NCBI RefSeq assembly: GCF_001544015.1
Contig: NZ_AP014924.1
Coordinates: 1,860,001 to 1,924,000, forward strand
Length of the DNA stretch: 64,000 bases
Direction: 5' to 3'
Source of the DNA: Limnochorda pilosa
GTDB lineage: Bacteria > Bacillota > Limnochordia > Limnochordales > Limnochordaceae
Shown here: positions 1 through 64,000 of the stretch, piece after piece
How the letters are laid out: every line of letters begins with the position of its first letter
Numbering within the stretch: position 1 is the stretch's first letter
Program-made: the position numbers and the translations under genes
Notes under the pieces: model-generated
Told to the model about the DNA's origin: nothing
Databases searched by the model: none
What the model saw: the letters and a program-made list of their open reading frames with translations, nothing else

Positions 1-292
1 GGGGCAGCACCCAGAGCGCCGCGGCCACGTAGAGCACCCCCACCGCGAGCCCGTGCAGCCACCCCCCGCTGCGGCCCCGCCCCCCCGCCAGCCCCCCGCC
101 GGCCAGGAGGGCGAGTCCGTGAACGGCCAGGTAGGCCCAGGGCGGGTATGAAACGGCGCTCCACAGCCCGTAGACCACGCCCATCACCGACGCCGCCGAA
201 ACGAAGAGAACCAGCGAGAGAGCCAGCCCCACCAGGACCGCGACGGGCTCGAACCCGGCCCCACCTCCACCGCCTGCAACTCCCCTAGCCAT
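1..292 (-). CDS. TIGR04086-type small membrane protein (C-terminus cut by window edge)
   Basis: The reading frame starts at ATG 292 and is still open at base 1, so about 97 N-terminal residues are visible. A Gly/Ala-rich start is followed by a hydrophobic segment at roughly residues 17-40. Next come an aromatic stretch (YPPWAYLAVHG), a Gly-rich segment with a basic patch (GGRGRSGGWLHG) and another hydrophobic run. This layout, with WLHG followed by a membrane helix, resembles the TIGR04086 family of four-helix proteins of Firmicutes, whose function is unknown. It is the last visible gene of its strand and lies 133 bases downstream of the EF-G paralogue, behind a hairpin. The family call is from pattern only. 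Confidence 0.55.
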   Translation of the reverse strand, partial: MARGVAGGGGGAGFEPVAVLVGLALSLVLFVSAASVMGVVYGLWSAVSYPPWAYLAVHGLALLAGGGLAGGRGRSGGWLHGLAVGVLYVAAALWVLP

Positions 293-365
293 GGCGCTCC
301 CCCCGGAGAGACTGCGGCCTAGCTGGCCTGCCACATGGGTATGCCCGTTTCATCCAGGACATGCG

Positions 366-396
366 AAGGCCCCGGACCTCGTGGGTCCAGGGCCTT
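366..396 (-). terminator. Hairpin after the EF-G paralogue
   Basis: A 13-bp stem with one mismatch (AAGGCCCCGGACC against GGTCCAGGGCCTT) and a 5-base loop lies 30 bases downstream of the stop of the EF-G-like gene. There is no run of T after it, so it is a likely but imperfect intrinsic terminator. Confidence 0.5.
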
Positions 397-425
397 GAAC
401 GGGCCGCGGATCTGAACGGCTTGGC

Positions 426-2486
426 CTAGGACGCCCGCACGCGCGACGCCTCGATGATCTTCTCGGCGATGGCGGCGGGCACTTCCTCGTAGTGATCGAA
501 GGTCATCTCGAAGTCGCCCCGTCCCTGGGTCATGGATCGGAGGTCCGTCGCGTAGCGGAACATCTCCGCCTGGGGCACCAGCGCCTCGATCACCTGCATC
601 CCGCCATCGGGGTTCATGCCCAGGATCTTGCCGCGCTTCTTGTTCAGGTCCGCGATGCAGTCGCCCATGAAGGTTTCGGGAACCTCCACCCGCACCCGCA
701 TCACAGGCTCCAGGAGGACGGGGTCCGCCTGCTCGAAGGCCTTCTTGAACGCGAGGGAGGCGGCGATCTTGAACGCCATCTCCGAGGAGTCCACGGGGTG
801 GTACGAGCCGTCGGTGAGGGTGGTCCGCACGTCGACCACGGGGTACCCGGCCAGTACGCCCTCGGCCATGGTCTCCCGGACGCCCTTCTCCACCGCCGGG
901 ATGTACTGCTTGGGCACCGCACCGCCGAAGATCTTGTCTACGAACTCGAAGCCGCCCCCTGTGGGCAACGGTTCGAGCTCCAGGAAGACGTGACCGTACT
1001 GCCCGCGCCCGCCCGTCTGCTTCTTGTGTTTGCCCTCGGACTGGACCTTGGTCCGGATCGTCTCCTGGTAGGGCACGGTCGGGGTCCTGAGCTCCACGTT
1101 CGCCCCGAACTTCTCCTTCAGGCGGGAGACCACCACGTCCAGGTGCATCTCCCCCAAGCCCTTGAGCAGCGTCTCGCCGGTCACCGGGTCCCGCTCCACC
1201 CGGCAGGTGGGGTCCTCCTCAGCCAGGCGGCTCAAGCCGGAGAAGATCTTCTCCTCGTCTCCCCGCGCCACGGGTTCCGCCGCCAGGGCCAGCTTGGGCT
1301 CAGGGTAACGGACCGGTTCCAGGCGGACCTGAGCCGAGGCATCGCAGAGGGTATCGCCGGTCTGGGTGTGCTGGAGTTTCGCCACCGCGCCAATCTCTCC
1401 AGGGCCGAGGGCATCCACCGCCTCTTGCTCCTTGCCCCGGAGGACGTAGAGCTGGCCGATCCGCTCGTCTTTCTGGCGCACGGAGTTGCGCAGGGTCGAA
1501 TCGGAGGAGAGGACCCCTCGGTAGACCCGGAAGAGGGTGAGCCGGCCCACGTAAGGATCGGCCATGGTCTTGAAGACGTACGCCGCCGCCGGGCCCTCCC
1601 CCGGTGCGACGGCCTCCCCGCCCTCGACCAGGTTCGCCTGCGGCGCGACCTCCTGGGGCGAAGGAAGGAGCGTCCGGATGCCCTCCAGGAGCTGGTCGAG
1701 GCCGCCGCCCCCGACGGCGGACCCGCACAGGACCGGGACCACCGCGCCCTGGCGCACTGCCGCCGCCAGCCCCCGGCGCAACGCGTCGGCGCTCAGGGAC
1801 CCCTCCTCCAGGTACTTGGCGGTGAGATCGTCGTCGGTGGCGGCCACCGCCTCCTCCAGAGCTTCCCGCGCCTGGGTCACCGCCGCCGCCACCTCAGGCG
1901 GCACGTCGGCGGCCGTGGATCCATCGCCCTCCTGCAGGTAGGCGCGCCCCTCGAGGACGTCCACCACGCCCCGGAAGTCCTCGGCCTGGCCCACGGGCAC
2001 CTGGATGGGCGCCACCCGGTTTCCGAAGCGCTCCCGCAGCTCGGTGAGGCAGCGGTTGAAGTCGGCGTTCTCCCGGTCCATCTTGCTCACGAAGCAGAGC
2101 CGCGGCAGCTTCGCCTCGTCCGCGAGGCGCCAGACCTTCTCGGTGCCCACCTGCACCCCCGAGGCCGCCTCCACCAGGACCACGGCCCCTTCCGCGACCC
2201 GGAGCGCTCCCAGGACATCCCCAACAAAGTCAAAGTAACCGGGAGTATCCAGAAAATTGAACGTGTACGATTCCCAGGGGCAGGGAAGCACCGTCGTGTT
2301 CAGGCTCAGCCTGCGGCGTTGCTCCTCCGGGTCGTAGTCGCTCACGGTGTTGCCTTCCTCCACCGAGCCCTTCCGGCTGGTCACCCCGGCCCGATAGAGG
2401 AGCGCCTCGACCAGACTGGTCTTCCCCGCTCCCTGATGCGAGATGAACGCCACGTTTCGAATCCGGTCCGGTTGCACACGAGCCAA
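426..2486 (-). CDS. Elongation factor G-like GTPase (EF-G paralogue)
   Basis: This 686-residue protein has the full EF-G layout. The GTPase G1 loop is at about residues 17-24 (HQGAGKTS), G3 is DTPG, and G4 is SKMD where true EF-G has NKMD. Domains II-V follow and end in the EF-G-type tail with GRGDFEMTF and HYEEVP. The altered G1 and G4 loops and the lack of rpsL, rpsG or tuf neighbours mark it as one of the stand-alone EF-G-like paralogues of Firmicutes and Thermus rather than the housekeeping fusA. Its role is unknown, probably ribosome-linked. The start is TTG, chosen because a long AGGAGGGGG site sits 7 bases ahead. Confidence 0.85.
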   Translation of the reverse strand: MARVQPDRIRNVAFISHQGAGKTSLVEALLYRAGVTSRKGSVEEGNTVSDYDPEEQRRRLSLNTTVLPCPWESYTFNFLDTPGYFDFVGDVLGALRVAEGAVVLVEAASGVQVGTEKVWRLADEAKLPRLCFVSKMDRENADFNRCLTELRERFGNRVAPIQVPVGQAEDFRGVVDVLEGRAYLQEGDGSTAADVPPEVAAAVTQAREALEEAVAATDDDLTAKYLEEGSLSADALRRGLAAAVRQGAVVPVLCGSAVGGGGLDQLLEGIRTLLPSPQEVAPQANLVEGGEAVAPGEGPAAAYVFKTMADPYVGRLTLFRVYRGVLSSDSTLRNSVRQKDERIGQLYVLRGKEQEAVDALGPGEIGAVAKLQHTQTGDTLCDASAQVRLEPVRYPEPKLALAAEPVARGDEEKIFSGLSRLAEEDPTCRVERDPVTGETLLKGLGEMHLDVVVSRLKEKFGANVELRTPTVPYQETIRTKVQSEGKHKKQTGGRGQYGHVFLELEPLPTGGGFEFVDKIFGGAVPKQYIPAVEKGVRETMAEGVLAGYPVVDVRTTLTDGSYHPVDSSEMAFKIAASLAFKKAFEQADPVLLEPVMRVRVEVPETFMGDCIADLNKKRGKILGMNPDGGMQVIEALVPQAEMFRYATDLRSMTQGRGDFEMTFDHYEEVPAAIAEKIIEASRVRAS

Positions 2487-2636
2487 TGTCGGTCCCCCTC
2501 CTCCGAGCGACGATGCCCCTACGCGGTGCCGAGTCTCAACGCCCTCCGCCCGCCCCTCGTCCAGCCTTCTTCCTCTTCCTTGCTTCGTCCGGCCCGGCAG
2601 CTTTCCTCCTGGCGGGGCTTGCCAGCGATCCCCTCC

Positions 2637-3449
2637 TTAACCTGTCCTGCCGAGATAGGCCGCTTGCAGTTTCCTCAGATCGTCCCACGCCAGCCGCTTC
2701 TTGCCCGGATCCCGCAAGAGTGCCGCGGGGTGGAAGGTGGCCATGACCTCCCGCCCGTCCCGCTGGTACCAGACGCCGTGGTCGCGGGTCACGCTGAACC
2801 TCGGGTCGATCAGCCGCCGGGCTGCGGTGGCCCCCAGGCAGAGGACGAGTTCGGGGCGGATGAGCTCCATCTGCTCGCGGAGGTACGGGACGCACGCCTC
2901 CTGCTCGGCCGGTGCAGGAACCCGGTTGCCGGGCGGGCGGCACTTGACCACATTGGCGATGTAGACCTCCGATCGGCCGATACCGATGGCCTCCAGCATC
3001 TTGTCCAGAAGCTGCCCGGCCCGCCCCACGAAGGGGCGGCCTTCCAGGTCTTCCTGGGCCCCCGGGCCCTCCCCCACCAGCATGAGCGTGGCATGGGGGT
3101 TGCCCTCCCCGAAGACCACCTGCCGGCACCCCGCTCGCAGCGGGCACCGGCGGCAGCCCGCGGCCTCCTCGGCCAGGCGGGTCAACGCCAGCTCCCGTTC
3201 CTGGGGGGATAGGGCCGCACCTCGACCCGCGGGCGGCACCGCGGCGCGAGGGGCCACGGGCACCCCGGGCTTGGGTTGCACGGGGCCCGGTGAGGCTTCG
3301 GCCACGGCCAAGGGCAGGGGCTCCCCGAAGAGGGTGGCTTGATGGCGGGGGGAAGGGGCGGGCGCGGGCGCCTCCGGCGGTGCCTCCCCGGGAGACCGGG
3401 ACGAGGCCGGAGCGCCGAACAGGGAGAGCTGCTGGACGTCGTCGTGCAT
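2637..3449 (-). CDS. Type-4 (4Fe-4S) uracil-DNA glycosylase with long N-terminal tail
   Basis: The enzyme removes uracil from DNA. The catalytic domain spans about residues 85-265. Four cluster cysteines, C99, C102, C170 and C186, have the spacing of family-4 UDGs. Motif A is GEGPGAQED and motif B contains HPAALLR. Start ATG 3449 is supported by GGAGG seven to eight bases upstream and gives 270 residues, longer than the usual 190-220. The extra 85 residues are Pro/Ala-rich and look disordered. They carry QLSLF (residues 7-11) and QATLF (37-41), both close to the beta-clamp-binding consensus. The acylphosphatase gene lies 31 bases upstream, so the two are probably co-transcribed. Confidence 0.92.
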   Translation of the reverse strand: MHDDVQQLSLFGAPASSRSPGEAPPEAPAPAPSPRHQATLFGEPLPLAVAEASPGPVQPKPGVPVAPRAAVPPAGRGAALSPQERELALTRLAEEAAGCRRCPLRAGCRQVVFGEGNPHATLMLVGEGPGAQEDLEGRPFVGRAGQLLDKMLEAIGIGRSEVYIANVVKCRPPGNRVPAPAEQEACVPYLREQMELIRPELVLCLGATAARRLIDPRFSVTRDHGVWYQRDGREVMATFHPAALLRDPGKKRLAWDDLRKLQAAYLGRTG

Positions 3450-3480
3450 GGGATCCGCCTCCAGAGGGGTGCCCCGCGGC

Positions 3481-3804
3481 TCAGCGGATGCGGAACCACC
3501 CCGGCGGTTCGCCTTCCGCCTGCCGGTAGCCGGGCTCCACGGCCTCCACTTCCGCCCAGGGCGGGCCTTGGCGGAGCACCTCCAGGAACCGGTGAAGGGC
3601 ATCCTCGGGGCCCTCAGCAGCCAGACGCACCGTTCCGTCCGCGGCGTTGCGCACCCACCCGTCGAGCCCCAGGGCCCGCGCCTGCCTGGCGGCGAAGTGA
3701 CGAAAGCCGACACCCTGCACCCGGCCCCGCACGGTGACCTCCAACCGCAGGCGCCTGGGGCCCGAGCCCACCCTTCGAGACCCGGACGCGGGAATCCTCT
3801 CCAC
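3481..3804 (-). CDS. acyP: Acylphosphatase
   Basis: This small enzyme hydrolyses acyl phosphates. The family signature is clear: VRGRVQGVGFRHF holds the phosphate-binding loop and catalytic Arg, and GWVRNAADGTV holds the catalytic Asn. I prefer GTG 3804 as start because GGGGAGG lies nine bases ahead, giving 107 residues. An ATG at 3870 in the same frame would add 22 residues without a good ribosome site. The first 18 residues before the domain are not conserved. The gene is followed after 31 bases by the uracil-DNA glycosylase. Confidence 0.85.
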   Translation of the reverse strand: MERIPASGSRRVGSGPRRLRLEVTVRGRVQGVGFRHFAARQARALGLDGWVRNAADGTVRLAAEGPEDALHRFLEVLRQGPPWAEVEAVEPGYRQAEGEPPGWFRIR

Positions 3805-3904
3805 CCGGTGGCACCTCCCCGACGCCTTCCGCCGCGGGGGATCCGCCCAAGACGGGCCGTCGCCCTCCATGCCTTCAGCCCGGGCCCCCGCACACGGGCG
3901 GCGT

Positions 3905-5320
3905 TCAGGCCGATGGCTCGTGGGGACCGTCCGCCTCCCGCCGGCCCCACATCCCCGAGAGCGCCGCCCGTGCCGACCGGACGGCCAGACCCAGCGAGCT
4001 GCGGGCGCCGGAGAGCACGTCGTCCAGGGCGTCCACCACGTGGTCGATCTGCTCCCGCGTGACGATGAGCGGGGGCTCCAGACGTAACACGTTCGGGTTG
4101 TTCAGGGTGAAGACGGTCATGACGTGGTGGCGCCGGAGCAGCTCTCCCGCGACCAGGCTGGCCAGGTACTCCTGGGAGAGCCGGGCCGCGCCCCCGAAGG
4201 AGAGCCGGTTCACCCACCCCTGGGGCTCCTGGAACTCGAGCCCGATCAGCAATCCCCGACCGCGTACCGCCCGCACCGTTTCGGGGTGCCGGTCCCGCAG
4301 CGCGCCCAGGCGCGCCAGCAGGTAGGCGCCCAGCTCGGCCGCCCGCTGGTGAAGGTCCTCGCGCACGATGATGTCCAGGGCCGCCAGGGCCGCCGCGGCC
4401 GCCCGGCTGTTCCCGCCGAAGGTGCTGGTGTGGATCCGGCTTCGCTCCAGGCTGCCGAAACCCTTCTGCCAGACGCGCTCGGTGGCCACCGTGGCCCCGA
4501 TGGGCTCGACGCCCCCGCCCAACGACTTGGAAAGGCAAAGGAGGTCCGGGCGGACGTCCTCGGCCTCGCACGCAAAGAGGGTCCCCGTACGCCCCAGGCC
4601 GGTCTGGACCTCGTCCACGATGAGCAGGGTCCCCGTGCGCCGGCAGAGCTCCTCCGCCGTCTTCAGGTAGCCGCTGGGCGCCAGGATCACGCCGCCCTCG
4701 CCCTGGATCGGCTCGATGATGAAGGCTGCGGCGTCCCGGGGGGCCAGGGCCTCCTCCAGCGCCGCGGCATCGCCGAAGGGAACCGCCGTGCGGTCGGGGA
4801 GAAGCGGCTCGAAGGGCTCCTGGTACGCGGCCCGGCCGGTGACCGAGAGGGCGCCGAAGGTCTTCCCGTGAAACGCGTTGCGGCAGTAGACGAAGCGCTT
4901 CCGGCCCGTCGCGATGCGGGCCAGCTTCAGAGCCGCCTCCACCGCCTCGGCGCCGCTGTTGCAGAAGAAGGTGTGGCTGAGCTCACCCGGGGTGAGCAGG
5001 GCGAGGTTCTGCGCCAGAGCCGCGGTCAGCGGCGAGAGCCCGGTCTGGAGCAGGTTGGGCCGTTCCTCCACCCGACGTACGGCGTCCAGCACCTCAGGCG
5101 GGTTGTGCCCTAGGTTCAGGGCGCCGAAGTGAGCGGTGAAGTCCAGGTACTCCTGGCCGTGCTCGTCCCACAGAAGGCAGCCTTCGGCCCGCGTGTAGAC
5201 GCGGTCGAAGCCCACCAGTCCCATGAGCTGCACCAGCGCGGCGTTGCCGTACTGGCGGTGCAGCTCCCGGGCATCGGCCCGTCCCATGGCCAGGGCCTCA
5301 TCCAGGGTGATCCGATTCAT
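3905..5320 (-). CDS. Class III PLP aminotransferase, putrescine aminotransferase (PatA)-like
   Basis: This 471-residue fold-type I enzyme is probably an aminotransferase that moves the terminal amino group of a diamine or similar substrate to 2-oxoglutarate. Visible family motifs are NSGAEAVEAALK (about 121-132), NAFHGKT, EPIQGEGG (203-210), the PLP-contact motif DEVQTGLGR (236-244) and the Schiff-base lysine in SKSLGGG (K265). The pattern matches E. coli PatA/YgjG better than ArgD or GabT. ATG 5320 follows AGGAGAG. A related aminotransferase domain is encoded 300 bases upstream (5639-8197), so the two are paralogues on either side of a tRNA. The true substrate cannot be read from sequence. 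Confidence 0.85.
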   Translation of the reverse strand: MNRITLDEALAMGRADARELHRQYGNAALVQLMGLVGFDRVYTRAEGCLLWDEHGQEYLDFTAHFGALNLGHNPPEVLDAVRRVEERPNLLQTGLSPLTAALAQNLALLTPGELSHTFFCNSGAEAVEAALKLARIATGRKRFVYCRNAFHGKTFGALSVTGRAAYQEPFEPLLPDRTAVPFGDAAALEEALAPRDAAAFIIEPIQGEGGVILAPSGYLKTAEELCRRTGTLLIVDEVQTGLGRTGTLFACEAEDVRPDLLCLSKSLGGGVEPIGATVATERVWQKGFGSLERSRIHTSTFGGNSRAAAAALAALDIIVREDLHQRAAELGAYLLARLGALRDRHPETVRAVRGRGLLIGLEFQEPQGWVNRLSFGGAARLSQEYLASLVAGELLRRHHVMTVFTLNNPNVLRLEPPLIVTREQIDHVVDALDDVLSGARSSLGLAVRSARAALSGMWGRREADGPHEPSA

Positions 5321-5399
5321 GCTTCGCTCTCTCCTGTGACACCGCGGCCCGCCTTCCCGAGCGAGAGCCTCCTCACGGGGCTCGCCGACCGCCCGGCGG

Positions 5400-5428
5400 T
5401 TGACGCCTGCGGGGTTCGGTGGTAAAGT
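5400..5428 (+). promoter_or_regulatory. SigA-type promoter of the tRNA-Pro gene
   Basis: TTGACG and TAAAGT are separated by exactly 17 bases. The expected start of transcription is about 5435, two bases before the tRNA. Confidence 0.75.
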
Positions 5429-5436
5429 GGGTCCGA

Positions 5437-5514
5437 CGGGCTGTAGCGCAGCTTGGTTAGCGCGCCAGACTGGGGGTCTGGAGGTCCGGGGTTCAAATCC
5501 CCGCAGCCCGACCA
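5437..5514 (+). tRNA. tRNA-Pro (anticodon GGG)
   Basis: The gene folds as a full cloverleaf. The acceptor stem CGGGCTG pairs with CAGCCCG. The anticodon stem is CCAGA/TCTGG with loop CTGGGGG, giving anticodon GGG. The T arm is CGGGG-TTCAAAT-CCCCG. The 3' CCA is encoded. It has its own promoter and terminator and sits alone, pointing against the flanking genes. It would read CCC and CCU proline codons. Confidence 0.95.
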
Positions 5515-5516
5515 AT

Positions 5517-5543
5517 GGGGAGGCCCTTGAAAGGGGCCTCCCC
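5517..5543. terminator. Bidirectional terminator between tRNA-Pro and the aminotransferase-reductase gene
   Basis: GGGGAGGCCC pairs with GGGCCTCCCC around a 7-base loop, directly after the tRNA. AAGTCTT follows on the plus strand. It can also stop leftward transcripts of the 5639-9743 operon, which would leave the 3905-5320 gene without read-through. Confidence 0.7.
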
Positions 5544-5638
5544 AAGTCTTGCCCAGCCCCGTATCACTGCCCCGGACCCTCGGTAGCGTGTGGCAGTACT
5601 TCACCCTTCTCGGGGCGAGTCCTCTGCTCTGGCCTGTC

Positions 5639-8197
5639 TCATCGCGCCGCCCCGCGGGCGGCGCCGCCTGTCCGGGCCGCGCTCGGCTGAAGCCCCATCA
5701 CCCGGGCCCGCTCTTCCTGGAGGCGCTGCCAGTCCTCCGGGGCCAGGGGACGGTCGAAGCTCCGCAGCCAGGCGAGGCGGAAGCCATGGCGAGCGGCCAG
5801 AGCGCGCATCTCCTCGAGCGTGGGCATGGCCAGGTCCGAACCCAGGCTCACGTGCTCGTAGCGCTGTTCCAGGGCCAGCATCATCGTCTCGGACATGCAC
5901 GCGTAGGCCAGCCCCCGCTCGAAGCCGAAATCGAACCCCAGGTAGGGGCGACCCGGAACCTCGACCACGCCGCCGTCGATCACCAGGACGTCCGGCCGCT
6001 CGGCCTGGATCCTGCGGGCCACGTTGGGTGGCCGGGACATGTCGCAGACGACGGCGCCCGGCTTCGCGTTCTCCGGCCGCACGAGCTCCAGGGTGCTGGA
6101 GGTCGCGGTCACCACCACGTCCGCCTGGGCCAGGGCCCGGTCCACGTCCACGGTGAGCTCGAAGGAAGGGTGCGGGCTGCGCACGCTCGCCTCCGCAGCC
6201 ACCTGCCGCAGCCGGCGGAGGCTCGCCTCCGCCCGCTGCGGGTTACCCACCAGCACCATCCGGCCCGCCTCTTCGGCCAGGAGGATGGCCAGAGCTCGCC
6301 CGATGGAGCCCGTGGCGCCCACCACGGCCACGGTGGCCTGCCGGAGGGAGAAGCCTAGGCGGGCCGTCGCAAGGCTGACGGCTTCCCGGGCCGAGACCAC
6401 TGTGTAGCTGTTCCCCGTGGTGATCGCAACCCCGAGTTTCCTCAGGTGTAGACCGCCCCGGGTGACCACCGCCGTGTAGGCCCCCAGGCCCACGATGCGG
6501 GCCCCCCGGTCCCTGGCCAGCTCCACCGCCCTGCGAACCTCGGTCTCCGCCTCATCCCGCGGCATGGCCAGGAGCTCGGAGGTGGTGCGGGGCACGGCGA
6601 TGAACTCGCCGTGCGCGGTGCGTCCTGCCGCGGAGACGATGCGGGTCTCGCCCACCACCATCGGCTCCAGGAGATCGCTCCAGCGGTCGGCAAGTCGGGC
6701 AAGGGCCGACTCGTCGAAGGCGGCCAGGGAGCGGTCGTAGTCCGGGTAGTTGGCCAGGCTGAGCGGGTGGACCAGGAAGGCGAAGCGCCCTTCGCCGGGA
6801 TCACCCGAGGGACGGACCGGCCGCGGCGCGGCGACCCGGAGCGCTTCCGGGCTCCCCCAAGTCCCGCGGGCCGTGAGGGTCGCGGGCGGCACCCCCGCGA
6901 GGTGGGCCACAAGGCGGGCGGTGTCGCCCTGCTGCAGGAGGCTCAAGGTGCGGTCCAGCCCGTCGGCCACCTGGTCGCACACCTCGTCCGAGGCGATCAG
7001 GGGCGGCTCGATCCGGAGGACGCTGGCCCCGTTCAGGGTGGGCGCGATCCGGATCCCCTCCACGTTCAAGAGGTGGCTCGCCACCACGGGGGCCAGGGCG
7101 CCTTGCTCTCCCAGGATGCCCAGGAGGCTCTGGGGATGGGTGTCGCGGCTGGCCGCGAGCTCGATGCCGAGCATGAAGCCCCGTCCCCTCACCGCCCGCA
7201 GGGCCCTCGGGTAACGCTCCCGCATCGCCTCGAGCTTCGCCTTGAGGCGGGCTCCCTTGCGGGCCACCTCGCGCACCAACTCCTGGTCGTTGCGGGTCAG
7301 GAGGTCCAGGGAGGCGAGGCCCGCCCGGCAGGCGAGCCCGCCGCCCGCGAAGGTGGACGAGTGCTTCTCGGCAAAAGCGTCGGTGTAGGCCGCATCGGTG
7401 AGGAGGACCGCCCCGATGGGCATCAAGCCGCCGCCCAGGGCCTTGGCCAGGGTGAGCACGTCGGGGGTGACACCCTCCGCCTCGCAGGCGAAGAGGCGGC
7501 CCGTCCGCCCCAGGCCCGTCTGGACCTCGTCCACCACCAGCAGCACGCCGTGCTCCCGGCAGAGGCGCTGGGCGCCGGCCAGGTAGCCTGGCGGGGGCTC
7601 CACGATGCCCCCCTCTCCCTGGATCGGCTCCACCAGGAAGCAGGCATACTGCTCCGGGTTCGACCGGAGCGCGGCCTCCAGGGCCTCCAGGTCGCCGTAC
7701 GGGATGCGGTCGAAGCCGGGCAGCGGGGCGCCGAAGACCTTCTGGTACGCTTCTCGGTGGGTGGCCGAGAGGGCCCCCAGGGTCTTGCCGTGAAAGGCGT
7801 TGCCGCACGACAAGACGCCCATCCGGCCCGTCGCCGCCCGGCACGCCTTGATGGCTGCCTCGGTGGACTCGGCCCCGCTGCTGGTGAAGGTCACCGTGCG
7901 GAAGCCCGGGGGTGCCACGGCCAGAAGCCGCTCGGCCAGCTCGCCTGCCGCGTCCAGCGACGAGGGCTGGACGAAGCTCGGGACGCCTTCCGCTTCCGCC
8001 TGGTGCAGGGCCCGCCAGATCTCGGGCGGGTTGAACCCGAAGGGGAGCGCTCCGTACGCGGCCAGGAAGTCCACGTAGCGCCGGCCGGCCTCGTCCCACA
8101 GGGTGCAGCCTTCCCCCCGGACGAACCTCTTGTCCATCTCCAGGCGGTTCAGGAGCTTCCCCAGGTGGGGGTTGACGAACTGACTGAAACGGTCCAT
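5639..8197 (-). CDS. Fusion: class III aminotransferase + acyl-ACP reductase (AAR)-like domain
   Basis: This is an 852-residue, two-part protein. Residues 1-425 are a complete PatA-like PLP aminotransferase: SSGAESTEAAIK, NAFHGKT, EPIQGEGG, DEVQTGLGR at 223-231 and Schiff-base lysine K252 in AKALGGG. A Pro-rich linker (about 435-470) leads to residues 470-815, which resemble cyanobacterial long-chain acyl-ACP reductase: FLVHPLS at the start, TTGNSYT (593-599), a Rossmann loop VVGATGSIG (625-633), DGGVVEVPG (741-749) and YACMSE with C767. C767 aligns with the acyl-carrying cysteine of AAR (FACFAE). The likely chemistry is reduction of an acyl thioester to an aldehyde and amination to an amine, or the reverse; that is inference. 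ATG 8197 follows GAGAGGA. The gene is third in an operon with 8230-9189 and 9186-9743. Confidence 0.85.
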   Translation of the reverse strand: MDRFSQFVNPHLGKLLNRLEMDKRFVRGEGCTLWDEAGRRYVDFLAAYGALPFGFNPPEIWRALHQAEAEGVPSFVQPSSLDAAGELAERLLAVAPPGFRTVTFTSSGAESTEAAIKACRAATGRMGVLSCGNAFHGKTLGALSATHREAYQKVFGAPLPGFDRIPYGDLEALEAALRSNPEQYACFLVEPIQGEGGIVEPPPGYLAGAQRLCREHGVLLVVDEVQTGLGRTGRLFACEAEGVTPDVLTLAKALGGGLMPIGAVLLTDAAYTDAFAEKHSSTFAGGGLACRAGLASLDLLTRNDQELVREVARKGARLKAKLEAMRERYPRALRAVRGRGFMLGIELAASRDTHPQSLLGILGEQGALAPVVASHLLNVEGIRIAPTLNGASVLRIEPPLIASDEVCDQVADGLDRTLSLLQQGDTARLVAHLAGVPPATLTARGTWGSPEALRVAAPRPVRPSGDPGEGRFAFLVHPLSLANYPDYDRSLAAFDESALARLADRWSDLLEPMVVGETRIVSAAGRTAHGEFIAVPRTTSELLAMPRDEAETEVRRAVELARDRGARIVGLGAYTAVVTRGGLHLRKLGVAITTGNSYTVVSAREAVSLATARLGFSLRQATVAVVGATGSIGRALAILLAEEAGRMVLVGNPQRAEASLRRLRQVAAEASVRSPHPSFELTVDVDRALAQADVVVTATSSTLELVRPENAKPGAVVCDMSRPPNVARRIQAERPDVLVIDGGVVEVPGRPYLGFDFGFERGLAYACMSETMMLALEQRYEHVSLGSDLAMPTLEEMRALAARHGFRLAWLRSFDRPLAPEDWQRLQEERARVMGLQPSAARTGGAARGAAR

Positions 8198-8229
8198 GGA
8201 ATGTCCTCTCTCCCTCACAAGGACTGCTC

Positions 8230-9189
8230 TCAGTTGGCCGGGGCCAGCGTCTCTGGGCTGCCGGCTTCCCCGGGTTGGGGGGCCGTCCCGTCCAGGCCCT
8301 CCACCCTGGGCTCGAAGCCCAGGCGATCCAGCCACTGGAGGTAGTCGGCGGGGGTCATCTCCTCCCACCGCTTGCCCGCCAGGGCCACGATCAACGCCTC
8401 CATGACGTTGGTGCCGAAGGAGCGCCCCTGGAGGTTGGGCGTGGTGGTCACCAGGGTCCGCACGCCCCGCTGGCGGAGTTCCTCCACGTTCTGGCTCGTG
8501 ACCGTGTTGGTGAGGATCACCTTGCCCGACAGGGCGTCGGGCATGTACCGCCGGATGAAGTGGAAGTCACCGGCGATCACGTCCGCCCACCGGAAGATCC
8601 GGGCATGGCGGGGCGTGATCTTCTCCTGCTTGCCGCCCGTGGGGTAGAGCATCTGGAAGGGCAGTTGGGTCAGGACGGGCAGCAGGATGCGGGCCAGGAT
8701 CCGCAGGCCCCGAAGGCTCCTTATGGGGATGGGCACACCCAGGGCGAAGATCAGATCGCCGTAGATCGTCTCGCTGCCGGCGGCCTCCAGGGCCTCCGCC
8801 ATGCCGAAGCGGTCCACCCCCGAGACCAGCAGGACCCGGCGGCCCCTGAGCGGGAGCACCCCCCGCGCCGCCAGGCGCTCCACCACCCGCCGCTCCAGGG
8901 TGTTCTTGAGGCCCGAGCCGTCCACGATGGGCGTGCGCCGGGCCGCCTCGAGCAGGGGCCGGGCTTCACGGATCATGTAGCGGCGCTCGCCGGCCACCAG
9001 GTAGAGGTCGATCCCGCCCATGCCGAAAGCGTCCACCGTGCCGTCGAGATCCCGGATGAGCGCCACCGCCCGGGCCCGGTCGCCGTCGGTGCCGATGCGC
9101 TCCACCGTCACCTCCTCACCCGCCGCCTGGAAGGTGGCCCTGGAGTTCCTGCTGGACGATCCCAGGCTGACGCTGACGATCCGCTTCAC
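8230..9189 (-). CDS. Conserved protein of unknown activity (family sometimes labelled quinate 5-dehydrogenase)
   Basis: This soluble 319-residue protein opens with a short beta strand (IVSVSLGSS). It carries conserved-looking blocks ERIGTDGD, FGMGGIDLY (about 56-64), DGSGLKNTLERR, a segment beginning GRRVLLVSGVDRFG that may be a nucleotide-type fold, and TTTPNLQGRSFGTNVMEA near the end. I recall relatives in clostridial genomes annotated as quinate 5-dehydrogenase. I see no shikimate/quinate dehydrogenase signature here and would not trust that name. It starts inside the stop of the HTH gene (ATGA) and ends 32 bases before the aminotransferase-reductase fusion, so it probably works in the same process. 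Confidence 0.6.
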   Translation of the reverse strand: MKRIVSVSLGSSSRNSRATFQAAGEEVTVERIGTDGDRARAVALIRDLDGTVDAFGMGGIDLYLVAGERRYMIREARPLLEAARRTPIVDGSGLKNTLERRVVERLAARGVLPLRGRRVLLVSGVDRFGMAEALEAAGSETIYGDLIFALGVPIPIRSLRGLRILARILLPVLTQLPFQMLYPTGGKQEKITPRHARIFRWADVIAGDFHFIRRYMPDALSGKVILTNTVTSQNVEELRQRGVRTLVTTTPNLQGRSFGTNVMEALIVALAGKRWEEMTPADYLQWLDRLGFEPRVEGLDGTAPQPGEAGSPETLAPAN

Positions 9190-9743
9190 CGTTCCTCCCC
9201 CCTCGCGGCCTGGTCCGCCTTCAGGGCGCGGATCAGCCGCCGTACTTCCTCGGGGTCCACGAGCCGGTCGCCCTGGATGGGCGAGGTCCCGATCACGACC
9301 CCCACCACCTTCCGGCCCAGGACCGCCTCCATCAGCTTCACCCGCATGTCCGATCCGAGGAAGACCACTGCGTCCAGCTCCCGGGCCTGGGAGATGAGGG
9401 CCATGATCTCGTTCACCAGGTCGAGCCCCGAGCGATCGCGCACGAAGGACCAGCGCTCCGCGTCGGTCATGAGCAAGACCAGGTCCAGCCCTTCTTCGGC
9501 CGCGACCCGCTCCAGGTCGGCCTTGTTCGCGACGGGGAAGCCCACCAAGGCGATCCTCCTGCCCCGCCGGAGCTCCCCCATGGCCTCCAGCCGCGAGACG
9601 AAGGTGCGATCCGTGCCGAGCCGGTCGGCCACCTCCTGCTGGGAAGCGCCGCCGGCCCGCATCTCCAGGGCCTGATCCACCAGGCGGTGGAGGCGCGTCC
9701 GGTCGATCACCTTCTCCCCCACCCGGACCAGATCCACCCTCAT
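9186..9743 (-). CDS. HTH transcriptional regulator heading the aminotransferase-reductase operon
   Basis: The protein has 185 residues. An N-terminal helix-turn-helix (SQQEVADRLGTDRTFVSRLEA, roughly 31-51) is followed by an alpha/beta domain of about 125 residues (RIALVGFPVANKADLER onwards) that could bind a ligand; I do not recognise that part. ATG 9743 is preferred because the promoter at 9792-9820 would start the mRNA near 9785, leaving a short leader. GTG 9770 is in frame but lies only about 15 bases from that start. The operator-like repeat at 9764-9780 suggests self-control. The stop overlaps the next start (ATGA). Confidence 0.7.
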   Translation of the reverse strand: MRVDLVRVGEKVIDRTRLHRLVDQALEMRAGGASQQEVADRLGTDRTFVSRLEAMGELRRGRRIALVGFPVANKADLERVAAEEGLDLVLLMTDAERWSFVRDRSGLDLVNEIMALISQARELDAVVFLGSDMRVKLMEAVLGRKVVGVVIGTSPIQGDRLVDPEEVRRLIRALKADQAARGEER

Positions 9744-9763
9744 CGCCTCCCGTCCCCGGGACC

Positions 9764-9780
9764 TGTGCACAAAAGTGTGC
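9764..9780. promoter_or_regulatory. Candidate operator (inverted repeat) of the HTH regulator
   Basis: GCACA and TGTGC form a perfect inverted repeat around AAAG. The left half is itself part of the palindrome TGTGCACA. It covers about +5 to +21 of the predicted transcript, a normal place for a repressor block. Confidence 0.5.
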
Positions 9781-9791
9781 TCCGCCCGCCC

Positions 9792-9820
9792 ATTCTACAT
9801 CCTGGAAGGGTACGGCGCAA
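9792..9820 (-). promoter_or_regulatory. Promoter of the regulator / aminotransferase-reductase operon
   Basis: Read on the minus strand, TTGCGC (9820-9815) and TAGAAT (9797-9792) are separated by 17 bases. The predicted transcript start is near 9785. Confidence 0.65.
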
Positions 9821-9855
9821 GAGGGTGCTGCACGGGCGCCGGCCGGACCCTCTTG
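9818..9855 (-). terminator. Hairpin after lysC
   Basis: CAAGAGGGT and ACCCTCTTG are 9-bp perfect arms around a 20-base G+C-rich loop, 46 bases past the lysC stop. It overlaps the -35 element of the next operon. No T run follows. Confidence 0.45.
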
Positions 9856-9900
9856 GGCAGCGTACGCCTCAGCTCCGGTTGTCGGGCTGAACGAGGGGGA

Positions 9901-11154
9901 TCAGGGAAGCAGGGGGTCGCGGGCGCCCTCGGGCGCCAGCTCCTCCAGGTGGAAGGCCTTGTGGACCCGGCGCACGGCCTCCTCCGCCTGGGTTGCGTCG
10001 ATGAGGCAGCTCACCTTGATCTCCGAGGTGCTGATCACCTGGATGTTGATGCCCGCCTCAGCCAGCGCCCCGAACATGCGGGCCGCTACCCCCGGGTGGC
10101 TCATCATCCCCGCGCCCACGATGGAGACCTTGGCCACCGAGGCATCGTCCTGAACGGTGGTGGCGCCCAGCTCACGCGCCACCTGGTCCACGATCTCCCG
10201 GCTGCGGGCCAAATCGTCGCGGGTCACGGTGAAGAGCAGGTCGGTCACCTGCCGTGCCTTGGTGGTCTGAACGATCATGTCCACGTTGATCTCCTCGGCC
10301 GCCAGCGCGGCGAAGAGCCGGTGGGCCACCCCCGGCCGGTCGGGCACGTCCACCACCACCAGCTTGGCCACGTTCCGGTCGTGGGTGACGCCTACCACCA
10401 CGCGCGCGTTCTCCATGGTCGAAACCCCCCTCACCTCGGTACCCGGGCCATCCCCGAAGCTGGACCGCACCCGCAGGACCACCCCGTACTGCGCGGCGTA
10501 CTCCACCGCCCGCGGCTGCAGCACCACCGCCCCCAGGCTGGCCATCTCCAGCATCTCGCCGTACGAGATCCACTCGAGGCGGGAGGCGTCGGGAACCAGT
10601 CGAGGATCCGCGGTGTAGACCCCGTCCACGTCGGTGTAGATCTCGCACCGGTCCGCCTGCACCGCCGCCGCGAGTGCCACGGCCGTGGTGTCGGACCCGC
10701 CCCGCCCCAGGGTGGTGATGTCGTCTCCGGGCGTGATCCCCTGGAAGCCGGCGACGATGACAATCCGGCCCTGCTCCAGCTCCCGCAGGATCCGGTCGGT
10801 CCGGACCTCCTGGATGCGGGCTTTCATGTGGATGCCGTCGGTGAGGATCCCGACCTGGGCGCCGGTGAGGCTGATGGCCTCCTCGCCCAGCTCCTGGATG
10901 GCCATGGCCAGGAGGGCGATGGAGACCTGCTCGCCCGTGGCCAGGAGCATGTCCATCTCCCGCCGGGGCGGGCGGGGGCTGATCTGGTGCGCCAGCTCGA
11001 TCAGGTGGTCCGTGGTGTCGCCCATGGCCGAGACCACGGCCACCACCGGGCGCCCTGACCGGTGCGCGTCCACGATCCTTGCCGCCACGTTCCGGATCCG
11101 CTCCGGGTCGGATACGGAGCTGCCGCCGTACTTCTGCACCACGATGCCGTTCAC
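9901..11154 (-). CDS. lysC: Aspartate kinase with ACT domains
   Basis: This 417-residue enzyme phosphorylates aspartate, the first step to lysine, threonine and methionine. The N-terminal motif [21 protein letters not shown] and the [14 protein letters not shown] loop mark the amino-acid kinase fold. Residues about 260-405 form two ACT domains that normally bind lysine and/or threonine. GTG 11154 follows GGAGGAGGGG. It ends the hom-thrC-thrB-lysC run, although a hairpin in the 93-base gap before it may separate its expression. Such single-chain enzymes can also make the small beta subunit from an internal start; I did not find a convincing site for one. Confidence 0.95.
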
Positions 11155-11183
11155 GATGCCCCTCCTCCGTCCGGCGCACGAAG

Positions 11184-11222
11184 CCGGCTCCCGCGGGCCA
11201 CCCCAGCGGACCGGGAAGCCGG
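11184..11222 (-). terminator. Hairpin between thrB and lysC
   Basis: CCGGCTCCCG pairs with CGGGAAGCCGG (one bulged base) around an 18-base loop. It could terminate or attenuate part of the transcript before lysC. Confidence 0.35.
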
Positions 11223-11247
11223 GCGCACCCCGCCCCTGCTCCTTATC

Positions 11248-12174
11248 CTACGCTTGGCCCAGCGCGCCCTCGCCCGCCGGACGGCATGCCAGGGGCCGGG
11301 CCGGCTCGCCAGCAGCCTCGAAGGCGGCCGCCATCGCACCGGCCACGGCCTCCCCCAGGCCCGGCGGCGCCAGGGCCACCACGGCGGGCCCCGCTCCGGC
11401 GAGGGCTGCGCCCAGGGCGCCGGCTCCCATGGCCGCCTCCAGGGCCTCGGGCGCGCCTGGGACGTGGGGCAGGCGGTGGGGCTGGTGCAACCGGTCCTGC
11501 ATGGCGATGGCCAGCAGGTCGTGACGACCCAGGGCCAGGCTGGCCACCAGCGCCGCCGAGGCCGTCAGGTTGAAGACGGCATCCTGCCGCGGGACCTGGT
11601 CGGGCAGTACGCCCCGGGAGGCTTCGGTGCTCCACCGCCGATCCGGTAGGGCCAAGGCCACGTCCAGGGGCGGTGGGTCCAGGCGGAGGAACCGGCGCGC
11701 CCCGGGCAAGAGGACGGTGAGTCCGCCCGCGAGGGCAGGCGCCGCATTATCCCCGTGGCCCTCCAGTTCCCACGCCAGGGCCAGGAGCTCGTCCGGCGGC
11801 AGGGGCCCGCCCAGGAGCCGCTGCGCCGCCACCAGGCCGCCCACCGCCGCGGCCGCACTGCTTCCCAAGCCGCTCCGCAGGGGGATGTGGTTCGTGCACC
11901 TCAGCCGCAGGCGGGGCGCCCGGCCCCGCACCTGCCGCCAGAGCAGGCAAGCGGCTTGAGCCACCCGGTTCGATGCGTCCCCGGGCAACTCCTGCTCGCC
12001 TTCCCCTTGGACCTCCACCTCCGCCGTGGCGCTGGCGGGGTCCTCCTCTTCGCCCAGGACCTCCATCTCCACCTCGTTGACCAGGTCCAGGGCCAAGCCC
12101 AGCGCGTCGAAGCCGGGCCCCAGGTTGGCCACCGTAGCCGGCACGCGCACGTGAACGGGTCCGGCGGCCGTCAT
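11248..12174 (-). CDS. thrB: Homoserine kinase
   Basis: This GHMP-family kinase (308 residues) makes O-phosphohomoserine for threonine synthase. The N-terminal [19 protein letters not shown] and the ATP-binding [16 protein letters not shown] (about 98-113) are diagnostic. The C-terminal motif [13 protein letters not shown] is also typical. ATG 12174 overlaps the thrC stop (ATGA), so translation is coupled. Confidence 0.95.
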
Positions 12175-13241
12175 GCCAGGAGGTCCTCCAGCGCACCCGT
12201 CACAGCGCCCAGCTCGTCGGGCACCACCTGGGGCGGCGGGGCTTCGCCCACGGCCCGGTCCGGGTCCTTCAGGCCGTGGCCTGTGAGCACGCAGACCACC
12301 CGCTCGCCGCCCCGGAAGAACCCCTCCCGGGCCAGCCGAGCCACCCCCGCCACCGAGGCGGCCGACGCGGGCTCGCAGAAGACCCCTTCCAGGGCCGCAA
12401 CCCGGTGGTAGGCGGATAGGATCTCCCCGTCGCTCACGGCCTCGATCCGTCCGCCCGAGGCGTCGCGGGCCTCCACCGCCCGCTGCCACGAGGCGGGGTT
12501 CCCGATGCGGATGGCGGTGGCCACCGTCTCGGGGTCGGGGACGGGGGCTCCCCGCACGATCGGTGCCGCCCCCTCGGCCTGGAAGCCCAGCATGCGGGGC
12601 AGGCGGTCGATCTGGCCTCGGGCCTGGTACTCGCGGAAGCCCATCCAGTACGCGGTGATGTTGCCCGCGTTGCCTACGGGCAAGGCAACGAACTCGGGCA
12701 CGCAGCCCAGCTGGTCGCAGACCTCGAAGGCCGCGGTCTTCTGGCCCTCGAGCCGGTGCGGGTTGACCGAGTTGACCAGCCGGATGGGAAGGGCCGCCGT
12801 GAGCTCGCGCACCAGGCGGAGCGCGGCGTCGAAGTTTCCCTCCACCTCCAGCACCCGGGCGCCCAGGTGGACCGCCTGGGCGAGCTTCCCCCGGGCCACG
12901 GCGCCCTTGGGCACCAGGACCACGGCCCGCATGCCGGCCCGTGCGGCGTAGGCTGCGGCCGAGGCCGAAGTGTTCCCCGTGGAGGCGCAGGCCACGATCC
13001 TCGCCCCCGACTCCAGGGCCAGGCTGACCGCGACCGTCATCCCCCGGTCCTTGAAGGAGCCCGTGGGGTTCGCACCCTCCACCTTCAGGTAGAGGTCCAC
13101 CGGCGCCTCCAGGGCCCGGGCCAGGCGCGGGGCCGGCATCAGGGGCGTCCAGCCCTCGGCCAGGGTGACCACCGGCGTCCGGTCGGTGACCGGCAGGTAG
13201 GCCCGGTAGCGCTCGATCACGCCGGGGTTGGGCTCATGCAT
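12171..13241 (-). CDS. thrC: Threonine synthase
   Basis: This PLP enzyme of fold type II (356 residues) converts O-phosphohomoserine to threonine. The PLP lysine is K64 in GSFKDRGM. The phosphate-binding segment [12 protein letters not shown] and the ending [13 protein letters not shown] match the short bacterial class. The start overlaps the end of hom by 8 bases and the stop overlaps thrB by 4. Confidence 0.95.
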
Positions 13242-14526
13242 CCTCCTGTCCCCTCTCCACCCGCATGCAGCTGGCCAGGTCGTGCACCGAGTCGAGCCCC
13301 CGGATCTGGTCCAGGGCCAGGCGCAGGTCGGCCTCCCGGGCCGGGTGGGTCACGAAGACCAGGTCCACCGGCTCGCTCCCCCGCCCCTTCTGGATCATGG
13401 ACTCGATGCTCACCCGGTGCCGCCCGAAGGCGCCGGCGATCTCGGCCAGCACGCCGGGCCTGTCCACCACGCGAAAACGTAGGTAGAAGCGGCTCACCAT
13501 CTCCGACGGGGGCCGGATGGGCGGGCGGTCGTCGCGGAAGATCCGGCCGTTGGGCTCCTGCCCCGTGGCCCGGATGCGCCGCGCGGCCTCCACCATGTCG
13601 GCCACCACCGAGGAGGCCGTGGGAAGGCTTCCGGCGCCGGCACCGTAGAACATGAGCGGGCCCACCGCGTCCCCCTCCACGAAGACGGCGTTGGTCACGC
13701 CCTCCACCGAGGCCAGGGGGTGGTCGCGGGGCACCAGGGCCGGGTGGACCCTGAGCTCCACCGCGTCGTGACGCCGGGCGACCGCCAGGAGCTTCACCGT
13801 GTAGCCAAACTCCCGGGCGTACGCCAGGTCGGTGGGGTGGACCCTTCCGATGCCTTCCACGTGGACGTCGTCCAGGCCGAAGGGCGCCTCGAACGCGAGC
13901 ATGGCCAGGATCACCAGCTTGTGCGCGGCGTCGAGCCCGTCCACGTCGTACGTGGGGTCGGCTTCGGCGTAGCCGGCCGCCTGGGCCTCGGCCAGGGCCT
14001 GCTCGAAGGTGAGGCCCGCCCGGTCCATGCGGGTGAGGACGTAGTTGGTGGTGCCGTTGACGATGCCGAGCACCCGTTCCAGGCGGTTGGCGATGAGGCA
14101 CTCCTGCAGGGGTTTGATGATGGGGATGCCGCCGGCCACGCTCGCCTCGAAGTAGAGGCGCTGAGGGTACCGCTCCAGGAGCTCGCCGCCGGCGCGGGCG
14201 AGCACGGACTTGTTGGCGGTCACCACGTGCTTGCCCCGCTCCAGGGCAGCGCGGATCAGGCTCTGGGCCGGCTCTTCGCCCCCCATCACCTCCACCACCA
14301 GGTCGACGCCGGGGTCGTCCAGGGCCGCCTGCGAGTCGGTGGTGAGCCGCGCCGACGCCGGCACCTCGGGCCGGTGCCGGTCCAGCGAGCGCACCAGGAT
14401 GCGTCGCACTTCCAGCGGGCCCCCGGCGCGGGCGGCGATGCGCTCGCGGTGGCGCTCCAGGATGCGGAGCACTCCGGTGCCCACGGTGCCGGCGCCCAGG
14501 AGGGCGACGCCTACGGGTCGGGTCAT
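13234..14526 (-). CDS. hom: Homoserine dehydrogenase with C-terminal ACT domain
   Basis: The enzyme reduces aspartate semialdehyde to homoserine. It has 430 residues, with a Rossmann loop GAGTVGTG near residues 11-18, the family signature in the middle ([31 protein letters not shown]) and a C-terminal ACT domain (about 345-425) that usually senses threonine. ATG 14526 follows GGGAG. A TGCTATACT extended -10 lies about 35 bases upstream. It is the first gene of the hom-thrC-thrB set. Confidence 0.95.
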
Positions 14527-14561
14527 GCTTGGGGCTCCCTTCTTCCGCTCCGGATGGGGAC

Positions 14562-14570
14562 AGTATAGCA
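14562..14570 (-). promoter_or_regulatory. Extended -10 promoter of hom-thrC-thrB
   Basis: TGCTATACT on the minus strand is an extended -10 element. The -35 region (TTCCGG) is poor. The leader to hom is about 30 bases. The same 9-mer precedes der. Confidence 0.6.
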
Positions 14571-14610
14571 GAGCGTCAGGGGCCCCGGAAGGGGTTCTCG
14601 TGGCCTCGCG

Positions 14611-14889
14611 TCAGCGGGCCTGGACCGCGTCCTTGAGCGCGCGCCCCGGCCGGAAGACGGGCAGGTGCGAGGGCCCGATGGAGATGGGCTCGCCCGTCTG
14701 GGGGTTGCGTCCCGTTCGGGCCGAACGGCTGCGCACTTCGAAGCTCCCGAAGCCCACCAGCTGGACACGATCGCCCTGGGCCAGCGCCTCCTGGATCGAC
14801 TCCAGGAGGGCGTCCACCGCCGTATGGGCCTCGGACTTGGTGATGCGGGCCAGCTCGGCCACCCGGTCGGCCAGGTCGGACTTGGTCAT
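14611..14889 (-). CDS. hup: HU-type nucleoid DNA-binding protein
   Basis: This 92-residue histone-like protein has the HU/IHF pattern: MTKSDLADRVAE at the start, GFGSFEVRSRSARTGRNPQTGE over the beta arm and a C-terminal helix ending in ALKDAVQAR. ATG 14889 has GGAGG seven to eight bases ahead. A GTG two codons upstream lacks such spacing. The gene follows spoIVA as it does in Bacillus subtilis (hbs). Confidence 0.95.
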   Translation of the reverse strand: MTKSDLADRVAELARITKSEAHTAVDALLESIQEALAQGDRVQLVGFGSFEVRSRSARTGRNPQTGEPISIGPSHLPVFRPGRALKDAVQAR

Positions 14890-14982
14890 GGTCACCCCTC
14901 CTCACCGCCCCGCGGGGCTCCCCGTTCGGGATCGGCGGGCTTAAGGTCTCCCCCGGCTGCCACTTCTATGCACGGTTGGGCC

Positions 14983-16461
14983 TCACAGGATGATGCAGAT
15001 CAGCCCCCCGGACCCTTCGTTGACGATCCGCGTCAGCGTCTCCTGGAGCTTGTGCTGGGCGTGCTCGGGGATGCGGTGGATCTTGCTCTCGATGCCATCC
15101 CGGATCAGGTCCTGCAGGGAGCGCCCCAGGAACTCGGAGTTCCACAGGCGGGCGGGCTCCTTTTCGAACTCCTCGGTGAAGTACCGGGCGAGCTCCTCCC
15201 CCTGCTGCTCGGTGCCCACGAAGGGCGTGACCTCCGTGAGGATGTTGGCCTGCACCATGTGAATGGAGGGAGCGGAGGCGGTGAGCTTCACGCCGAAGCG
15301 GCCGCCGTGGCGGATGATCTCGGGCTCTTCGAAGCGGATCTCCTCCAGGAGCGGCGCCACCACGCCGTACCCGGTGCGCCGCACCTGATCCAGCGCTTCG
15401 GCCACCTTGTCGTAGGCCCGCTTGGCGTGGGAGAGCTCGCGCAGGTTCCGCACCAACGCCCGGTCGTCCTCGATCTCCAGGCCGGTGATCTCCTTCACCA
15501 CCTGGTAGAAGAGCGCCTCGGACGCCGCGACCCGGATGAGCGCCCGGCCTTCACCCAGGTCCACGTCGCGCACCCTGGCCTCGGCCACGGGCTCCGCCTC
15601 GGCCAGCCTCCGAGAGGCCGCGTCCACGTCGCGCACCTTCTCGACAGGCTCCACGGCCGCCCAGACGGCCTCGCGGAACTGTTCGGCCAGCCAGTGGCCT
15701 GCGTCGAGCTCCTCCACCCAGCCAGGGAGCTGAACGGCGACTTCCCGGACGGGAAACTCGTACAGGATGGCCCGCATCAGGTCCAGGATCTCGGCCTCGG
15801 TGAGGTGGAGGCAGTCGGTGGGAACCACGGGCACCCCGTACCGCTCCGCCAGCTCCTGGGCCAGCTCCCGGCTGGCCGACGCCTCGGGCTGGGCCGAGTT
15901 GAGGAGGACCACGAAGGGCTTGCCCAACTCCTGGAGCTCCCGTACGACCCTCTCCTCGGCGGGTACGTAGGCCGCACGCGGCAGGTCGGTGATGGAGCCG
16001 TCGGTGGTCACCACCAGGCCGATGGTCGAGTGATCCTGGATCACCTTGCGGGTGCCCAGCTCCGCGGCCTCTTCGAAGGTGATCTCCCGGTCGAACCATG
16101 GGGTCCGCACCATCCGCGGCCCCTGCTCGGTGAGGTAGCCCTGGGCCCCCTCCACCGTGTACCCCACGCAGTCCACCAGCCGGATGCGGAAGCGCAGCCC
16201 CTCCTCGAGCTCCACCTCCACCGGGCGCTCGGGAACGAACTGGGGCTGCGTGGTCATGATGGCCCGGCCCGAGCCACTCTGCGGGAGGGCGTCCAGGGTC
16301 CGGTTGCGGTCGTGCGGGTCGTGGATGCCCGGCATCACCAGCAGATCCATGAACCGCTTGATGAAGGTGGACTTGCCTGTCCGCACGGGCCCCACCACGC
16401 CCAGGTAGACACTCCCATGGGTCCGCCGGGAGATGTCCTGAAAGATGTCGAAGCGCTCCAT
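14983..16461 (-). CDS. spoIVA: Stage IV sporulation protein A (spore coat base ATPase)
   Basis: SpoIVA polymerises on the forespore surface using ATP and carries the coat. The frame from ATG 16461 gives 492 residues, the family length. The P-loop GPVRTGKST lies at 24-32. NRTLDALPQSGSG and the C-terminal tail GSGGLICIIL, needed for membrane anchoring through SpoVM, are present. An in-frame start 45 codons upstream is unlikely because AAGGAGG sits seven bases before ATG 16461. Expression should be mother-cell (SigE); a matching -10 lies upstream. Confidence 0.98.
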   Translation of the reverse strand: MERFDIFQDISRRTHGSVYLGVVGPVRTGKSTFIKRFMDLLVMPGIHDPHDRNRTLDALPQSGSGRAIMTTQPQFVPERPVEVELEEGLRFRIRLVDCVGYTVEGAQGYLTEQGPRMVRTPWFDREITFEEAAELGTRKVIQDHSTIGLVVTTDGSITDLPRAAYVPAEERVVRELQELGKPFVVLLNSAQPEASASRELAQELAERYGVPVVPTDCLHLTEAEILDLMRAILYEFPVREVAVQLPGWVEELDAGHWLAEQFREAVWAAVEPVEKVRDVDAASRRLAEAEPVAEARVRDVDLGEGRALIRVAASEALFYQVVKEITGLEIEDDRALVRNLRELSHAKRAYDKVAEALDQVRRTGYGVVAPLLEEIRFEEPEIIRHGGRFGVKLTASAPSIHMVQANILTEVTPFVGTEQQGEELARYFTEEFEKEPARLWNSEFLGRSLQDLIRDGIESKIHRIPEHAQHKLQETLTRIVNEGSGGLICIIL

Positions 16462-16553
16462 CCCTCGCCCTCCTTCGGGTGCCGGGGCGGCCGCGCCCGC
16501 GCCCCGGCGGGCGCGCGCCCCTCGCCGCAGGTACCGGCGCGCCATGCAGTACA

Positions 16554-16583
16554 AGTCTATGGGAGCAGGGTCCCGGCATAGAC
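16554..16583 (-). promoter_or_regulatory. Candidate SigE promoter of spoIVA (also a 7-bp inverted repeat)
   Basis: On the minus strand CATAGACT matches 7 of 8 bases of the SigE -10 (CATACAMT), with GTCTATG 15 bases upstream as a partial -35. The two elements are inverted copies (GTCTATG...CATAGAC), so the site could also fold as a weak terminator for gpsA. Confidence 0.4.
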
Positions 16584-16629
16584 CGGCGCCGTGCAACTCG
16601 TGAGGATGTGAGGAGGGAGACGGCAGGGG

Positions 16630-17688
16630 CTAGAGGTCGTCCTTCGGGCCCGCCAGGTCCAGGGCCTCCAACTCGCCCCGGGGATCGCGGCCCATGAGGG
16701 AGTCGACCGCTTCACGGGGGGTGATCTCCTCCGAGAGCACCCGGTGAACCGCCGTGGCGATGGGGAGCTCCACGCCCCGTTGCTCGCCCAACCGCACGGC
16801 CGCATGGGCGGTAGGTGCCCCTTCCACCACCATCGGCCCCTCGCGGAGCACCTCGGAGGGGCGGCGCCCCGCCCCGATGGCCCTTCCCGCCCGCAGGTTG
16901 CGGGAGTGGAGGCTGGTGGCGGTGGCCACCAGGTCCCCGAGCCCCGAAAGCCCGCTGAAGGTGAAGGGGTGGGCGCCCATCTGAGCGCCCAGGCGGCGGA
17001 TCTCCGCGAGTCCCCGGGTGATGAGCGCGGCCCGGGTGTTGTCACCGTATCCCAGACCGTCGCTGATGCCGCAGCCCAGGGCGATCACGTTCTTCAGCGC
17101 GCCGCCCAGCTCCACCCCCACCAGGTCGTCGCTGGTGTAGACGCGGAGCCGCCGGTCCATCAAGAGCTGCTGCACCCGAGCCTGGACGTCCGGATCGCCC
17201 CCGGCCAGCACCGAGGTGGAGGGCACCCCCCGCACCACCTCCTCGGCGTGGTTGGGGCCCGAAAGGGTCAGAATCCTGCCTTCAGGGTGATCGGGAAGCA
17301 CCTGACGCAGGACCTGGCTCACCCGGAGGAGCGTTCCCACCTCCAGCCCCTTGCTTCCGTGGACCACCACGTGCTCGGGGCGGATCCAGCCCCGCGCCCG
17401 CTCGGCCCAGGCGCGCACCGTCTGCGCGGGGAGGGCCAGAAGCAGTATGGGAGGCTCCAGGGCTTCCTCCAGGTCGGAGGTGACGTGGATCAGGGGCGAC
17501 AGGGTGATGCCGGGCAGGTAGGGCGTGTTCTCCCGCAGGCGGGCGATCTCCCCGGCGCGCTCGGGCCGGCGCGCCCAGAGGAGCGGTGCGGTACCCCGGT
17601 CGGCCAGGTGCATGGCCAGCGCCGTCCCCCAGCTGCCGGCGCCGATGACGGCCACGGTCCAGCGAGAACGCCCCGGGCTCTCGGCCAT
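16630..17688 (-). CDS. gpsA: NAD(P)H-dependent glycerol-3-phosphate dehydrogenase (own start inside the der frame)
   Basis: GpsA makes sn-glycerol 3-phosphate from dihydroxyacetone phosphate for phospholipids. The Rossmann loop is GAGSWGTALA, GSKGLE and LSGPNHAEEV are conserved, and the catalytic lysine is in LGGALKNVIALG. From ATG 17688, 352 residues follow, close to the family length. A run of six G lies seven bases before this ATG, so it can initiate on its own even though the upstream der frame runs into it. The order gpsA-spoIVA-hup is conserved in Firmicutes. Confidence 0.92.
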   Translation of the reverse strand: MAESPGRSRWTVAVIGAGSWGTALAMHLADRGTAPLLWARRPERAGEIARLRENTPYLPGITLSPLIHVTSDLEEALEPPILLLALPAQTVRAWAERARGWIRPEHVVVHGSKGLEVGTLLRVSQVLRQVLPDHPEGRILTLSGPNHAEEVVRGVPSTSVLAGGDPDVQARVQQLLMDRRLRVYTSDDLVGVELGGALKNVIALGCGISDGLGYGDNTRAALITRGLAEIRRLGAQMGAHPFTFSGLSGLGDLVATATSLHSRNLRAGRAIGAGRRPSEVLREGPMVVEGAPTAHAAVRLGEQRGVELPIATAVHRVLSEEITPREAVDSLMGRDPRGELEALDLAGPKDDL

Positions 17689-19095
17689 TGTGATCCCCCC
17701 CTGTGGTCTAGTGGGCCTTGGAGGCGCTGCGGGCCCGGCGGGGGCCCCCCTCCGATCCCATCCCTCTCGGGCCCGGACGATCAGCCGCATGGGGCTGCCC
17801 GCGAAGCCGAACTGGGCCCGGAGGTGGCGCTCCAGGAACCGCTGGTACGAGAAGTGGACCAGATCCGGATCGTTCACGAAGAGGACGATCTGGGGCGGCC
17901 GGATGGCCACCTGGGTCCCGTAGAGGATCTTCAGGCGCCGCCCCTTGTGGGAAGGGGGCTGGCGGAGGGCGGCCGCCGCCTGGAGACTGGCGTTCAGCGT
18001 GGCGGTGGGGACCCGCATCCCCGCCTGCTCGTAGACGTACCCGGCGGCGGTGAGCGCCTGGCGGACCCTCTGGCCCGTCGCGGCCGAGGCGAAGACCATG
18101 GGCACCCACTCCAGGAGCGGGTAGGCGGAGCGGACCCCCTTCTCGTACCGCTCCAGGGTACCCGTCTGTTTCTCGACCAGGTCCCACTTGTTCACCACCA
18201 GGACCAGCCCGCAGCCCACCTGCTCCACCTGGCGGACCAGGCGGCGGTCCTGGTCGGTGAACCCCTCCATCGCGTCGATGAGCAGCAGCGCCACGTGCGC
18301 CCGCTTCAGGGAGGCCAGCGCCTTGGAGACGCTCACCCGCTCCAGGTCCCCGCCCGTCCCCGCAAGGACGCGGCTCCTCCGCCGGATGCCGGCGGTGTCC
18401 AGCAGCACGAAGTCCCTTCCCTCGTGGCGGCAGCGGCTGTCGACCACGTCTCGGGTGGTCCCCGCCTCGGGGCTGGTGATGAGCCGTTCGTACCCCAGGA
18501 GCCGGTTGATGAGCGACGACTTGCCCACGTTGGGCCGGCCGATCACCGCCACCCGAACGGGCTCCAGCCCCTGGTCGGGGGGCGGTTCGACGCCTTCGGG
18601 CAGTCGGGCGACGATGGCGTCCAGGAGATCCCCCACGCCGCGCCCGTGCTCGGCCGAGAGGGCGACCGGATCGCCCAGCCCCAGCCGGTAGAACTCCGCC
18701 GCCAGGTCCGACCGGGCCGGGTCGTCCACCTTGTTGGCCGCGACCAGTACCCGCCGGCCCGCCCGGCGAGCCTGCTCGGCCGCCTCCGCGTCCAGGCCCG
18801 TGAGGCCCTGCTGGGCATCCACCACCAGCACCAGTACGTCCGCCCGAGCGATGGCCTCGTGGACCTTGCCTACCACCTGGACGGCCACGGGCGCCTCCCC
18901 CCGGGGGTCGTACCCGCCGGTGTCCACAACCACGAAACGGCGGCCGGCCCACTCCACTTCTGCCTCCAGGGGATCGCGGGTGACCCCTGGCTCGTCGTGG
19001 ACCAGGGCGGCCCTACGCCGGGCCATCCGGTTGAACAGCGTGGACTTGCCCACGTTCGGGCGCCCGACGATCGCCACGCGGGGCAGACCCTTCAC
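16630..19095 (-). CDS. der: Ribosome biogenesis GTPase Der, open in frame into GpsA (821-residue frame)
   Basis: Der (EngA) is a two-GTPase-domain factor for 50S assembly. Residues 1-170 hold GTPase 1 (GRPNVGKST, DTGGYDP, NKVD). Residues 180-350 hold GTPase 2 (GRPNVGKSS, DTAGIRR, NKWD). A KH-like domain ends near 442 with GSPMRLIVRAREG. There is no stop codon: the frame continues through a 27-residue Pro/Arg/Gly-rich stretch into GpsA at residue 470. A stop (TAG at 17708-17710) exists only in another frame. GTG 19095 follows GGGGGGAG. This is either a real fusion or a base-count error near the G/C runs at about 17740-17752. The Der part is certain; the fusion is as read. Confidence 0.85.
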   Translation of the reverse strand: MKGLPRVAIVGRPNVGKSTLFNRMARRRAALVHDEPGVTRDPLEAEVEWAGRRFVVVDTGGYDPRGEAPVAVQVVGKVHEAIARADVLVLVVDAQQGLTGLDAEAAEQARRAGRRVLVAANKVDDPARSDLAAEFYRLGLGDPVALSAEHGRGVGDLLDAIVARLPEGVEPPPDQGLEPVRVAVIGRPNVGKSSLINRLLGYERLITSPEAGTTRDVVDSRCRHEGRDFVLLDTAGIRRRSRVLAGTGGDLERVSVSKALASLKRAHVALLLIDAMEGFTDQDRRLVRQVEQVGCGLVLVVNKWDLVEKQTGTLERYEKGVRSAYPLLEWVPMVFASAATGQRVRQALTAAGYVYEQAGMRVPTATLNASLQAAAALRQPPSHKGRRLKILYGTQVAIRPPQIVLFVNDPDLVHFSYQRFLERHLRAQFGFAGSPMRLIVRAREGWDRRGAPAGPAAPPRPTRPQGGITMAESPGRSRWTVAVIGAGSWGTALAMHLADRGTAPLLWARRPERAGEIARLRENTPYLPGITLSPLIHVTSDLEEALEPPILLLALPAQTVRAWAERARGWIRPEHVVVHGSKGLEVGTLLRVSQVLRQVLPDHPEGRILTLSGPNHAEEVVRGVPSTSVLAGGDPDVQARVQQLLMDRRLRVYTSDDLVGVELGGALKNVIALGCGISDGLGYGDNTRAALITRGLAEIRRLGAQMGAHPFTFSGLSGLGDLVATATSLHSRNLRAGRAIGAGRRPSEVLREGPMVVEGAPTAHAAVRLGEQRGVELPIATAVHRVLSEEITPREAVDSLMGRDPRGELEALDLAGPKDDL

Positions 19096-19146
19096 CGCGC
19101 TCCCCCCTCGCCGGCCCTCACCGCCCGGGCCGGGTGTCTGATGACG

Positions 19147-19155
19147 AGTATAGCA
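19147..19155 (-). promoter_or_regulatory. Extended -10 promoter of der-gpsA
   Basis: TGCTATACT on the minus strand lies 52 bases before the GTG of der. There is no good -35. The identical motif precedes hom. Confidence 0.55.
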
Positions 19156-19203
19156 CAACGCTGGCTCGGCACGCGCCGGCACCGTGCAGCGTCCGCGAGG
19201 TCC

Positions 19204-19671
19204 TCAGCCACACCTCCCGGCGGCCAGGTCGTCTAGCACCTGCTGGACCCGCTGCTCGAGGGCCGCGTGGATCTGGGTCAGGCCCCGGAGGACCAGCAGC
19301 CTTCCGGGGCCGGCCAGGCCCAGCCGGCGGGAGAGGAAGCCGCCCGCGCGCAGGGCGGGCGTCAGCAGGTCGTGGGTGTCCACCCAGCGGATCCGCTCGG
19401 GTGGTGTGCCGCCCCCGGTGCTCAGGGCGGAGACGACCGCGGTGCGAATGGGCTCCAGCCGCCCCCCGTGTCCGACGGTGGCCACCCGGTTGCCGTGGCG
19501 ATCGTGCCCCCACAGGTGGAGACGTCCGAGATCCTGCAGGCTGAGCCGGTCGAAGGGCGGAAGCGCGTCCAGCTCTTCGAGGGTCGGAGGGCGCCCGCGA
19601 GGGAGCAACCCCAGGTGGATCCCGGCGGCCATGGGGGAGGTATGGGTGCCCCCAAAGCAGCTGTAGATCAC
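19204..19671 (-). CDS. DUF3189 family protein
   Basis: This soluble 155-residue protein of unknown role begins VIYSCFGGTHTSPMAAGIHLG, the mark of DUF3189, and contains LWGHDRHGNRVATVGHG. GTG 19671 starts 7 bases after the stop of the capping-subunit gene and directly at the conserved N-terminus. Relatives occur in spore-forming Firmicutes beside the YIEGIA genes, as here, which suggests a spore-related job; that is context only. Confidence 0.75.
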   Translation of the reverse strand: MIYSCFGGTHTSPMAAGIHLGLLPRGRPPTLEELDALPPFDRLSLQDLGRLHLWGHDRHGNRVATVGHGGRLEPIRTAVVSALSTGGGTPPERIRWVDTHDLLTPALRAGGFLSRRLGLAGPGRLLVLRGLTQIHAALEQRVQQVLDDLAAGRCG

Positions 19672-19678
19672 CCATCCG

Positions 19679-19876
19679 TCAGTGGCGCACAACGATGAGC
19701 AGGTCCTCGGCCAGCTCGTGCACCATGCCGACGGTGACCTTGGCCAGGGTGTTGGCCATGTGCACCATCTCCTCCCGGCTGCGGGCCACGAAGACCGGCG
19801 CGCCGCCCCCGGCGGCACGGGAGGCGTCCGTGGTCACCACGGCGAGGACCTGGTTGGTGGGGCTCACCTCGCTCAC
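19679..19876 (-). CDS. YIEGIA capping-complex subunit
   Basis: This 65-residue protein has the repeated hydrophobic pattern LAVVTTD...APVFVARSREEMVHMANTLAKVTVGMVHEL. The family is known as the capping complex subunit for YIEGIA and is found only next to YIEGIA genes. GTG 19876 overlaps the YIEGIA stop (GTGA), so the two are translationally coupled. The function in the cell is not established. Confidence 0.75.
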   Translation of the reverse strand: MSEVSPTNQVLAVVTTDASRAAGGGAPVFVARSREEMVHMANTLAKVTVGMVHELAEDLLIVVRH

Positions 19877-20811
19877 TCCGGCGTCTCCCCCTCCAGAAGG
19901 CGTCCCACCGGCGATTGCAGGGGCTTGCGGACCGAACCCTCCAGCACGGGCACCTGGCGGATGGCCAGAAGCAGCGCCTCCATGCTCCGCTCCGCCGGCA
20001 GCACCGCGAGCACCAGTGCCCCGTCAGGCTTCCGCCGCACCAGAGGGGTGAACTCAGGTTGGTCGACGTCGTGCTGGAAGCCCACCAGGGCCGCCACGTC
20101 GTGGGCGATGGCCTGCCGCTGCCCCAGGTTGGCCAGGGTCGCCTTGGCAGCCAGGTTCCGGGGACGGATCTCAGCGGCCAGACCCTCCTTGAGGAACCGC
20201 TCGCGCGACGGCCCCCAGCCCACGTTCATGATGGCTACCCCCGACACGGTGAGCACCGGGCCCTCGAAGCGGATCTCCGCCGGGCGAGCCTCCGCCAGGC
20301 TCTCAAGGCGCGGCCCCGTGGTGTAGCGCTCCAGGAGCACCCACCCCGCCAGCGCCACCGCCCCGCCCGTCACCAGGGCCGCCTGCGCGGCAGCGGCCCC
20401 CGGCCAAACGGCCACGCCCAGCGCCAGGCCCGCCAGGTACCCCAGACTGAAGAGGAGGCCCACCCCCATGGCCAGGTAGTTCCGCGCCTCGAAGACCCGG
20501 GCGATGCCCTCGATGTACCCGGTGCCGCGGGGGATCATCTCGGTGGCCTCCAGCGCCTGAAGGGTCCGCCGCTCGGTGTCGCGCACCTCACGGAACTGGG
20601 TGGCCGCCAGAGCCAGGAAGGAAGCCGCGGTGAAGTCGCCCCGGGCCAGGGCCAGCGGGCCGGCCGTGCCCAGGAAGGCGCCCAGGGTCCCCAGGCTCAG
20701 GTGGATGACGAATCCCTGGGGGTAGCTGGGATACTGGCGGTAGTCCACCCGCAGCATGGAGAGCCGGGCCAGGGCCCCGAAGAGGGTGCCCAGGAGCAGC
20801 GGGAGTGCCAT
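19873..20811 (-). CDS. YIEGIA family membrane protein
   Basis: This 312-residue protein has at least four hydrophobic segments (about 2-20, 32-52, 115-135, 145-165). The exact signature GYIEGIARVFEARNYLAM sits around residues 98-115, and a C-terminal soluble part follows with VVGVAIMNVGWG-like and AVLPAERSMEAL segments. It starts four bases after the spoIIP stop. The family is restricted to spore formers; the B. subtilis relative lies in the same der-gpsA-spoIVA neighbourhood. Its molecular role is unknown. Confidence 0.8.
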   Translation of the reverse strand: MALPLLLGTLFGALARLSMLRVDYRQYPSYPQGFVIHLSLGTLGAFLGTAGPLALARGDFTAASFLALAATQFREVRDTERRTLQALEATEMIPRGTGYIEGIARVFEARNYLAMGVGLLFSLGYLAGLALGVAVWPGAAAAQAALVTGGAVALAGWVLLERYTTGPRLESLAEARPAEIRFEGPVLTVSGVAIMNVGWGPSRERFLKEGLAAEIRPRNLAAKATLANLGQRQAIAHDVAALVGFQHDVDQPEFTPLVRRKPDGALVLAVLPAERSMEALLLAIRQVPVLEGSVRKPLQSPVGRLLEGETPE

Positions 20812-20815
20812 GGGA

Positions 20816-22057
20816 TCACGGCTTCGGTTCGTCGTCGCGGTGTTCCGGGTCGCGGGGTGGCGGCGCCAGCTCCTCCGACGCCTCGGCTCCTGCCCCGGCC
20901 GGGCTCGAGAGTCCCAGGCGCTGGCTCCAGCGGCGCCAGGCGCCCCCGTTGACGAGCAGGTACCCCACCACCCCCACGACCCCCAGGAGGAGCAGCCAGC
21001 CCACCCAGCGCCACGCGGCCGGTCCCGATCGACCGGCGGCCGGTGCCGCGGTGCCCGGCGCCATGCCCGCCGCCGCGGGAATGACCTTGGAGAAGAGCTG
21101 CGCGGCCTTCTGGGCGTCCGCCAGGCTGACGGTGTGGGTTCCAAACTCGAGCAGGATCGTGTTCGGCCCCAGGTCTTGGTTGTAGTTGCCCTGGGCCATG
21201 AAGATCCCCTTGATCAGTCCCGCGTGCTCCCGGTCGGACAGGGCCTTCATGCGCTTCGCGTACTCCAGGTTGGCGCCCTGGTTGGCGTTCTGCCGGCCCA
21301 CCACCAGCCGTATCCGGGCCACCTCGCTCTCGCCGACCCGGGTCAGGTACTCGCTCGCCTGGGGAATGGCATCCCGGTGCACATCGATGAGGGTCCCCGG
21401 CCGCCGTCGCAGCAGCTCCATCGCCGTCCGCCGCGAACGCAGGTACGCCTGGCCATCGTGGGGGTTGTGGTTGTTCTGGGACCAGACGACCTCGTATCCT
21501 TCCCCTTCCAGGGCGTCCTTCAGCATGCGGCCCACCTGGTAGATGTCCCCGGTCCACTCGGTCGGCGAGCCGCTGGTGGGAACGTACGATTCATCGCTGT
21601 GGGTGTGGTAGATGCCCACCAGGCGGTTCGGGCGCGACGCGAGGCCGAGCCACTGCGCCAGGGCACCCCAGCGGGAGGGGGGCCTGGCGGCCTCAGCGAG
21701 GATCTCTTCGGGGTCGGGCATCTCGGCCAGCCCCCGGTCCTCCACCCGCACTTCGTCCCCCTCCACCGCGGTGACCCGGTACAGGCGGTTGTCCTCGTCA
21801 ATGTAGCTGTCGCCTGGGGAGAGGATCCAGGCGGTCCGCGTCACCTCCCGGCCCTCCTCGTCCACCAGCCGGAAGAAGCCGCCGTCGGTTCGCTCGCCCA
21901 GCTCCTCCCGGACCCCCTCGGGCAGCGGCGGCACAGCGACGGCGTCACCCAGGGGCCACCGCCCCGACGCCCACCACGCGGGAGCCGCCACGATCACGGC
22001 CAGGAGCAGCAGCCACCGCCACCGGATCCGTCTCCCCTGGCTGTCCACAGGGCTCAC
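20816..22057 (-). CDS. spoIIP: Stage II sporulation protein P, with extra C-terminal membrane segment
   Basis: SpoIIP is the amidase/endopeptidase that, with SpoIID and SpoIIM, degrades septal peptidoglycan during engulfment. A signal anchor spans about residues 13-31. The zinc amidase domain (about 146-325) shows IYHTHSDES (H151, E156), DVHRDA (H227) and LLEFG (E304). Unlike the usual form, a second hydrophobic span (349-369, WRWVGWLLLLGVVGVVGYLL) and a charged Pro/Asp tail follow. GTG 22057 has GGGGAGGAG ahead and overlaps the DUF1614 stop (GTGA). Confidence 0.93.
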   Translation of the reverse strand: MSPVDSQGRRIRWRWLLLLAVIVAAPAWWASGRWPLGDAVAVPPLPEGVREELGERTDGGFFRLVDEEGREVTRTAWILSPGDSYIDEDNRLYRVTAVEGDEVRVEDRGLAEMPDPEEILAEAARPPSRWGALAQWLGLASRPNRLVGIYHTHSDESYVPTSGSPTEWTGDIYQVGRMLKDALEGEGYEVVWSQNNHNPHDGQAYLRSRRTAMELLRRRPGTLIDVHRDAIPQASEYLTRVGESEVARIRLVVGRQNANQGANLEYAKRMKALSDREHAGLIKGIFMAQGNYNQDLGPNTILLEFGTHTVSLADAQKAAQLFSKVIPAAAGMAPGTAAPAAGRSGPAAWRWVGWLLLLGVVGVVGYLLVNGGAWRRWSQRLGLSSPAGAGAEASEELAPPPRDPEHRDDEPKP

Positions 22058-22782
22058 GGGTGCTCCTCCCCTTCGCGCCGGTCTCCAGGGCGCGGCGAGC
22101 CCGCCGCCCCGGGATCCTCTGGCTGGCCACGGTCGTTGAAGAGGGCCGGCGCCCGCCGGTGGCGGGTGTCCGGGCCTCCCTGCAGGCGCTCCAGGCCCTC
22201 GCCCACCACCTCGGCCAACCCCACGGCCAGGATGCCCGCCACCACGATCGCGTCAAAGGCACCGGCACCGCCCACGGCCACGCGCACGGGTCCGGGGGCC
22301 GACAGCCCCCGGATCAGGTGGATCACGTCCAGCGCCAGCACCCCCAGGGTCGCCGAGACGAAGGAGGCCCGGCGGGAGCGGCCCGCCAGGTACCCGACCC
22401 CGCCCCCCACCAGCCCCACCAGCCACAGGGGGTCCAAGACGTCGGCAAACCCGGGCTCGAAGTCGGTGAGCTGGGTGATGCCCCAGAGGGCACCCCCGGT
22501 CACCGCGGCGCCGAGGATGGCCCGAACGCGCTCCCACCCCGTATCGGCCCGGGCCAGTAGGTAGACGACCAGCGCCAGTGGCACCAGCGCGCCCCCCACG
22601 TTCACCGTCAGCTCCACGGGAGGGCGCCGGAAGGGGATCTCCACGAAGCTCCCTGCGGCCAGGAGGGCCACCACCACCAGGGCCTGGACGTCGTTCAGGT
22701 GAAGACGGTCCAGCACCCGATGCGCGGCACCGAAGAAGATGAGGGCGGCCACGGCCAGGAGCACGATCAACCCCAGAGGCAT
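22054..22782 (-). CDS. DUF1614 multi-pass membrane protein
   Basis: This 242-residue protein has six or seven hydrophobic helices and conserved-looking pieces NVGGALVPLALVVYL, VGGGVGYLAGR and the Gly/Asp-rich GGAGAFDAIVVAGILA. These fit DUF1614, an uncharacterised family of Firmicutes often beside spoIIP. The last 45 residues are hydrophilic. ATG 22782 has AAGGAG eight bases ahead. It overlaps spoIIP by 4 bases, pointing to a shared role in the sporulating cell. Confidence 0.75.
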   Translation of the reverse strand: MPLGLIVLLAVAALIFFGAAHRVLDRLHLNDVQALVVVALLAAGSFVEIPFRRPPVELTVNVGGALVPLALVVYLLARADTGWERVRAILGAAVTGGALWGITQLTDFEPGFADVLDPLWLVGLVGGGVGYLAGRSRRASFVSATLGVLALDVIHLIRGLSAPGPVRVAVGGAGAFDAIVVAGILAVGLAEVVGEGLERLQGGPDTRHRRAPALFNDRGQPEDPGAAGSPRPGDRREGEEHP

Positions 22783-22967
22783 TGCTCCATCTCCTTCCAC
22801 GGCGTCGGCACCCGCCGGGCCGCACGTTCGGATGCCGCCCGAGGGCGGACTGGAGTCAACACCCGTTAGGTTAGGTCGGCGTGCGGGGGCCTATACGGTC
22901 CCGGAAGGGGTGGGGGGAACTGGCAATGGGGCGAGGCTTCCCTCGTGCCCGGCGGAGAGATGGAAAA

Positions 22968-22989
22968 GGGGCGTGCCACGGCACGCCCC
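22968..22989 (-). terminator. Intrinsic terminator of rpsA
   Basis: GGGGCGTGCC pairs with GGCACGCCCC and is followed on the minus strand by TTTT, 26 bases past the rpsA stop. It separates rpsA from the DUF1614-spoIIP operon. Confidence 0.8.
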
Positions 22990-23014
22990 CAGGAAGTGAA
23001 ACCTGCGGTTCCGC

Positions 23015-24583
23015 TCAGCCGTTTTCCGAGCTGCTCTGGACCTCTTGGTCCTCGGCCGCGTGCCGTTCGTCCAGGAGCTCCTGCAGCTCTCCGAAGACGT
23101 CGCCCAGCTTGACGCTGTCGCGCTCGCGGCTCTGGTTGAACTGGGAGGTGCGAAGCCGTTCCTCGTCCTCCCGAGCCTCCTTGAGGGAGAGGCCGATGCG
23201 ACGAGCCTTGGGATCGAGGCTGATCACCTTCACGGTGACCTGGTCGCCCGTCTGGACCACTTCGGAGGCGTCGTTCACGTGGTGGCTGGCCAGCTGGGAG
23301 ATGTGCACCAGCCCCTCCACCCCGTCCTCGAGCTTGACGAACGCCCCGAACTCCACGGTCCGGGTGACCTCGCCCGTGACCAGCTCGCCGATCTGGTACC
23401 GCTCGTGGATGTTCCTCCAGGGGTCCGGCTGGGCACCCTTCAGGCTCAGGGAGATCCGGCCTTTCGCGGGATCCACCGAGAGGACCTTGACTTTCACCTT
23501 CTGGCCTTCCTTCACCACGTCGCGAGGGTGGCGCACCCGGCTCCAGGCCATCTCCGAAACGTGCAACAGGCCCTCGACCCCGCCTTCCAGCTCCACGAAG
23601 GCGCCGAAGTCGGTCAGCCGGCGCACCACGCCGTCCACCGCCGTACCCGGCTTGAGGCTGGCCAGCAGCTCGACCTTGGAGGACTCCATCTCCTTCTCCA
23701 GGACTTCCTTGCGGGAGAGGACGACGTTGTTCCGCTGCCGGTCGATCTCGATCACCTTGAGCCGCAGGGTCTGCCCCACAAACTGGCTCAAGTCCTCCAC
23801 GTAGCGGATGTCCACGTGGGAGGCGGGCAGGAAGCCCCGCACGCCCACGTCCACCAGCAGGCCGCCCTTCACCCGCTCGGTGACCCGGGCCTCCAGCGGC
23901 TCGCCTTCCTTGAAGTGCCGCTCGAGGCGCTCCCACACCAGCCGGTAGTCCGCGCGGCGCTTGGAGAGGAGCACCGTGCCCTCGGCATCCTCCACCTTGA
24001 TGACGAAGACGTCGATCTCGTCGCCCCGCTTGAAGAGATCCGAAGGCTTCGTGTCCCTTGGGATGTTCAGCTCGTGGAGGGGAATGCGGCCTTCGGTCTT
24101 GTAGCCCACGTCGACCAAGACCTCGTCGTCGTTCACCTGGGCCACGTGGCCGCGCACGATCTGCCCGGCACTCAGAGGCTCGAATCCGGGCTCGTTGATC
24201 CACGCCGGCGTCGCGTCCGCCGGCCGTGGGGCCTCCGACGCCGTGGCCTCGGCCACGGCACCGTTCACCGCGTGCGCCTCTCGAGCGGCAGCCTCCTCAC
24301 GCGCCTCTTCGGGCGGTGGGGCGGCTGCCAGCGTGGCCTCGCCGGAAGCCTGAGGCAGCGACTCCGGGTACCCGTCGACCGCCTGGGACTCCTCCCCGCG
24401 CGCCTCTTCCTCTCCCGAAGCGTCCGGGTCCACCCCCCGGGAGGCTTCACCCGCCGCACCCTCGGCCGCCGCCCGGGCCCGTGCCGCCTCGACGTCCACG
24501 CCGCCGGGCGCCCCCTCGGATTCAGACGGACGGCCTTCGGAGGTCAGCTCCTCCCGTTCGCGCTTCTCTTCCGACTCGACCAT
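23015..24583 (-). CDS. rpsA: 30S ribosomal protein S1-like, four S1 domains, long acidic N-terminus
   Basis: This RNA-binding protein of 522 residues has four S1 repeats starting near 138 (GQIVRGHVAQV), 225 (GEPLEARVTER), 311 (GTAVDGVVRRL) and 397 (GELVTGEVTRT). Each ends in the typical KG(Q/D)-V-(K/T)VKV-SLD pattern. Domains 3 and 4 carry FGAFVELEGG and FGAFVKLEDG. Residues 1-130 are Glu/Ala/Pro-rich and look disordered; this part is not present in most S1 homologues. The neighbours plsC and cmk give the conserved cmk-plsC-rpsA order, without ispH. ATG 24583 follows AGGGGGA. Confidence 0.92.
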   Translation of the reverse strand: MVESEEKREREELTSEGRPSESEGAPGGVDVEAARARAAAEGAAGEASRGVDPDASGEEEARGEESQAVDGYPESLPQASGEATLAAAPPPEEAREEAAAREAHAVNGAVAEATASEAPRPADATPAWINEPGFEPLSAGQIVRGHVAQVNDDEVLVDVGYKTEGRIPLHELNIPRDTKPSDLFKRGDEIDVFVIKVEDAEGTVLLSKRRADYRLVWERLERHFKEGEPLEARVTERVKGGLLVDVGVRGFLPASHVDIRYVEDLSQFVGQTLRLKVIEIDRQRNNVVLSRKEVLEKEMESSKVELLASLKPGTAVDGVVRRLTDFGAFVELEGGVEGLLHVSEMAWSRVRHPRDVVKEGQKVKVKVLSVDPAKGRISLSLKGAQPDPWRNIHERYQIGELVTGEVTRTVEFGAFVKLEDGVEGLVHISQLASHHVNDASEVVQTGDQVTVKVISLDPKARRIGLSLKEAREDEERLRTSQFNQSRERDSVKLGDVFGELQELLDERHAAEDQEVQSSSENG

Positions 24584-24849
24584 CGGACTCGTCCCCCTAG
24601 CTTCGCGACACACACGGCGGAACCGCAGCCCGGTCCGCCCGCCGCAGCGACTCCCGTATCCACCCTCGGTTACGACCGAAACCGTGCGCCCACGCCCCGC
24701 GGGACCCGCCTTTCACCCGCCAGCACCGGACGCGTACCCGTGCGGCCCGGCCTGAGGCTCTCACCCTCCCGCGCGCACACGCGCGGTAGTATTCGTCCCC
24801 GATCAATGGATTCCTCCCGAAGGCTCCCCCGGCCGATCGTCAACGCCTG
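24584..24849. other. Non-coding gap between rpsA and plsC
   Basis: The gap is 266 bases with no credible gene. It holds a CCGCGCG-CACA-CGCGCGG hairpin at 24769-24786, possibly ending the plsC transcript, and a small TCGGT-TACG-ACCGA repeat at 24666-24679. I could not identify a convincing promoter for rpsA here, though one is expected. Confidence 0.5.
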
Positions 24850-25458
24850 CTACATCGCCTCCAGGAGCGAGGAGATGGCCCCCATGATCCGCCCGCTGGC
24901 CTCGGCGATCTCCTCCCGCCCCACCCGGCCGATCCGCCGCCCGCCCAGGTCGACGGGGTGACCCACCAGCACCCGTACGGGACGCCGGTGCCAGAACCAC
25001 CCCTTCTCGTAGACCTGATCGGCCCCCGAGACCCCCACGGGCACCACCGGGGCCGCGGCATGGAGGGCCAGCAGGGCGGCCCCACCCCGGGCCTCCTGCA
25101 GCCGGCCCGTCCGGCTCCGGTGGCCCTCGGGGAAGAGACCCACCAGGTTGCCCTCCCGCAGGGCCTGCAGGGCCCGCCGCAGCACGGCCTGGTCCCGCCC
25201 GTCGCGGCGCGCCTCCAGCAGGTAGACGCGTCGCAGGATGAAGCCGAGGACGGGGATCCGGAAGAGCTCCTGCTTCGCTACGAAGTAGACAGGCCGGTCG
25301 GCCAGGGCGGCCACCAGGATCGCGTCGACCCAGCTCACGTGATTGGCGGCCAAGATGGCAGGACCCTGGGATGGGATGCGCTCCACCCCCTCCACCTGGA
25401 TCCGGAAGAGCCTCCAGAGGAACGCCTTCACCACGGGTTTCAGGATCCCGTAGAGCAC
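24850..25458 (-). CDS. plsC: 1-acyl-sn-glycerol-3-phosphate acyltransferase
   Basis: This membrane-associated acyltransferase (202 residues) makes phosphatidic acid. The catalytic motif NHVSWVD (NHX4D) lies near 39-45 and the substrate motif FPEGHRSRTG near 109-118. PVVPVGVSG follows as in the family. GTG 25458 lies inside the end of cmk (19-base overlap), as in other cmk-plsC pairs. Confidence 0.93.
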   Translation of the reverse strand: MLYGILKPVVKAFLWRLFRIQVEGVERIPSQGPAILAANHVSWVDAILVAALADRPVYFVAKQELFRIPVLGFILRRVYLLEARRDGRDQAVLRRALQALREGNLVGLFPEGHRSRTGRLQEARGGAALLALHAAAPVVPVGVSGADQVYEKGWFWHRRPVRVLVGHPVDLGGRRIGRVGREEIAEASGRIMGAISSLLEAM

Positions 25459-26174
25459 GAGGCGCGCCTCCTCTCCACCAGCCGTAGGATCTCGTCCACC
25501 ACGGCGTCCACGTCCCTGCCGGTGGTCTCGACCTCCACGGCGTCCGGCATCCTACGCAAGGGCGAGGCGGACCGTGCCTGGTCGAGTCGATCCCGCTCGG
25601 AGACGTCGCGGGCCACGTCGTCCCACGTCACGTCGAACCCCTGTGCCCTGAGCTCGGCCCACCGGCGCCGGACCCGCTCCTCAGGCGTCGCGGTGAGGAA
25701 GATCTTCAGCTCCGCGTCGGGAAGGATGACGCTGCCCACGTCGCGACCGTCCATCACCACTCCCCCCCGGGCCGCCAGCGCGCGCTGCTGCTCCACCAGC
25801 ACGTCACGAACGGCAGCCACCGCGGCCAGCCTCGAGACGTACCGGCCCACCTGCGGGCTCCGTACGGCTTCGGTGACCTCCCGGCCGTCCAGGAAGACCT
25901 GGTTGCCGCGCGGGGTCTCGGGGGCGGGAACGAGTTCCACCCGGCTTTCCCGGGCGATCCGGGCGAGCTGGGACCGATCCTCCCACGCGGCCCCCCACTC
26001 CAGGACCTTCAGGGTGAGCGCCCGGTACATCGCGCCCGTGTCCACGTACAGGAAGCCCAGCCGCTCGGCCACCCGCCGCGCGACCGTGCTCTTCCCAGCC
26101 CCGGCGGGGCCGTCGATGGCGATCCGGAAGCGATCGCTTAAGGCCGTCCCCTCCTCCCCACCCATGGTTCGCAC
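25440..26174 (-). CDS. cmk: (d)CMP kinase
   Basis: The enzyme phosphorylates CMP and dCMP. P-loop DGPAGAGKST, VDTGAMYRALT, GRDVGSVILPDA and RVRRRWAEL are the family motifs; length is 244. Two starts are close: GTG 26174 with GAAGGG eight bases ahead, and ATG 26165 without a spaced site. I prefer the first, with low weight. It lies 69 bases after tyrA and overlaps plsC. Confidence 0.93.
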   Translation of the reverse strand: MRTMGGEEGTALSDRFRIAIDGPAGAGKSTVARRVAERLGFLYVDTGAMYRALTLKVLEWGAAWEDRSQLARIARESRVELVPAPETPRGNQVFLDGREVTEAVRSPQVGRYVSRLAAVAAVRDVLVEQQRALAARGGVVMDGRDVGSVILPDAELKIFLTATPEERVRRRWAELRAQGFDVTWDDVARDVSERDRLDQARSASPLRRMPDAVEVETTGRDVDAVVDEILRLVERRRASCSTGS

Positions 26175-26243
26175 GCCCGGGGCCCTTCACCTTCCTACGG
26201 CTTCCTGCAGCCCCGGATCCTCACCCTGCCGCGTCCGCGCCCC

Positions 26244-27347
26244 CTAGCGGACCCGGGCCCAGTACCCCGCCCTCTCCAGCACCTCCCGCGCCCGATCCCG
26301 CTCCGACTCGCTTTCCAGGGCGATGCGCACGCTGCCGCCTTCGCCCTCCCGAACCCGTAGGATCTCGATGTCGGCCAGGTTCACCCCCGCACCCGCCAGG
26401 ACCCCCGTGACCTGGTGGATGGCCCCCACCTCGTCCGGCACCCGAACGATCAGCTCTGGGTGGGGCGCCAAGAGACCCCGGGCGTTTCGGGTCACCTGCC
26501 GCCGGCGCTGGACCGCCTCCTCCAGGAGCCTTCCCAGTTCCTCGCCGTCGGCGTGTGCCAGCGCCTGCACGAGCCGGTCCAGGGCGGAACGGAAGGCGCC
26601 CGCCTGCTGCAGGATGGCCTCGCGGTTGGCCAGCAAGATCTGCCGCCAGAGGGCGGGGTCCCCCGAGGCAATCCGGGTCGTGTCGCGAAAGCCTCCGGCC
26701 GCCAGCCGGTCGACCCAGGGGGAGCTCGTCCCCTCCAGGCTCAGCACCAGCGCGGCCGCGGCCACGTGCGGGAGGTGGCTCACCGCGGCCACGAGCCCGT
26801 CATGCTCCTCGGGCTCCAGCACCACGGGCTCGGCGCCCACCGACGCCACCAGGCTCCGGACGCGCGCCGTCGCCTCCGGGCCGCCGGGCGTGCCCGCGGG
26901 CGGCGGGCAGAGGACGTAGACCGCATGCTGGAAGAGGTAGGGGTCGGCCTGGTCCACCCCGGTTCGCTCGGAGCCGGTCATGGGGTGGCCGCCCACGAAG
27001 GCGGGGCCCTGGCGTCCCAGCCGGGCCCAGGCCCCCCGGCAGATCTCGGTCTTCACGCTGCCCACGTCGGTCACCGCGGCGGACGGAGGGATGAAGGGCA
27101 GGCACCGCTCCAGAACGGGCAGGATCGCCTCTACGGGCGTGGCCAGGACGACCACCTCGCACCCGGCCAGGATCTCGGGGGACGGCGACCCGCGATCGAT
27201 CGCGCCGGCTTCCACCGCCCGCGCCGCCTCGTCCGGGGTCCGGACGACCCCCACCACCTCGGCGGCGCCGCCGAAGCGGCGGAGGGCCATGCCGAGGGAC
27301 CCCCCCATGAGCCCGACGCCCACGACGCCCACGCGCACCGGCGTCAC
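26244..27347 (-). CDS. tyrA: Prephenate dehydrogenase with C-terminal ACT domain
   Basis: It oxidises prephenate to 4-hydroxyphenylpyruvate (or arogenate to tyrosine). The NAD loop is [32 protein letters not shown] and SHLPH are conserved catalytic-domain motifs. Residues about 290-365 form an ACT domain that usually binds tyrosine. Length is 367. GTG 27347 overlaps the aroF stop (GTGA). The upstream genes supply DAHP synthase, chorismate mutase and an aminotransferase, so the operon holds the first step and the tyrosine end of the pathway. Confidence 0.95.
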
Positions 27348-28408
27348 GCTCCGAACGCTCGCTGCTCCGCCCCGCTCCCCCGCCCGGGCGCCGTCGCCAC
27401 GGAGCGTCCCACGGACCGGGCGACGGCCCGGACCCCCTCCATCATTTGGGCGAAGCGGTCCGGCTTGAGGGACTGGGGACCGTCGGAAAGGGCCTGGTCC
27501 GGACGGGGATGAACCTCAACCAGCAGCCCGTCGGCCCCCGCGGCGACCGCAGCCAGGGCCATGGGCGCCACCAGGCTCCAGTAGCCGGTTCCATGGCTCG
27601 GATCGACCACCACCGGCAGGTGGGAGCGCTCCTTCACCACCGGCACGGCGCTCAGGTCCAGGGTGTTGCGGGTGGCCGTCTCGAAGGTGCGGATCCCCCT
27701 CTCGCAGAGGACCACCTGGTGATTCCCCTCGGACATGACGTACTCGGCTGCCATCAGCCACTCCTCGATGGTGGCCGAGAGCCCCCGCTTGAGGAGCACC
27801 GGGCGCCGGCTGCGCCCCACCTCCCGCAGCAGCGGGAAGTTCTGCATGTTGCGCGCACCCACCTGGAGCATGTCCGCGTGGGCGGCCACCAGCTCCACCT
27901 CCGCCGGGGAGAGGACCTCGGTGACCACGCCCAGCCCGGTCTGTGCTCGCGTCTGGGCCAGGAGCTTCAGCCCCTGCTCGGCCAGACCCTGGAACGCGTA
28001 GGGTGACGTGCGGGGCTTGAAGGCGCCGCCCCGCAGCAACGCGGCGCCCGCCTCTCCCACGGCCTGCGCCGTCTCCAGAAGCTGTTCGAGGCTCTCCACC
28101 GAGCACGGGCCCGCGATCACCACGATCTCGGGGCCGCCGATCTCCACCGCTCCCACCCGCACCCGGCTCGACTCGGGCCGGAACTCGCGGCTCGCCAGCT
28201 TGTACGGCTGGAGAATGGGGACGACCCGCTCCACCCCGTCCATGGCCATGAGCCGGTCCGCCAAGCCGTCGGGCTTCCGACCGATCACGCCCACCACCGT
28301 CCGCTGCTCGCCGCGGGAGAGGTGGGCCTGAAGGCCCATCTCCTCGATCCGGTCGAGGACCGCGTTCACCTCCGGCTCCCCCGCACCGGCCTTCATCACC
28401 ACGATCAC
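27344..28408 (-). CDS. aroF: DAHP synthase, type I-beta with N-terminal regulatory domain
   Basis: This enzyme condenses phosphoenolpyruvate and erythrose 4-phosphate, the first shikimate-pathway step. Residues 1-75 form a ferredoxin-like regulatory domain ([20 protein letters not shown]). The barrel has [33 protein letters not shown] and DPSHGTG. Length is 354. GTG 28408 overlaps the preceding stop. The ferredoxin-like domain is the site of tyrosine/phenylalanine feedback in Thermotoga-type enzymes. Confidence 0.96.
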
Positions 28409-29931
28409 GACGTACCGCCTCCCGAGCGCTCGGCAGGGACGGGCTCCACCGCGAGCGCGCGATCCAGGGCCTCCAGGAAGAGGAGGTTCTCCCTGGGCAG
28501 GCCCACCGTCACCCTTATGGCCCCAGGAACCCCCAGGGGCACCCCCGGCCGCACGATGACCCCCTGGTGCAGCAGGTTCTCCGCCACGGGCCCGTCGGCC
28601 CGCCCCAGGCGCACCAGCACGAAGTTGGCGTCGCTGGGATCACACCTCAGGCCCCGCCGTTCCAGCTCCCGGACCAGCCACGCCCGCTGGTTCCAGACAA
28701 GCTCGCGGCTTCGGCGCACGTGCTCCTCGTCTTCCAGCGCGGCGAGCGCCGCCGCCTGGGCCGCCTGGTTGACGTTGAAGGGCTCCTTCACCCGCATGAT
28801 CGCCTGGGCTACCGGCGCCGCCGCCAGGCCGTAACCGACCCGCAGCCCCGCCAGCCCGTAGATCTTGGAGAAGGTCCGCAACGAGATCCAGGGCCTTCCC
28901 CGCCGGACGGGACCCAGGCTGTCGAAGAGCCGCTCGGGCCGCACGTACTCTCGGTACGCCTCATCCAGCGCCACCACCACGCCGCCGGGTAGCCTTTCCT
29001 CCAGACGCTCCAGCTCCGCGGGCTCCAGGGCCGTGCCGGTGGGGTTGTTGGGCGTGGCCAGGAAGAGCAGCCGGGTGCGGGGCGTAACCGCGGCCAGCAC
29101 GTCCTCCGCCCGTACCTGGCCTCCGCTCACGGGCACCGGCACCTCCCGGGCGCCCAAGAGCCGGGCCACGTAGCTGTACTCGCTGAAGGAGGGCGAGCCC
29201 ATCACCACCTCGTCCCCCGGTTGCAGGTAGGCCTCTCCCAGGAGCTTGAGCAGCTCGTCGGAGCCGTTCCCCACCACCACCTGCTCGGGGTCCACGCCGT
29301 GACGGCGTCCGAGCGCCTCCCGCAGGAGGCGGAAGGACCCGTCGGGGTAGCGGTGCAACCCCTCCAGGAAGCCCGGGCGAGCCAGGACCTCCAGTGCCCT
29401 GGGCGAGGGGCCGAGCGGGTTCTCGTTGGAGGCGAGCTTCACCACCTGGGAGAGGCCCAGCTCGCGGCGGACCTCCTCCAGGCTCCGCCCAGGCTGGTAA
29501 GGGGTGATCCGTTCCGCCTCGGGGCGGAGGGGGGGCGCCCCGGTGCCCTCGGACCCTGCCGCCGGCTGCGGCGCCGCCCGGTCGGGGCGGAGGGTGACGG
29601 CCTCCCTCAGGTAGACGTGCTCCACCTGATCCGCGGAACGTTCGGTGTTCACCTGGACCAGGACCCGGATGCAGCGCGCCACCGAGCCCGGAACCGGGAT
29701 CTCCCGGGCACAGAGGAGGGGGGCCGCGTCGAGCCCCAGGCGGCGCGCCGCCTCGGCCGGGAAAGTCTCCGTGAGGTCATCCGTGGCGGTGAAGAAGATC
29801 GCGGCCAGATCATGGGGGTCGATCCGGTTGCGCAGGAGGATCTCCCGCAAGAGCTCCTCGGTCGCCTCCAGGATCGCCTCCCGTGAGCCGTCCGTTGCGG
29901 TGGTGGCGCCTCGGATCCCCCTCAGGCGCAT
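28405..29931 (-). CDS. Fusion: AroH-type chorismate mutase + HisC-type aminotransferase
   Basis: Residues 1-118 are an AroH chorismate mutase with every catalytic residue of the B. subtilis enzyme in register: R7, C74, E77, R89, Y107 and R115 ([28 protein letters not shown]). After a linker (about 118-140), residues 141-495 are a fold-type I aminotransferase of the HisC group with [27 protein letters not shown] and the PLP lysine K356 in FSKIYGL. Length is 508. In this operon the aminotransferase probably acts on prephenate or on phenyl- and hydroxyphenylpyruvate rather than histidinol phosphate. ATG 29931 has GGGAGG seven bases ahead and a promoter upstream. Confidence 0.92.
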
Positions 29932-29993
29932 GCGAACCCCTCCCGGCCCGATCCACCCGCCCGTCGACCTCCGGAGGGGTGGAATTTCCTATG

Positions 29994-30022
29994 ACTTTAG
30001 CACAAAGGCCCCTACCTCACAA
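29994..30022 (-). promoter_or_regulatory. Promoter of the aroH/hisC-aroF-tyrA operon
   Basis: On the minus strand TTGTGA (30022-30017) and TAAAGT (29999-29994) are 17 bases apart. The leader is about 55 bases; I see no T-box or terminator in it. Confidence 0.7.
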
Positions 30023-30047
30023 GGCCTGGCCAGGAAAGGGGAAACCG

Positions 30048-30782
30048 TCACCGGCCGGGGATTCCCGCTGCCCGCCGGAGCTCGTCCAGCTCGGAGCGGG
30101 TCAGGGGGCGAACCGCTCCCGGCTGGAGCGAGCCCAGGCGGAGAGGGCCCATGGCCACCCGCACCAGGCGAGTGACCGGATGGCCCACTGCCATGGCCAT
30201 GCGCCGAACCTGCCGCTTCCTGCCCTCCCGCAGGACGATCTCGAGCCGGCTCGATCCCTCGGCGGCCCGAACGAGCTTGACCTGCGCCGGGGCGGTCGTC
30301 CCGTCCTCCAGAGGAACCCCCTCCCGGAGCTGCCGTAGCGCCGCCTCCCCCACCCGCCCCTTCACCCACACGTGGTAGCGGCGCGGTACCTGGTGGCGGG
30401 GATGGAGGAGCCGTTCCGCCAGGGCCCCGTCGTTGGTCAGGAGGATCAGGCCTTCGCTTTCCCGGTCCAGGCGGCCCACCGGGTAGAGACGGGTCTCCCG
30501 GTGGGGAACCAGGTCCAGCACCGTCCGCCCGGCATGGCGGTCCCGCACGGTGGAGACCACCCCTCTGGGCTTGTGCAGGAGCAGGTAGACCAGCCGCTCG
30601 GGCTTCGAGAGGGGCGCGCCGCCCACCTCGATGCGGTCCCTTCCGGGATCCACCCGTTCCCCCAGCGCCGCCACCCGCCCGTTGACCCGCACGCGGCCCT
30701 GGCGGACGATCTCCTCGCAGGCCCGGCGGGATCCGTAGCCCGCCCGGGCGAGGACCTTCTGGAGGCGCTCGCCCTCGATCAT
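30048..30782 (-). CDS. rluB: Pseudouridine synthase, RsuA/RluB family
   Basis: This rRNA-modifying enzyme of 244 residues has an N-terminal S4 RNA-binding domain (LQKVLARAGYGSRRACEEIV, about 6-25). The catalytic domain has the active Asp in GRLDRESEGL and the motif LREGRKRQVRRM. RluB (23S) is more likely than RsuA from the overall match to Firmicute ypuL; the exact site is inferred. ATG 30782 overlaps the ktrB stop (ATGA). ScpA/ScpB and ytfJ are close, as in Bacillus. Confidence 0.9.
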   Translation of the reverse strand: MIEGERLQKVLARAGYGSRRACEEIVRQGRVRVNGRVAALGERVDPGRDRIEVGGAPLSKPERLVYLLLHKPRGVVSTVRDRHAGRTVLDLVPHRETRLYPVGRLDRESEGLILLTNDGALAERLLHPRHQVPRRYHVWVKGRVGEAALRQLREGVPLEDGTTAPAQVKLVRAAEGSSRLEIVLREGRKRQVRRMAMAVGHPVTRLVRVAMGPLRLGSLQPGAVRPLTRSELDELRRAAGIPGR

Positions 30783-32158
30783 CCCAGGCTCACGCTCTCT
30801 TCCGGATAACGGGTATGACCGTTGCGGCGCGACCGGAGGATGAGCGCCGTGGCCAAGGTCATGGGGCCCAGGCGTCCCACCAGCATCTCCATCACCAGGA
30901 GTACCCGGGAGGCGGGTCCCAGGCTCGACGTGACCCCCATGGAAAGACCCACGGTGCCGAAGGCGGAAAAGCTTTCGAAGAGGAGGCTCAGGGGATCGGC
31001 GGGTTCCAGGACCATGAGGGCCGCGCTCACCCCGATGACCGTCAGGGCGGCCAGGACCGCGATAGCAAGCGCCCGCTGCACCGCCTGGGCCCCCAGGCGG
31101 CGCTCGTAGAGCACCGGCTCCGTCTGACCCCGGACGGCGGCGATCACCCCTGCGAAGATGGTGCCCATGGTGGTCACTTTGACACCGCCCCCGGTGCCGC
31201 CCGGTCCCACACCCGTGAACATCAAACCCATGATCAGGATCAGGGTCGCCGGATGGAGCGCGCCGGTGTTCAGGGTGTTGAACCCCGCGGTGCGGGGCGT
31301 GGCGGCGGTGAAGAAGGCGTTGACCACCTGGTTCACCGGTGAGAGGCCGCCGAGGGTGGACGGGTTCTCCCGTTCCATGAGCCAGACCGCTGCGGTGCCT
31401 CCCACCAGCAGGACGGCCGTGAAGGCCAGGACCACGCGCGTCTCGAGGCTCAGGGGGCCTGGGCGCTCGTGCCGGGGCCGGCGGATCAGCTCCTGCACCA
31501 CCCCGAAGCCCAACCCCCCGGCGACGAAGAGGATCGCCACCACCAGGGGCACCAGGGGATCGGTGCGGAAGCCCGCCAGGCTGTCGCCGAAGAGGTCGAA
31601 GCCGGCGTTGTTGAAGGCCGAGACCGCGTGGAAGAGGGCGAAGTAGGCAGCCTGTCCCGCCGGCAGGCGCGGGAGGAGGAGCGCGAAGAGGGCGAGCCCT
31701 CCCACCAACTCGGCGGTGAGGCTGAACCCCGCCACCAGCCGTACCAGGCGCACGACCCCCGAGAGGTAGGACCGATTCCGCTCCTGCTGCAGGAAGATAC
31801 GGTTCCTGAGGCCGATGCGCTGGCCCAGGAGGATGGCGAAGAGGCTTCCGAAGGTCATCACGCCCAGGCCGCCGATCTGGATCAGCACCAGGACCACCAC
31901 CTGGCCGAAGACCGAGAGGTCCTGGGCGGTGGAGACCACGGTGAGACCCGTCACACACAGGGCCGAGGCCGCGGTGAACAGCGCCTCGTGCCATGCCAGG
32001 GGCGCTCGTTCCGGAACGACCGCAGGGGGCAGCGAAAGGAGCATGCTCCCGACGAAGACGACGATCAGGTAGAAGAGCACCAGGAGCTGGGGCGAGCTCA
32101 GCCTCGGCGCCCGCGCGAGCTGCCGTTCCAGCTCACGAGGCCCTTCGGTGAGAGACAC
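30779..32158 (-). CDS. ktrB: TrkH/KtrB-type potassium transport membrane subunit
   Basis: This 459-residue protein has about ten hydrophobic helices in four P-loop repeats. Selectivity-filter-like turns are visible: ALCVTGLTVV, NNAGFDLFG, TPRTAGFNTL and FGTVGLSMG. The flexible gate segment GPGGTGGGVKVTTMG is present. The size fits KtrB better than the longer TrkH. No ktrA/trkA regulator lies nearby, so its partner must be elsewhere. GTG 32158 has a weak ribosome site; the promoter at 32212-32240 supports this start region. Confidence 0.88.
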   Translation of the reverse strand: MSLTEGPRELERQLARAPRLSSPQLLVLFYLIVVFVGSMLLSLPPAVVPERAPLAWHEALFTAASALCVTGLTVVSTAQDLSVFGQVVVLVLIQIGGLGVMTFGSLFAILLGQRIGLRNRIFLQQERNRSYLSGVVRLVRLVAGFSLTAELVGGLALFALLLPRLPAGQAAYFALFHAVSAFNNAGFDLFGDSLAGFRTDPLVPLVVAILFVAGGLGFGVVQELIRRPRHERPGPLSLETRVVLAFTAVLLVGGTAAVWLMERENPSTLGGLSPVNQVVNAFFTAATPRTAGFNTLNTGALHPATLILIMGLMFTGVGPGGTGGGVKVTTMGTIFAGVIAAVRGQTEPVLYERRLGAQAVQRALAIAVLAALTVIGVSAALMVLEPADPLSLLFESFSAFGTVGLSMGVTSSLGPASRVLLVMEMLVGRLGPMTLATALILRSRRNGHTRYPEESVSLG

Positions 32159-32211
32159 GGCGAACCACCCATCGCGACCCGCAGGTCAGGCTCTCACTTC
32201 ACTAGTCCGTG

Positions 32212-32240
32212 AGTATACACCCCTTCGCTCCGGGGGTAAA
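32212..32240 (-). promoter_or_regulatory. Promoter of ktrB-rluB
   Basis: On the minus strand TTTACC and TATACT are 17 bases apart. The predicted transcript starts near 32205. Confidence 0.65.
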
Positions 32241-32265
32241 GCGCGGATCGCTCGGCGCGCCTCGT

Positions 32266-32724
32266 TCAGAGGCGGGTCGTACTCTCCCGATCCAGCCGGC
32301 GGTAGCCATCCCCCGCCGGCTCCTCGCTCAGCGTCAGGTCCGGTCGCCAGATGCCGATGAGGCGGTCGGCCAGCTTGGGCGCCAGGTCGATCAGGCGATC
32401 GTACACCGGGTTCGCCTCCACGGGCAGGAGGCGCACGTCGCCCTGCCCCACCACCAGGAAGGCGACGGGGCTCACCGACATCCCCGCTCCGCTGCCTCCC
32501 CCGAAGGGTGCAGCGTGGCCTTCGTCCCGGCGGCCTGCTCCCGCGGTCTGGAACTCGCTTCCGCCCGCGGCGAAGCCGAAGGAGACCCGGGAGACGGGAA
32601 GGATCACGCTCCCATCAGGGGTTTCCACGGGATCCCCCAGGATGGTGTTGACCGCCACCATCTCCTTGAGGTTCTCCATGGTGTGGCGCATCACGCTGTC
32701 CATGGGGTGGGTCGCTTCGGCCAT
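32266..32724 (-). CDS. ytfJ: GerW family sporulation protein YtfJ
   Basis: This 152-residue family member is linked to spore germination in B. subtilis (GerW). It has the conserved run from MDSVMRHTMENLKEMV through NTILGDPVETPDG and VSFGFAAGGSEF, a Gly-rich loop FGGGSGAGMSVSPVAFLVV and a tail on Asp/Leu helices. ATG 32724 follows GGAGG by eight bases. The upstream DUF2953 gene runs 110 bases into it in another frame. Confidence 0.92.
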   Translation of the reverse strand: MAEATHPMDSVMRHTMENLKEMVAVNTILGDPVETPDGSVILPVSRVSFGFAAGGSEFQTAGAGRRDEGHAAPFGGGSGAGMSVSPVAFLVVGQGDVRLLPVEANPVYDRLIDLAPKLADRLIGIWRPDLTLSEEPAGDGYRRLDRESTTRL

Positions 32725-33247
32725 GTTGCCTGCCTCCGAACGCATTGAGGGTTGGAGCCACACCCATAGCATGAACGAGCCGCGTCCGCAGTATGCAGCG
32801 CAGCCGTACGGCAACTCCTCCCTGCCCGTATCGGGGCCGGATCGCCACCCGGGGCGGCTGCCGGATCGCCACCCGGCGCTGGAGCAGGGCCAGGGCCGTA
32901 CCCCAGACGCTCCACGCGACGCCGCTCAGGAAGGCACTCTCGGCCGCATCCCCCGTCCCCACCTCCACCTCGCCCTCGACGGCCCCCACCTCCTCCACCA
33001 GCTTCCAGAGGCGGCTGCCCGCGCTCCATCGCCGGGCCCACGCCCGGGGGACAGGGCCTGCCCGCGGGCGCCCGGGCAGCCGCGAGGGCAGCCGGAGACG
33101 GATCGGCCCCAGGAGGAACCAGAGACGGACGGTGTGAGCGCCGGGCGGTGACGGCCAGTCCAGGTCCAGCCTGAAGCGGAGGGGCCAGAAGAGAAGGACG
33201 AGCCACGCAGTCAGGGCCAGAAGGGGCCAGGCGGCGTCCCAGCGCAC
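32615..33247 (-). CDS. DUF2953 family protein
   Basis: The frame encodes 210 residues. A signal-anchor-like helix (about 5-22) is followed by an Arg-rich linker and the DUF2953 core, including LWKLVEEVGAVEGEVEVGTGDAA and RPRYGQGGVAVRLRCILRTRLV. DUF2953 proteins sit beside ytfJ in spore formers; the role is unknown. The last 36 codons overlap ytfJ and encode a His/Gly/Pro-rich tail that looks like read-through, so the true protein may effectively end near residue 175. GTG 33247 has GGGGAGG ahead. Confidence 0.7.
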   Translation of the reverse strand: MRWDAAWPLLALTAWLVLLFWPLRFRLDLDWPSPPGAHTVRLWFLLGPIRLRLPSRLPGRPRAGPVPRAWARRWSAGSRLWKLVEEVGAVEGEVEVGTGDAAESAFLSGVAWSVWGTALALLQRRVAIRQPPRVAIRPRYGQGGVAVRLRCILRTRLVHAMGVAPTLNAFGGRQHGRSDPPHGQRDAPHHGEPQGDGGGQHHPGGSRGNP

Positions 33248-33294
33248 GGTCTCACCCTCCCCGCCGTCTTTCGAGGCGACGACCCCGCCCCGCC

Positions 33295-33316
33295 GGGAGG
33301 ACCTGCAGGCCCTCCC
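33295..33316 (-). terminator. Hairpin after scpB
   Basis: On the minus strand GGGAGGGCCTG pairs with CAGGTCCTCCC (one G-U pair), 38 bases past the scpB stop. No T run follows, so the call is moderate. Confidence 0.4.
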
Positions 33317-33353
33317 TGGACCCCCTTAGTCTTCCTCCGCTCCCCCCTTTGCT

Positions 33354-33902
33354 TCAGCCCGTGGCGGACGTCCGCTCGGCCGCGCCGGCGGGTGGCGCCT
33401 CGGGACGCGGCAGCTCGCCCAGGCTCTTGAGCGCAAAGAGGTCGAGGAAACGGGGCGTGGTGCGGTAGAGGGCCGGCCGGCCCGGCGCCTCCTTCCGCCC
33501 TGCCTCCTCCACCAGCCCGTGCTCCTCGAGCCCGCGGAGGACCCCGTCGGACTGCACGCCCCGCACCGCCTCGATCTCCGCACGCGTCACCGGCTGGCGG
33601 TACGCGACGATGGCGAGGCACTCCAAGGCGGCCCGGCTCAGGCGGAGCTTCCGGTCGGGGCGCTCGAGCTGGTGGACCCACGGGGCCAAGTCCGGCCGGG
33701 TCTCGAGCCGGTAACCCCCCGCCACCTCCACCAGGCGAACACCCCGGCGTACGTCCTGCTCCAGGCGGGCCGCGTACGCCTCCACCAGGCCCCGGGCCAC
33801 CGCCGGTGCCATCTCCAGCAGCTCGGCCAGGCGACCGAGGGGGATGGGCTCTGCCGCCGCAAAGAGGACGGCTTCCAGGACCGCCTCGGGCTCGGGGGTC
33901 AT
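33354..33902 (-). CDS. scpB: Segregation and condensation protein B
   Basis: ScpB is the winged-helix dimer that joins ScpA and SMC in the chromosome condensation complex. The 182-residue frame has EAVLFAAAEPIPLGRLAELL, LSRAALECLAIVAYRQPVTRAEIEAVRGV and GRPALYRTTPRFLDLFAL, all diagnostic. ATG 33902 overlaps the scpA stop (ATGA). Confidence 0.95.
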   Translation of the reverse strand: MTPEPEAVLEAVLFAAAEPIPLGRLAELLEMAPAVARGLVEAYAARLEQDVRRGVRLVEVAGGYRLETRPDLAPWVHQLERPDRKLRLSRAALECLAIVAYRQPVTRAEIEAVRGVQSDGVLRGLEEHGLVEEAGRKEAPGRPALYRTTPRFLDLFALKSLGELPRPEAPPAGAAERTSATG

Positions 33903-34666
33903 GGACGGACCCCCGGGCCGGCCACACCCGCGACGAAGATGGGCCCGAAGAGCTCCTCCTGCCAGACGCGGGCCTCGCCCAGCCTCACCAGCTCCAGTAC
34001 GGCCAGGAACGAGGCGATCACCTCCCGCCGGCCCGCCCCGCCGATCAGCTCCTCGAACCGCAGCCGTCGGCCCGGTGCGAGATGCCGGCGTACCCGGCGA
34101 AGGATGCCTTCCCAGTCGATCTCCTGCAGCGGAGGGTCCACGTGACGGGGCAGGCGCGCCAGGACCCGGCGAAGGCCCTCGGCCAGGAGCTGGGGATCCA
34201 AGGGTCCCTCCAGGTCCGACTCGGGAGCCGCGCCATCCTCGGCCGCGGGCGGTGCGGCCACGGGCGGGCGCGGCCAGGCACGAGCCGCGGACGCCCCTTG
34301 GAGGGCCAACCACTCACTGAGCTGCTGGAACCGCCGGTACAGGTTCTGATGCTCTTCCAGGAGCTCCCGCACCATCGCCTCGTCCAACTCCTCGGCGGGT
34401 TCCGGCTCGCCGGGAAGGAGCCGGTGGAGCTTCACCCATATGAGCATGGCGAAGGCCAGGAGGGCTTCGCCTTCCCGGTCCGGCTCGGGCGCGGCCGCCG
34501 CGCGCAGGTAGGTTACGTACTCGCGCCCGATGAAGGCCAGCGGAACCTCCTCGGGCGAGATCTCACCGGCGCGCAGCATCTCCAGCAGGGCGCCCAGGGA
34601 GCCCTCGAAGAGGGCGAGCCGCACCCGATAGTCGGAGCCCCGAAGTTCCAGGCGGGGCTCGCTCAC
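33899..34666 (-). CDS. scpA: Segregation and condensation protein A
   Basis: ScpA is the kleisin bridging the SMC heads. The N-terminus YRVRLALFEGSLGALLEML and I-GREYVTYLRAA, the acidic middle, and the C-terminal winged helix (REVIASFLAVLELVRLGEARVWQ) fit the family; length is 255. The middle (about 120-160) is an Ala/Pro insertion. GTG 34666 overlaps the lysA stop (GTGA). Confidence 0.93.
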   Translation of the reverse strand: MSEPRLELRGSDYRVRLALFEGSLGALLEMLRAGEISPEEVPLAFIGREYVTYLRAAAAPEPDREGEALLAFAMLIWVKLHRLLPGEPEPAEELDEAMVRELLEEHQNLYRRFQQLSEWLALQGASAARAWPRPPVAAPPAAEDGAAPESDLEGPLDPQLLAEGLRRVLARLPRHVDPPLQEIDWEGILRRVRRHLAPGRRLRFEELIGGAGRREVIASFLAVLELVRLGEARVWQEELFGPIFVAGVAGPGVRP

Positions 34667-36054
34667 GGCGGCGAGCTCACACCTTCACCGGGGGCCACTG
34701 CAGCCGGCGCCGCCAACCAGGCGGGGATGCGATCGTGCCGCACGAGATCCTCGTACGTCTCCCGTCCCACCAGGAGGTCGGCCGCTCCGTCCCGCACCAG
34801 CACCACCGCCGGCCTCGGCAGGCGGTTGTAGTTGCTGGCCATGGCGTAGTGGTACGCCCCCGTCACGGGCACGGCCAGGAGATCGCCCGGAGCGATCGGT
34901 GGCAGCTCCAGCCCGTCGACGAGGATGTCGCCCGACTCGCAGTTCTTCCCCACGACCCGCACGGGCAGGCGCGCCGCCGGGTGCCCGCTCCCGGACGGCA
35001 TCGGGTGCACGGGTTCGTTGGCCCGATTGGCCAGGATCCCTTCGTAGGCCGCGCCGTACAGGGCGACCCGCAGGCTCTCGTAGAGGCCTCCGTCGGTCAC
35101 CGCGTAGGTTCGGGTGCCGGGGATCTCCTTCACCGCGCCGACGCGGTACAGGGTCGTCCCCGCCTCGGACGCCAGCAGTCGACCCGGCTCCACCAGGAGC
35201 CGCGGCGCCCGCATGCCCAGGCGGCCAGCCGCGGCGAGGACACCCCGGGAGACGGCCTCAGCCCACAGCCGGACGGGCGGGGCAGGGTCCTGCTCGGTGT
35301 ACGGCACCGCCCACCCGCCGCCCAGGTCCAGCTCCGTGAGCGGTCGCCCGTAGACCCCCGCGACGTCCCGGAGCCACTCCACCATCCGGGCGCCGAGGAG
35401 CTCGTACGGACCCGGCTCGGCGATCTGGGATCCCAGGTGCGCGTGCAGCCCCACCAGCTCCACGCCCGGCACGGCCCGCAGCCGAGCCGCCGCCTCCCGG
35501 GCCTCGTCGGGCGAGAATCCGAACTTGGAATCCTCCTGTCCGGTCCGCATGTGGTCGTGGGTGTGGACCCCGATGCCGGGGCGCACCCGCAGGAGGAGGC
35601 GCGTCGCAGCCCCGCGGCCTCCCACCAGCCGGGCGATCCGCTCCACCTCCGAGAGGTTGTCCACCACCAACCGGCCCGCACCGGCCGCCAGGGCCATCTC
35701 CAGCTCCTCGTGGGACTTGTTGTTCCCGTGGACCACCAGCCGCTCGGGGGGAAACCCGGCGACGCGCGCCGTGTAGAGTTCGCCGCCCGAGGCCACGTCC
35801 AGGAAGAGACCCTCCGCCTCCACCAGACGGGCGAACCCCACGGTGAGGAAGGCCTTTCCCGCGTACACCACGTGCGCCTCGCCCGGATAGGCCGCCTGGA
35901 AGGCCTCTGTCACCTCCCGGGCCCGCCGGGTGAACGCCTCCTCATCCATCACGTACAGGGGCGTGCCGAAGCGCTCGGCCAGATCCACCGCGTCGCAGCC
36001 GCCGATCTCCAGATGCCCGGCCTCGTTCACCCGCATGGTGCCATGAAATCGCAT
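34663..36054 (-). CDS. lysA: Diaminopimelate decarboxylase
   Basis: This PLP enzyme makes lysine from meso-diaminopimelate. The PLP lysine is in VYAGKAF (about residue 67), HGNNK and HLGSQI are barrel motifs, GGGW binds phosphate, and NCESGDIL holds the active cysteine of the dimer partner. Length is 463. ATG 36054 follows AGGGGGT by seven bases and lies 25 bases from a good promoter. Its place after the spoVA genes is the same as in B. subtilis. Confidence 0.95.
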   Translation of the reverse strand: MRFHGTMRVNEAGHLEIGGCDAVDLAERFGTPLYVMDEEAFTRRAREVTEAFQAAYPGEAHVVYAGKAFLTVGFARLVEAEGLFLDVASGGELYTARVAGFPPERLVVHGNNKSHEELEMALAAGAGRLVVDNLSEVERIARLVGGRGAATRLLLRVRPGIGVHTHDHMRTGQEDSKFGFSPDEAREAAARLRAVPGVELVGLHAHLGSQIAEPGPYELLGARMVEWLRDVAGVYGRPLTELDLGGGWAVPYTEQDPAPPVRLWAEAVSRGVLAAAGRLGMRAPRLLVEPGRLLASEAGTTLYRVGAVKEIPGTRTYAVTDGGLYESLRVALYGAAYEGILANRANEPVHPMPSGSGHPAARLPVRVVGKNCESGDILVDGLELPPIAPGDLLAVPVTGAYHYAMASNYNRLPRPAVVLVRDGAADLLVGRETYEDLVRHDRIPAWLAAPAAVAPGEGVSSPP

Positions 36055-36084
36055 ATTGGACCCCCTGCCGCGTATCTCTTGCTC

Positions 36085-36113
36085 ATGGTACTGCAGCAGG
36101 AAGAAGGGGTCAA
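36085..36113 (-). promoter_or_regulatory. Promoter of lysA-scpA-scpB
   Basis: On the minus strand TTGACC and TACCAT are 17 bases apart, about 25 bases before the lysA mRNA reaches its start codon. It lies just downstream of the 36124-36203 inverted repeat. Confidence 0.65.
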
Positions 36114-36123
36114 CGCCCGGGCG

Positions 36124-36203
36124 CGGCAGGGTCCTGAAGGCAGGCGCTCGCTCCGCCCTCCTGGCTACGCCCGGCCCGAGAGGCCGCCTTGAGGACCCTG
36201 CCG
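36124..36203. repeat. 80-base inverted repeat with branched interior between spoVAF and lysA
   Basis: CGGCAGGGTCCTGAAGGC (36124-36141) pairs with 36186-36203 at 17 of 18 positions, closing a 44-base interior. Inside are two smaller hairpins, GGCG-7-CGCC and GGCC-5-GGCC, so an RNA copy would fold as a branched structure. It follows the spoVAF stop by 25 bases and precedes the lysA promoter. It may be the spoVA terminator or a separate element; no T run is present. Confidence 0.6.
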
Positions 36204-36228
36204 TCCCCACCTCCCAGCGGGCGTCAGC

Positions 36229-37695
36229 TCAGGCGGGCGACGGCTCGGGCGAACGACCCTCGGGGGCTGGGGCGGTTCGCCGGCGGACGCTGGGCACCGG
36301 CGACCGGAAGAGGATGCCTCTCAAGGCCTCCCAGTCGAAGGGGATCAGGGGCCAGAGGTAGGGGATCGTGAGCGACTCGGAGCTGGCCAGGAAGATGAAG
36401 AACAGGATGCTGGCCGCCACCAGCCCCTGCCAGCCGGCGAGCCCTGCCGCGAGGAGCAGGACGTACCGGAACAGGCGAAAGGCCAGCGCCAGCTCCTGGC
36501 TGGGCGTAGCAAAGAAGCCCAGAAGCGCGATGGCGGTGTAGAGGATGGTCTCGGGCACGAAGAGCCCCACCTCCACCGCCAGCTGCCCCAACAGCACGGC
36601 CCCCACGATGCCCAGGGAGGTGGCCAGGGCGTTGGGCACGTGGATCAGCGCCATGCGGATCAGGTCCACGCCCAGCTCCAGGAGCAGGAACTGGACCAGC
36701 AACGGCAGCGCCGCGGACTCCTTCGGGCCCAGGAGGTCCAGGAACCCCGGGAGGGGCCCCTTCCACTGCGCGAGGATGAGCCAGACGGGCAGGAGGAACA
36801 GCGAGAGGACGATCCCCACCATGCGGATCCAGCGCAGATACGTCCCCACCACCGGGTTCTGGAAGTACTCCTCGGCGTGCTGGGTGAAGTGCCAGAGGTT
36901 GGCGGGCAGGATGAGGGCGGTGGGACCCGTATCGGTCAGAACCACCACGTGACCCTCCCAGAGGTGCGCGGCCGCCACGTCGGGCCGCTCCGTGTAGCGC
37001 GCCCGGGGGAGCGGGTTGAGGCTGCGGCCCAGGATGAACTCCTCGATGCTCCGGGCCCCGCTCACCACCGAGTCGGTCTCGATCGCCTGGATCCGCCCCT
37101 TCACCTCCTGAACCAGCCGGGGGTCGGCCAAATCGTTGATGTAGCCCACCACCACGTCGGTCTGCGAGCGGGTGCCCGCCCGCAAGATTTCGAAGCGGAG
37201 CCGGGGGTCCCGGATCCGGCGCCGGATGAGCGCCGTGTTCTGGACGACCGTCTCGGTGAAGCCGTCCCGGGCGCCCCGGGTGACCCGCTCCAGGTCGGGC
37301 TCGTCCACCGCCCGGGACGGATAGGTGCGGGCGTCGACGAGGATGGCGGTGGAGACCCCATCGATGAGGATGGCGGTGGGGCCCGCAAGGACCGAGTCGA
37401 CCACCTGGTCCAGCAGGTCGGTGGTCTCCACCTCCACGTAGGGTAGCCCACGCTCGAGCACGGCCGCCAGCGGATCCGGGGCCAGCTCCCGAGGGGTCAT
37501 GCTCTGGAGCTGGCCCAGGATCCGGGTGAAGACGTCCTTGACGAAGCCGTCCACGAAGACCAGGGCGGCCTTGCGCCCGCCGATCTCGATCTCCCGGACG
37601 ACCACGTCGAAGTTGGTCTCGAAGCCCAGCCTCGCCCCCAGCTCCTTCAGGTTGGCCTGAAGGGACCGCTGCACCTTCGCCGGTTGCCGGGCCAT
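36229..37695 (-). CDS. spoVAF: Spore germination protein SpoVAF (GerA-type A subunit)
   Basis: This 488-residue inner spore membrane protein has a soluble GerA-like N-terminal domain (about 1-270, with LERGLPYVEVE and EGFIL-type GARSIEEFILGRSLN) and five or so C-terminal helices from about 300 (PVVGTYLRWIRMVGIVLSLF, LLLELGVDLIRMALIHVPN). Position after spoVAC/AD/AE supports SpoVAF rather than GerAA. The gene probably ends the spoVA transcript ahead of the inverted repeat. Confidence 0.9.
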   Translation of the reverse strand: MARQPAKVQRSLQANLKELGARLGFETNFDVVVREIEIGGRKAALVFVDGFVKDVFTRILGQLQSMTPRELAPDPLAAVLERGLPYVEVETTDLLDQVVDSVLAGPTAILIDGVSTAILVDARTYPSRAVDEPDLERVTRGARDGFTETVVQNTALIRRRIRDPRLRFEILRAGTRSQTDVVVGYINDLADPRLVQEVKGRIQAIETDSVVSGARSIEEFILGRSLNPLPRARYTERPDVAAAHLWEGHVVVLTDTGPTALILPANLWHFTQHAEEYFQNPVVGTYLRWIRMVGIVLSLFLLPVWLILAQWKGPLPGFLDLLGPKESAALPLLVQFLLLELGVDLIRMALIHVPNALATSLGIVGAVLLGQLAVEVGLFVPETILYTAIALLGFFATPSQELALAFRLFRYVLLLAAGLAGWQGLVAASILFFIFLASSESLTIPYLWPLIPFDWEALRGILFRSPVPSVRRRTAPAPEGRSPEPSPA

Positions 37696-37710
37696 CGCCT
37701 TCCGCCGCCC

Positions 37711-38043
37711 CTAGCGCAGGTTGACCGGCACGAAGAGGTCGATGATGCCGATGACGAAGGCCGCCAGAAGCGCTCCCAGGAAGGTCACGCTCAGGCCGGG
37801 CACCACGAACTGGGAGGCCCAGATCACGATGGCCGACACCAGGAAGCCGACGATCCCCCGACCGTACGGCGAGACCCGCCTCCCCAGGGTGGCCTCGATC
37901 ACCCAGCCGATTCCGGCGATGACCGCCGCCGCCAGGAGCGCCGTGCCGAAACCGATGGCCGAGAACCCGGGCAGCACAGCCCCCACGAACATCAGGACCA
38001 GGGCGGAGACCACGAAGCGGACCGCCGCACCCACCCAATCCAC
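37711..38043 (-). CDS. Phage holin-like four-helix membrane protein in the spoVA operon
   Basis: This 110-residue protein has three to four hydrophobic helices and Gly/Ala-rich packing (VGAVLPGFSAIGFGTALLAAAVIAG, GIVGFLVSAIVIW). The pattern fits the phage holin 4 superfamily type of small membrane protein often seen between spoVAE and spoVAF in clostridia. GTG 38043 with AAGGAG ten bases ahead fits; an upstream in-frame start lacks a site. A role in spore ion or dipicolinate transport is inference. Confidence 0.65.
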   Translation of the reverse strand: MDWVGAAVRFVVSALVLMFVGAVLPGFSAIGFGTALLAAAVIAGIGWVIEATLGRRVSPYGRGIVGFLVSAIVIWASQFVVPGLSVTFLGALLAAFVIGIIDLFVPVNLR

Positions 38044-38133
38044 GCAAACCACACTCCTTCCATTGGCGTTACGCAGGCTAGTCTCTCCCGCCGGGGCCCG
38101 TTGATACATCCCGCGCCATCCTCGCCGCGCGCC

Positions 38134-38484
38134 TCAGCCCCGGGGCTTGAAGAGCACCGCCGCCAGGAAGCCGAAGAGGATCGAGGCGCCGATGACCCCG
38201 CCGGCGAGTTGGAAGATGCCGCTGAAGAGCCCGAAGAGGCCCTCCGAACGCAGCCGCTCCAGCACCCCCTGGGTGATCACGTACCCGAAGTTGGAAACGG
38301 GCACCGCAGCCCCTGCCCCGCCGATCTCGAGGAGAGGCTGGTAGAGGCCCAGACCGGTCAGCACGGCGCCCCCCACCACGAAAAGGACCATCATGTGCGC
38401 GTTGGTGAGGCTGGTGGCGTCCACGATCACCTGCCCCAGGGCGGTCAAACCGCCGCCCACCAGGAACGCGAGCAGGTAGGTCAC
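38134..38484 (-). CDS. spoVAE: Stage V sporulation protein AE
   Basis: This 116-residue membrane protein has three to four helices and the family pieces FLVGGGLTALGQVIVD, THAHMMV-like TNAHMMVLFVVGG and GAGAAVPVSNFGYVITQGV. It is part of the dipicolinic acid channel of the forespore. GTG 38484 follows AGGAGGAGGA. It resembles SpoVAC in the GAGAA(V/I)PV motif. Confidence 0.95.
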   Translation of the reverse strand: MTYLLAFLVGGGLTALGQVIVDATSLTNAHMMVLFVVGGAVLTGLGLYQPLLEIGGAGAAVPVSNFGYVITQGVLERLRSEGLFGLFSGIFQLAGGVIGASILFGFLAAVLFKPRG

Positions 38485-38512
38485 CGATCGTCCTCCTCCT
38501 TGCGATCTCGCT

Positions 38513-39523
38513 TCATGGGGCCTCCAACACCACCGCGTGGCAGATGGCCGGGATGCTCTCGCCCTGCTTGTAGGTCACCGGGCTGTGGAGGGCGCCGGTG
38601 GAGGCCAGCAGGACCCTCCGGTACCGCCCCTCCTGCAGCTGGTGCATCAGGTAGCCGCTGAGCACCAGGCCGGAGCAGGCCATTCCGCTGCCGCCCGAGT
38701 GGACGTCCTGGCGTTCGGCGTCGTAGATCAGCACGCCGCAGTCGCTGTAGCGGTCCCCCAGCTCGAAACCGGCGTCCCGCAGGAGCTTGCGGGCGATGGC
38801 GCTCCCCACCCTGGCCAGATCGCCCGTCAGGATCAGGTCGTACTCCTCGGGGGTGCGGCCGAACTCCCGGAAATGGGTGATCAGGGTGTCGGCGGCGGCG
38901 GGAGCCATCGCGCTCCCCATGTCGTAGGGATCCTTGATCCCGTGATCGAGGACCCGCCCCACGGTCGCTCCTGCCAGCTTGAGACCGGGCACGCCGGCCT
39001 CCAGGATGAAGGCTGCGGCACCCGTGACCGTCCACTGGGCCGTTGGCGGCCGCTGCACGCCCAGCTCGGTGGGAAAGCGGTAGGTCCGCTCGGCCGCCTC
39101 GTGGTGGCTGCAAACGTCGACCAGCACTCGCCCGGCCGTGCCCGCGTCGAGGGCGGTCGCCGCCAGGTAGAGCCCCTCGGTGAGGCTCGCGCAGGCTGAG
39201 AAGACCCCCAGGTGGGGTACGTCCAGGTGGCGTACCGCCATGCTGCACGAGGTGCACTGGTTGAGCATGTCGCTGGTGATGCAGAGGTCCACGTCGGTCT
39301 CCTGGAGGCCGGCCTGGCGGAGCACCGCCCGCAGGGCCTCCTCCTGCATGCGGGTTTCGGCCTTCTCCCAGGAGCTCTCGCCGAAGTAGGGGTCGTCGAT
39401 GCGCGTCTGCAGGTACTCGCCCAGGGGCCCCTCGAACTCCATCCGGCCGGCCAGGTTGGCCGTCTCGCGGATGGCGGGAGCCTGGTCGAAGGTGACACTC
39501 CGCCGGCCGAGCCGCTTCGCCAC
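38513..39523 (-). CDS. spoVAD: Stage V sporulation protein AD
   Basis: SpoVAD is the thiolase-fold protein that binds dipicolinic acid during its uptake into the forespore. The 336-residue frame has CTSCSMAVRHLDVPHLGVFSACAS and HFREFGRTPEEYDLILTGDLARVGS, typical of the family. GTG 39523 has GGGAGGG eight bases ahead; the in-frame start further up has none. It follows spoVAC by 4 bases. Confidence 0.95.
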   Translation of the reverse strand: MAKRLGRRSVTFDQAPAIRETANLAGRMEFEGPLGEYLQTRIDDPYFGESSWEKAETRMQEEALRAVLRQAGLQETDVDLCITSDMLNQCTSCSMAVRHLDVPHLGVFSACASLTEGLYLAATALDAGTAGRVLVDVCSHHEAAERTYRFPTELGVQRPPTAQWTVTGAAAFILEAGVPGLKLAGATVGRVLDHGIKDPYDMGSAMAPAAADTLITHFREFGRTPEEYDLILTGDLARVGSAIARKLLRDAGFELGDRYSDCGVLIYDAERQDVHSGGSGMACSGLVLSGYLMHQLQEGRYRRVLLASTGALHSPVTYKQGESIPAICHAVVLEAP

Positions 39524-39527
39524 GCTC

Positions 39528-39992
39528 TTACCCTCCCAGGAGCCACCATCGCAGGAGCGCCACCACCACGCCGGCCAGGACACCATAGGTGAGCACGGGC
39601 CCGGCCACCGTGAAGAGCTGGGCGCCGGTGCCCATGACCGTCCCCTCCCGCACCGCCTCCATGGCCGGCGCCACCACCGAGTTGGCGAAGCCCGTGACGG
39701 GGATGGCCGCCCCCGCCCCGCCGAAGCGGGCGATCTTGTCGTACCAGCCCAGGCCGGTCAGGAGCGCGCCCAGAACGACCAGCACCACCGCCGCCCGGGC
39801 CCCGGCCGCGGGCGTGGGCAGGCCCGCGGCCAGGAAGTACTCGGTGAAGAGCTGGCCCACCACCGCGATGAGCCCACCCACCAGGTACGCGCTCAGCGCG
39901 TTCCTGAGGTAGGCGGGCCGCGGCTGGAACGCCTGAGCCTCGGACCGGTACCGATGGGCGGTCGACTGGGCCTGGCGGGCGTCCGACACCAC
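39528..39992 (-). CDS. spoVAC: Stage V sporulation protein AC
   Basis: This mechanosensitive membrane protein of the SpoVA channel has 154 residues, a hydrophilic N-terminus and four helices. PRPAYLRNALSAYLVGGLI, GWYDKIARFGGAGAAIPVTGFANS and TVAGPVLTYGVLAG are family hallmarks. GTG 39992 follows GGGAGGG. It heads the spoVAC-AD-AE-holin-like-AF set. Confidence 0.95.
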   Translation of the reverse strand: MVSDARQAQSTAHRYRSEAQAFQPRPAYLRNALSAYLVGGLIAVVGQLFTEYFLAAGLPTPAAGARAAVVLVVLGALLTGLGWYDKIARFGGAGAAIPVTGFANSVVAPAMEAVREGTVMGTGAQLFTVAGPVLTYGVLAGVVVALLRWWLLGG

Positions 39993-40033
39993 GATCCCTC
40001 CCGAGCCGTTCCGATCCTCCCCGCGCCGGACGT

Positions 40034-40249
40034 TCAGGAGCGGTGTTCGTCGACCCGGAAGGCCACCTGCACGTTCGCCTTGTACTCGTCGATGCGCCCG
40101 TCGGGCCCCACGTTACCCGTCCAGTTGAGCACCTCGACCCCGGTGATGTTGCGGACGGTCCTGGCCGCTTCGCGGCAGGCGTTCTGAACGGCGTCCTCCC
40201 AGCTGTTGGGGGAATCGCCCACGAGCTCGATCACCTTGACGACAGCCAC
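40034..40249 (-). CDS. Dodecin family flavin-binding protein
   Basis: This 71-residue protein matches dodecin, which stores flavin in a 12-subunit shell: VVKVIELVGDSPNSWEDAVQNA at the start, a conserved Trp (W in LNWTG) and the strand ANVQVAFRV. GTG 40249 has GGAGGG eight bases ahead, so five upstream residues in the same frame are excluded. It lies between the dipeptidase and spoVAC and may belong to that transcript. Confidence 0.9.
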   Translation of the reverse strand: MAVVKVIELVGDSPNSWEDAVQNACREAARTVRNITGVEVLNWTGNVGPDGRIDEYKANVQVAFRVDEHRS

Positions 40250-40345
40250 GCTGTCACCCTCCACCCCGTGGAACTTGGTGCAGAGGGTAGTCTGCCCGGC
40301 GCGGCGGCGGTCCTTGCCGGTACGGGGCGCCCGGCAGGCGGGTTC

Positions 40346-41359
40346 TCATTCCTGCGGAAGGGTGGTCTGGAAGACGCGCCGGAAGTTGCCTCCCAAGATG
40401 CCTCGAAGCTGGTCCTCGGTGAAGCCCGCCGCCAGCAGGGCCTCGGTGAGACGCGGCAGGGCGGTCACGTCCGGCAGGTCCTCGGGGGTCCGGCTGATGC
40501 CGTCGAAGTCCGACCCCAGCCCGAGGTGTTCGGGCCCCGCCACGTCGGCGATGTGGAGGGCGTGGCGGATCAGATCGCTACTGGTGCAGCGTTCGGAATC
40601 CGTGAGGAAGCCCGGGTGGAAGTTGAGTCCCACCACCCCACCCCTCTGCGCGAGCGCGACCAGCTGCCCGTCCGTCAGGTTCCGGGGGTGGTCGTGCACG
40701 GCCTGGGCGTTGGAGTGGGAGGCGATCACCGGGCCCTCGCTGAGTTCCAGCAGATCCCAGAAGCCCCGCTCGGAGAGGTGTGAGACGTCCAGCGTCACAC
40801 CCAGCTTCCCGCAGGCCGCGACCACGGCCCGCCCGAACCGGGTGAGGCCTCCGCCCGATTCCGCGTCCCGGCACCCATCGGCCAGCGCGTTCCGGTTGTT
40901 CCAGGTGAGGCCCAAGGCGCGCACGCCCAACCGGTGAAGGACCTCCAGCATCTCCAGCTGGCCCTGGAGGATCTCGCCCCCCTCGATGGAGAGCAAGCCC
41001 CCCACCACCCCCTGGGCCGGCTGCAGGGCATCCAGGTCACGCCGGGAGAGGACGGGGCGAAGGCGCCCTTTCGACCCTTCGACCGTCCGCCAGAAGTGCG
41101 CCACCTGCCGGAGGGCATGGGGCAGATAGCCGGCGGGCCCCCCTCGGTCCGGAGCCCAGAGGGCGAAGACCTGAAGGGTCACCCCGGCCTCGAGAAGCCG
41201 CGGGAGGTCGACGTGGCCCTCCGAGCCGCGCTCAAGGAGGTCGCGCCCCTCGATCGCGGCCAAGAGCGCATCCGTGTGGGCGTCGGCGATGAAAGCTTCG
41301 CGATGGAGCCGTGCGGCGAGGCCTGCTGCCTCCGCCGCCGGTGTGCCGGTTCCAGTCAC
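40346..41359 (-). CDS. Membrane dipeptidase (peptidase M19)
   Basis: This 337-residue metallo-dipeptidase of the renal dipeptidase family shows the metal ligands DAHTD (HxD, near 26-30), the Glu in SIEGGE, DVSHLS, ASHSNA and GLGSDFDGI. It has no signal peptide. Homologues sit next to spoVS in several spore formers. GTG 41359 lies 10 bases after the spoVS stop. The substrate is a dipeptide, possibly with a D-residue. Confidence 0.92.
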   Translation of the reverse strand: MTGTGTPAAEAAGLAARLHREAFIADAHTDALLAAIEGRDLLERGSEGHVDLPRLLEAGVTLQVFALWAPDRGGPAGYLPHALRQVAHFWRTVEGSKGRLRPVLSRRDLDALQPAQGVVGGLLSIEGGEILQGQLEMLEVLHRLGVRALGLTWNNRNALADGCRDAESGGGLTRFGRAVVAACGKLGVTLDVSHLSERGFWDLLELSEGPVIASHSNAQAVHDHPRNLTDGQLVALAQRGGVVGLNFHPGFLTDSERCTSSDLIRHALHIADVAGPEHLGLGSDFDGISRTPEDLPDVTALPRLTEALLAAGFTEDQLRGILGGNFRRVFQTTLPQE

Positions 41360-41369
41360 AGCGGCGAGC

Positions 41370-41630
41370 TCACCTCGGTTGTACGATCAGCTTGATGGCC
41401 GTCCGTTCCTGGCCGTCGATCTCGATGTCCGTGAAGGCCGGGATGCAGATGAGGTCCACGCCGCTCGGCGCCACGAACCCCCGAGCGATGGCCACGGCCT
41501 TCACCGCCTGGTTGAGCGCCCCAGCTCCGATCGCCTGCATCTCCGCACCGCCTCGCTCGCGGATCACCCCGGCCAGGGCCCCTGCAACGGAGTTGGGGTT
41601 CGACTTGGCTGAGACCTTCAGGACTTCCAC
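41370..41630 (-). CDS. spoVS: Stage V sporulation protein S
   Basis: This 86-residue Alba-like nucleic-acid-binding protein is required for proper coat assembly and progress past stage V. The sequence MEVLKVSAKSNPNSVAGALAG and GAGALNQAVKAVAIARGFVAP is near-invariant in the family. GTG 41630 has AGGAGG eight bases ahead. It follows rny as in many Firmicutes, without ymdB between them. Confidence 0.97.
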   Translation of the reverse strand: MEVLKVSAKSNPNSVAGALAGVIRERGGAEMQAIGAGALNQAVKAVAIARGFVAPSGVDLICIPAFTDIEIDGQERTAIKLIVQPR

Positions 41631-41793
41631 TGGGGCCTCCTCCTTTCGCGTCCGGAACGTGACGAAGGCACCCTGATGCTAATCATTGCCGCTCGCGTTG
41701 TGGGAATCCTCTTTCGCCATTTGAACGCCTTGTCCCCTGCCCGTCGACCCGGATCCCCGTCGCGCCCGGTGCCGCCCCGGCCGCCTAGAAGGC

Positions 41794-41817
41794 GGGAGGC
41801 GGCCGCGGCCGCCTCCC
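41794..41817. terminator. 24-bp perfect palindrome after rny
   Basis: A perfect self-complementary 24-mer (GGGAGGCGGCCG followed by its complement) begins 21 bases after the rny stop. It would form a very stable hairpin on either strand. No T run follows, but the place suits a terminator. Confidence 0.55.
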
Positions 41818-41838
41818 CCTCTCCCTGTCGCTTGCCGA

Positions 41839-43374
41839 CTAGCGGGCCACCGCCACGGCCCGGGTCTCCCGGATGACCGTGACCTTGATCTGCCCCGGGT
41901 AATGGAGCTCGGTCTCGATCCTTCGCGCCAGCTCCCGAGCCAGGCGAGCTGCCGCGAGGTCGTCCACGGCGTCGGGTCTCACCATGATCCGGATCTCCCG
42001 GCCCGCCTGGATCGCGTACGCCTTCTCCACCCCGTCGAAGCTGTCCGCCAGGGCTTCCAGGTTTTCCAGGCGCCGGATGTACTGGTCCAGCGACTCCCTG
42101 CGGGCGCCCGGCCGTGCGGCCGAGAGCGCGTCCGCCGCGGTCACGATCGATGCCTCCAGCGTCTGTGGCTCGTAGTCGCCGTGATGGCAAGCCATCGCAT
42201 GGATCACTTCGGGCGACTCGTGATACCTCCTCAGCAACTCCATCCCGATCTGCACGTGCGTGCCGTCCATCTCATGGTCGACTGCCTTGCCGACGTCATG
42301 GAGCAGCCCGGCTCGTCGCGCCACCTCTGCGTTGGCCTTCAGCTCCGCCGCCATCATGCCGGCCAGATGGGCCACCTCGATGGAGTGCTGCAACACGTTC
42401 TGTCCGTAGCTCGTTCGAAACCGGAGACGCCCGAGGATGCCCACCAGCTCGGGTGCCAGCCCGGAGACGCCCACCTCGAAGGCGGCACGCTCACCCGCCT
42501 CTTGGATGACGGCGTCCAGCGCCTGCCACGCCTTGCCCACCTGCTCCTCGATGCGGGCCGGATGGATCCGGCCGTCGGCTACCAGCCTCTCCAGCGCGAT
42601 CCGGGCGACTTCCCGCCGGACCGGGTCGAAAGAGGAGACGATCACGGCCTCGGGGGTATCGTCCACGATCAGGTCGACCCCCGTCAGCGTCTCGAGCGTT
42701 CGGATGTTGCGGCCCTCTCGCCCGATGATGCGTCCCTTCATGTCGTCACTCGGCAGCGGCACCACCGAAACCGTGCTCTCGCTCACGTACTCCGATGCGA
42801 GCCGCTCGATGCTGAGGGCGATAATCGACCGCGCCCGGCGATCCGCCTCCTGCCTGGCCTGCGCCTCCAGCTGGTTCAGCCGCACGGCCAGCTCGTGCTG
42901 GGAGTCCCGCTCCACCTGCTCGAAGAGTTGGCGCCGGGCCTCCTCGCGGGTGAGACCCGCGATGCGCTCCAGTTCCTTCCGTTGCTCCTCCAGGACGCCT
43001 TCGATCTCCCTGTGGATCTCCTCCACCCGAGATCGGGCCGCCTGGAGACGCTCCTCCCGCTGGCTGAGATCCCCCTGCCGGCGGTCCAGGCTCTGTTCCC
43101 GTTGCAGCAATCGACCTTCGATCGCCTGAAGCTCCCGGCGCCGTTCCCGGAGCTCATGCTCCGCGGATTGGCGCCGCTCCTGGAGCTCGTTCCTCAGTTC
43201 CAGCAACGCCTCGCGGCGCCGGCTGTCCGCCTCCCGCTCCGCGGCCCGCATGATCTCCGCCGCTGCGCTCTCCGCTCGGGCGATGCGCCCCTCCACGAAG
43301 TAGCGGCGGCCCGCGTATCCGGCCATGAGCGCCAGGGAAGCCACGGCCACGAGGCTCGGCAGGTACGAGGGAAT
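41839..43374 (-). CDS. rny: Ribonuclease Y
   Basis: RNase Y is the membrane-anchored endoribonuclease that starts mRNA decay. The frame shows an N-terminal helix (residues 4-19 from the chosen start), a long coiled coil rich in Arg/Glu (about 25-200), a KH domain ([19 protein letters not shown]) and an HD domain ([15 protein letters not shown]). I place the start at ATT 43374: AAGGAGG lies exactly seven bases ahead and the resulting 511 residues match the family. The only in-frame ATG/GTG further up is GTG 43500, near the predicted transcript start, without a ribosome site and giving a 42-residue non-hydrophobic extension. Confidence 0.9.
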
Positions 43375-43489
43375 GAGGCTCCCTCCTTCCCCGCCCGAAT
43401 GAAGCTGTTCGGCTTGCCCTGATCCACGTTGCGGCAGTGAGAGCGTCCAATGCCAGAAAAGCCGGGAAGTCCCAGCTTTCTCCGGCGAC

Positions 43490-43505
43490 CCCTGGTCCAC
43501 CAGGG
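43490..43505 (-). promoter_or_regulatory. 5'-end hairpin of the rny mRNA
   Basis: CCCTGG and CCAGGG pair around a 4-base loop, beginning about four bases from the predicted transcript start. Such a hairpin could protect the message or serve self-control. Confidence 0.4.
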
Positions 43506-43515
43506 ACTAAAAAAC

Positions 43516-43545
43516 ATTGTAGCCAGGCTCAACCTCTGCTGTCAA
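43516..43545 (-). promoter_or_regulatory. Promoter of rny
   Basis: On the minus strand TTGACA (43545-43540) and TACAAT (43521-43516) are 18 bases apart. Transcription should start near 43509, leaving a leader of about 135 bases before the ATT start. Confidence 0.85.
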
Positions 43546-43601
43546 GGCGACGAGATCGTTCCAGATCGCTGCGTCGTGCCCCGGGGTGGGGTCACCTGTG
43601 T

Positions 43602-44303
43602 TCACGGGGACGGGTCCGGGTCTTCCTCGACAAAGGCCTCGGCGCCGAGGCGCTGCAGCGCCCCCCGCACGATCTCGTAGGGGAATCCCCGCCCGGCCAG
43701 GTACCGGCCCAGCCGGGCGGCCTCAGCCTGCTCCAGCCGTCCTCCCGGGCCTCGGGTCACGTTCCGTCCCGCCAGGCGCCGGTGGGCTGCGGCCACCGCC
43801 CGGTCCAGCTCCTCCTCAGAAGGAAGGGCTGCCTCCACCACCTCGCGGGCCAGCGACGCGTCCACCCCGCGCTGCGCCAGCTCCTGCCGGATGCGAAAGC
43901 TCCCGTGCTCCGGGCGGAGCTTCCGGGACGCCACCCAGCTTTCCGCGAAACGCCGGTCGTCCAGGAAGCCGCGCGCGCTGCACCAGGCGAGGGCGAAGCG
44001 GACCGCGCCCTCGCCGTGGCCTGCCTGGCGGAGGCGGTGCTCGAGCTCCCGCCGCGTCCGTGCCTGGTGGTCGAGGAGGCGGAGCGCGTGCTCCCGGGCC
44101 TCAAGGGCTTCCCCCCGGCGGCGCGCGCGCTCCATCTCCCTGGACGCGATCCGGTCCCCCGGCCGCCACCCCAGGCCGGCCACCAGCTCCACCGGCAGAT
44201 CCAGAACCTCGCCGCTCTCGAAGGAGACCCGCACCCGACGGCCTGCGGCCCCCCTCCCTGCCAGCGGCTCCAGGGCCGCAATGGAAAGGGCTGCGTCAGC
44301 CAC
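43602..44303 (-). CDS. recX: Regulatory protein RecX
   Basis: RecX modulates RecA filaments. The 233-residue frame has the tandem three-helix pattern with RRELEHRLRQAG, FLDDRRFAESWV, and RIRQELAQRGVD. An N-terminal 60-residue beta part (RRVRVSFESGEVLDLP) is as in Firmicute RecX. It follows recA by 9 bases, and GTG 44303 is the start. Confidence 0.92.
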   Translation of the reverse strand: MADAALSIAALEPLAGRGAAGRRVRVSFESGEVLDLPVELVAGLGWRPGDRIASREMERARRRGEALEAREHALRLLDHQARTRRELEHRLRQAGHGEGAVRFALAWCSARGFLDDRRFAESWVASRKLRPEHGSFRIRQELAQRGVDASLAREVVEAALPSEEELDRAVAAAHRRLAGRNVTRGPGGRLEQAEAARLGRYLAGRGFPYEIVRGALQRLGAEAFVEEDPDPSP

Positions 44304-44312
44304 GGTGGACCA

Positions 44313-45335
<1,023 letters not shown>

Positions 45336-45362
45336 CGGAGTCGCCTCCCTTCTCCCCCTGCC

Positions 45363-46001
45363 CTAGCGGCCCGCGCGGCCGAGAGGGACCACGGCCAGCG
45401 GCCGGTAGAGCGGCCCCTGGGGCCGGAGCTGGCTCTCCATCACGTGGATCGCCTCCACCCGCATCTGCCCCAGCTCATGGTCGCCGCACCCCTCAAGCCA
45501 GGCCTCCAGCCCGGGAAGCCGGTCGCCCTCCCGTATCCGGGCGACGGTGACGTGGGGCCGAAAGGCCCGCTCTTCCCGAGGGAACCGCCTGCGCCGCAGC
45601 GCGGCATCCAGCGCCGACGCCAGGGCAGCCAGCTCGCGGGCGCCGTCGGTGATCCCCACCCAGAGCACCCGGGGAGACCCCCGCGGTGGAAAGCGCCCGC
45701 ACGAGCCGAGCCCCAGAAGAAAGGGCCCCACGTCACGTGAGGCCTCCTCCGCGGCGCCGGTCACGTCGCCGACGCGACCCTCGGGTAGCAAGCCCAGGAA
45801 CCGCAGGGTGACGTGCAGGTTCTCGGGATCCACCCAGCGCGGCTGGGCACCCGTCGCGCTCCAGGAGTGCTGCAGCGTTCGCACGGCCTGCCGCAGGGGA
45901 GGGGAAAGAGAGACGGCCACGAAGACCCTGAGGGCGCGCTCGACCGGCGGCGACACGCTCCCATCGGCATCGTCAGACCTGGTCACCGGTTCGTTCGACA
46001 C
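45363..46001 (-). CDS. thpR: RNA 2',3'-cyclic phosphodiesterase
   Basis: This 2H phosphoesterase (212 residues) has both HxTx motifs, HVTLRFLG near 63 and HVTVARI near 149. It probably hydrolyses 2',3'-cyclic RNA ends or acts as a ligase in reverse. GTG 46001 overlaps cinA by 29 bases, but its ribosome site is badly spaced. A GTG five codons later (45986) is as likely. The cinA-thpR-recA order is common in Firmicutes. Confidence 0.88.
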   Translation of the reverse strand: MSNEPVTRSDDADGSVSPPVERALRVFVAVSLSPPLRQAVRTLQHSWSATGAQPRWVDPENLHVTLRFLGLLPEGRVGDVTGAAEEASRDVGPFLLGLGSCGRFPPRGSPRVLWVGITDGARELAALASALDAALRRRRFPREERAFRPHVTVARIREGDRLPGLEAWLEGCGDHELGQMRVEAIHVMESQLRPQGPLYRPLAVVPLGRAGR

Positions 46002-47253
46002 CTCCCGGCGGAAACCCTTCGTGACCCGGGAGGCTTCGCCGCAAGAGATCCAGCGCCGCCCGGGCGCTCCGCTCCTTCACCGCCCGCCGCTCCCCCCGGA
46101 ACCGGTGCTCTTCCACCACGACCTTCTCCCCCACCGCCGCCCCCACGTAGACGAGGCCCACGGGCTTGGTGGGCGTCTCGCCTCCGGGGCCGGCGATCCC
46201 CGTCACCGCGAGACCGCAGTCGGCGGCCAGGCGCTCGCGAACGCCCCGGGCCATGGCTTCGGCGGTCTCGCGGCTCACCGCACCGTGGCGCTCCAGCACC
46301 GCCGCCGGCACCCCCAGCTCCCGCTCCTTGGCGGCATTGGAGTAGGTCACGAGGCTCCCCAGGAAGTAGGCAGAGCTTCCCGGCACATCGGTGAGGCGGT
46401 CGCCGATGAGCCCCCCCGTGCATGACTCGGCCACGGCCAAGGTGAGCTCGCGCTCCCGCAGCAGCCGCCCCACCACCACCTCCAGGGGCTCGTCGTCCCG
46501 GCTGGTGCAGTACACCCCCACCCGCCGCAGGATCTCGCCCACCACGGGGGTGAGGAGTCCCTCCGCCTCCTCCTTCGACGGGGCCCTGACGCTGAGACGG
46601 AGCTTCACCTCACCGGGCCCCGCGTAGGGTGCCAGGGTCACCCTCCCCTGTTCCCGGATGAGATCCTCCAGCGCCGCCTCCAGATGGGACTCCCCGATCC
46701 CGACGAAGCGGAGCACCCGCGAGTGGAGCCCTTGGGGGGCCCGTCGCGCCAAGCGGGGGATCACCGTCTCGTCCAGCATCCGTTCGAGCTCCCACGGCAC
46801 GCCGGGCAGGCAGATCAAGGTTCTCCCGTTCCGCTCCAGCCAGAGCCCCGGGGCGGTACCCACCGGGTTGGGAATGGGCTCCCCCCCACGGGGGACAAGG
46901 GCCTGCTTCCGGTTGGCCGCCGGGGCCACCCGCCCCGACTCCCGGAAATACCGCTCGATACCTGCCCAGAGCTCGGGCCGCTCCTCCAGGGGCATGCCCA
47001 TCACCGCGGCGGCGACCTCGCGGGTCAGGTCGTCCTGGGTGGGTCCGAGGCCCCCGGAGGTGATCACCACCTCGGAGCGCCCGAGGGCATGGGAGAGGAC
47101 CTCCGCCATCCGCATCCAGTTGTCGCCCACGGTGGAGACGTAGTAGCAGTCGACCCCCACCTGGGTGAGGCGGGCCGCGAGGGTGGCCGAGTTGGTGTCC
47201 ACGATCTGGCCCAGAAGGAGCTCCGTCCCCACCATCACCAGCTCTGCCCGCAC
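45973..47253 (-). CDS. cinA: Competence/damage-inducible protein CinA (NMN amidohydrolase family)
   Basis: The N-terminal MoaB-like domain (VMVGTELLLGQIVDTN, SGGLGPTQDD) and the C-terminal CinA domain (LAVAESCTGGLIGDRLTDVPGSS, GIAGPGG) are both present; length is 426. The C-terminal part is nicotinamide-nucleotide deamidase in characterised members. I start at GTG 47253 because homologues begin at VRAEL and GGAGG lies ten bases ahead. It is divergent from spoVT and heads the cinA-thpR-recA-recX operon. Confidence 0.93.
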   Translation of the reverse strand: MRAELVMVGTELLLGQIVDTNSATLAARLTQVGVDCYYVSTVGDNWMRMAEVLSHALGRSEVVITSGGLGPTQDDLTREVAAAVMGMPLEERPELWAGIERYFRESGRVAPAANRKQALVPRGGEPIPNPVGTAPGLWLERNGRTLICLPGVPWELERMLDETVIPRLARRAPQGLHSRVLRFVGIGESHLEAALEDLIREQGRVTLAPYAGPGEVKLRLSVRAPSKEEAEGLLTPVVGEILRRVGVYCTSRDDEPLEVVVGRLLRERELTLAVAESCTGGLIGDRLTDVPGSSAYFLGSLVTYSNAAKERELGVPAAVLERHGAVSRETAEAMARGVRERLAADCGLAVTGIAGPGGETPTKPVGLVYVGAAVGEKVVVEEHRFRGERRAVKERSARAALDLLRRSLPGHEGFPPGGVERTGDQV

Positions 47254-47324
47254 GCGTGCATCGCCTCCGCTCGCTCGAGGTTCTGGTCTTCGCCCTGCCG
47301 GGGGCCAACTCCTGTGGCCGTTGC

Positions 47325-47346
47325 CTTTGACTCCCACTCATCAAAG
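47325..47346. promoter_or_regulatory. Inverted repeat in the cinA/spoVT divergent region
   Basis: CTTTGA and TCAAAG are perfect 6-bp arms with a 10-base spacer, midway between the two divergent starts. It could be an operator for either gene. I could not identify clear promoter elements for cinA or spoVT here. Confidence 0.3.
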
Positions 47347-47389
47347 GTCCAGCCCAGGTGAAGACTTTTGCGCGGGAGGTGGAAGGTGC

Positions 47390-47914
47390 TTGAAGGCCAC
47401 GGGAATGGTTCGGCGCATCGACGACCTCGGACGCATCGTCATCCCCAAGGAGATCCGCCGCACCCTCCGTATCCGGGAGAAGGACGCGCTGGAGATCTTC
47501 ACCGACCGCGACGGTGAGGTGATCCTGAAGAAGTACTCTCCCATCGCCGACCTGGAGGACTTCGCCCAGGAGTACACCGACTCGCTCTTCGAGTCGACCG
47601 GGCACGTGGCGGTCATCGCCGATCGTGACGCCTACATCGCCGTCTCCGGCGCCTCCAAGCGGCAGCTCGTGGGCCGCTCGCTGCCGGATGAGATCGTCCA
47701 GCGGATGGAGGAGCGCCAGGTCTATCGCTCCGCCGACGACCAGCACCTGCCCGTCGAGGGGTTCGAGTCCGCCCACCAGGTCATGGTTCCCATCATCCAC
47801 GAGGGCGATGTGGTGGGGGCGGTCTTCTTGTTCTCCAGGGAGAACCCCATGACGGACCTCGAGGTGAAGCTCTGCCGGACGGCCGCCGACTTCCTGGCGA
47901 AGCAGCTGGGGTGA
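47390..47914 (+). CDS. spoVT: Stage V sporulation transcription factor SpoVT
   Basis: This forespore regulator has an AbrB-type swapped-hairpin DNA-binding domain (KATGMVRRIDDLGRIVIPKEIRRTLRI, residues 2-28) and a C-terminal GAF domain (about 55-174). Length is 174. TTG 47390 is the start because the family begins exactly at MKATG and GGGAGG lies ten bases ahead. In B. subtilis it is made under SigG and tunes SigG genes. Downstream, GGAGCGCTCC is a weak palindrome before the convergent fdhE. Confidence 0.97.
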   Translation: MKATGMVRRIDDLGRIVIPKEIRRTLRIREKDALEIFTDRDGEVILKKYSPIADLEDFAQEYTDSLFESTGHVAVIADRDAYIAVSGASKRQLVGRSLPDEIVQRMEERQVYRSADDQHLPVEGFESAHQVMVPIIHEGDVVGAVFLFSRENPMTDLEVKLCRTAADFLAKQLG

Positions 47915-47944
47915 GGAGCGCTCCGCGGCTGCCCCTGCGCCGGC

Positions 47945-48778
47945 TCAGAGGCCGGCCAGGTTCGGTTCCACCTTGGTGTAGCCCTGACCCTGTGCCCAGA
48001 GGTCCAGGGTTAGGGACGCGAGGTCGTCCGCGTCCGGAACGGCCAGGGCCTGGCGACGCAGGTCCGTGACCTTCAGGTACCCTCCGCACGTCCCACAGCA
48101 GTCAAGCCGCAGGTGCGGGAAGGCGTCGGCCTGGAAGTAGGTGCGCGCGCCGGCCCGCTCCTCCCCGCAGAGCGTGCAGACCAGCCGGGGATACCGCCAT
48201 GGCTCGCCGCAGAGGGAGCAGATCAGGTGGAAGGCCCCCTCCTCGCGCCCCGTGTCCGAGAGCACCCCGACCAGCGGTGCGCTGCCGCACCGGGGGCAAA
48301 CCCGGGCGGGATGAAGGTCGCCCGCCTCCGCCCCGGCGGTCGCCCCAGGGGTTCCCCCGCGCCCGTCCACCTCGCGCGCCGCGTAGGGTTGGAGGAAGCT
48401 CCGGGCCAGCAACCAGCGCCGTACCTCCTCATCGCCCCCCGGCGTCTCTCCCGTCAGGTACTGGGCGAGCAGGGCCTCCCGCACCTCGGCGGGTCCCGTC
48501 CTGAGGAGCCAGGCCACCTCCGCCATCGGTGCCGGGGCCGCCCGGCTCACCACGTCCAAGAGCCCCTCCAGCCGCCGAGCGGCCCCGTCGAGAGCGACCG
48601 TGCGGCGGTGGCGGCGGGCCTCCACCACCCCTGCCGGGGCCTCGGGCCGGGTGGCCAGGATCTGCTGGAAGCCCGCCACCTCCTGGTAGAAGGTCAGGAC
48701 CGCCGCCGCTTCCGGGTGCCGCGCCGCGAGCTCAGTGGCGCGCCGGCGGCGTTGCTCCCACGCCCACCGGAGTCTCAC
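47945..48778 (-). CDS. fdhE: Formate dehydrogenase accessory protein FdhE
   Basis: FdhE is a redox-sensitive rubredoxin-like protein needed to activate respiratory formate dehydrogenases. The 277-residue frame ends with four CxxC knuckles: CPRCG, CSLCG, CTLCG and CGTCG. The N-terminal helical part is variable. GTG 48778 overlaps the cytochrome subunit gene by 47 bases, so it is the last gene of the formate dehydrogenase operon and convergent with spoVT. Confidence 0.93.
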   Translation of the reverse strand: MRLRWAWEQRRRRATELAARHPEAAAVLTFYQEVAGFQQILATRPEAPAGVVEARRHRRTVALDGAARRLEGLLDVVSRAAPAPMAEVAWLLRTGPAEVREALLAQYLTGETPGGDEEVRRWLLARSFLQPYAAREVDGRGGTPGATAGAEAGDLHPARVCPRCGSAPLVGVLSDTGREEGAFHLICSLCGEPWRYPRLVCTLCGEERAGARTYFQADAFPHLRLDCCGTCGGYLKVTDLRRQALAVPDADDLASLTLDLWAQGQGYTKVEPNLAGL

Positions 48779-49430
48779 GGGCCTCCACCTCCTGCAGCCA
48801 GCGTGCGTGGTGCACCTGGGCCCAGGTGCGGGGGATCCGCCCGTGGGTCATGGTCTGGAAGGTGCCCGGCAGCATCAAGGTGCCCATGTAGATGTGCAGG
48901 ACGATGAGGGCCAGGTAGCCGGCCGCGGCCAGGCTGTGGAGCGGGTAGGCCCAGCGCATGAGCGCGCTGCCCCCGTAGGTGGCGGGGTCCCACATGAACC
49001 AGCCGGTCGCGAACTCCACCGCGCCCAGGAAGAGCACGATCCAGAAGAGGAGCTTCTGCCCTGCGTTGAACCGCCCCACGGGCGGCAACTCTCCCGGCCG
49101 GTGGGCCACGTAGGCGGAGACCCGCTTGAGCCACGCCCCATCCTCCCGGTTCAGGAGCATGGACCGAACCCACATCAGCCCCATGACCAGCAGCGACGCG
49201 GTGAAGACCACCCCGGCCCACGGGTGCAGGGCCCGGCTCGCGGGACCTCCCCCGAAGAGGGAGGTCAGCCAGAAGAGCGACGGATAGTAGAGCCCCAGCC
49301 CGGTAAGGGCCAGCACGACGAAGGAGAGCGCCACCACCCAATGGATCACTCGCTCGAAGAGGCTGAAGCGGATCATCCTCCCGCCCGCGGGCGGGAGGGG
49401 GGTCTTCTCGCCGGCACGCCGAGCGCTCAT
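48732..49430 (-). CDS. fdnI: Formate dehydrogenase cytochrome b556 (gamma) subunit
   Basis: This 232-residue membrane subunit passes electrons from the iron-sulfur subunit to quinone. Four to five helices are visible: FERVIHWVVALSFVVLALTGL (about 24-44), HPWAGVVFTASLLVMGLMW, KLLFWIVLFLGAVEFATGWFMW and LHSLAAAGYLALIVLHIYMGTL. Histidines in several of them (HW, HPW, LHS, LHIY) fit haem b ligation. ATG 49430 overlaps the beta-subunit stop (ATGA) and follows AGGAGGAGG. Confidence 0.92.
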   Translation of the reverse strand: MSARRAGEKTPLPPAGGRMIRFSLFERVIHWVVALSFVVLALTGLGLYYPSLFWLTSLFGGGPASRALHPWAGVVFTASLLVMGLMWVRSMLLNREDGAWLKRVSAYVAHRPGELPPVGRFNAGQKLLFWIVLFLGAVEFATGWFMWDPATYGGSALMRWAYPLHSLAAAGYLALIVLHIYMGTLMLPGTFQTMTHGRIPRTWAQVHHARWLQEVEARETPVGVGATPPARH

Positions 49431-50299
49431 GAGCCGTCCTCCTCCTTCCGCTCCTCGGCCTCGGCCCAGTGGGGCCCAAAGGCCAGGTAGTGCAGCACCG
49501 TGCCCACCACGGAGAAGCCCATGAGCAACCCTCCGATCCGCTTGAGCAGCCCCTTCCACACCTGGAGCGAGCCGCCCACGGTGGGGTTTGCGGGCAGGCC
49601 GTATGCCTCCACCTGGTCGCCGTGGGGAAGCACGTAGAGCACGTGGGTGCCGCCCACCCCCTCGGGGTTGTAGAGGGCGGCGTTCCGGAAGCCCCGGTCG
49701 TGCAGCCGCTCCACCTGCCCGGTCCCTACCTGGACCATGTCATCCAGCGAGCCGAACTGGATCGCCCCGGTGGGGCAGGTCTTGGCGCATGCGGGTTCCA
49801 GGCCGTTGCTCACCCGGTCCACGCAGAGGTTGCACTTGTAGACCCGGCCGTTCCGCTGGCTGAGGCGCGGGATGTCAAAGGGGCAGCCGGTGATGCAGTA
49901 GCCGCACCCGATGCAGGCGTCCTGGTTGAAGTCGACGATGCCGTTGGCGTACTGCACGATGGCCCCCGGGGCCGGACAGGCCATGAGGCAGCCCGGCTCC
50001 TGGCAGTGCATGCACTGGTCCTTGAGGATGAGCCACCGCAGGTCGCCGTCGACCTCGACCTCGTTGAAGCGCATGAGCATCCACGTGTCGGCGCTCAGGT
50101 CCTGGTGACTCTGGTAGCTGCCGAAGTTGTGGGTCTCCTCGGGTGGGAGGTCGTTCCACTCCTTGCACGCCACCTCGCAGCCCTTGCAGCCGATGCAGCG
50201 GGAGACGTCGACCAGCTTCGCGACCTGGTCCAGCCGGCGCTGGTTCGGGGCGGGCGTGGGGGTGGCGGAGATCTGCTGCACCGAGAGGGTGTTCGCCAT
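49427..50299 (-). CDS. fdnH: Formate dehydrogenase iron-sulfur (beta) subunit
   Basis: This 290-residue four-cluster ferredoxin-type subunit has cysteine groups CIGCKGCEVACK, CMHCQEPGCLMACP, CIGCGYCITGCP and CNLCVDR with CAKTCP. A C-terminal hydrophobic helix (about 253-272) anchors it. It carries electrons from the molybdenum or tungsten subunit to cytochrome b. It follows the alpha subunit by 12 bases. Confidence 0.95.
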   Translation of the reverse strand: MANTLSVQQISATPTPAPNQRRLDQVAKLVDVSRCIGCKGCEVACKEWNDLPPEETHNFGSYQSHQDLSADTWMLMRFNEVEVDGDLRWLILKDQCMHCQEPGCLMACPAPGAIVQYANGIVDFNQDACIGCGYCITGCPFDIPRLSQRNGRVYKCNLCVDRVSNGLEPACAKTCPTGAIQFGSLDDMVQVGTGQVERLHDRGFRNAALYNPEGVGGTHVLYVLPHGDQVEAYGLPANPTVGGSLQVWKGLLKRIGGLLMGFSVVGTVLHYLAFGPHWAEAEERKEEDGS

Positions 50300-50311
50300 G
50301 ACGCCGCCTCC

Positions 50312-53296
50312 TCACGCCTTCTCGACGTTCACCAGGAACCCCTTGAACTCGGGGCACTGGGTGTTGGGATCGCCCACGAAGGGCGTCAGGCTGTTGGCCA
50401 TGGGCCCCTTCATCAAGCCCCGGAAGCCCCAGTGGAGCGGCATGCCTACCTGCCAAACCCGCCGGCCCTTCAGGTTCAGGGGGCGCAACCGCTTGGTGAC
50501 CATGGCCACGCCCTCCACCTCGCCGCGGATCGAGCGCACCCGGACCCGCCCCCCGTTGACGATCCCCTTCTCCTGAGCGAGACCTTCCGGGATCTCCACG
50601 AAGAAGTCGGGCATGGCCTCCACAAGGTAGGGGACCCACGCGGTGACGAAGTGCTCGTGCTCGGTGAGCCGGTAGGTGGTGCAGACGATGGGGTACTCGT
50701 CCAGGTTGCCCCATCGGTCCAGGTCGCTCTTGAAGACCGGGGTGACTGGGTTGGTCTTCACGTTGGGATGGAGGAGGTTCTCGGTGGGCGACTCGAAGGG
50801 CTCGTAGTGCTCCGAGAGGGGACCGTCGGCCAGACCCGGCGAGTAGAGGCGCCCCACGCCCTCCTCGGTCATGATGAAGGCTCCCAAGCCCTGGGAGGGC
50901 GGCGAGGTGGGGCCGAAGTCCGGCACGTCGCCCACCCAGCGGCTGCCGTTCCACACGATGCCCGGCCGCCGGGGATCCCAGGGCCGCCCGCCGGCGTCTG
51001 CCGATGCCCGGTTGTAGAGGACCCGCCGGTTGAGCGGCCAGTTCCAGGCCCACTCGTGGAAGAAGCCCATCCCTGTGGGATCGCTCTGGCCTCGCCGGGC
51101 CATCATGTTGCCCGCCTCGGTCCAGCTCCCGCAGTAGAGCCAGTTCCCGCTCGTGGTGGTGCCGTCGTCGCGCATCTGGGCGAAGGAATCGAGCAGCCTG
51201 CCCGTGGTGAGGTCGTAGCCGTTGATCTCCCGGGCCAGCTCCTCCAGGGAGGGGTCCTCCGGCCGCAGGTAGTCGAAGGTGAGATCCACGATGGGGTCGG
51301 GAAACGCCCCACCCTCCTTTCGGTACAGCTCCTTCAGCTTCAGCATCAGGTTGGCCAGGATCCAGGTGTCCGAGCGGATGCCCGGGTGGATCGGCATGGC
51401 CTGGTGCTTCCACTGGGCCAAGCGGCCCGAGTTGGTGAAGGAGCCGCTCCGGTCGATCCAGTGGGTGGAGGGCAGGACGAAGACCTCGGTCTGGATGTCG
51501 GCCGCGTTCACGCCTGGAGCCTGCCAGAAGGAGGCGGTCTCGTTGTCGAAGGGGTCCACCACCACCAGCCACTTGAGCCGGCCCAGGGCCTGGATGAGTT
51601 TGGCGGTGTTGGGCCCGGCCAGCACCGGGTTGAAGCCGAAGCAGAGGAGCCCTTCCATCTTGCCCTCGTACATGCGGTCGAACATGCCCAGGTAGGTGGT
51701 GTTGGTGCCCTCGTCCATCTTGGGCAGGTAGGCGTAGGCGAAGTCGTTCTCCGGCGTGGCCGCCTGGCCCCACCACGTCTTGAGCTGGCTCACGAAGAAC
51801 TTGGGGTAGTTGGACCAGTAGTTGACCGCATTGGGCGCGAGCGGCTTCGGCGTCGAGGCCGCGAGGTGCGCCTCCAGGCTCGTCTGGCTTGCGGTGGGCA
51901 TCTTCAGGTATCCGGGCAGGCTGTTGGCCACCACCGCGTGGTCGGTGGCGCCCTGCACGTTGGCGTGCCCCCGCAGCGCGTTGATGCCGCCGCCGGGCCG
52001 CCCGATGTTCCCCAGGAGCAGCTGAAGGATGGCCGCCGTTCGGATGATCTGGGCCCCGTAGGTGTGCTGGGTCCAGCCCACCGCGTACATGATGGTACCC
52101 ACCCGGTCGGCCCGGCCCGTGGAGCAGACGACGTCCGCGACCTTGAGGAACTCCTCCCGGCTGCAGCCGCAGATGTCGGCCACCACCTCGGGGGTGTAGC
52201 GGGCGTAGTGGGCCTTCAGGATCTGGAAGACCGATCGCGGGTCCTGCAGGGTGGGATCCCGGCGGGCGAAGCCCTGCTCGTCGGTCTCGTAGCGCCAGCT
52301 CGCCTTGTCGTACGTCGCCGTCGCGTCGTCGAAGCCGGAGAAGAGCCCGTCGGTGAACGAGAAGCCCTCCTGCACCAGGAAGGAGGCGTTGGTGTGCAGC
52401 CGCACGTACTCCTGGTGGTGGAGGTTGTTCTGGAGGGTATGGTTGATGAGTCCTCCCAGGAAGGCGATGTCGCTCCCGGCCCGGATGGGGGCGTAGAGGT
52501 CGGCCACCGCCGCGGTGCGGTTGAAGCGGGGATCGACCACCACCAGCTTGGCGCCCCCCTGCTGCGCCTCCACCGCCCACTTGAAGCCGCAGGGGTGGTT
52601 CTCCGCCGGATTGGCGCCCATCACCAGGATGACGTCGGCGTTCTTGATGTCCCGCCAGTGGTTGGTCATGGCGCCTCGCCCGAACGTAGCGGCCAAACTG
52701 GCCACCGTGGGCGAGTGTCAGATACGGGCCTGGTGATCCAGGTAGATGACGCCCAGGGAACGGACGGCCTTCACCAGCAGGTAGCAGTCCTCGTTGGCGG
52801 TGGTGGCGCTGCCCAGGGCGGCGATGCCGTCGGTCCGGTTGACCACCTGGCCGCGGGCGTTCCGCTCCACGAAGGTCCGGTCACGCGATTCCTTCACCCG
52901 CCGCGCGATCCGGTCCATGGCCTCGTCCCAGTCGAGTTCCTCCCAGCGGTCCGAGCCGGGCGCCCGGTAGCGGGGGTTCGCGACCCGGTCCCGGCTCACC
53001 GCGAGCTGCATGGCGCTCGCGCCCTTGGGGCACAAGGTGCCCGCGTTGATGGGCGAATCGGCATCGCCCTCGATGTGCGTCACCCGGGCCATGGTGTTGC
53101 GGGCGCCGGAGCCGAGGACGTGGGCGATCATGCCGCAACCCACCGCACAGTAGGGGCAGATGCTTCGCACCTCGGTGGTGCGGGCGATCTTCAGCTCACG
53201 AATGGATGCCTGAGCCGGCGTCACGTCGAAGCCGACCGCCGTTGCCGCGGCCGCACCCGCCGCCAGCTTCATGAAGCCGCGCCGGGTTACCTCCAT
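50312..53296 (-). CDS. fdnG: Selenocysteine formate dehydrogenase, major (alpha) subunit
   Basis: This molybdopterin (or tungstopterin) formate dehydrogenase has 994 residues. An in-frame TGA at 52718-52720 is codon 193 and is read as selenocysteine: the flanks (LDHQAR-I-Sec-H-S-P-TVASLAATFGRGAMTNHW) match E. coli FdnG around its Sec196. The N-terminus has a Tat signal (TRRGFMK then a hydrophobic Ala run). The 4Fe-4S site CPYCAVGCG and the bis-MGD ligands follow. A SECIS-like hairpin starts right after the TGA. ATG 53296 is the start. Read naively, the gene would be split at the TGA. The enzyme works on the outer face of the membrane with the two genes downstream. Confidence 0.95.
52676..52720 (-). 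promoter_or_regulatory. Bacterial SECIS element with Sec UGA codon
   Basis: After the UGA, UCGCCC pairs with GGGCGA at the base and GGCC-AGUUU-GGCC forms the apical stem-loop, with a G-U in the loop. The distance to UGA fits SelB-dependent SECIS elements. Confidence 0.75.
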
Positions 53297-53402
53297 GGAA
53301 CCGTCACCCCCCCAAGGGTTCTGTGGGCTTCCGAGACTGAGGCGCCCGCCGACCGCGCCGTCACCAGCGGAGCACGGGCCTGGGAGAACGTAGCCATTTC
53401 TG

Positions 53403-53414
53403 ACTATGCATAGT
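53403..53414. promoter_or_regulatory. 12-bp palindrome over the formate dehydrogenase -10 (candidate operator)
   Basis: ACTATGCATAGT is perfectly self-complementary and covers most of the -10 box and the predicted start point. A dimeric repressor could bind here. Confidence 0.5.
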
Positions 53415-53438
53415 ATCGAATCATCAGGCACGTGTCAA
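53410..53438 (-). promoter_or_regulatory. Promoter of the formate dehydrogenase operon
   Basis: On the minus strand TTGACA (53438-53433) and TACTAT (53415-53410) are exactly 17 bases apart. The leader to fdnG is about 107 bases. Confidence 0.85.
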
Positions 53439-53528
53439 GGAAAAGGTGGCTGCACGCCGGCGTGCGGCGCAAGGCGCGCGGGGGATCGGTTCCGGTGCCC
53501 GAGCCCCGCGCTGGACAGGCAACGGAGT

Positions 53529-54338
53529 TCAGGCGGGGCTCCGGGCCGCCACGGCCACCCGGCGGGTGGCAGCGTGAGCGGGATCCAGCGTGAGGCAGTC
53601 GAAGAAGCGGGCCTCGCCGAGGCCCGCCCGGACCAGGGCCTCCTCGATCTCCTCCAGGGTATAGCCCCGCTCCAGGTGGACCTCCTCGATCCGCCGGTAG
53701 CCCCCCGCATCCTCCACGTAGAAGGAGAGCCGCACCCGGGCCAGCCGCCGCCCCGGCTCGTAGGTCTCCCGCATGAAGCTCACCAGATCCGGGTAGACCT
53801 CCACCACCTCTTCCCCGCCCCACCCAGACTGGAGCCCCCAAACGGTGTTCATGTCGAAGACGAGGACGCCGCCGGGCAGGAGGGCCTCCCGCACCCTTCG
53901 GAAGGTCTCGATGAGGTCGCTAGGTTCGAGGAGGTAGTTGAGCGCGTCGAAGAAGCAGGTCACGAGCCCATGGGGCCGTGGAGACCGGAAGGTGCGCATG
54001 TCGGCCAGGATCCAGTCGACGGCTCCCCCGGCACTGGAGGACGCGGTCGCCTTGTCCCGGGCAGCCTCCAGCATGGCCGCCGAGCCGTCGACGCCCGTCA
54101 CCCGCCAGCCGCGCCGGGCCAGCTCCAGGGCGGCGGTGCCGGTGCCGCAGGCGAGATCCAGTGCGGACGGTTCGGGGGGTTCCCACCCCAGGTGCTCCAG
54201 GAGCCGGAGCGCGTAGGGCAGCATCTGGCGGCTGAAATCGGAGAAGCCCGCCCGGTCGTAGACCTGGGCGAACGCTCCGTACGGCGTGGACAGCCCCTCA
54301 CCGGACCCAGGCATCGTCTGCCCGCCCCCGCGGGTCAT
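53529..54338 (-). CDS. SAM-dependent class I methyltransferase
   Basis: This 269-residue enzyme has a Rossmann-type SAM fold: motif I ALDLACGTGTAALELA (about 58-73), VTGVDGSAAMLEAA, DMRTF and LLPGGVLVFDMNT. The C-terminus has antiparallel strands of the kind seen in small-molecule methyltransferases of the Methyltransf_25 type. The substrate is unknown. ATG 54338 overlaps the stop of the FtsH-like gene (ATGA), so it is last in that operon. Confidence 0.85.
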   Translation of the reverse strand: MTRGGGQTMPGSGEGLSTPYGAFAQVYDRAGFSDFSRQMLPYALRLLEHLGWEPPEPSALDLACGTGTAALELARRGWRVTGVDGSAAMLEAARDKATASSSAGGAVDWILADMRTFRSPRPHGLVTCFFDALNYLLEPSDLIETFRRVREALLPGGVLVFDMNTVWGLQSGWGGEEVVEVYPDLVSFMRETYEPGRRLARVRLSFYVEDAGGYRRIEEVHLERGYTLEEIEEALVRAGLGEARFFDCLTLDPAHAATRRVAVAARSPA

Positions 54339-55840
54339 GCGCCCAGCGGCTCGGCGGCCGGAGGGCGGAGCAGGTCGCGCACTCGGGCCCCCGGCAGCTT
54401 CTCTTCCCGCAGGAGCTCGACCGCGGCCCGGTCCATGAGAGGACGGTGGGCGGTGAGCACCTCGCGCACGTACCCTTCTCTCCCCTTGAGGATCCGCACG
54501 GTCTCCTGGTGCAGGTGGTCCTCAGGCAACGTCTCCTCGCTGACGATGCCCAGCGACGACATGCCTGCCAGGATCATCCGCCGGGCCAGCCCCACGGCCT
54601 GCTCGAAGTCCCCCATGGCTCCCGTGCTCCGGCTGCCGAAGAAGAGCTCCTCGGCCACCGCGCCCCCGAGACAGACGTCGATCTGGTGCTCCAGCTCCTC
54701 CTGGGTGTACAGGTAGGGATCGTCCTCGGGGGTCTGGCGCATGTAGCCCAGGGCCTGCCCGCGCGGGGAGAGGGTGACGGTGCTCACCGATCCGGGGCGG
54801 CCCAGCTCGCTCACGAAGGCGTGGCCCGTCTCGTGGTAGGCCACCCGCCGGCGCTCCGCCTCGCTCGGGCGGCGATCGAGCTTCTCACCCATGAGCACCT
54901 TGTCGACCGCTTCCCTCAGGTGTCGCCCGCCGATCTGGCGGTCGCCCTGACGCATGGCCAGGATGGCTGCCTCGTTCAGCAGGCTCTCCAGGTGCGCGCC
55001 CGAGAACCCGTAGGTCTCCCGTGCCAGCTCGTCCAGGTCCACGTCGGGCGCCAGAGGCTTCCCCTGGGCATGGATCTCGAGGATGTGCCGGCGCCCCTCC
55101 TTGTCGGGCAGGTCCACCCGCACCGTGCGGTCGAAGCGGCCGGGGCGGAGGAGGGCGCTGTCCAGCAGGTCCGGCCGGTTGGTGGCGCCGATGACCAGGA
55201 GGCGCACGCGCTCGGAGGGAGCGATGCCGTCCATCTGCACCAGGAGCTCGTTCAGGGTCTGATCGTACTCCAGGTGGCTCGCGTGCTTGCCCCGCTTGCC
55301 CCCCAGGACCTCCATCTCGTCGATGAAGATGATCGCGCTGGAGCGCCCCTCCTGCTCGGCCTGCCGGCGGGCCTGGTTGAAGATGTGCCGGATCCGCTGG
55401 GCGCCCACCCCGGCGTACATCTCGACGAACTGGCTCCCGGACGCGGCCAGGAAGACCGATTGCGTGTAGCTGGCCGCGGCCCTGGCCATCAGCGTCTTTC
55501 CCGTGCCGGGCGGGCCCACCAGCAGGATGCCCTTCAAGGGCCGGATGCCCAGATGGGCCGCCTCGTCGCTCTTGCGCAGGAAATCCAGCGCCTCCTTGAG
55601 CTCCCGCTTGGCCACCTGCTGGCCGCCGATCGCATCGAAGTCGATGGGCCTCAGGCTTCCTGCGCTCCCCGACCCCGTGGTTGCGAAGGAGCGCCCTCCC
55701 ATCAGGCGGCCCTGGGCCATGAGGTAGAGCATGGTCAGGATGGCCGCGAGAATAAGGAAAGGAACGACCTGGCTCACCCCTTGCAGGCCCAGGAAGACCA
55801 CCGCTGCCAGGCCGAGCCCGGCCCCGATCTCCTTCTTCAT
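54335..55840 (-). CDS. FtsH-like AAA+ zinc metalloprotease without extracytoplasmic domain
   Basis: The protein has 501 residues. Two hydrophobic segments lie at about 5-20 and 24-42 with almost no loop between them, so the 70-80-residue extracytoplasmic domain of normal FtsH is missing. The AAA module has Walker A GPPGTGKT (109-116), pore loop FVEMYAGVGA, Walker B IIFIDEME and sensor NRPDLLDSALLRPGRFDR. The peptidase has HETGH (336-340) and GGAVAEELFFG. It is therefore a likely active membrane protease. The stop-start overlaps with both neighbours tie it to the upstream membrane protein and the methyltransferase. Housekeeping ftsH is probably elsewhere. Confidence 0.85.
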   Translation of the reverse strand: MKKEIGAGLGLAAVVFLGLQGVSQVVPFLILAAILTMLYLMAQGRLMGGRSFATTGSGSAGSLRPIDFDAIGGQQVAKRELKEALDFLRKSDEAAHLGIRPLKGILLVGPPGTGKTLMARAAASYTQSVFLAASGSQFVEMYAGVGAQRIRHIFNQARRQAEQEGRSSAIIFIDEMEVLGGKRGKHASHLEYDQTLNELLVQMDGIAPSERVRLLVIGATNRPDLLDSALLRPGRFDRTVRVDLPDKEGRRHILEIHAQGKPLAPDVDLDELARETYGFSGAHLESLLNEAAILAMRQGDRQIGGRHLREAVDKVLMGEKLDRRPSEAERRRVAYHETGHAFVSELGRPGSVSTVTLSPRGQALGYMRQTPEDDPYLYTQEELEHQIDVCLGGAVAEELFFGSRSTGAMGDFEQAVGLARRMILAGMSSLGIVSEETLPEDHLHQETVRILKGREGYVREVLTAHRPLMDRAAVELLREEKLPGARVRDLLRPPAAEPLGA

Positions 55841-56400
55841 GCTCCACCCCTCCCCGCTCCGGCGTTCCCGTCCGCGCCCGCCGGGTTCGCGACCCGGCGG
55901 CCGATCACCTCATACAGATACCCGTCACCCTTCTCCAGGGTCACGTAGATGCGGGAGGCATCCACGAAGAGCCTGGCCTCCACCCCGCTGGCCGCCGCCA
56001 GCTCCTCCACCCGCTGGCGCATGGCCTCGAGCCGGCCGGTGGCCGCGCCCTCCTGGAGGGCGAACTGCATCGAATCCAGCGCCGAGACCAGCTCCGCGGT
56101 CCGGCGGTCCTCCAGCTCCACCACCGTCCGCACGCCCAGCCTCAGCTCCACCCGCTCGCGGATCGCCTCGTAGAGGTCCGGCAGCCGGACCCCCGGCGCG
56201 AGCCGCACCTTCACCTGGTAGGCGCCGTCGGCGGCCGCCTCCAGGGCCACGTCCTCCACGCCGTCCAGCGAGGCGATCTCCGAGGCCAGAGGCGCCTCCA
56301 CCTGCCGGTGGACGTAGAGGTACTGACCGCCGAAGGCGGCTGCCAGAGCCAGACCGAAGACCACCAGGACCACGTGGAGTCGCATTCCAAACAGCTTCAC
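55837..56400 (-). CDS. Single-pass membrane protein upstream of the FtsH-like protease (unknown)
   Basis: I do not recognise this 187-residue protein. It has one N-terminal helix (about 9-27, LHVVLVVFGLALAAAFGGQYLYV), then a predicted extracytoplasmic part of alpha/beta type (VEDVALEAAADGAYQVKVRLA, then REELRLG- and coiled helical segments, ending VTLEKGDGYLYEVIGRRV). GTG 56400 has GAGGGG nine bases ahead. It overlaps the FtsH-like gene by 4 bases. The simplest idea is that it supplies the outside domain the protease lacks; that is inference. Confidence 0.6.
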   Translation of the reverse strand: MKLFGMRLHVVLVVFGLALAAAFGGQYLYVHRQVEAPLASEIASLDGVEDVALEAAADGAYQVKVRLAPGVRLPDLYEAIRERVELRLGVRTVVELEDRRTAELVSALDSMQFALQEGAATGRLEAMRQRVEELAAASGVEARLFVDASRIYVTLEKGDGYLYEVIGRRVANPAGADGNAGAGRGGA

Positions 56401-56643
56401 CGGCAACGTCCCCTCGACCCGCCCGGGCGCTCGGAGCGGCTCTTGCGCGCCTCCGGTTCAGAGCACGCCGTCATGATACCACGCGACCCCAGAGCTTCCC
56501 AAGGGGCGAGGCCTGCCACCCCTGGCAGCCGCTGGGCGCGACGCGGCACGACGACCGCTACCCCGGGCAGGAGAATGAAGCCCATGAAGCGAACAGACGT
56601 GGGGCCGATCCGGTCGGACGGGGTCGTGTTGCACCCAGGACCT

Positions 56644-56667
56644 ATTCTAGCACAGGGCTGCGGGCGG
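56644..56667 (-). promoter_or_regulatory. Extended -10 promoter of the FtsH-like operon
   Basis: On the minus strand TGCTAGAAT is an extended -10; CTGTCG lies 18 bases upstream as a weak -35. It resembles the TGCTATACT elements before hom and der. Confidence 0.55.
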
Positions 56668-56723
56668 CGACAGGATCGAATGACAAACCCGCTAGCCATG
56701 GGCTTTCACGGGCGCACCGCGGG

Positions 56724-56752
56724 TTGACACCCCCCAGGGCCGGTTCTATAAT
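56724..56752 (+). promoter_or_regulatory. Perfect consensus promoter of the nuo operon
   Basis: TTGACA and TATAAT are separated by exactly 17 bases, the full SigA consensus. Transcription should begin near 56759, 66 bases before nuoA. Confidence 0.92.
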
Positions 56753-56824
56753 GAAGCAGGTCGTTACGATCTTCACTTTTCATACCCTTGGCGTGCAGGA
56801 CCCCGAGGAGGCGGTCGCAAGAGG

Positions 56825-57181
56825 ATGGCGCAGAGCTACCTGGAGGTAGGCATCTTCGCACTGGTCGCGGTGGCCTTCGTCGCCATCACGCTGGGCATCG
56901 GTTCCCTGCTCCGGCCGAAGCATCCTTACGCCAACAAGCTCTCCACGTATGAGTGCGGCGAGGAGCCCGTCGGCGAGGGGCAGATCCGGTTCCACATCCG
57001 CTACTACGTCTTCGCCCTGGTCTTCCTGGTCTTCGACGTGGAGATCATCTTCCTCTATCCCTGGGCCGTGGTCTTCGCGGACCTGGGCCTCTTCGCGCTG
57101 GTGGAGATGCTGGTCTTCATCGCCCTCCTCGTCGTGGGCCTGGTCTACGCCTGGAGAAAGAAGGTGCTCCGTTGGGTATGA
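56825..57181 (+). CDS. nuoA: NADH-quinone oxidoreductase subunit A
   Basis: This 118-residue subunit of the membrane arm of complex I has three helices and the conserved loop [47 protein letters not shown] 56825 follows an AGGAGG. It opens the operon and its stop overlaps nuoB by 4 bases (ATGA). Confidence 0.97.
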
Positions 57182-57690
57182 GCCCTCTGGTCCACCCGGA
57201 GGACCCCGACATCAACCAGCCGGGCAACACCGGCGTGCTCACCACCAGCCTTCGCAAGATCCTCAACTGGAGCCGGAAGTCCTCCCTCTGGTACATGACC
57301 TTCGGCATCGCCTGCTGCGCCATCGAGATGATGGCCACCGGCGCCTCCCGGTATGACCTCGACCGCTTCGGCATGATCTTCCGGGCGTCGCCGCGCCAGT
57401 CGGACCTGATGATCGTCTCCGGCACCGTCAACGAGAAACTGGCGGACCGCATCGTGAACCTGTACGACCAGATGGCCGAGCCGCGCTACGTGATCGCCAT
57501 GGGCGCCTGCGCGACCAACGGCGGGCCGTACCACGACCTCTACAACGTGGTGAACGGCGTCCACGAGATCGTTCCCGTGGACGTCTACGTGCCCGGTTGC
57601 CCCCCGCGCCCGGAGGCCCTGATCCACGGGCTGCTCCAGCTCCAGGAGAAGATCCTGCACGAAGGGCTGCCCGCTGCCCGGGTCTCCTGA
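57178..57690 (+). CDS. nuoB: NADH-quinone oxidoreductase subunit B
   Basis: This 170-residue subunit carries the N2 4Fe-4S cluster. Its cysteines are visible: [10 protein letters not shown] (two), GACATNGG and [11 protein letters not shown] short N-terminal tail precedes WYMTFG. ATG 57178 overlaps the nuoA stop. Confidence 0.97.
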
Positions 57691-57748
57691 AGGTCCGGAG
57701 GAGCGGACGGCACGGGAACACCAGACACGAACGAGGGGCGGAGACGAC

Positions 57749-58507
57749 GTGGCCGACGAGGAGAAGGACCAGCAGGCAAAGGACGGCAAGCCAGAGCAGC
57801 CGGAGCCCGGACGGCGGGGCGGCCGCCGGGCGCGGCCCGAGGGCACCCGTCCGGCACGGGCCCAGGGAACGCCCGGAGACGCTGCCGGCGCCGAGGCCCC
57901 CAAGGCCGAAGGGCCCGCCCGCCCGGCCCGGGACGGGGCGGTCGAGCACGGCCATGCTCGGCCGGCGCGCAAGGAGGAGGCCCCGGGGCCCCAGGACGAC
58001 GCCCCCGAGCTCCCGGAGCCCCTGGCCCGGGCGCTGGCGCGGATCCAGGCCCGCTTTCCGGACCTGAAGGCCCGGGGGCGGCGCGACCTCTGGCTCGAGG
58101 TCGAGGTGGAGCCCGGCCGGCTGGTGGAGGTAGCCACCTACCTGCGGGACGATCCAGAGCTCCGCTTCGACTACCTGGCCATGCTGAGCGGCGTGGATCG
58201 GCTGGAAGAGGGCTTTGAGGTGGTGGACCACCTCACCTCGCTGGAGAAGGGGCTGCGCCTGATCCTGCGCACCCGCGTCCCCCGCAGTGAGCCGGTCTGC
58301 CCCAGCGTGACGGGGGTCTGGCCCGGGGCCGACTGGCATGAGCGCGAGACCTACGATCTCATGGGGGTCCGTTTCGAGGGTCACCCGGACCTGCGGCGTA
58401 TCCTGCTGCGGGAGGACTGGGAGGGCCACCCTCTGCGCAAGGATTACGTGGACCGCCGGCCTCCGCGGCGGATCCAGGTGAAGGCGGACTGGCAGCGGAA
58501 AGCGTAG
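57749..58507 (+). CDS. nuoC: NADH-quinone oxidoreductase subunit C, with long low-complexity N-terminus
   Basis: The 30-kDa subunit domain is at about residues 88-252 ([47 protein letters not shown]). The first 85 residues are Arg/Ala/Pro/Gly-rich and look disordered, beyond the usual family start. GTG 57749 has GGAG nearby. A start further in would be needed to remove the tail, and I see no better ribosome site. Confidence 0.92.
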
Positions 58508-58553
58508 GGCGCGGCCCGTTACGCACGACGTTTGTCTGGGGGAGGAATCGGTC

Positions 58554-59711
58554 TTGGCGACCATCAGCCCGCCGGCCCAGGCACCCAGCATCCAGGTGGT
58601 GCCCGACCGGACGGATCGCTCGCGATCCGAGCTCCTGGTGAGCATGGGCCCGCAGCACCCCAGCACCCACGGGGTGCTCCGCTTGAAGGCCCGCATCGAC
58701 GGCGAGCGCATCGTCGACGTCGACCCCGACGTCGGCTACCTCCACCGGTGCTTCGAGAAGCACTCGGAGGAGCTCACCTACCCCATGGTGGTGCCCTACA
58801 CCGACCGGTGCGACTACCTGGCGGGGATCAACAACGAGCTCACCTACGCGCTGGCGGTGGAGAAGCTCCTGGGGCTGGAGATCCCGCCCCGGGCCCAGTA
58901 CATCCGGGTGATCACCTCCGAGCTCCAGCGGATCGCAAGCCACCTGATCGCCTTCGGCACCTTCAGCATGGACCTGGGGGCGACCACCGCCTTCCTCTAC
59001 TGCTGGCGCGAGCGGGAGACCATCATCGACCTGCTCGAGGAGATCTCGGGCGCCCGCATGCTCTTCCACTACGTGCGCATCGGCGGCGTGCGCAACGACG
59101 TCTCGGACGACTGGCTCCGCCGGGTGCGGGCCTTCATCGACGACTTCCAGCGCGACAAGCTGCCCGAGTACCACCAGCTCATCACGGGAAACCGGATCTT
59201 CGTCCACCGGACCAAGGGCATCGCCGTCCTGAGCCCGGAGGACGCGATCGCCTGGGGCGCGGCGGGCCCGGTGCTTCGGGCGTCGAAGGTGCCTTTCGAC
59301 CTGAGGAAGGCCGAGCCCTACAACGGCATCGAGCGCTACGACTTCCAGGTGCCCGTGGGCGAGACCGGCGACGTCTTCGACCGGTACATGATCCGGATGA
59401 TCGAGATGGACGAGAGCGCCAAGATCATCCGCCAGGCCCTGGACGGCATCGAGGCGGGCGAGGTCATGGCCACCCTGCCCCGGCGCTGGAAGGTGCAGGG
59501 CGAGACCTACGTGCGCACCGAGGGCCCCAAGGGTGAGGTGGGCTGCTACCTCATCGCCGACGGCAGCGACAAGCCGTACCGGCTCCGGTGGCGGGCGCCC
59601 TCCTTCGTCCACCTGCAGCTCATTCCATTGATCAGCAGGAACCACCTCATCGCCGACCTGGTCGCGGTCATCGGCAGCCTCGACCCGGTCTTCGGCGAGG
59701 TCGACCGCTGA
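58554..59711 (+). CDS. nuoD: NADH-quinone oxidoreductase subunit D
   Basis: This 385-residue subunit lines the quinone pocket. MGPQHPSTHGVLRL, EKHSEELTYPMVVPYTDRCDYLAG and RAPSFVHLQLIP are the classic motifs. The start is TTG 58554, with GGGAGG about nine bases ahead. There is no nuoE, nuoF or nuoG after it; nuoH follows 34 bases later. Confidence 0.97.
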   Translation: MATISPPAQAPSIQVVPDRTDRSRSELLVSMGPQHPSTHGVLRLKARIDGERIVDVDPDVGYLHRCFEKHSEELTYPMVVPYTDRCDYLAGINNELTYALAVEKLLGLEIPPRAQYIRVITSELQRIASHLIAFGTFSMDLGATTAFLYCWRERETIIDLLEEISGARMLFHYVRIGGVRNDVSDDWLRRVRAFIDDFQRDKLPEYHQLITGNRIFVHRTKGIAVLSPEDAIAWGAAGPVLRASKVPFDLRKAEPYNGIERYDFQVPVGETGDVFDRYMIRMIEMDESAKIIRQALDGIEAGEVMATLPRRWKVQGETYVRTEGPKGEVGCYLIADGSDKPYRLRWRAPSFVHLQLIPLISRNHLIADLVAVIGSLDPVFGEVDR

Positions 59712-59745
59712 GGCGGGCCCAAAACCTCGGGAAAGAGGGAGACGC

Positions 59746-60792
59746 GTGCAGATCGAGCAATCGTTGGTCCAATGGGTCGCCGGGTTGTACGCGGCCGGTC
59801 TCGGCTGGTGGACGGGCCTTGGGATCCCCGGGTGGGTCTGGGTCGCGCTCATGGCGATCCTGAAGGCGGCCGGAGTGCTGGTCTTCATCCTCCTCAACGT
59901 CCTCTTCCTCATCTGGCTCGAGCGGAAGGTCGCCGGACACATCCAGCGGAGGCCGGGGCCCATGCACAACGGGCCCCACGGGGCGCTCCAGACCCTGGCC
60001 GACGCCGTGAAGCTCATCATCAAAGAGGACATCATCCCCTCGGGGGCCGACAAGTGGGTCTTCATCATGGCACCCTTCGTCATGATCGCGCCGGCCCTGA
60101 TGATCTGGGTGGTGATGCCCTTCGGGCCCCAGATCATCGGCAGGGACCTGAACATCGGCATCCTTTACGTGAGCGCTGTGAGCAGCTTCGCGATCCTCGC
60201 ACTGATGATGGCGGGTTGGTCGTCGAACAACAAGTGGTCCACCCTGGGGGCCATGCGCTCCGCGGCCCAGATGATCAGCTACGAGATCCCCCTGGGCCTG
60301 GCTCTGGTGGCCATCGGCATGGTGGCGGGGACCCTGAGCCTGGAAGGGATCGTGGAGGCTCAGCGAAGCAGCACCTGGTTCTTGATCCTGCAACCGCTGG
60401 GTTTCCTCGTCTTCATCGTGGCGGCCACGGCGGAGATCAACCGGTCCCCCTTCAACCTGCCCGAGGCCGAGTCCGAGCTGGTGGCCGGGTTCAACACCGA
60501 GTACAGCGGCTTCCGCTGGGGCGTCTTCTTCGTGGCCGAGTACGCCAACCTGCTGGCCACCTCCGGGATCGCCGCCACCCTCTTCCTGGGCGGCTGGTCG
60601 GGGCCGGCCTTCCTCCCCCCCTTCGTCTGGTGGCTCCTGAAGACGTACCTCTTCGTCTTCATCATCATGTGGGTGGGCTGGACGGTGCCCCGGATCCGGG
60701 TGGACCAGCTCATGGAGCTGGGCTGGAAGTTCCTGATCCCGGTGGGGCTCGCGAACATTGCGCTGACCGGTGTCTATGTGATATTGACCTGA
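59746..60792 (+). CDS. nuoH: NADH-quinone oxidoreductase subunit H
   Basis: This 348-residue membrane subunit adjoins the quinone site. It has eight helices and the motifs ERKVAGHIQRRPGPMHNGPHG, INRSPFNLPEAESELVAGFNTEYSG and RIRVDQLMELGWK. GTG 59746 follows GAGGGAG. Confidence 0.97.
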   Translation: MQIEQSLVQWVAGLYAAGLGWWTGLGIPGWVWVALMAILKAAGVLVFILLNVLFLIWLERKVAGHIQRRPGPMHNGPHGALQTLADAVKLIIKEDIIPSGADKWVFIMAPFVMIAPALMIWVVMPFGPQIIGRDLNIGILYVSAVSSFAILALMMAGWSSNNKWSTLGAMRSAAQMISYEIPLGLALVAIGMVAGTLSLEGIVEAQRSSTWFLILQPLGFLVFIVAATAEINRSPFNLPEAESELVAGFNTEYSGFRWGVFFVAEYANLLATSGIAATLFLGGWSGPAFLPPFVWWLLKTYLFVFIIMWVGWTVPRIRVDQLMELGWKFLIPVGLANIALTGVYVILT

Positions 60793-60848
60793 TGGGGAAC
60801 CCGGAATCCGCCGGTGTTCCGTACGGGTCTGGAAGGGAGCGTGAGAGC

Positions 60849-61430
60849 ATGGCTTCGGCAGGAGCCTTCTTCGACTCGGCCTGGAGCATCCTGAAGGGGA
60901 TGGGGGTCACCCTGAAGGAGATGGTGCGCCCCACCGTCACCGAGTACTATCCTTACGAGCGGCCCAACCTGCCTTCGGGCGCCCGCGGCATCCCCGTGCT
61001 GCTCTCGGACGAGGAGGCCAACCTGAAGTGCGTGGCCTGTGAGCTGTGCGCCAAGATCTGCCCGGTGCAGATCATCGAGATCGTCTACCACCGGGGCGAG
61101 GGCGAGAAGGGCAAGAAGGTGCTGGACGAGTTCAACCTGGACGCAAGCCGGTGCATGCTTTGCGGGCTCTGTGCCGAGGTCTGCCCCTTCGAGGCCATCG
61201 CGATGTCGGACGTCTACGAGATGGCCACCGACGACCCGACCCGCTTCATCTACGACAAGGTGCGCCTGGGTGAGCTGGGGCGCAAGCAGACCACGCCCAT
61301 CACCCACTTCGGCGTCAAGACCACGTACGCCGGCACCGCTCCCCGCGGCAGGACCGTTCCGCTCGACGAGACGCTGGAGCGGGGCACCACCCCGCAGCCA
61401 GCCGCTGAAAGGACGGCGGTCGCCCCGTGA
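60849..61430 (+). CDS. nuoI: NADH-quinone oxidoreductase subunit I
   Basis: This 193-residue ferredoxin-type subunit with two 4Fe-4S clusters shows CVACELCAKICP and CMLCGLCAEVCP. It links the hydrophilic arm to NuoB. The C-terminal tail is Pro/Arg-rich. ATG 60849 follows GGGAG. The stop overlaps nuoJ (GTGA). Confidence 0.96.
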   Translation: MASAGAFFDSAWSILKGMGVTLKEMVRPTVTEYYPYERPNLPSGARGIPVLLSDEEANLKCVACELCAKICPVQIIEIVYHRGEGEKGKKVLDEFNLDASRCMLCGLCAEVCPFEAIAMSDVYEMATDDPTRFIYDKVRLGELGRKQTTPITHFGVKTTYAGTAPRGRTVPLDETLERGTTPQPAAERTAVAP

Positions 61431-62020
61431 GCCTGGACCTCCTGGCCTTCATCGCGCTCGGGCTCGTGACACTGATCGCGGCCTACCTGGTCGTGGCGAG
61501 CGACAACCTGATGCATGCCGCACTCTTCCTGGGGCTCAGCTTCGTGGGGGTCGCGGGCATCTACCTGATCCTGGGGGCCGAGTTCCTGGCTGCGGCCCAG
61601 ATCCTCATCTACGTGGGCGCCATCACCACCCTGATCGTCTTCGGCATCATGCTCTCGGACCTGCGGGACATCCGGGGCGGCGAGCGACGGGTCTGGGCGC
61701 GCGTCTGGCAGAACCTGGTCTCCTTCCGCCGGGGCGCGCTGCCGCTGCTGGTGAGCGCCGGGTTTGCGATCCTGATGCTGCTGGTCTACCGGCAGGGTGC
61801 CTGGCCGGCGGAGCCTCCGGCCGCCTCCGGGGCTAACCTCGGCACCGTGGGGAATCTCCTCTTCAGCGAGTACGCGATTCCCTTCGAGATCGCCTCGGTG
61901 GTGCTCCTGGTGGCCCTCATCGGTGCGGTGGCCCTCTCTCGCCGTGACGAGGCCGAGACCCCCCCCGTGCCGGCGCCCCACGACGGCTCACCGGCATCCG
62001 CCCGAAAGGAGGATGCCTGA
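61427..62020 (+). CDS. nuoJ: NADH-quinone oxidoreductase subunit J
   Basis: This 197-residue membrane subunit has five helices and the motif QILIYVGAITTLIVFGIML. GTG 61427 overlaps nuoI by 4 bases; the stop shares one base with the nuoK start (TGATG). Confidence 0.96.
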   Translation: MSLDLLAFIALGLVTLIAAYLVVASDNLMHAALFLGLSFVGVAGIYLILGAEFLAAAQILIYVGAITTLIVFGIMLSDLRDIRGGERRVWARVWQNLVSFRRGALPLLVSAGFAILMLLVYRQGAWPAEPPAASGANLGTVGNLLFSEYAIPFEIASVVLLVALIGAVALSRRDEAETPPVPAPHDGSPASARKEDA

Positions 62021-62328
62021 TGGTTCCCCTGCCCTACGTGCTCGGCCTCGGCGCGCTCCTCTTCTCGCTGGGCCTTTACGGCGCGCTCACCCAGCGGAAC
62101 GCGGTGCGGATCCTCATGTCGATCGAGATCATGCTCAACTCGGTGAACCTGAACCTGGTGGGGTTCGCGCGCCACCTGGAACCCGAGAGGCCTGGCGGCC
62201 AGCTCTTCGCCATCTTCGTAATGACGGTGGCGGCCGCTGAGGCGGCGGTGGGGTTGGCGATCATCCTGGTCATCGCCAACCAGCGGGACGACATCGACAT
62301 CGACAAGATCAACCTCTTGAAGTGGTAG
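62020..62328 (+). CDS. nuoK: NADH-quinone oxidoreductase subunit K
   Basis: This 102-residue membrane subunit has three helices, with the buried Glu in RILMSIEIMLNSVNLN and a second in TVAAAEAAVGLAI. ATG 62020 overlaps the nuoJ stop by one base. Confidence 0.97.
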   Translation: MVPLPYVLGLGALLFSLGLYGALTQRNAVRILMSIEIMLNSVNLNLVGFARHLEPERPGGQLFAIFVMTVAAAEAAVGLAIILVIANQRDDIDIDKINLLKW

Positions 62329-62337
62329 GTGACGCAG

Positions 62338-64000
62338 ATGGTTCATCTGGCGTGGCTGGTCCCGCTCCTGCCCCTGCTGGCCTGGCTCTACGTCGGCCTG
62401 CCGAACCACCGCGACCCTTCCCGCTACGACCGGGTGGGGATCGGGGCGGTGGGGGTCGCGTTCCTTCTGAGCCTGGGGGTCCTCTGGGACGTGGCCCAGG
62501 GGGGTAGGGCGGCCGCTTCGCTGACGTGGGCGGTCCACGGCTCCACGGTGGTGCGGGTGGGCTACCAGGTCGACCCGCTCACCGCGCTGATGCTGGTGGT
62601 GGTCACCCTGGTCAGCCTCATGGTCCAGCTCTACTCCCTGGGGTACATGCACGGCGACCGGCGGTACAAGCGGTACTATGCGGTCCTCTCCCTCTTCACC
62701 TTCGCCATGCTCGGCCTGGTGATGGCGGACAACCTGCTGCTCCTCTACATCTTCTGGGAGCTGGTGGGCCTCTCGTCGTACCTGCTCATCGGGCACTGGT
62801 ATGAGGACCCGAACAACGCCCGGGCCGCCAACAAGGCCTTCCTCACCACCCGGGCCGGCGATGTGGGCATGTTCATCGGCATCATGCTCCTCTTCACCCA
62901 GGCGGGCACCTTCCAGTTCACGGAGCTGGGCGAGATGGCCCAGGCAGGGCTGATCCCCACCGGCGTGCTCACCCTGGGCGCCGTCCTCCTCTTCGCGGGC
63001 GCCGTGGGCAAGTCGGCCCAGTTCCCGCTCCACGTCTGGCTGCCCGACGCGATGGCGGGCCCCACGCCCGTCAGCGCCCTGATTCACGCGGCCACCATGG
63101 TGGCGGCCGGCGTCTACCTGGTGGGCCGGGCCTTCCCCATCTTCGAGCCCTCGGCCACGGCCATGCTCACGGTGGCCTGGATCGGCGGCTTCACCGCCAT
63201 CTTCGCGGCCACCATCGCCCTGGTGCAGGCGGACATCAAGAAGGTGCTCGCCTACTCCACCGTGAGCCAGCTGGGGTACATGATGTTGGGGCTCGGCCTG
63301 GGCGGCTACACCGCCGGCCTCTTCCACCTGACCACCCACGCCTTCTTCAAGGCGCTTCTCTTCCTGGCCTCAGGCTCGGTGATCCACGCGGTGGAGACCC
63401 AGGACATGCACCAGATGGGCGGCCTGATGAAGAAGCTGCCGGTGACCGCGTGGACCTGGATCATCGGCTCCGCGGCCCTGGCCGGAATCCCGCCCCTGGC
63501 GGGCTTCTGGAGCAAGGACGAGATCCTGCTCACCGCCTTCTACGCCCACCCCACCCTCTTCTGGATCGGGGTGGCGGCCGCGGCCATGACCGCCTTCTAC
63601 ATCACCCGCGCCACCTGGCTCACCTTCTTCGGAGCCCCCAGGGATGCCCACCGCTTCGAGCACGCGCACGAGTCGCCCGCGGTGATGACGGTGCCGCTGG
63701 TGGTCCTGGCGGTGCTCGCGGCCACCTCGGGGCTCCTGGGCGCGCCCCAGCTGGGGGCGCCCTTCGCCCGGTTCATCCACTTCGGAGAGGCCCACCACCT
63801 GGAGGCGTCGAGCCTGGTCACCTGGAGCGTCACGGGCGCCTGGCTCCTGGGGCTCCTGGTGGCCCTGGCGATCTACGCCGGGCGGCTGGTCTCCCGGGAG
63901 CGGATCATCGCCCTGATCCAGCCGGTCTACGCCCTGCTCAAGCACCGGTACTACGTCGACGAGGCGTACGACTACCTCTTCGTCAAGGGGACCATCCTCG
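62338..64000 (+). CDS. nuoL: NADH-quinone oxidoreductase subunit L (runs off the window)
   Basis: This antiporter-like proton-pumping subunit is open at base 64000 after about 554 residues. Visible motifs are FTFAMLGLVMADNLLLLYIFWELVGLSSYLLIG, AVGKSAQFPLHVWLPDAMAGPTPVSALIHAATMV (buried Lys) and KKVLAYSTVSQLGYMMLGLG. The second half and the long lateral helix lie mostly beyond the window. ATG 62338 is preferred over in-frame GTG 62329, which directly abuts the nuoK stop. Confidence 0.96.
   Translation, partial: MVHLAWLVPLLPLLAWLYVGLPNHRDPSRYDRVGIGAVGVAFLLSLGVLWDVAQGGRAAASLTWAVHGSTVVRVGYQVDPLTALMLVVVTLVSLMVQLYSLGYMHGDRRYKRYYAVLSLFTFAMLGLVMADNLLLLYIFWELVGLSSYLLIGHWYEDPNNARAANKAFLTTRAGDVGMFIGIMLLFTQAGTFQFTELGEMAQAGLIPTGVLTLGAVLLFAGAVGKSAQFPLHVWLPDAMAGPTPVSALIHAATMVAAGVYLVGRAFPIFEPSATAMLTVAWIGGFTAIFAATIALVQADIKKVLAYSTVSQLGYMMLGLGLGGYTAGLFHLTTHAFFKALLFLASGSVIHAVETQDMHQMGGLMKKLPVTAWTWIIGSAALAGIPPLAGFWSKDEILLTAFYAHPTLFWIGVAAAAMTAFYITRATWLTFFGAPRDAHRFEHAHESPAVMTVPLVVLAVLAATSGLLGAPQLGAPFARFIHFGEAHHLEASSLVTWSVTGAWLLGLLVALAIYAGRLVSRERIIALIQPVYALLKHRYYVDEAYDYLFVKGTIL

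Follow-up and report, generated by a model that had tools for sequence, protein, structure and literature searches.

Bifunctional enzymes that combine an aminotransferase with a thioester reductase on one chain are known from two pigment pathways. PigE, from prodigiosin biosynthesis in Serratia, was shown in 2021 to be a reductase-aminotransferase whose N-terminal domain resembles acyl-ACP reductase (AAR) and bears C296; a PigE-containing lysate converted a thioester to an amine-derived product with ornithine, and PigE purified on its own was inactive as a reductase (PMC8341465). PtTamH, from tambjamine biosynthesis in Pseudoalteromonas tunicata, was described in 2022 as an aminotransferase-reductase. 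Together with its partner PtTamA, it converted a C12 acid to the C12 amine in vitro, and C12-acyl-ACP was taken via the aldehyde to dodecylamine with glutamate as the donor, NADH being used and not NADPH. The C12 aldehyde was detected when no amino donor was supplied, and C12-CoA was not accepted (PMC9594044). Cyanobacterial AAR is a stand-alone enzyme that feeds an oxygenase, which yields alkanes. C294 of SeAAR and C296 of PigE have been named as the acyl-carrying cysteines (PMC8341465, PMC9594044).

The protein analysed here, P0001, is of the PigE/TamH kind, and its acid-to-amine fusion design is already published; the sequence-only reading of this DNA had held that no such enzyme was described, a claim that PigE (PMC8341465) and PtTamH (PMC9594044) overturn. 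Compared by its published description, PtTamH shares with P0001 the domain order and the roles of the cysteine and lysine (PMC9594044) and is of similar size (941 aa against 852 aa), whereas in PigE the order is swapped, with the reductase first. The window, meaning the whole 64,000-nucleotide stretch analysed, corresponds to positions 1,860,001-1,924,000 of the single-contig 3.8 Mb genome of Limnochorda pilosa (class Limnochordia), and contains the following features.

5639..8197, minus strand: fusion gene P0001, 852 aa, aminotransferase then AAR-type thioester reductase
6908..8197, minus strand: class III aminotransferase domain at the N-terminus, spanning residues 1-430 (model match; Pfam Aminotran_3 hit with E 1.8e-91 across residues 25-417)
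7442..7444, minus strand: codon of K252, the PLP-binding lysine (invariant in 26 fusions)
6803..6907, minus strand: linker, residues 431-465 (model confidence low near residues 441-460, block mean pLDDT 56-58)
5642..6802, minus strand: thioester reductase domain of the acyl-ACP-reductase type at the C-terminus, spanning residues 466-852 (SeAAR and PigE matches)
6299..6319, minus strand: GATGSIG dinucleotide-binding motif, residues 627-633 (motif position and alignment)
5897..5899, minus strand: codon of C767, the cysteine predicted to carry the acyl group (in line with SeAAR C294 and PigE C296 in the alignment)
8230..9189, minus strand: P0003, 319 aa, found as a conserved gene just ahead of AAR-like genes (synteny, AAR-like predicted fold)
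9186..9743, minus strand: P0004, 185 aa helix-turn-helix (HTH) protein, first gene of the module (Pfam HTH_31 just over the cut-off, synteny)
3905..5320, minus strand: P0002, a second class III aminotransferase of PigE-like type (46% identity with the P0001 N-terminal domain)

The single 852-residue frame joining two domains, as described in the sequence-only reading, was confirmed and lies on the minus strand, which that reading had left unstated. Its 852 codons run from an ATG at 8197 to a stop at 5639, and a ribosome-binding-like AGAGGA stretch was observed at 8204-8209, 6 bases upstream of the start. K252 and the motifs TTGNSYT (residue 593), VVGATGSIG (625) and YACMSE (765, giving C767) were all found where they had been placed. 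The AlphaFold model of the whole protein had a mean pLDDT of 86.9.

The C-terminal 383 residues matched Synechococcus AAR (6jzq) over nearly the full length with an E-value of 2e-22, and the N-terminal domain of PigE with 1e-30. A family profile of the reductase domain gave 1e-43 for AAR and 6e-57 for PigE, whereas glutamyl-tRNA reductase reached 2e-7 and the best-scoring shikimate 5-dehydrogenase (2egg) 4e-4. The Pfam Shikimate_DH match was confined to residues 609-732 (E 1.6e-7). Judged by sequence, the likeness of this domain to AAR and PigE is far beyond chance. A better fit to shikimate dehydrogenases lacking the cysteine had been raised as the contrary outcome; AAR and PigE fitted far better, and C767 was conserved. 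Cyanobacterial AAR (PDB 6jzq, 6jzu, 6jzy, 6jzz) matched the domain over its full length and shares the cysteine and the nucleotide motif, and PigE (4ppm) was the closest PDB sequence match for both P0001 domains. The NCBIfam PigE model (NF053554) was also the top match of P0001, yet its 573.5 bits fall below the cut-off of 850.

In an alignment of 100 sequences, the C767 column was kept in 32/32 other Bacillota fusions, 58/59 stand-alone relatives, all four proteobacterial fusions, all three PigE-type proteins and SeAAR. The proposal that C767 is the counterpart of the acyl-carrying cysteine of AAR is thus borne out by its alignment with SeAAR C294 and PigE C296. These data also bear on the view that the reductase domain has lost its catalytic function, leaving P0001 to act as an aminotransferase only. 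The failure of purified PigE alone to act as a reductase (PMC8341465) would fit such a loss; however, the catalytic cysteine and the nucleotide motif are kept in all fusions examined, which makes a dead reductase highly improbable.

A tree of the reductase domain was divided by a branch with SH-aLRT support of 99. On one side were the aminotransferase-linked domains (33 from Bacillota, 4 proteobacterial and 3 PigE-type), which clustered regardless of domain order, although long branches make placements within this side unsure; on the other side were the 59 stand-alone relatives and SeAAR. In this tree and in the aminotransferase tree below, the described fusion enzymes are represented by PigE-type proteins. 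A difference was also seen in the cofactor loop that follows strand two of the nucleotide fold: an Arg is present there in SeAAR and the stand-alone proteins compared, whereas the aminotransferase-first fusions have an Asn, usually within GNP (Gly-Asn-Pro), and no Arg at that spot, P0001 itself having GNP; the alignment contains gaps here and the residue equivalence is approximate. Since SeAAR uses NADPH and PtTamH uses NADH (PMC9594044), and since the fusions lack the Arg, NADH is the better guess for P0001, and by this analogy its reductase is probably NADH-dependent.

For the N-terminal domain, a structural search with the P0001 model found the putrescine aminotransferase PatA/YgjG (4uox) with Z 53.2 and PigE (4ppm) with Z 52.0; rmsd was 1.9-2.0 for the two, and the PigE match covered 406 residues with rmsd 1.9 and 41% identity. 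This search with the full model listed aminotransferases only, as the larger domain fills the list, and the overlay of P0001 on AAR therefore rests on sequence. PLP-site residues including D223 and K252 were invariant across 26 fusions. The earlier label of "PatA-like" proved loose: the fold is indeed near YgjG, but P0001 scored 285.8 bits against the 612-bit cut-off of the NCBIfam putrescine aminotransferase model, which a separate gene of the same genome passed with 651.6 bits, and in sequence comparison the domain is nearest to PigE. In the aminotransferase tree, the aminotransferase-first proteins formed one group (support 100/99) adjoined by the PigE-type proteins and P0002, and this side was separate from PatA, ArgD and the GABA aminotransferases encoded by the same genome. 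A tRNA gene lies on the opposite strand at window positions 5437-5511 (+), between P0001 and P0002, and it is therefore uncertain whether P0002 belongs to the unit of P0001. A P0002 counterpart was also seen behind the fusion at two other loci (L009 and L127).

We consider P0001 to be, like PigE and TamH, a bifunctional thioester reductase/aminotransferase that converts an acyl thioester via the aldehyde to an amine, with a probability of roughly 80%. C767 would take over the acyl group of a carrier-bound thioester, most probably acyl-ACP; the C-terminal domain would reduce this thioester with NADH or NADPH to the aldehyde, and the N-terminal PLP domain would transaminate the aldehyde through K252 to a primary amine, using an amino-acid donor. 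The same reaction course and acyl-carrying role for C767 had been put forward in the sequence-only reading, and homology supports them well. Because the steps are drawn from relatives, we infer the direction, the acyl substrate, channelling and the NADH preference of P0001. Moreover, PtTamH refuses acyl-CoA and purified PigE is inactive as a reductase, so the substrate and partners of P0001 are not predictable from its sequence.

Both half-reactions, thioester reduction and transamination, are reversible in principle. P0001 might accordingly degrade a primary amine via the aldehyde and conserve the energy in an acyl thioester (acyl-CoA or acyl-ACP), and the nearness of its aminotransferase fold to putrescine aminotransferase, a catabolic enzyme, would agree with this. 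The described relatives PigE, TamH and cyanobacterial AAR nevertheless run reductively, a true putrescine aminotransferase and GABA aminotransferases are already encoded elsewhere in the genome, and no amine catabolic genes were recognised beside P0001. We therefore regard the reverse direction as unlikely.

The setting of P0001 differs from that of its described relatives. TamH sits in a pigment cluster and receives its acyl group from the TamA carrier, and PigE stands among PigD and prodiginine genes; P0001 has no adjoining cluster or carrier, and no PigD or prodiginine genes were recognised near it. A pigment or natural-product cluster was sought around the fusion loci examined and none was found, with no carrier, PKS or PigD gene recognised; likewise, no carrier or adenylation gene was recognised beside the fusion in the first 20 kb of the window. 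The whole genome held one clear ACP, the housekeeping one, as its sole clear carrier. Given this single ACP and the lack of a carrier or adenylation gene beside the fusion, the acyl donor of P0001 is a guess. A second carrier was considered and rejected, as the weak PP-binding match looks like chance, no serine motif of the carrier type being seen in its reading frames.

A further possibility is that P0001 acts on a non-fatty activated acid, as a semialdehyde step of core metabolism comparable to ArgC/ArgD or to glutamyl-tRNA reductase/aminomutase. The fusion is common in the class outside recognisable pigment clusters, the reductase domain is remotely related to glutamyl-tRNA reductase, and aspartate-family biosynthesis genes lie near the fusion in the window and in close relatives. 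This neighbourhood is, however, not retained beyond the close relatives, and fatty acyl-ACP reductase fits far better than glutamyl-tRNA reductase (1e-43 vs 2e-7). Replacement of a missing hemA or argC was also rejected, both genes being present; with glutamyl-tRNA reductase, ArgC, ArgD and PatA all encoded separately in the genome, the fusion fills none of those gaps. On balance, a non-fatty substrate appears doubtful, although less so than the reverse reaction.

A genome search for the same domain pair, as proposed in the sequence-only reading, found the fusion well beyond this genome, in the class and on proteobacterial plasmids. One unbroken match across both domains was present in 39 of the 73 class genomes, and in 2 more both domains lay in one open frame, so that the fusion occurs in at least 41/73 (a count made by eye). 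At a further site (G355:C1:505891-508436), the aminotransferase and reductase matches fell in open frames of different length, and the gene may be split or frameshifted. In the contig search, 28 loci with the fusion turned up in Bacillota, along with about 50 that carry a stand-alone AAR-like gene and belong mostly to Armatimonadota. Plasmids of Haematobacter, Rhodovulum, Leisingera and Paraburkholderia phymatum carry fusions of the same order, as checked domain by domain; the P. phymatum fusion shows 47.6% identity across 97% of the protein. The Leisingera plasmid protein (1395 aa, L103 8959-13146) carries the aminotransferase, AAR and acid-CoA-ligase-type domains in one chain, which we read as activation, reduction and transamination. 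The prodiginine-like clusters of Pseudoalteromonas xiamenensis and Methylocystis iwaonis have the PigE order instead. One genome (G111) had both a fusion (L118 6300-9032) and a stand-alone AAR-like gene (L119 2814-3899), the latter with Ser in place of the cysteine; its assembly is listed with 7% contamination, and the two genes may come from different cells.

The stand-alone AAR-like proteins of Bacillota, Armatimonadota and Coprothermobacter are about 35-47% identical to the P0001 domain but have no aminotransferase domain, and often have the same HTH and P0003 genes upstream. P0003 was the commonest neighbour of AAR-like genes in these three groups. In the window, P0004 and P0003 overlap by 4 bases and the gap between P0003 and the fusion is 32 bases. 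The order HTH, P0003, stand-alone AAR-like gene was found in 11 of the 23 re-read loci (L107-L112, L114, L116, L117, L125, L126), and a twelfth had P0003 and the AAR-like gene; several of the loci with the full order had dusB upstream and greA and lysS downstream, names assigned by eye from the sequences. The fusion replaces the stand-alone gene after P0003 in the window and at five other loci (L009, L011, L012, L118, L127), so that P0001 occupies the slot held in many bacteria by a stand-alone AAR-like gene. Three loci (L120, L122, L124) had the HTH gene beside the fusion with P0003 absent, and many other fusion loci had neither gene adjacent. The only families recurring in both fusion and stand-alone loci were P0003 and two generic ABC-transporter families. 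Among 299 genomes of the phylum, 187 had both P0003 and an AAR-like domain, 36 had P0003 alone, 8 the domain alone and 68 neither, an odds ratio of 44 as tallied by eye and with kinship not corrected for. The literature search found no described function for the stand-alone family and no paper on P0003 with AAR.

P0003 had no Pfam match. Its predicted structure (pLDDT 88.3) was closest to cyanobacterial AAR, with Z 14.4 over 249 residues and rmsd 4.3; beyond AAR-like folds, glutamate dehydrogenases came next (Z 10.4). A domain of the carmabin NRPS pathway (9e4s, 9e4u, 9e4x) was the next fold match after AAR (Z 12.9-13.7) and also matched the AAR-like profile with an E-value of 1e-12. Comparison of P0003 with the AAR profile gave no support (hhalign probability 0.7 percent), and a P0003 profile search of the PDB found nothing. 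As the fold likeness is without sequence support, kinship between P0003 and AAR is unproven. With the conserved helices at the C-terminus aligned by eye, we read the invariant Asn N261 of P0003 as sitting at the position of the AAR cysteine.

Taken with the main reading of P0001 as an acyl-thioester-to-amine enzyme, these observations lead us to suggest, tentatively and as a possibility short of an even chance, a housekeeping pathway of Bacillota and Armatimonadota that uses an AAR-type reductase with P0003, and to which Limnochordia and their relatives have fused an aminotransferase that would turn the aldehyde into an undescribed fatty or other amine. On its model, P0003 seems to be a second protein of AAR-like fold in that pathway, one without the cysteine. 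On the main reading, P0001 serves a class-wide function and not a pigment pathway, and the spread of the fusion shows that the acid-to-amine design of two pigment pathways is a standard gene throughout a bacterial class. The fusion family may provide a source of acyl-ACP-to-amine biocatalysts. The HTH protein, P0003 and the AAR-like reductase form a module that is widely conserved and uncharacterised, and the aldehyde or amine that it would yield can be tested for directly.

Follow-up and report, generated by a model that had tools for sequence, protein, structure and literature searches.

TamH of the tambjamine pathway and PigE of the prodigiosin pathway perform thioester-to-amine chemistry (PMC9594044, PMC8341465). 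PtTamH and its koreenceine counterpart KecF are described as fusions with an aminotransferase first and an AAR-type acyl-thioester reductase last, equipped with a catalytic cysteine and expected to lead from a thioester through an aldehyde to an amine (PMC9594044, PMC6498172). A fusion of this architecture is encoded in a 64,000-nt stretch of the Limnochorda pilosa genome (contig NZ_AP014924.1, positions 1,860,001 to 1,924,000; hereafter the window), behind a regulator gene and a gene of a widespread protein family.

All three genes of the locus lie on the minus strand and their open reading frames are real. The regulator gene (9186-9743; ATG start, 185 aa) overlaps the middle gene (8230-9189; GTG start, 319 aa) by four bases, GTGA, at 9186..9189, where the stop of the former meets the start of the latter, and 32 nt separate the middle gene from the start of the fusion gene (5639-8197; ATG start, 852 aa). 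This arrangement bears out the preliminary description, in which the genes were said to overlap or nearly touch and whose interval also took in about 75 bases 5' of the regulator. Its further claim of one promoter and one terminator found no counterpart in a consensus scan of 5400-10000, which returned neither a minus-strand sigma-70-like site nor a terminator-like site of the consensus types used. The middle-gene frame did not arise by chance, as it was retained, with 54-78% identity, in all 20 of the 20 further genomes that were searched.

The fusion protein combines, in one frame, an N-terminal class III aminotransferase (residues 1-431; 6905..8197, minus strand; PF00202 at 1.8e-91 for the whole protein, PigE structure 4ppm at 6e-85) with a C-terminal AAR-like thioester reductase (residues 480-852; 5642..6760, minus strand; 6jzq at 1.5e-21, PigE at 1e-29, TIGR04058 at 2.3e-26). 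By alignment, K252 (7442-7444) is the PLP lysine, matching the lysine of the LSKSLSGG motif of PigE, and C767 (5897-5899) coincides with the catalytic cysteine of Synechococcus elongatus AAR. Both the domain order and the lysine-cysteine pair of TamH/KecF-type fusions are present. The fusion would most likely turn an acyl-ACP or acyl-CoA into a primary amine. Downstream of the locus, and separated from it by a tRNA-Pro gene, lies a second, free-standing class III aminotransferase of 471 aa (3905..5320, minus strand; PF00202 at 3.6e-98), which is 46-48% identical to the fused aminotransferase domain and belongs to the same subfamily. A homologue is likewise found downstream in a sister genome, and this enzyme is probably related to the three-gene locus.

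Among NCBIfam models, the fusion scores best against PigE (573.5 bits), and its domain order is that of KecF and TamH (PMC6498172, PMC9594044), as would be expected if the locus were a secondary-metabolite cluster of the prodigiosin, tambjamine or koreenceine kind. That explanation is nonetheless highly unlikely. The score falls below the cut-off of 850 for the PigE equivalog (NF053554), inspection by eye of positions 3000-13000 recognized no polyketide or fatty-acid synthase gene, and the module is distributed in the pattern of a core gene.

The middle gene was found in 291 of 398 sampled Bacillota genomes and in 49 of the 51 making up an Armatimonadota sample, and is near-universal and mostly single copy. 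Its usual neighbor is a free-standing AAR, located directly downstream in 96 of the 99 Bacillota genomes listed for both genes (median gap, 36 nt), in 42 of 70 named loci and, in another phylum, in 24 of 48 Armatimonadota-sample genomes; the regulator precedes the middle gene in 56 of 75 named loci. The constant pairing with the fusion enzyme asserted in the preliminary description does not hold, since by our reading of the tables just 8 of the 72 class genomes have the fusion next to the middle gene. Of 70 named loci, 5 have an aminotransferase in the 3 kb that follow the middle gene; as a rule this enzyme is encoded at another chromosomal site or on a different contig. Thus, the question of whether homologues of the middle gene lie mostly away from aminotransferase and AAR genes receives a divided answer: they do not for AAR, and they do for the aminotransferase.

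The two catalytic domains are fused in at least 39 of the 72 class genomes, in none of which was a free AAR seen beside the middle gene. In one locus, the middle gene, an aminotransferase, an SRPBCC-like protein and an AAR are separate consecutive genes. Around aminotransferase or fusion genes located off the module, 40 regions (20 free-standing, 20 fusion) revealed no constant neighbor. Among 19 loci examined that appeared to lack an AAR, 12 frames were found in its slot, of which 10 match the AAR profile at E <0.01; because E refers to a set of 12 sequences searched without filters, only the strongest of these matches are secure. One slot frame is an additional middle-gene copy. A Caloramator genome with a degenerate protein in the slot carries the aminotransferase (2.9e-99).

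Co-occurrence was scored across the 398 genomes at thresholds of our choosing (AAR, 1e-20; aminotransferase, 1e-75), with the qualification that related genomes are not independent. AAR and aminotransferase were both present in 201 genomes, AAR only in 41, aminotransferase only in 5 and neither in 151 (odds ratio, 148), compared with an odds ratio of 2.5 for AAR and the control gene panD; the 41 genomes represent those among 242 with AAR that have no aminotransferase at E 1e-75. Only 5 of 242 AAR-bearing genomes lack the middle gene, and this rarity, together with the strong association of aminotransferase and AAR, supports a functional link. Of the amine or lipid pathway raised in the preliminary description, an amine-forming route is plausible, because the aminotransferase tracks AAR and the fusion carries the catalytic residues of enzymes that make amines from thioesters (PMC9594044, PMC8341465). 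The middle protein may act on the substrate or product, as that description also suggested, yet 54 of the 291 genomes with its gene have no recognizable AAR.

A different account of the same distribution casts the middle protein as a housekeeping enzyme in its own right, brought near AAR by an old chromosomal block (dusB ... greA-lysS) rather than by a common pathway. Its near-universal, mostly single-copy occurrence is in keeping with this account, as are the 54 of 291 genomes that have the middle gene without a recognizable AAR and the recovery of the block across the 80 named loci, with a greA-family gene in 58, lysS in 53 and dusB in 44. However, AAR hardly ever occurs without the middle gene, divergent AAR-like proteins remain in the slot of apparently AAR-less loci, and the adjacency persists outside the block, both in the window (5639-9743) and in locus L073. 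The pair itself is also adjacent in 24 of the 48 Armatimonadota-sample genomes considered. On balance, independence of the middle protein appears rather unlikely.

A short substrate has also to be considered, the module replacing PanD, for example by converting malonyl-ACP to malonate semialdehyde and then to beta-alanine. The window genome has no panD, and coaX, named by eye, is close to the module in 29 of 80 loci. Of the 201 genomes that have both AAR and aminotransferase, however, 139 also carry panD, an association that is positive (odds ratio, 2.3) and not complementary. The beta-alanine route was therefore rejected as a general function, and PanD replacement is highly unlikely.

The preliminary description assigned the middle protein no trustworthy function, in agreement with searches in which its 68 homologues had no convincing match to a Pfam or NCBIfam model, including those of shikimate and quinate dehydrogenases (Pfam Shikimate_DH, NCBIfam), and no PHROGs family. 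A plasmid search using the protein matched nothing, and a profile search of the PDB gave only chance-level matches, the best being a chaperonin at E 0.058. The family presumably bears the RefSeq name 'quinate 5-dehydrogenase', and its VDGSGLK motif may resemble the NTDG motif of shikimate dehydrogenase. In the AlphaFold2 model (pLDDT 89), the nearest solved fold is that of AAR (6jzq; Z 14.6, rmsd 4.4, 250 residues aligned), and it extends over the full length of the protein in this predicted structure. The kinship with AAR rests on the predicted fold, because profile-profile comparison of the two families (probability 0.3; Neff 2.5) gives no sequence support. While the AAR cysteine motif and GA[TSG]GxIG are present in 38 of 38 aligned AARs, the dinucleotide loop (GxxGxxG/GxGxxG) occurs in 0 of 68 middle proteins and the catalytic cysteine is missing, with at most 29 of 68 sequences sharing a cysteine in any column. 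The invariant residues are Asp, Arg, Lys, Glu, Ser and Asn, which suggests an anionic ligand. The regulator has an XRE-type helix-turn-helix (residues ~15-54; Pfam HTH_31 at 4.9e-6, just over the cut-off) and an alpha/beta C-terminal domain; in its AlphaFold2 model (pLDDT 93), the latter found no structural match exceeding background (best PDB match, Z 7.1).

The reading that we somewhat favor is that the locus is the Limnochordia version of an old regulator/middle protein/AAR module, in which an acyl thioester is converted to an aldehyde and then to a primary amine, with the middle protein being an AAR-fold paralogue. The order of the genes, their domains and catalytic residues, and the patterns of conservation, adjacency and co-occurrence are established by the analysis. 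Weighing against this reading are the 54 of 291 genomes with the middle gene but no recognizable AAR, the scarcity of aminotransferase genes beside it and their lack of constant neighbors, the Caloramator genome, and the 41 AAR genomes without the aminotransferase. As to substrate, product, middle-protein function and autoregulation, we infer a scheme in which an acyl group from ACP or CoA would be loaded onto C767 and reduced with NAD(P)H to an aldehyde, from which the fused aminotransferase would form the primary amine. Most relatives have the reductase as a separate gene, with the aminotransferase encoded elsewhere. The middle protein, presumably a distant paralogue incapable of cysteine chemistry, may bind or convert an anionic, perhaps phosphorylated, ligand that is probably tied to the reductase, making it a partner, an activator or the preceding enzyme. 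The regulator is probably autoregulatory, acting on the operon that encodes it.

More tentatively, most Bacillota and nearly all Armatimonadota might possess a core thioester reductase together with a new family of the same fold and a different active site, feeding in Bacillota an undescribed housekeeping route to primary alkyl or lipid amines whose amine step has been fused to the reductase in several lineages. If so, amines of fatty or other acyl origin would belong to the core metabolism of these groups, for which no description was found in the open PMC literature. The interest of the middle gene lies in its being core to large bacterial groups while having no described family, and its prevalence constitutes an unusually wide annotation gap. 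The middle protein is coupled almost obligately to an aldehyde-forming reductase, and that reductase in turn to an aminotransferase, which provides a concrete hypothesis, testable in tractable thermophiles. Open PMC papers, the range of the search, yielded no description of the module.

Among known systems, PigE (PDB 4ppm) is the closest solved relative of both fusion domains and has the same two activities (PMC8341465), although its domain order is reversed. The reductase domain shares with cyanobacterial AAR (6jzq/TIGR04058) the fold, the catalytic cysteine and the GxxGxxG loop, but at 92.9 bits does not reach the cut-off of 449.7 for the long-chain acyl-ACP reductase equivalog TIGR04058. 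The middle family may be likened, on the published description, to deino9.00587, listed in Table 3 of PMC9425974 as 'annotated as quinate 5-dehydrogenase' and present in 33 Deinococcus genomes; both are conserved, uncharacterized and outside known domain models. PtTamH and KecF, compared here through their published descriptions, reside in natural-product clusters of Pseudomonadota, whereas the window fusion stands behind a regulator and the middle gene in a lineage in which AAR is core.

The fusion enzyme encoded at 5639-8197 (minus strand) belongs to a known enzyme kind, and the new part is the module around the middle-protein family, comprising an HTH regulator, the middle gene and an AAR-type acyl-thioester reductase; no description of this module was found in open PMC papers. 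The regulator gene (9186-9743, minus strand) overlaps the middle gene (8230-9189, minus strand) by the four bases GTGA, and 32 nt separate the end of the middle gene from the start of the fusion gene. The preliminary description assigned one promoter and one terminator to the three genes, a claim left unsupported because a consensus scan of 5400-10000, covering simple consensus types only, found neither a promoter-like site on the minus strand nor a terminator-like site. A tRNA-Pro gene (5437-5514, plus strand) stands between the operon and a second class III aminotransferase gene (3905-5320, minus strand), whose product shares 46-48% identity with the fused aminotransferase domain; a homologue is likewise downstream in the sister genome. 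Frames at 2637-3870 (minus strand) resemble, by eye, a family-4 uracil-DNA glycosylase and an acylphosphatase. The genome is a single contig of 3.82 Mb.

The middle gene is widespread, being present in all 21 close genomes (this one included), 70 of the 72 genomes of the class, 291 of 398 in the Bacillota sample, 49 of 51 genomes from the phylum of one genome titled Armatimonadetes, and 11 of 60 in the corresponding sample for a genome titled Candidatus Aquicultor, and it is single-copy in most of them. Tandem duplicates were observed at locus L030, where the second copy occupies the usual AAR slot, and in G450 (C114) and G529 (C21). Named genera with the gene include Thermoanaerobacter, Moorella and Caloramator; because the best 80 of 554 relatives were kept, this named-locus set is biased to near relatives. 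Pfam and NCBIfam families gave no convincing match to the 68 aligned middle proteins, the hits being scattered over one to four members each. We suspect that a Deinococcus 'quinate 5-dehydrogenase' family is the same family. In a published list of conserved but uncharacterised families, the one from Deinococcus is 'annotated as quinate 5-dehydrogenase' (PMC9425974).

An AlphaFold2 model of the middle protein (68 sequences; pLDDT 89) has as its best solved match the AAR structure 6jzq (Z 14.6, rmsd 4.4, 250 aligned residues, 12% identity), followed by the carmabin TAD domain (Z 13.6) and glutamate dehydrogenases (about Z 10). Foldseek placed sugar-binding proteins ahead by E-value, yet with low TM-scores. 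AAR is thus the best match of the modelled fold, a relation that is not proven, and profile comparison gave it no support. At the position taken for the AAR loop, all 68 proteins carry D126-R127-x-G129 and none carries GxxGxxG or GxGxxG; cysteine reaches at most 29 of 68 in any column. Because many of the 32 invariant residues are polar (D35, D90, K95, E99, D126, R127, D145, D208, R256, S257 and N261 among them), we infer that they would more probably form a ligand or active site than belong to a dead enzyme.

Across the 398 Bacillota genomes, with analyst-set presence thresholds (below 1e-20 for AAR, 1e-75 for the aminotransferase), the middle gene and AAR were found together in 237, the middle gene only in 54, AAR only in 5 and neither in 102. 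AAR and aminotransferase were both present in 201, with 41 having only AAR, 5 only the aminotransferase and 151 neither (odds ratio 148); 55 aminotransferase frames were counted as fusions, nearly all from frame length. The control panD gave odds ratios of 2.5 with AAR and 2.3 with the aminotransferase, and test p-values were left unused because the genomes are related. The 54 genomes that carry the middle gene and lack AAR include none of the five aminotransferase-only genomes, so all 54 lack the aminotransferase at 1e-75. A Caloramator genome speaks against this pattern, having the aminotransferase and a degenerate protein in the AAR slot. In loci lacking a detected AAR, a protein of 245-376 aa frequently occupies the slot; 10 of 12 slot frames from 19 loci matched the AAR profile weakly, the weakest perhaps by chance. 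Divergent, apparently inactive AAR-like proteins lie between the middle gene and greA at L028, L050, L056, L064, L066, L070, L078, L080, L085 and L088, and that of L050 has serine in place of the catalytic cysteine. These sequences suggest that an AAR-like partner is kept in the slot after loss of catalysis.

Across the 80 named loci, the order seen repeatedly is dusB, regulator, middle gene, AAR, greA, lysS, with a dusB-like gene in 44, the regulator in 60, AAR in 50, greA in 58 and lysS in 53, counts that include many contigs ending early. The names dusB, greA, lysS and coaX are our assumption, assigned by reading the sequences rather than by family search. Because frames upstream of the window operon (9901-13241) resemble, by eye, aspartokinase, homoserine kinase and threonine synthase, this operon lies outside the usual dusB/greA/lysS block. 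By profiles, among named loci with enough flank, the regulator is upstream of the middle gene in 56 of 75, AAR adjoins it in 42 of 70, and an aminotransferase lies within 3 kb in 5 of 70, with the sequence ending inside the aminotransferase at L010 and L027. At L086 (942-3813 from the middle-gene start), the aminotransferase, a small SRPBCC/START-like protein (by eye) and AAR follow the middle gene as separate consecutive genes, and a role as a third, lipid-binding partner is possible for the small protein. Of the 237 Bacillota genomes with both genes, 99 were shared between at least 150 listed for the middle gene and at least 149 for AAR; AAR is directly downstream in 96 of these (median gap 36 nt). 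In the Armatimonadota sample, AAR occurs in 49 of 51 genomes and adjoins the middle gene in 24 of 48.

A single match across both fusion domains was found in at least 39 of the 72 class genomes. The fusion adjoins the middle gene in eight (G000, G001, G002, G005, G008, G011, G013 and G016), is separated from it by about 90-105 kb in genomes of family f3 (G003, G006 and G009), and is on a different contig in the remainder. Because at least 22 class genomes instead have a free AAR adjoining the middle gene, and none of the 72 was seen with both arrangements, the fusion seems to take the place of the free AAR.

The regulator is of XRE type, with HTH_3 in 46 of 50 members (E up to 0.1); its alpha/beta domain was modelled confidently (pLDDT 93), and no close solved structure was found for it (best Z 7.1).

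The class III aminotransferase domain of the fusion (residues 1-431; PF00202) has PigE (6e-85) and then putrescine aminotransferase (about 7e-76) as nearest PDB matches. In the alignment, K252 matches the lysine in PigE's LSKSLSGG motif, the established PLP lysine of the aminotransferase family. The AAR-type reductase domain (residues 480-852) matches PigE (1e-29) and cyanobacterial AAR (1.5e-21) and contains a GATGSIG loop, and C767 aligns with C294, given as the active residue of S. elongatus AAR (PMC9594044). Equivalog cut-offs were missed both by the fusion for PigE (573.5 against 850 bits) and by the reductase domain for AAR (92.9 against 449.7 bits). For PigE, evidence for thioester reduction and transamination has been described, and the purified protein failed on its own (PMC8341465). 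The domain architecture of the window fusion is the same as that of TamH, whose TA domain accepts C7-C14 aldehydes (PMC9594044), and of KecF (PMC6498172).
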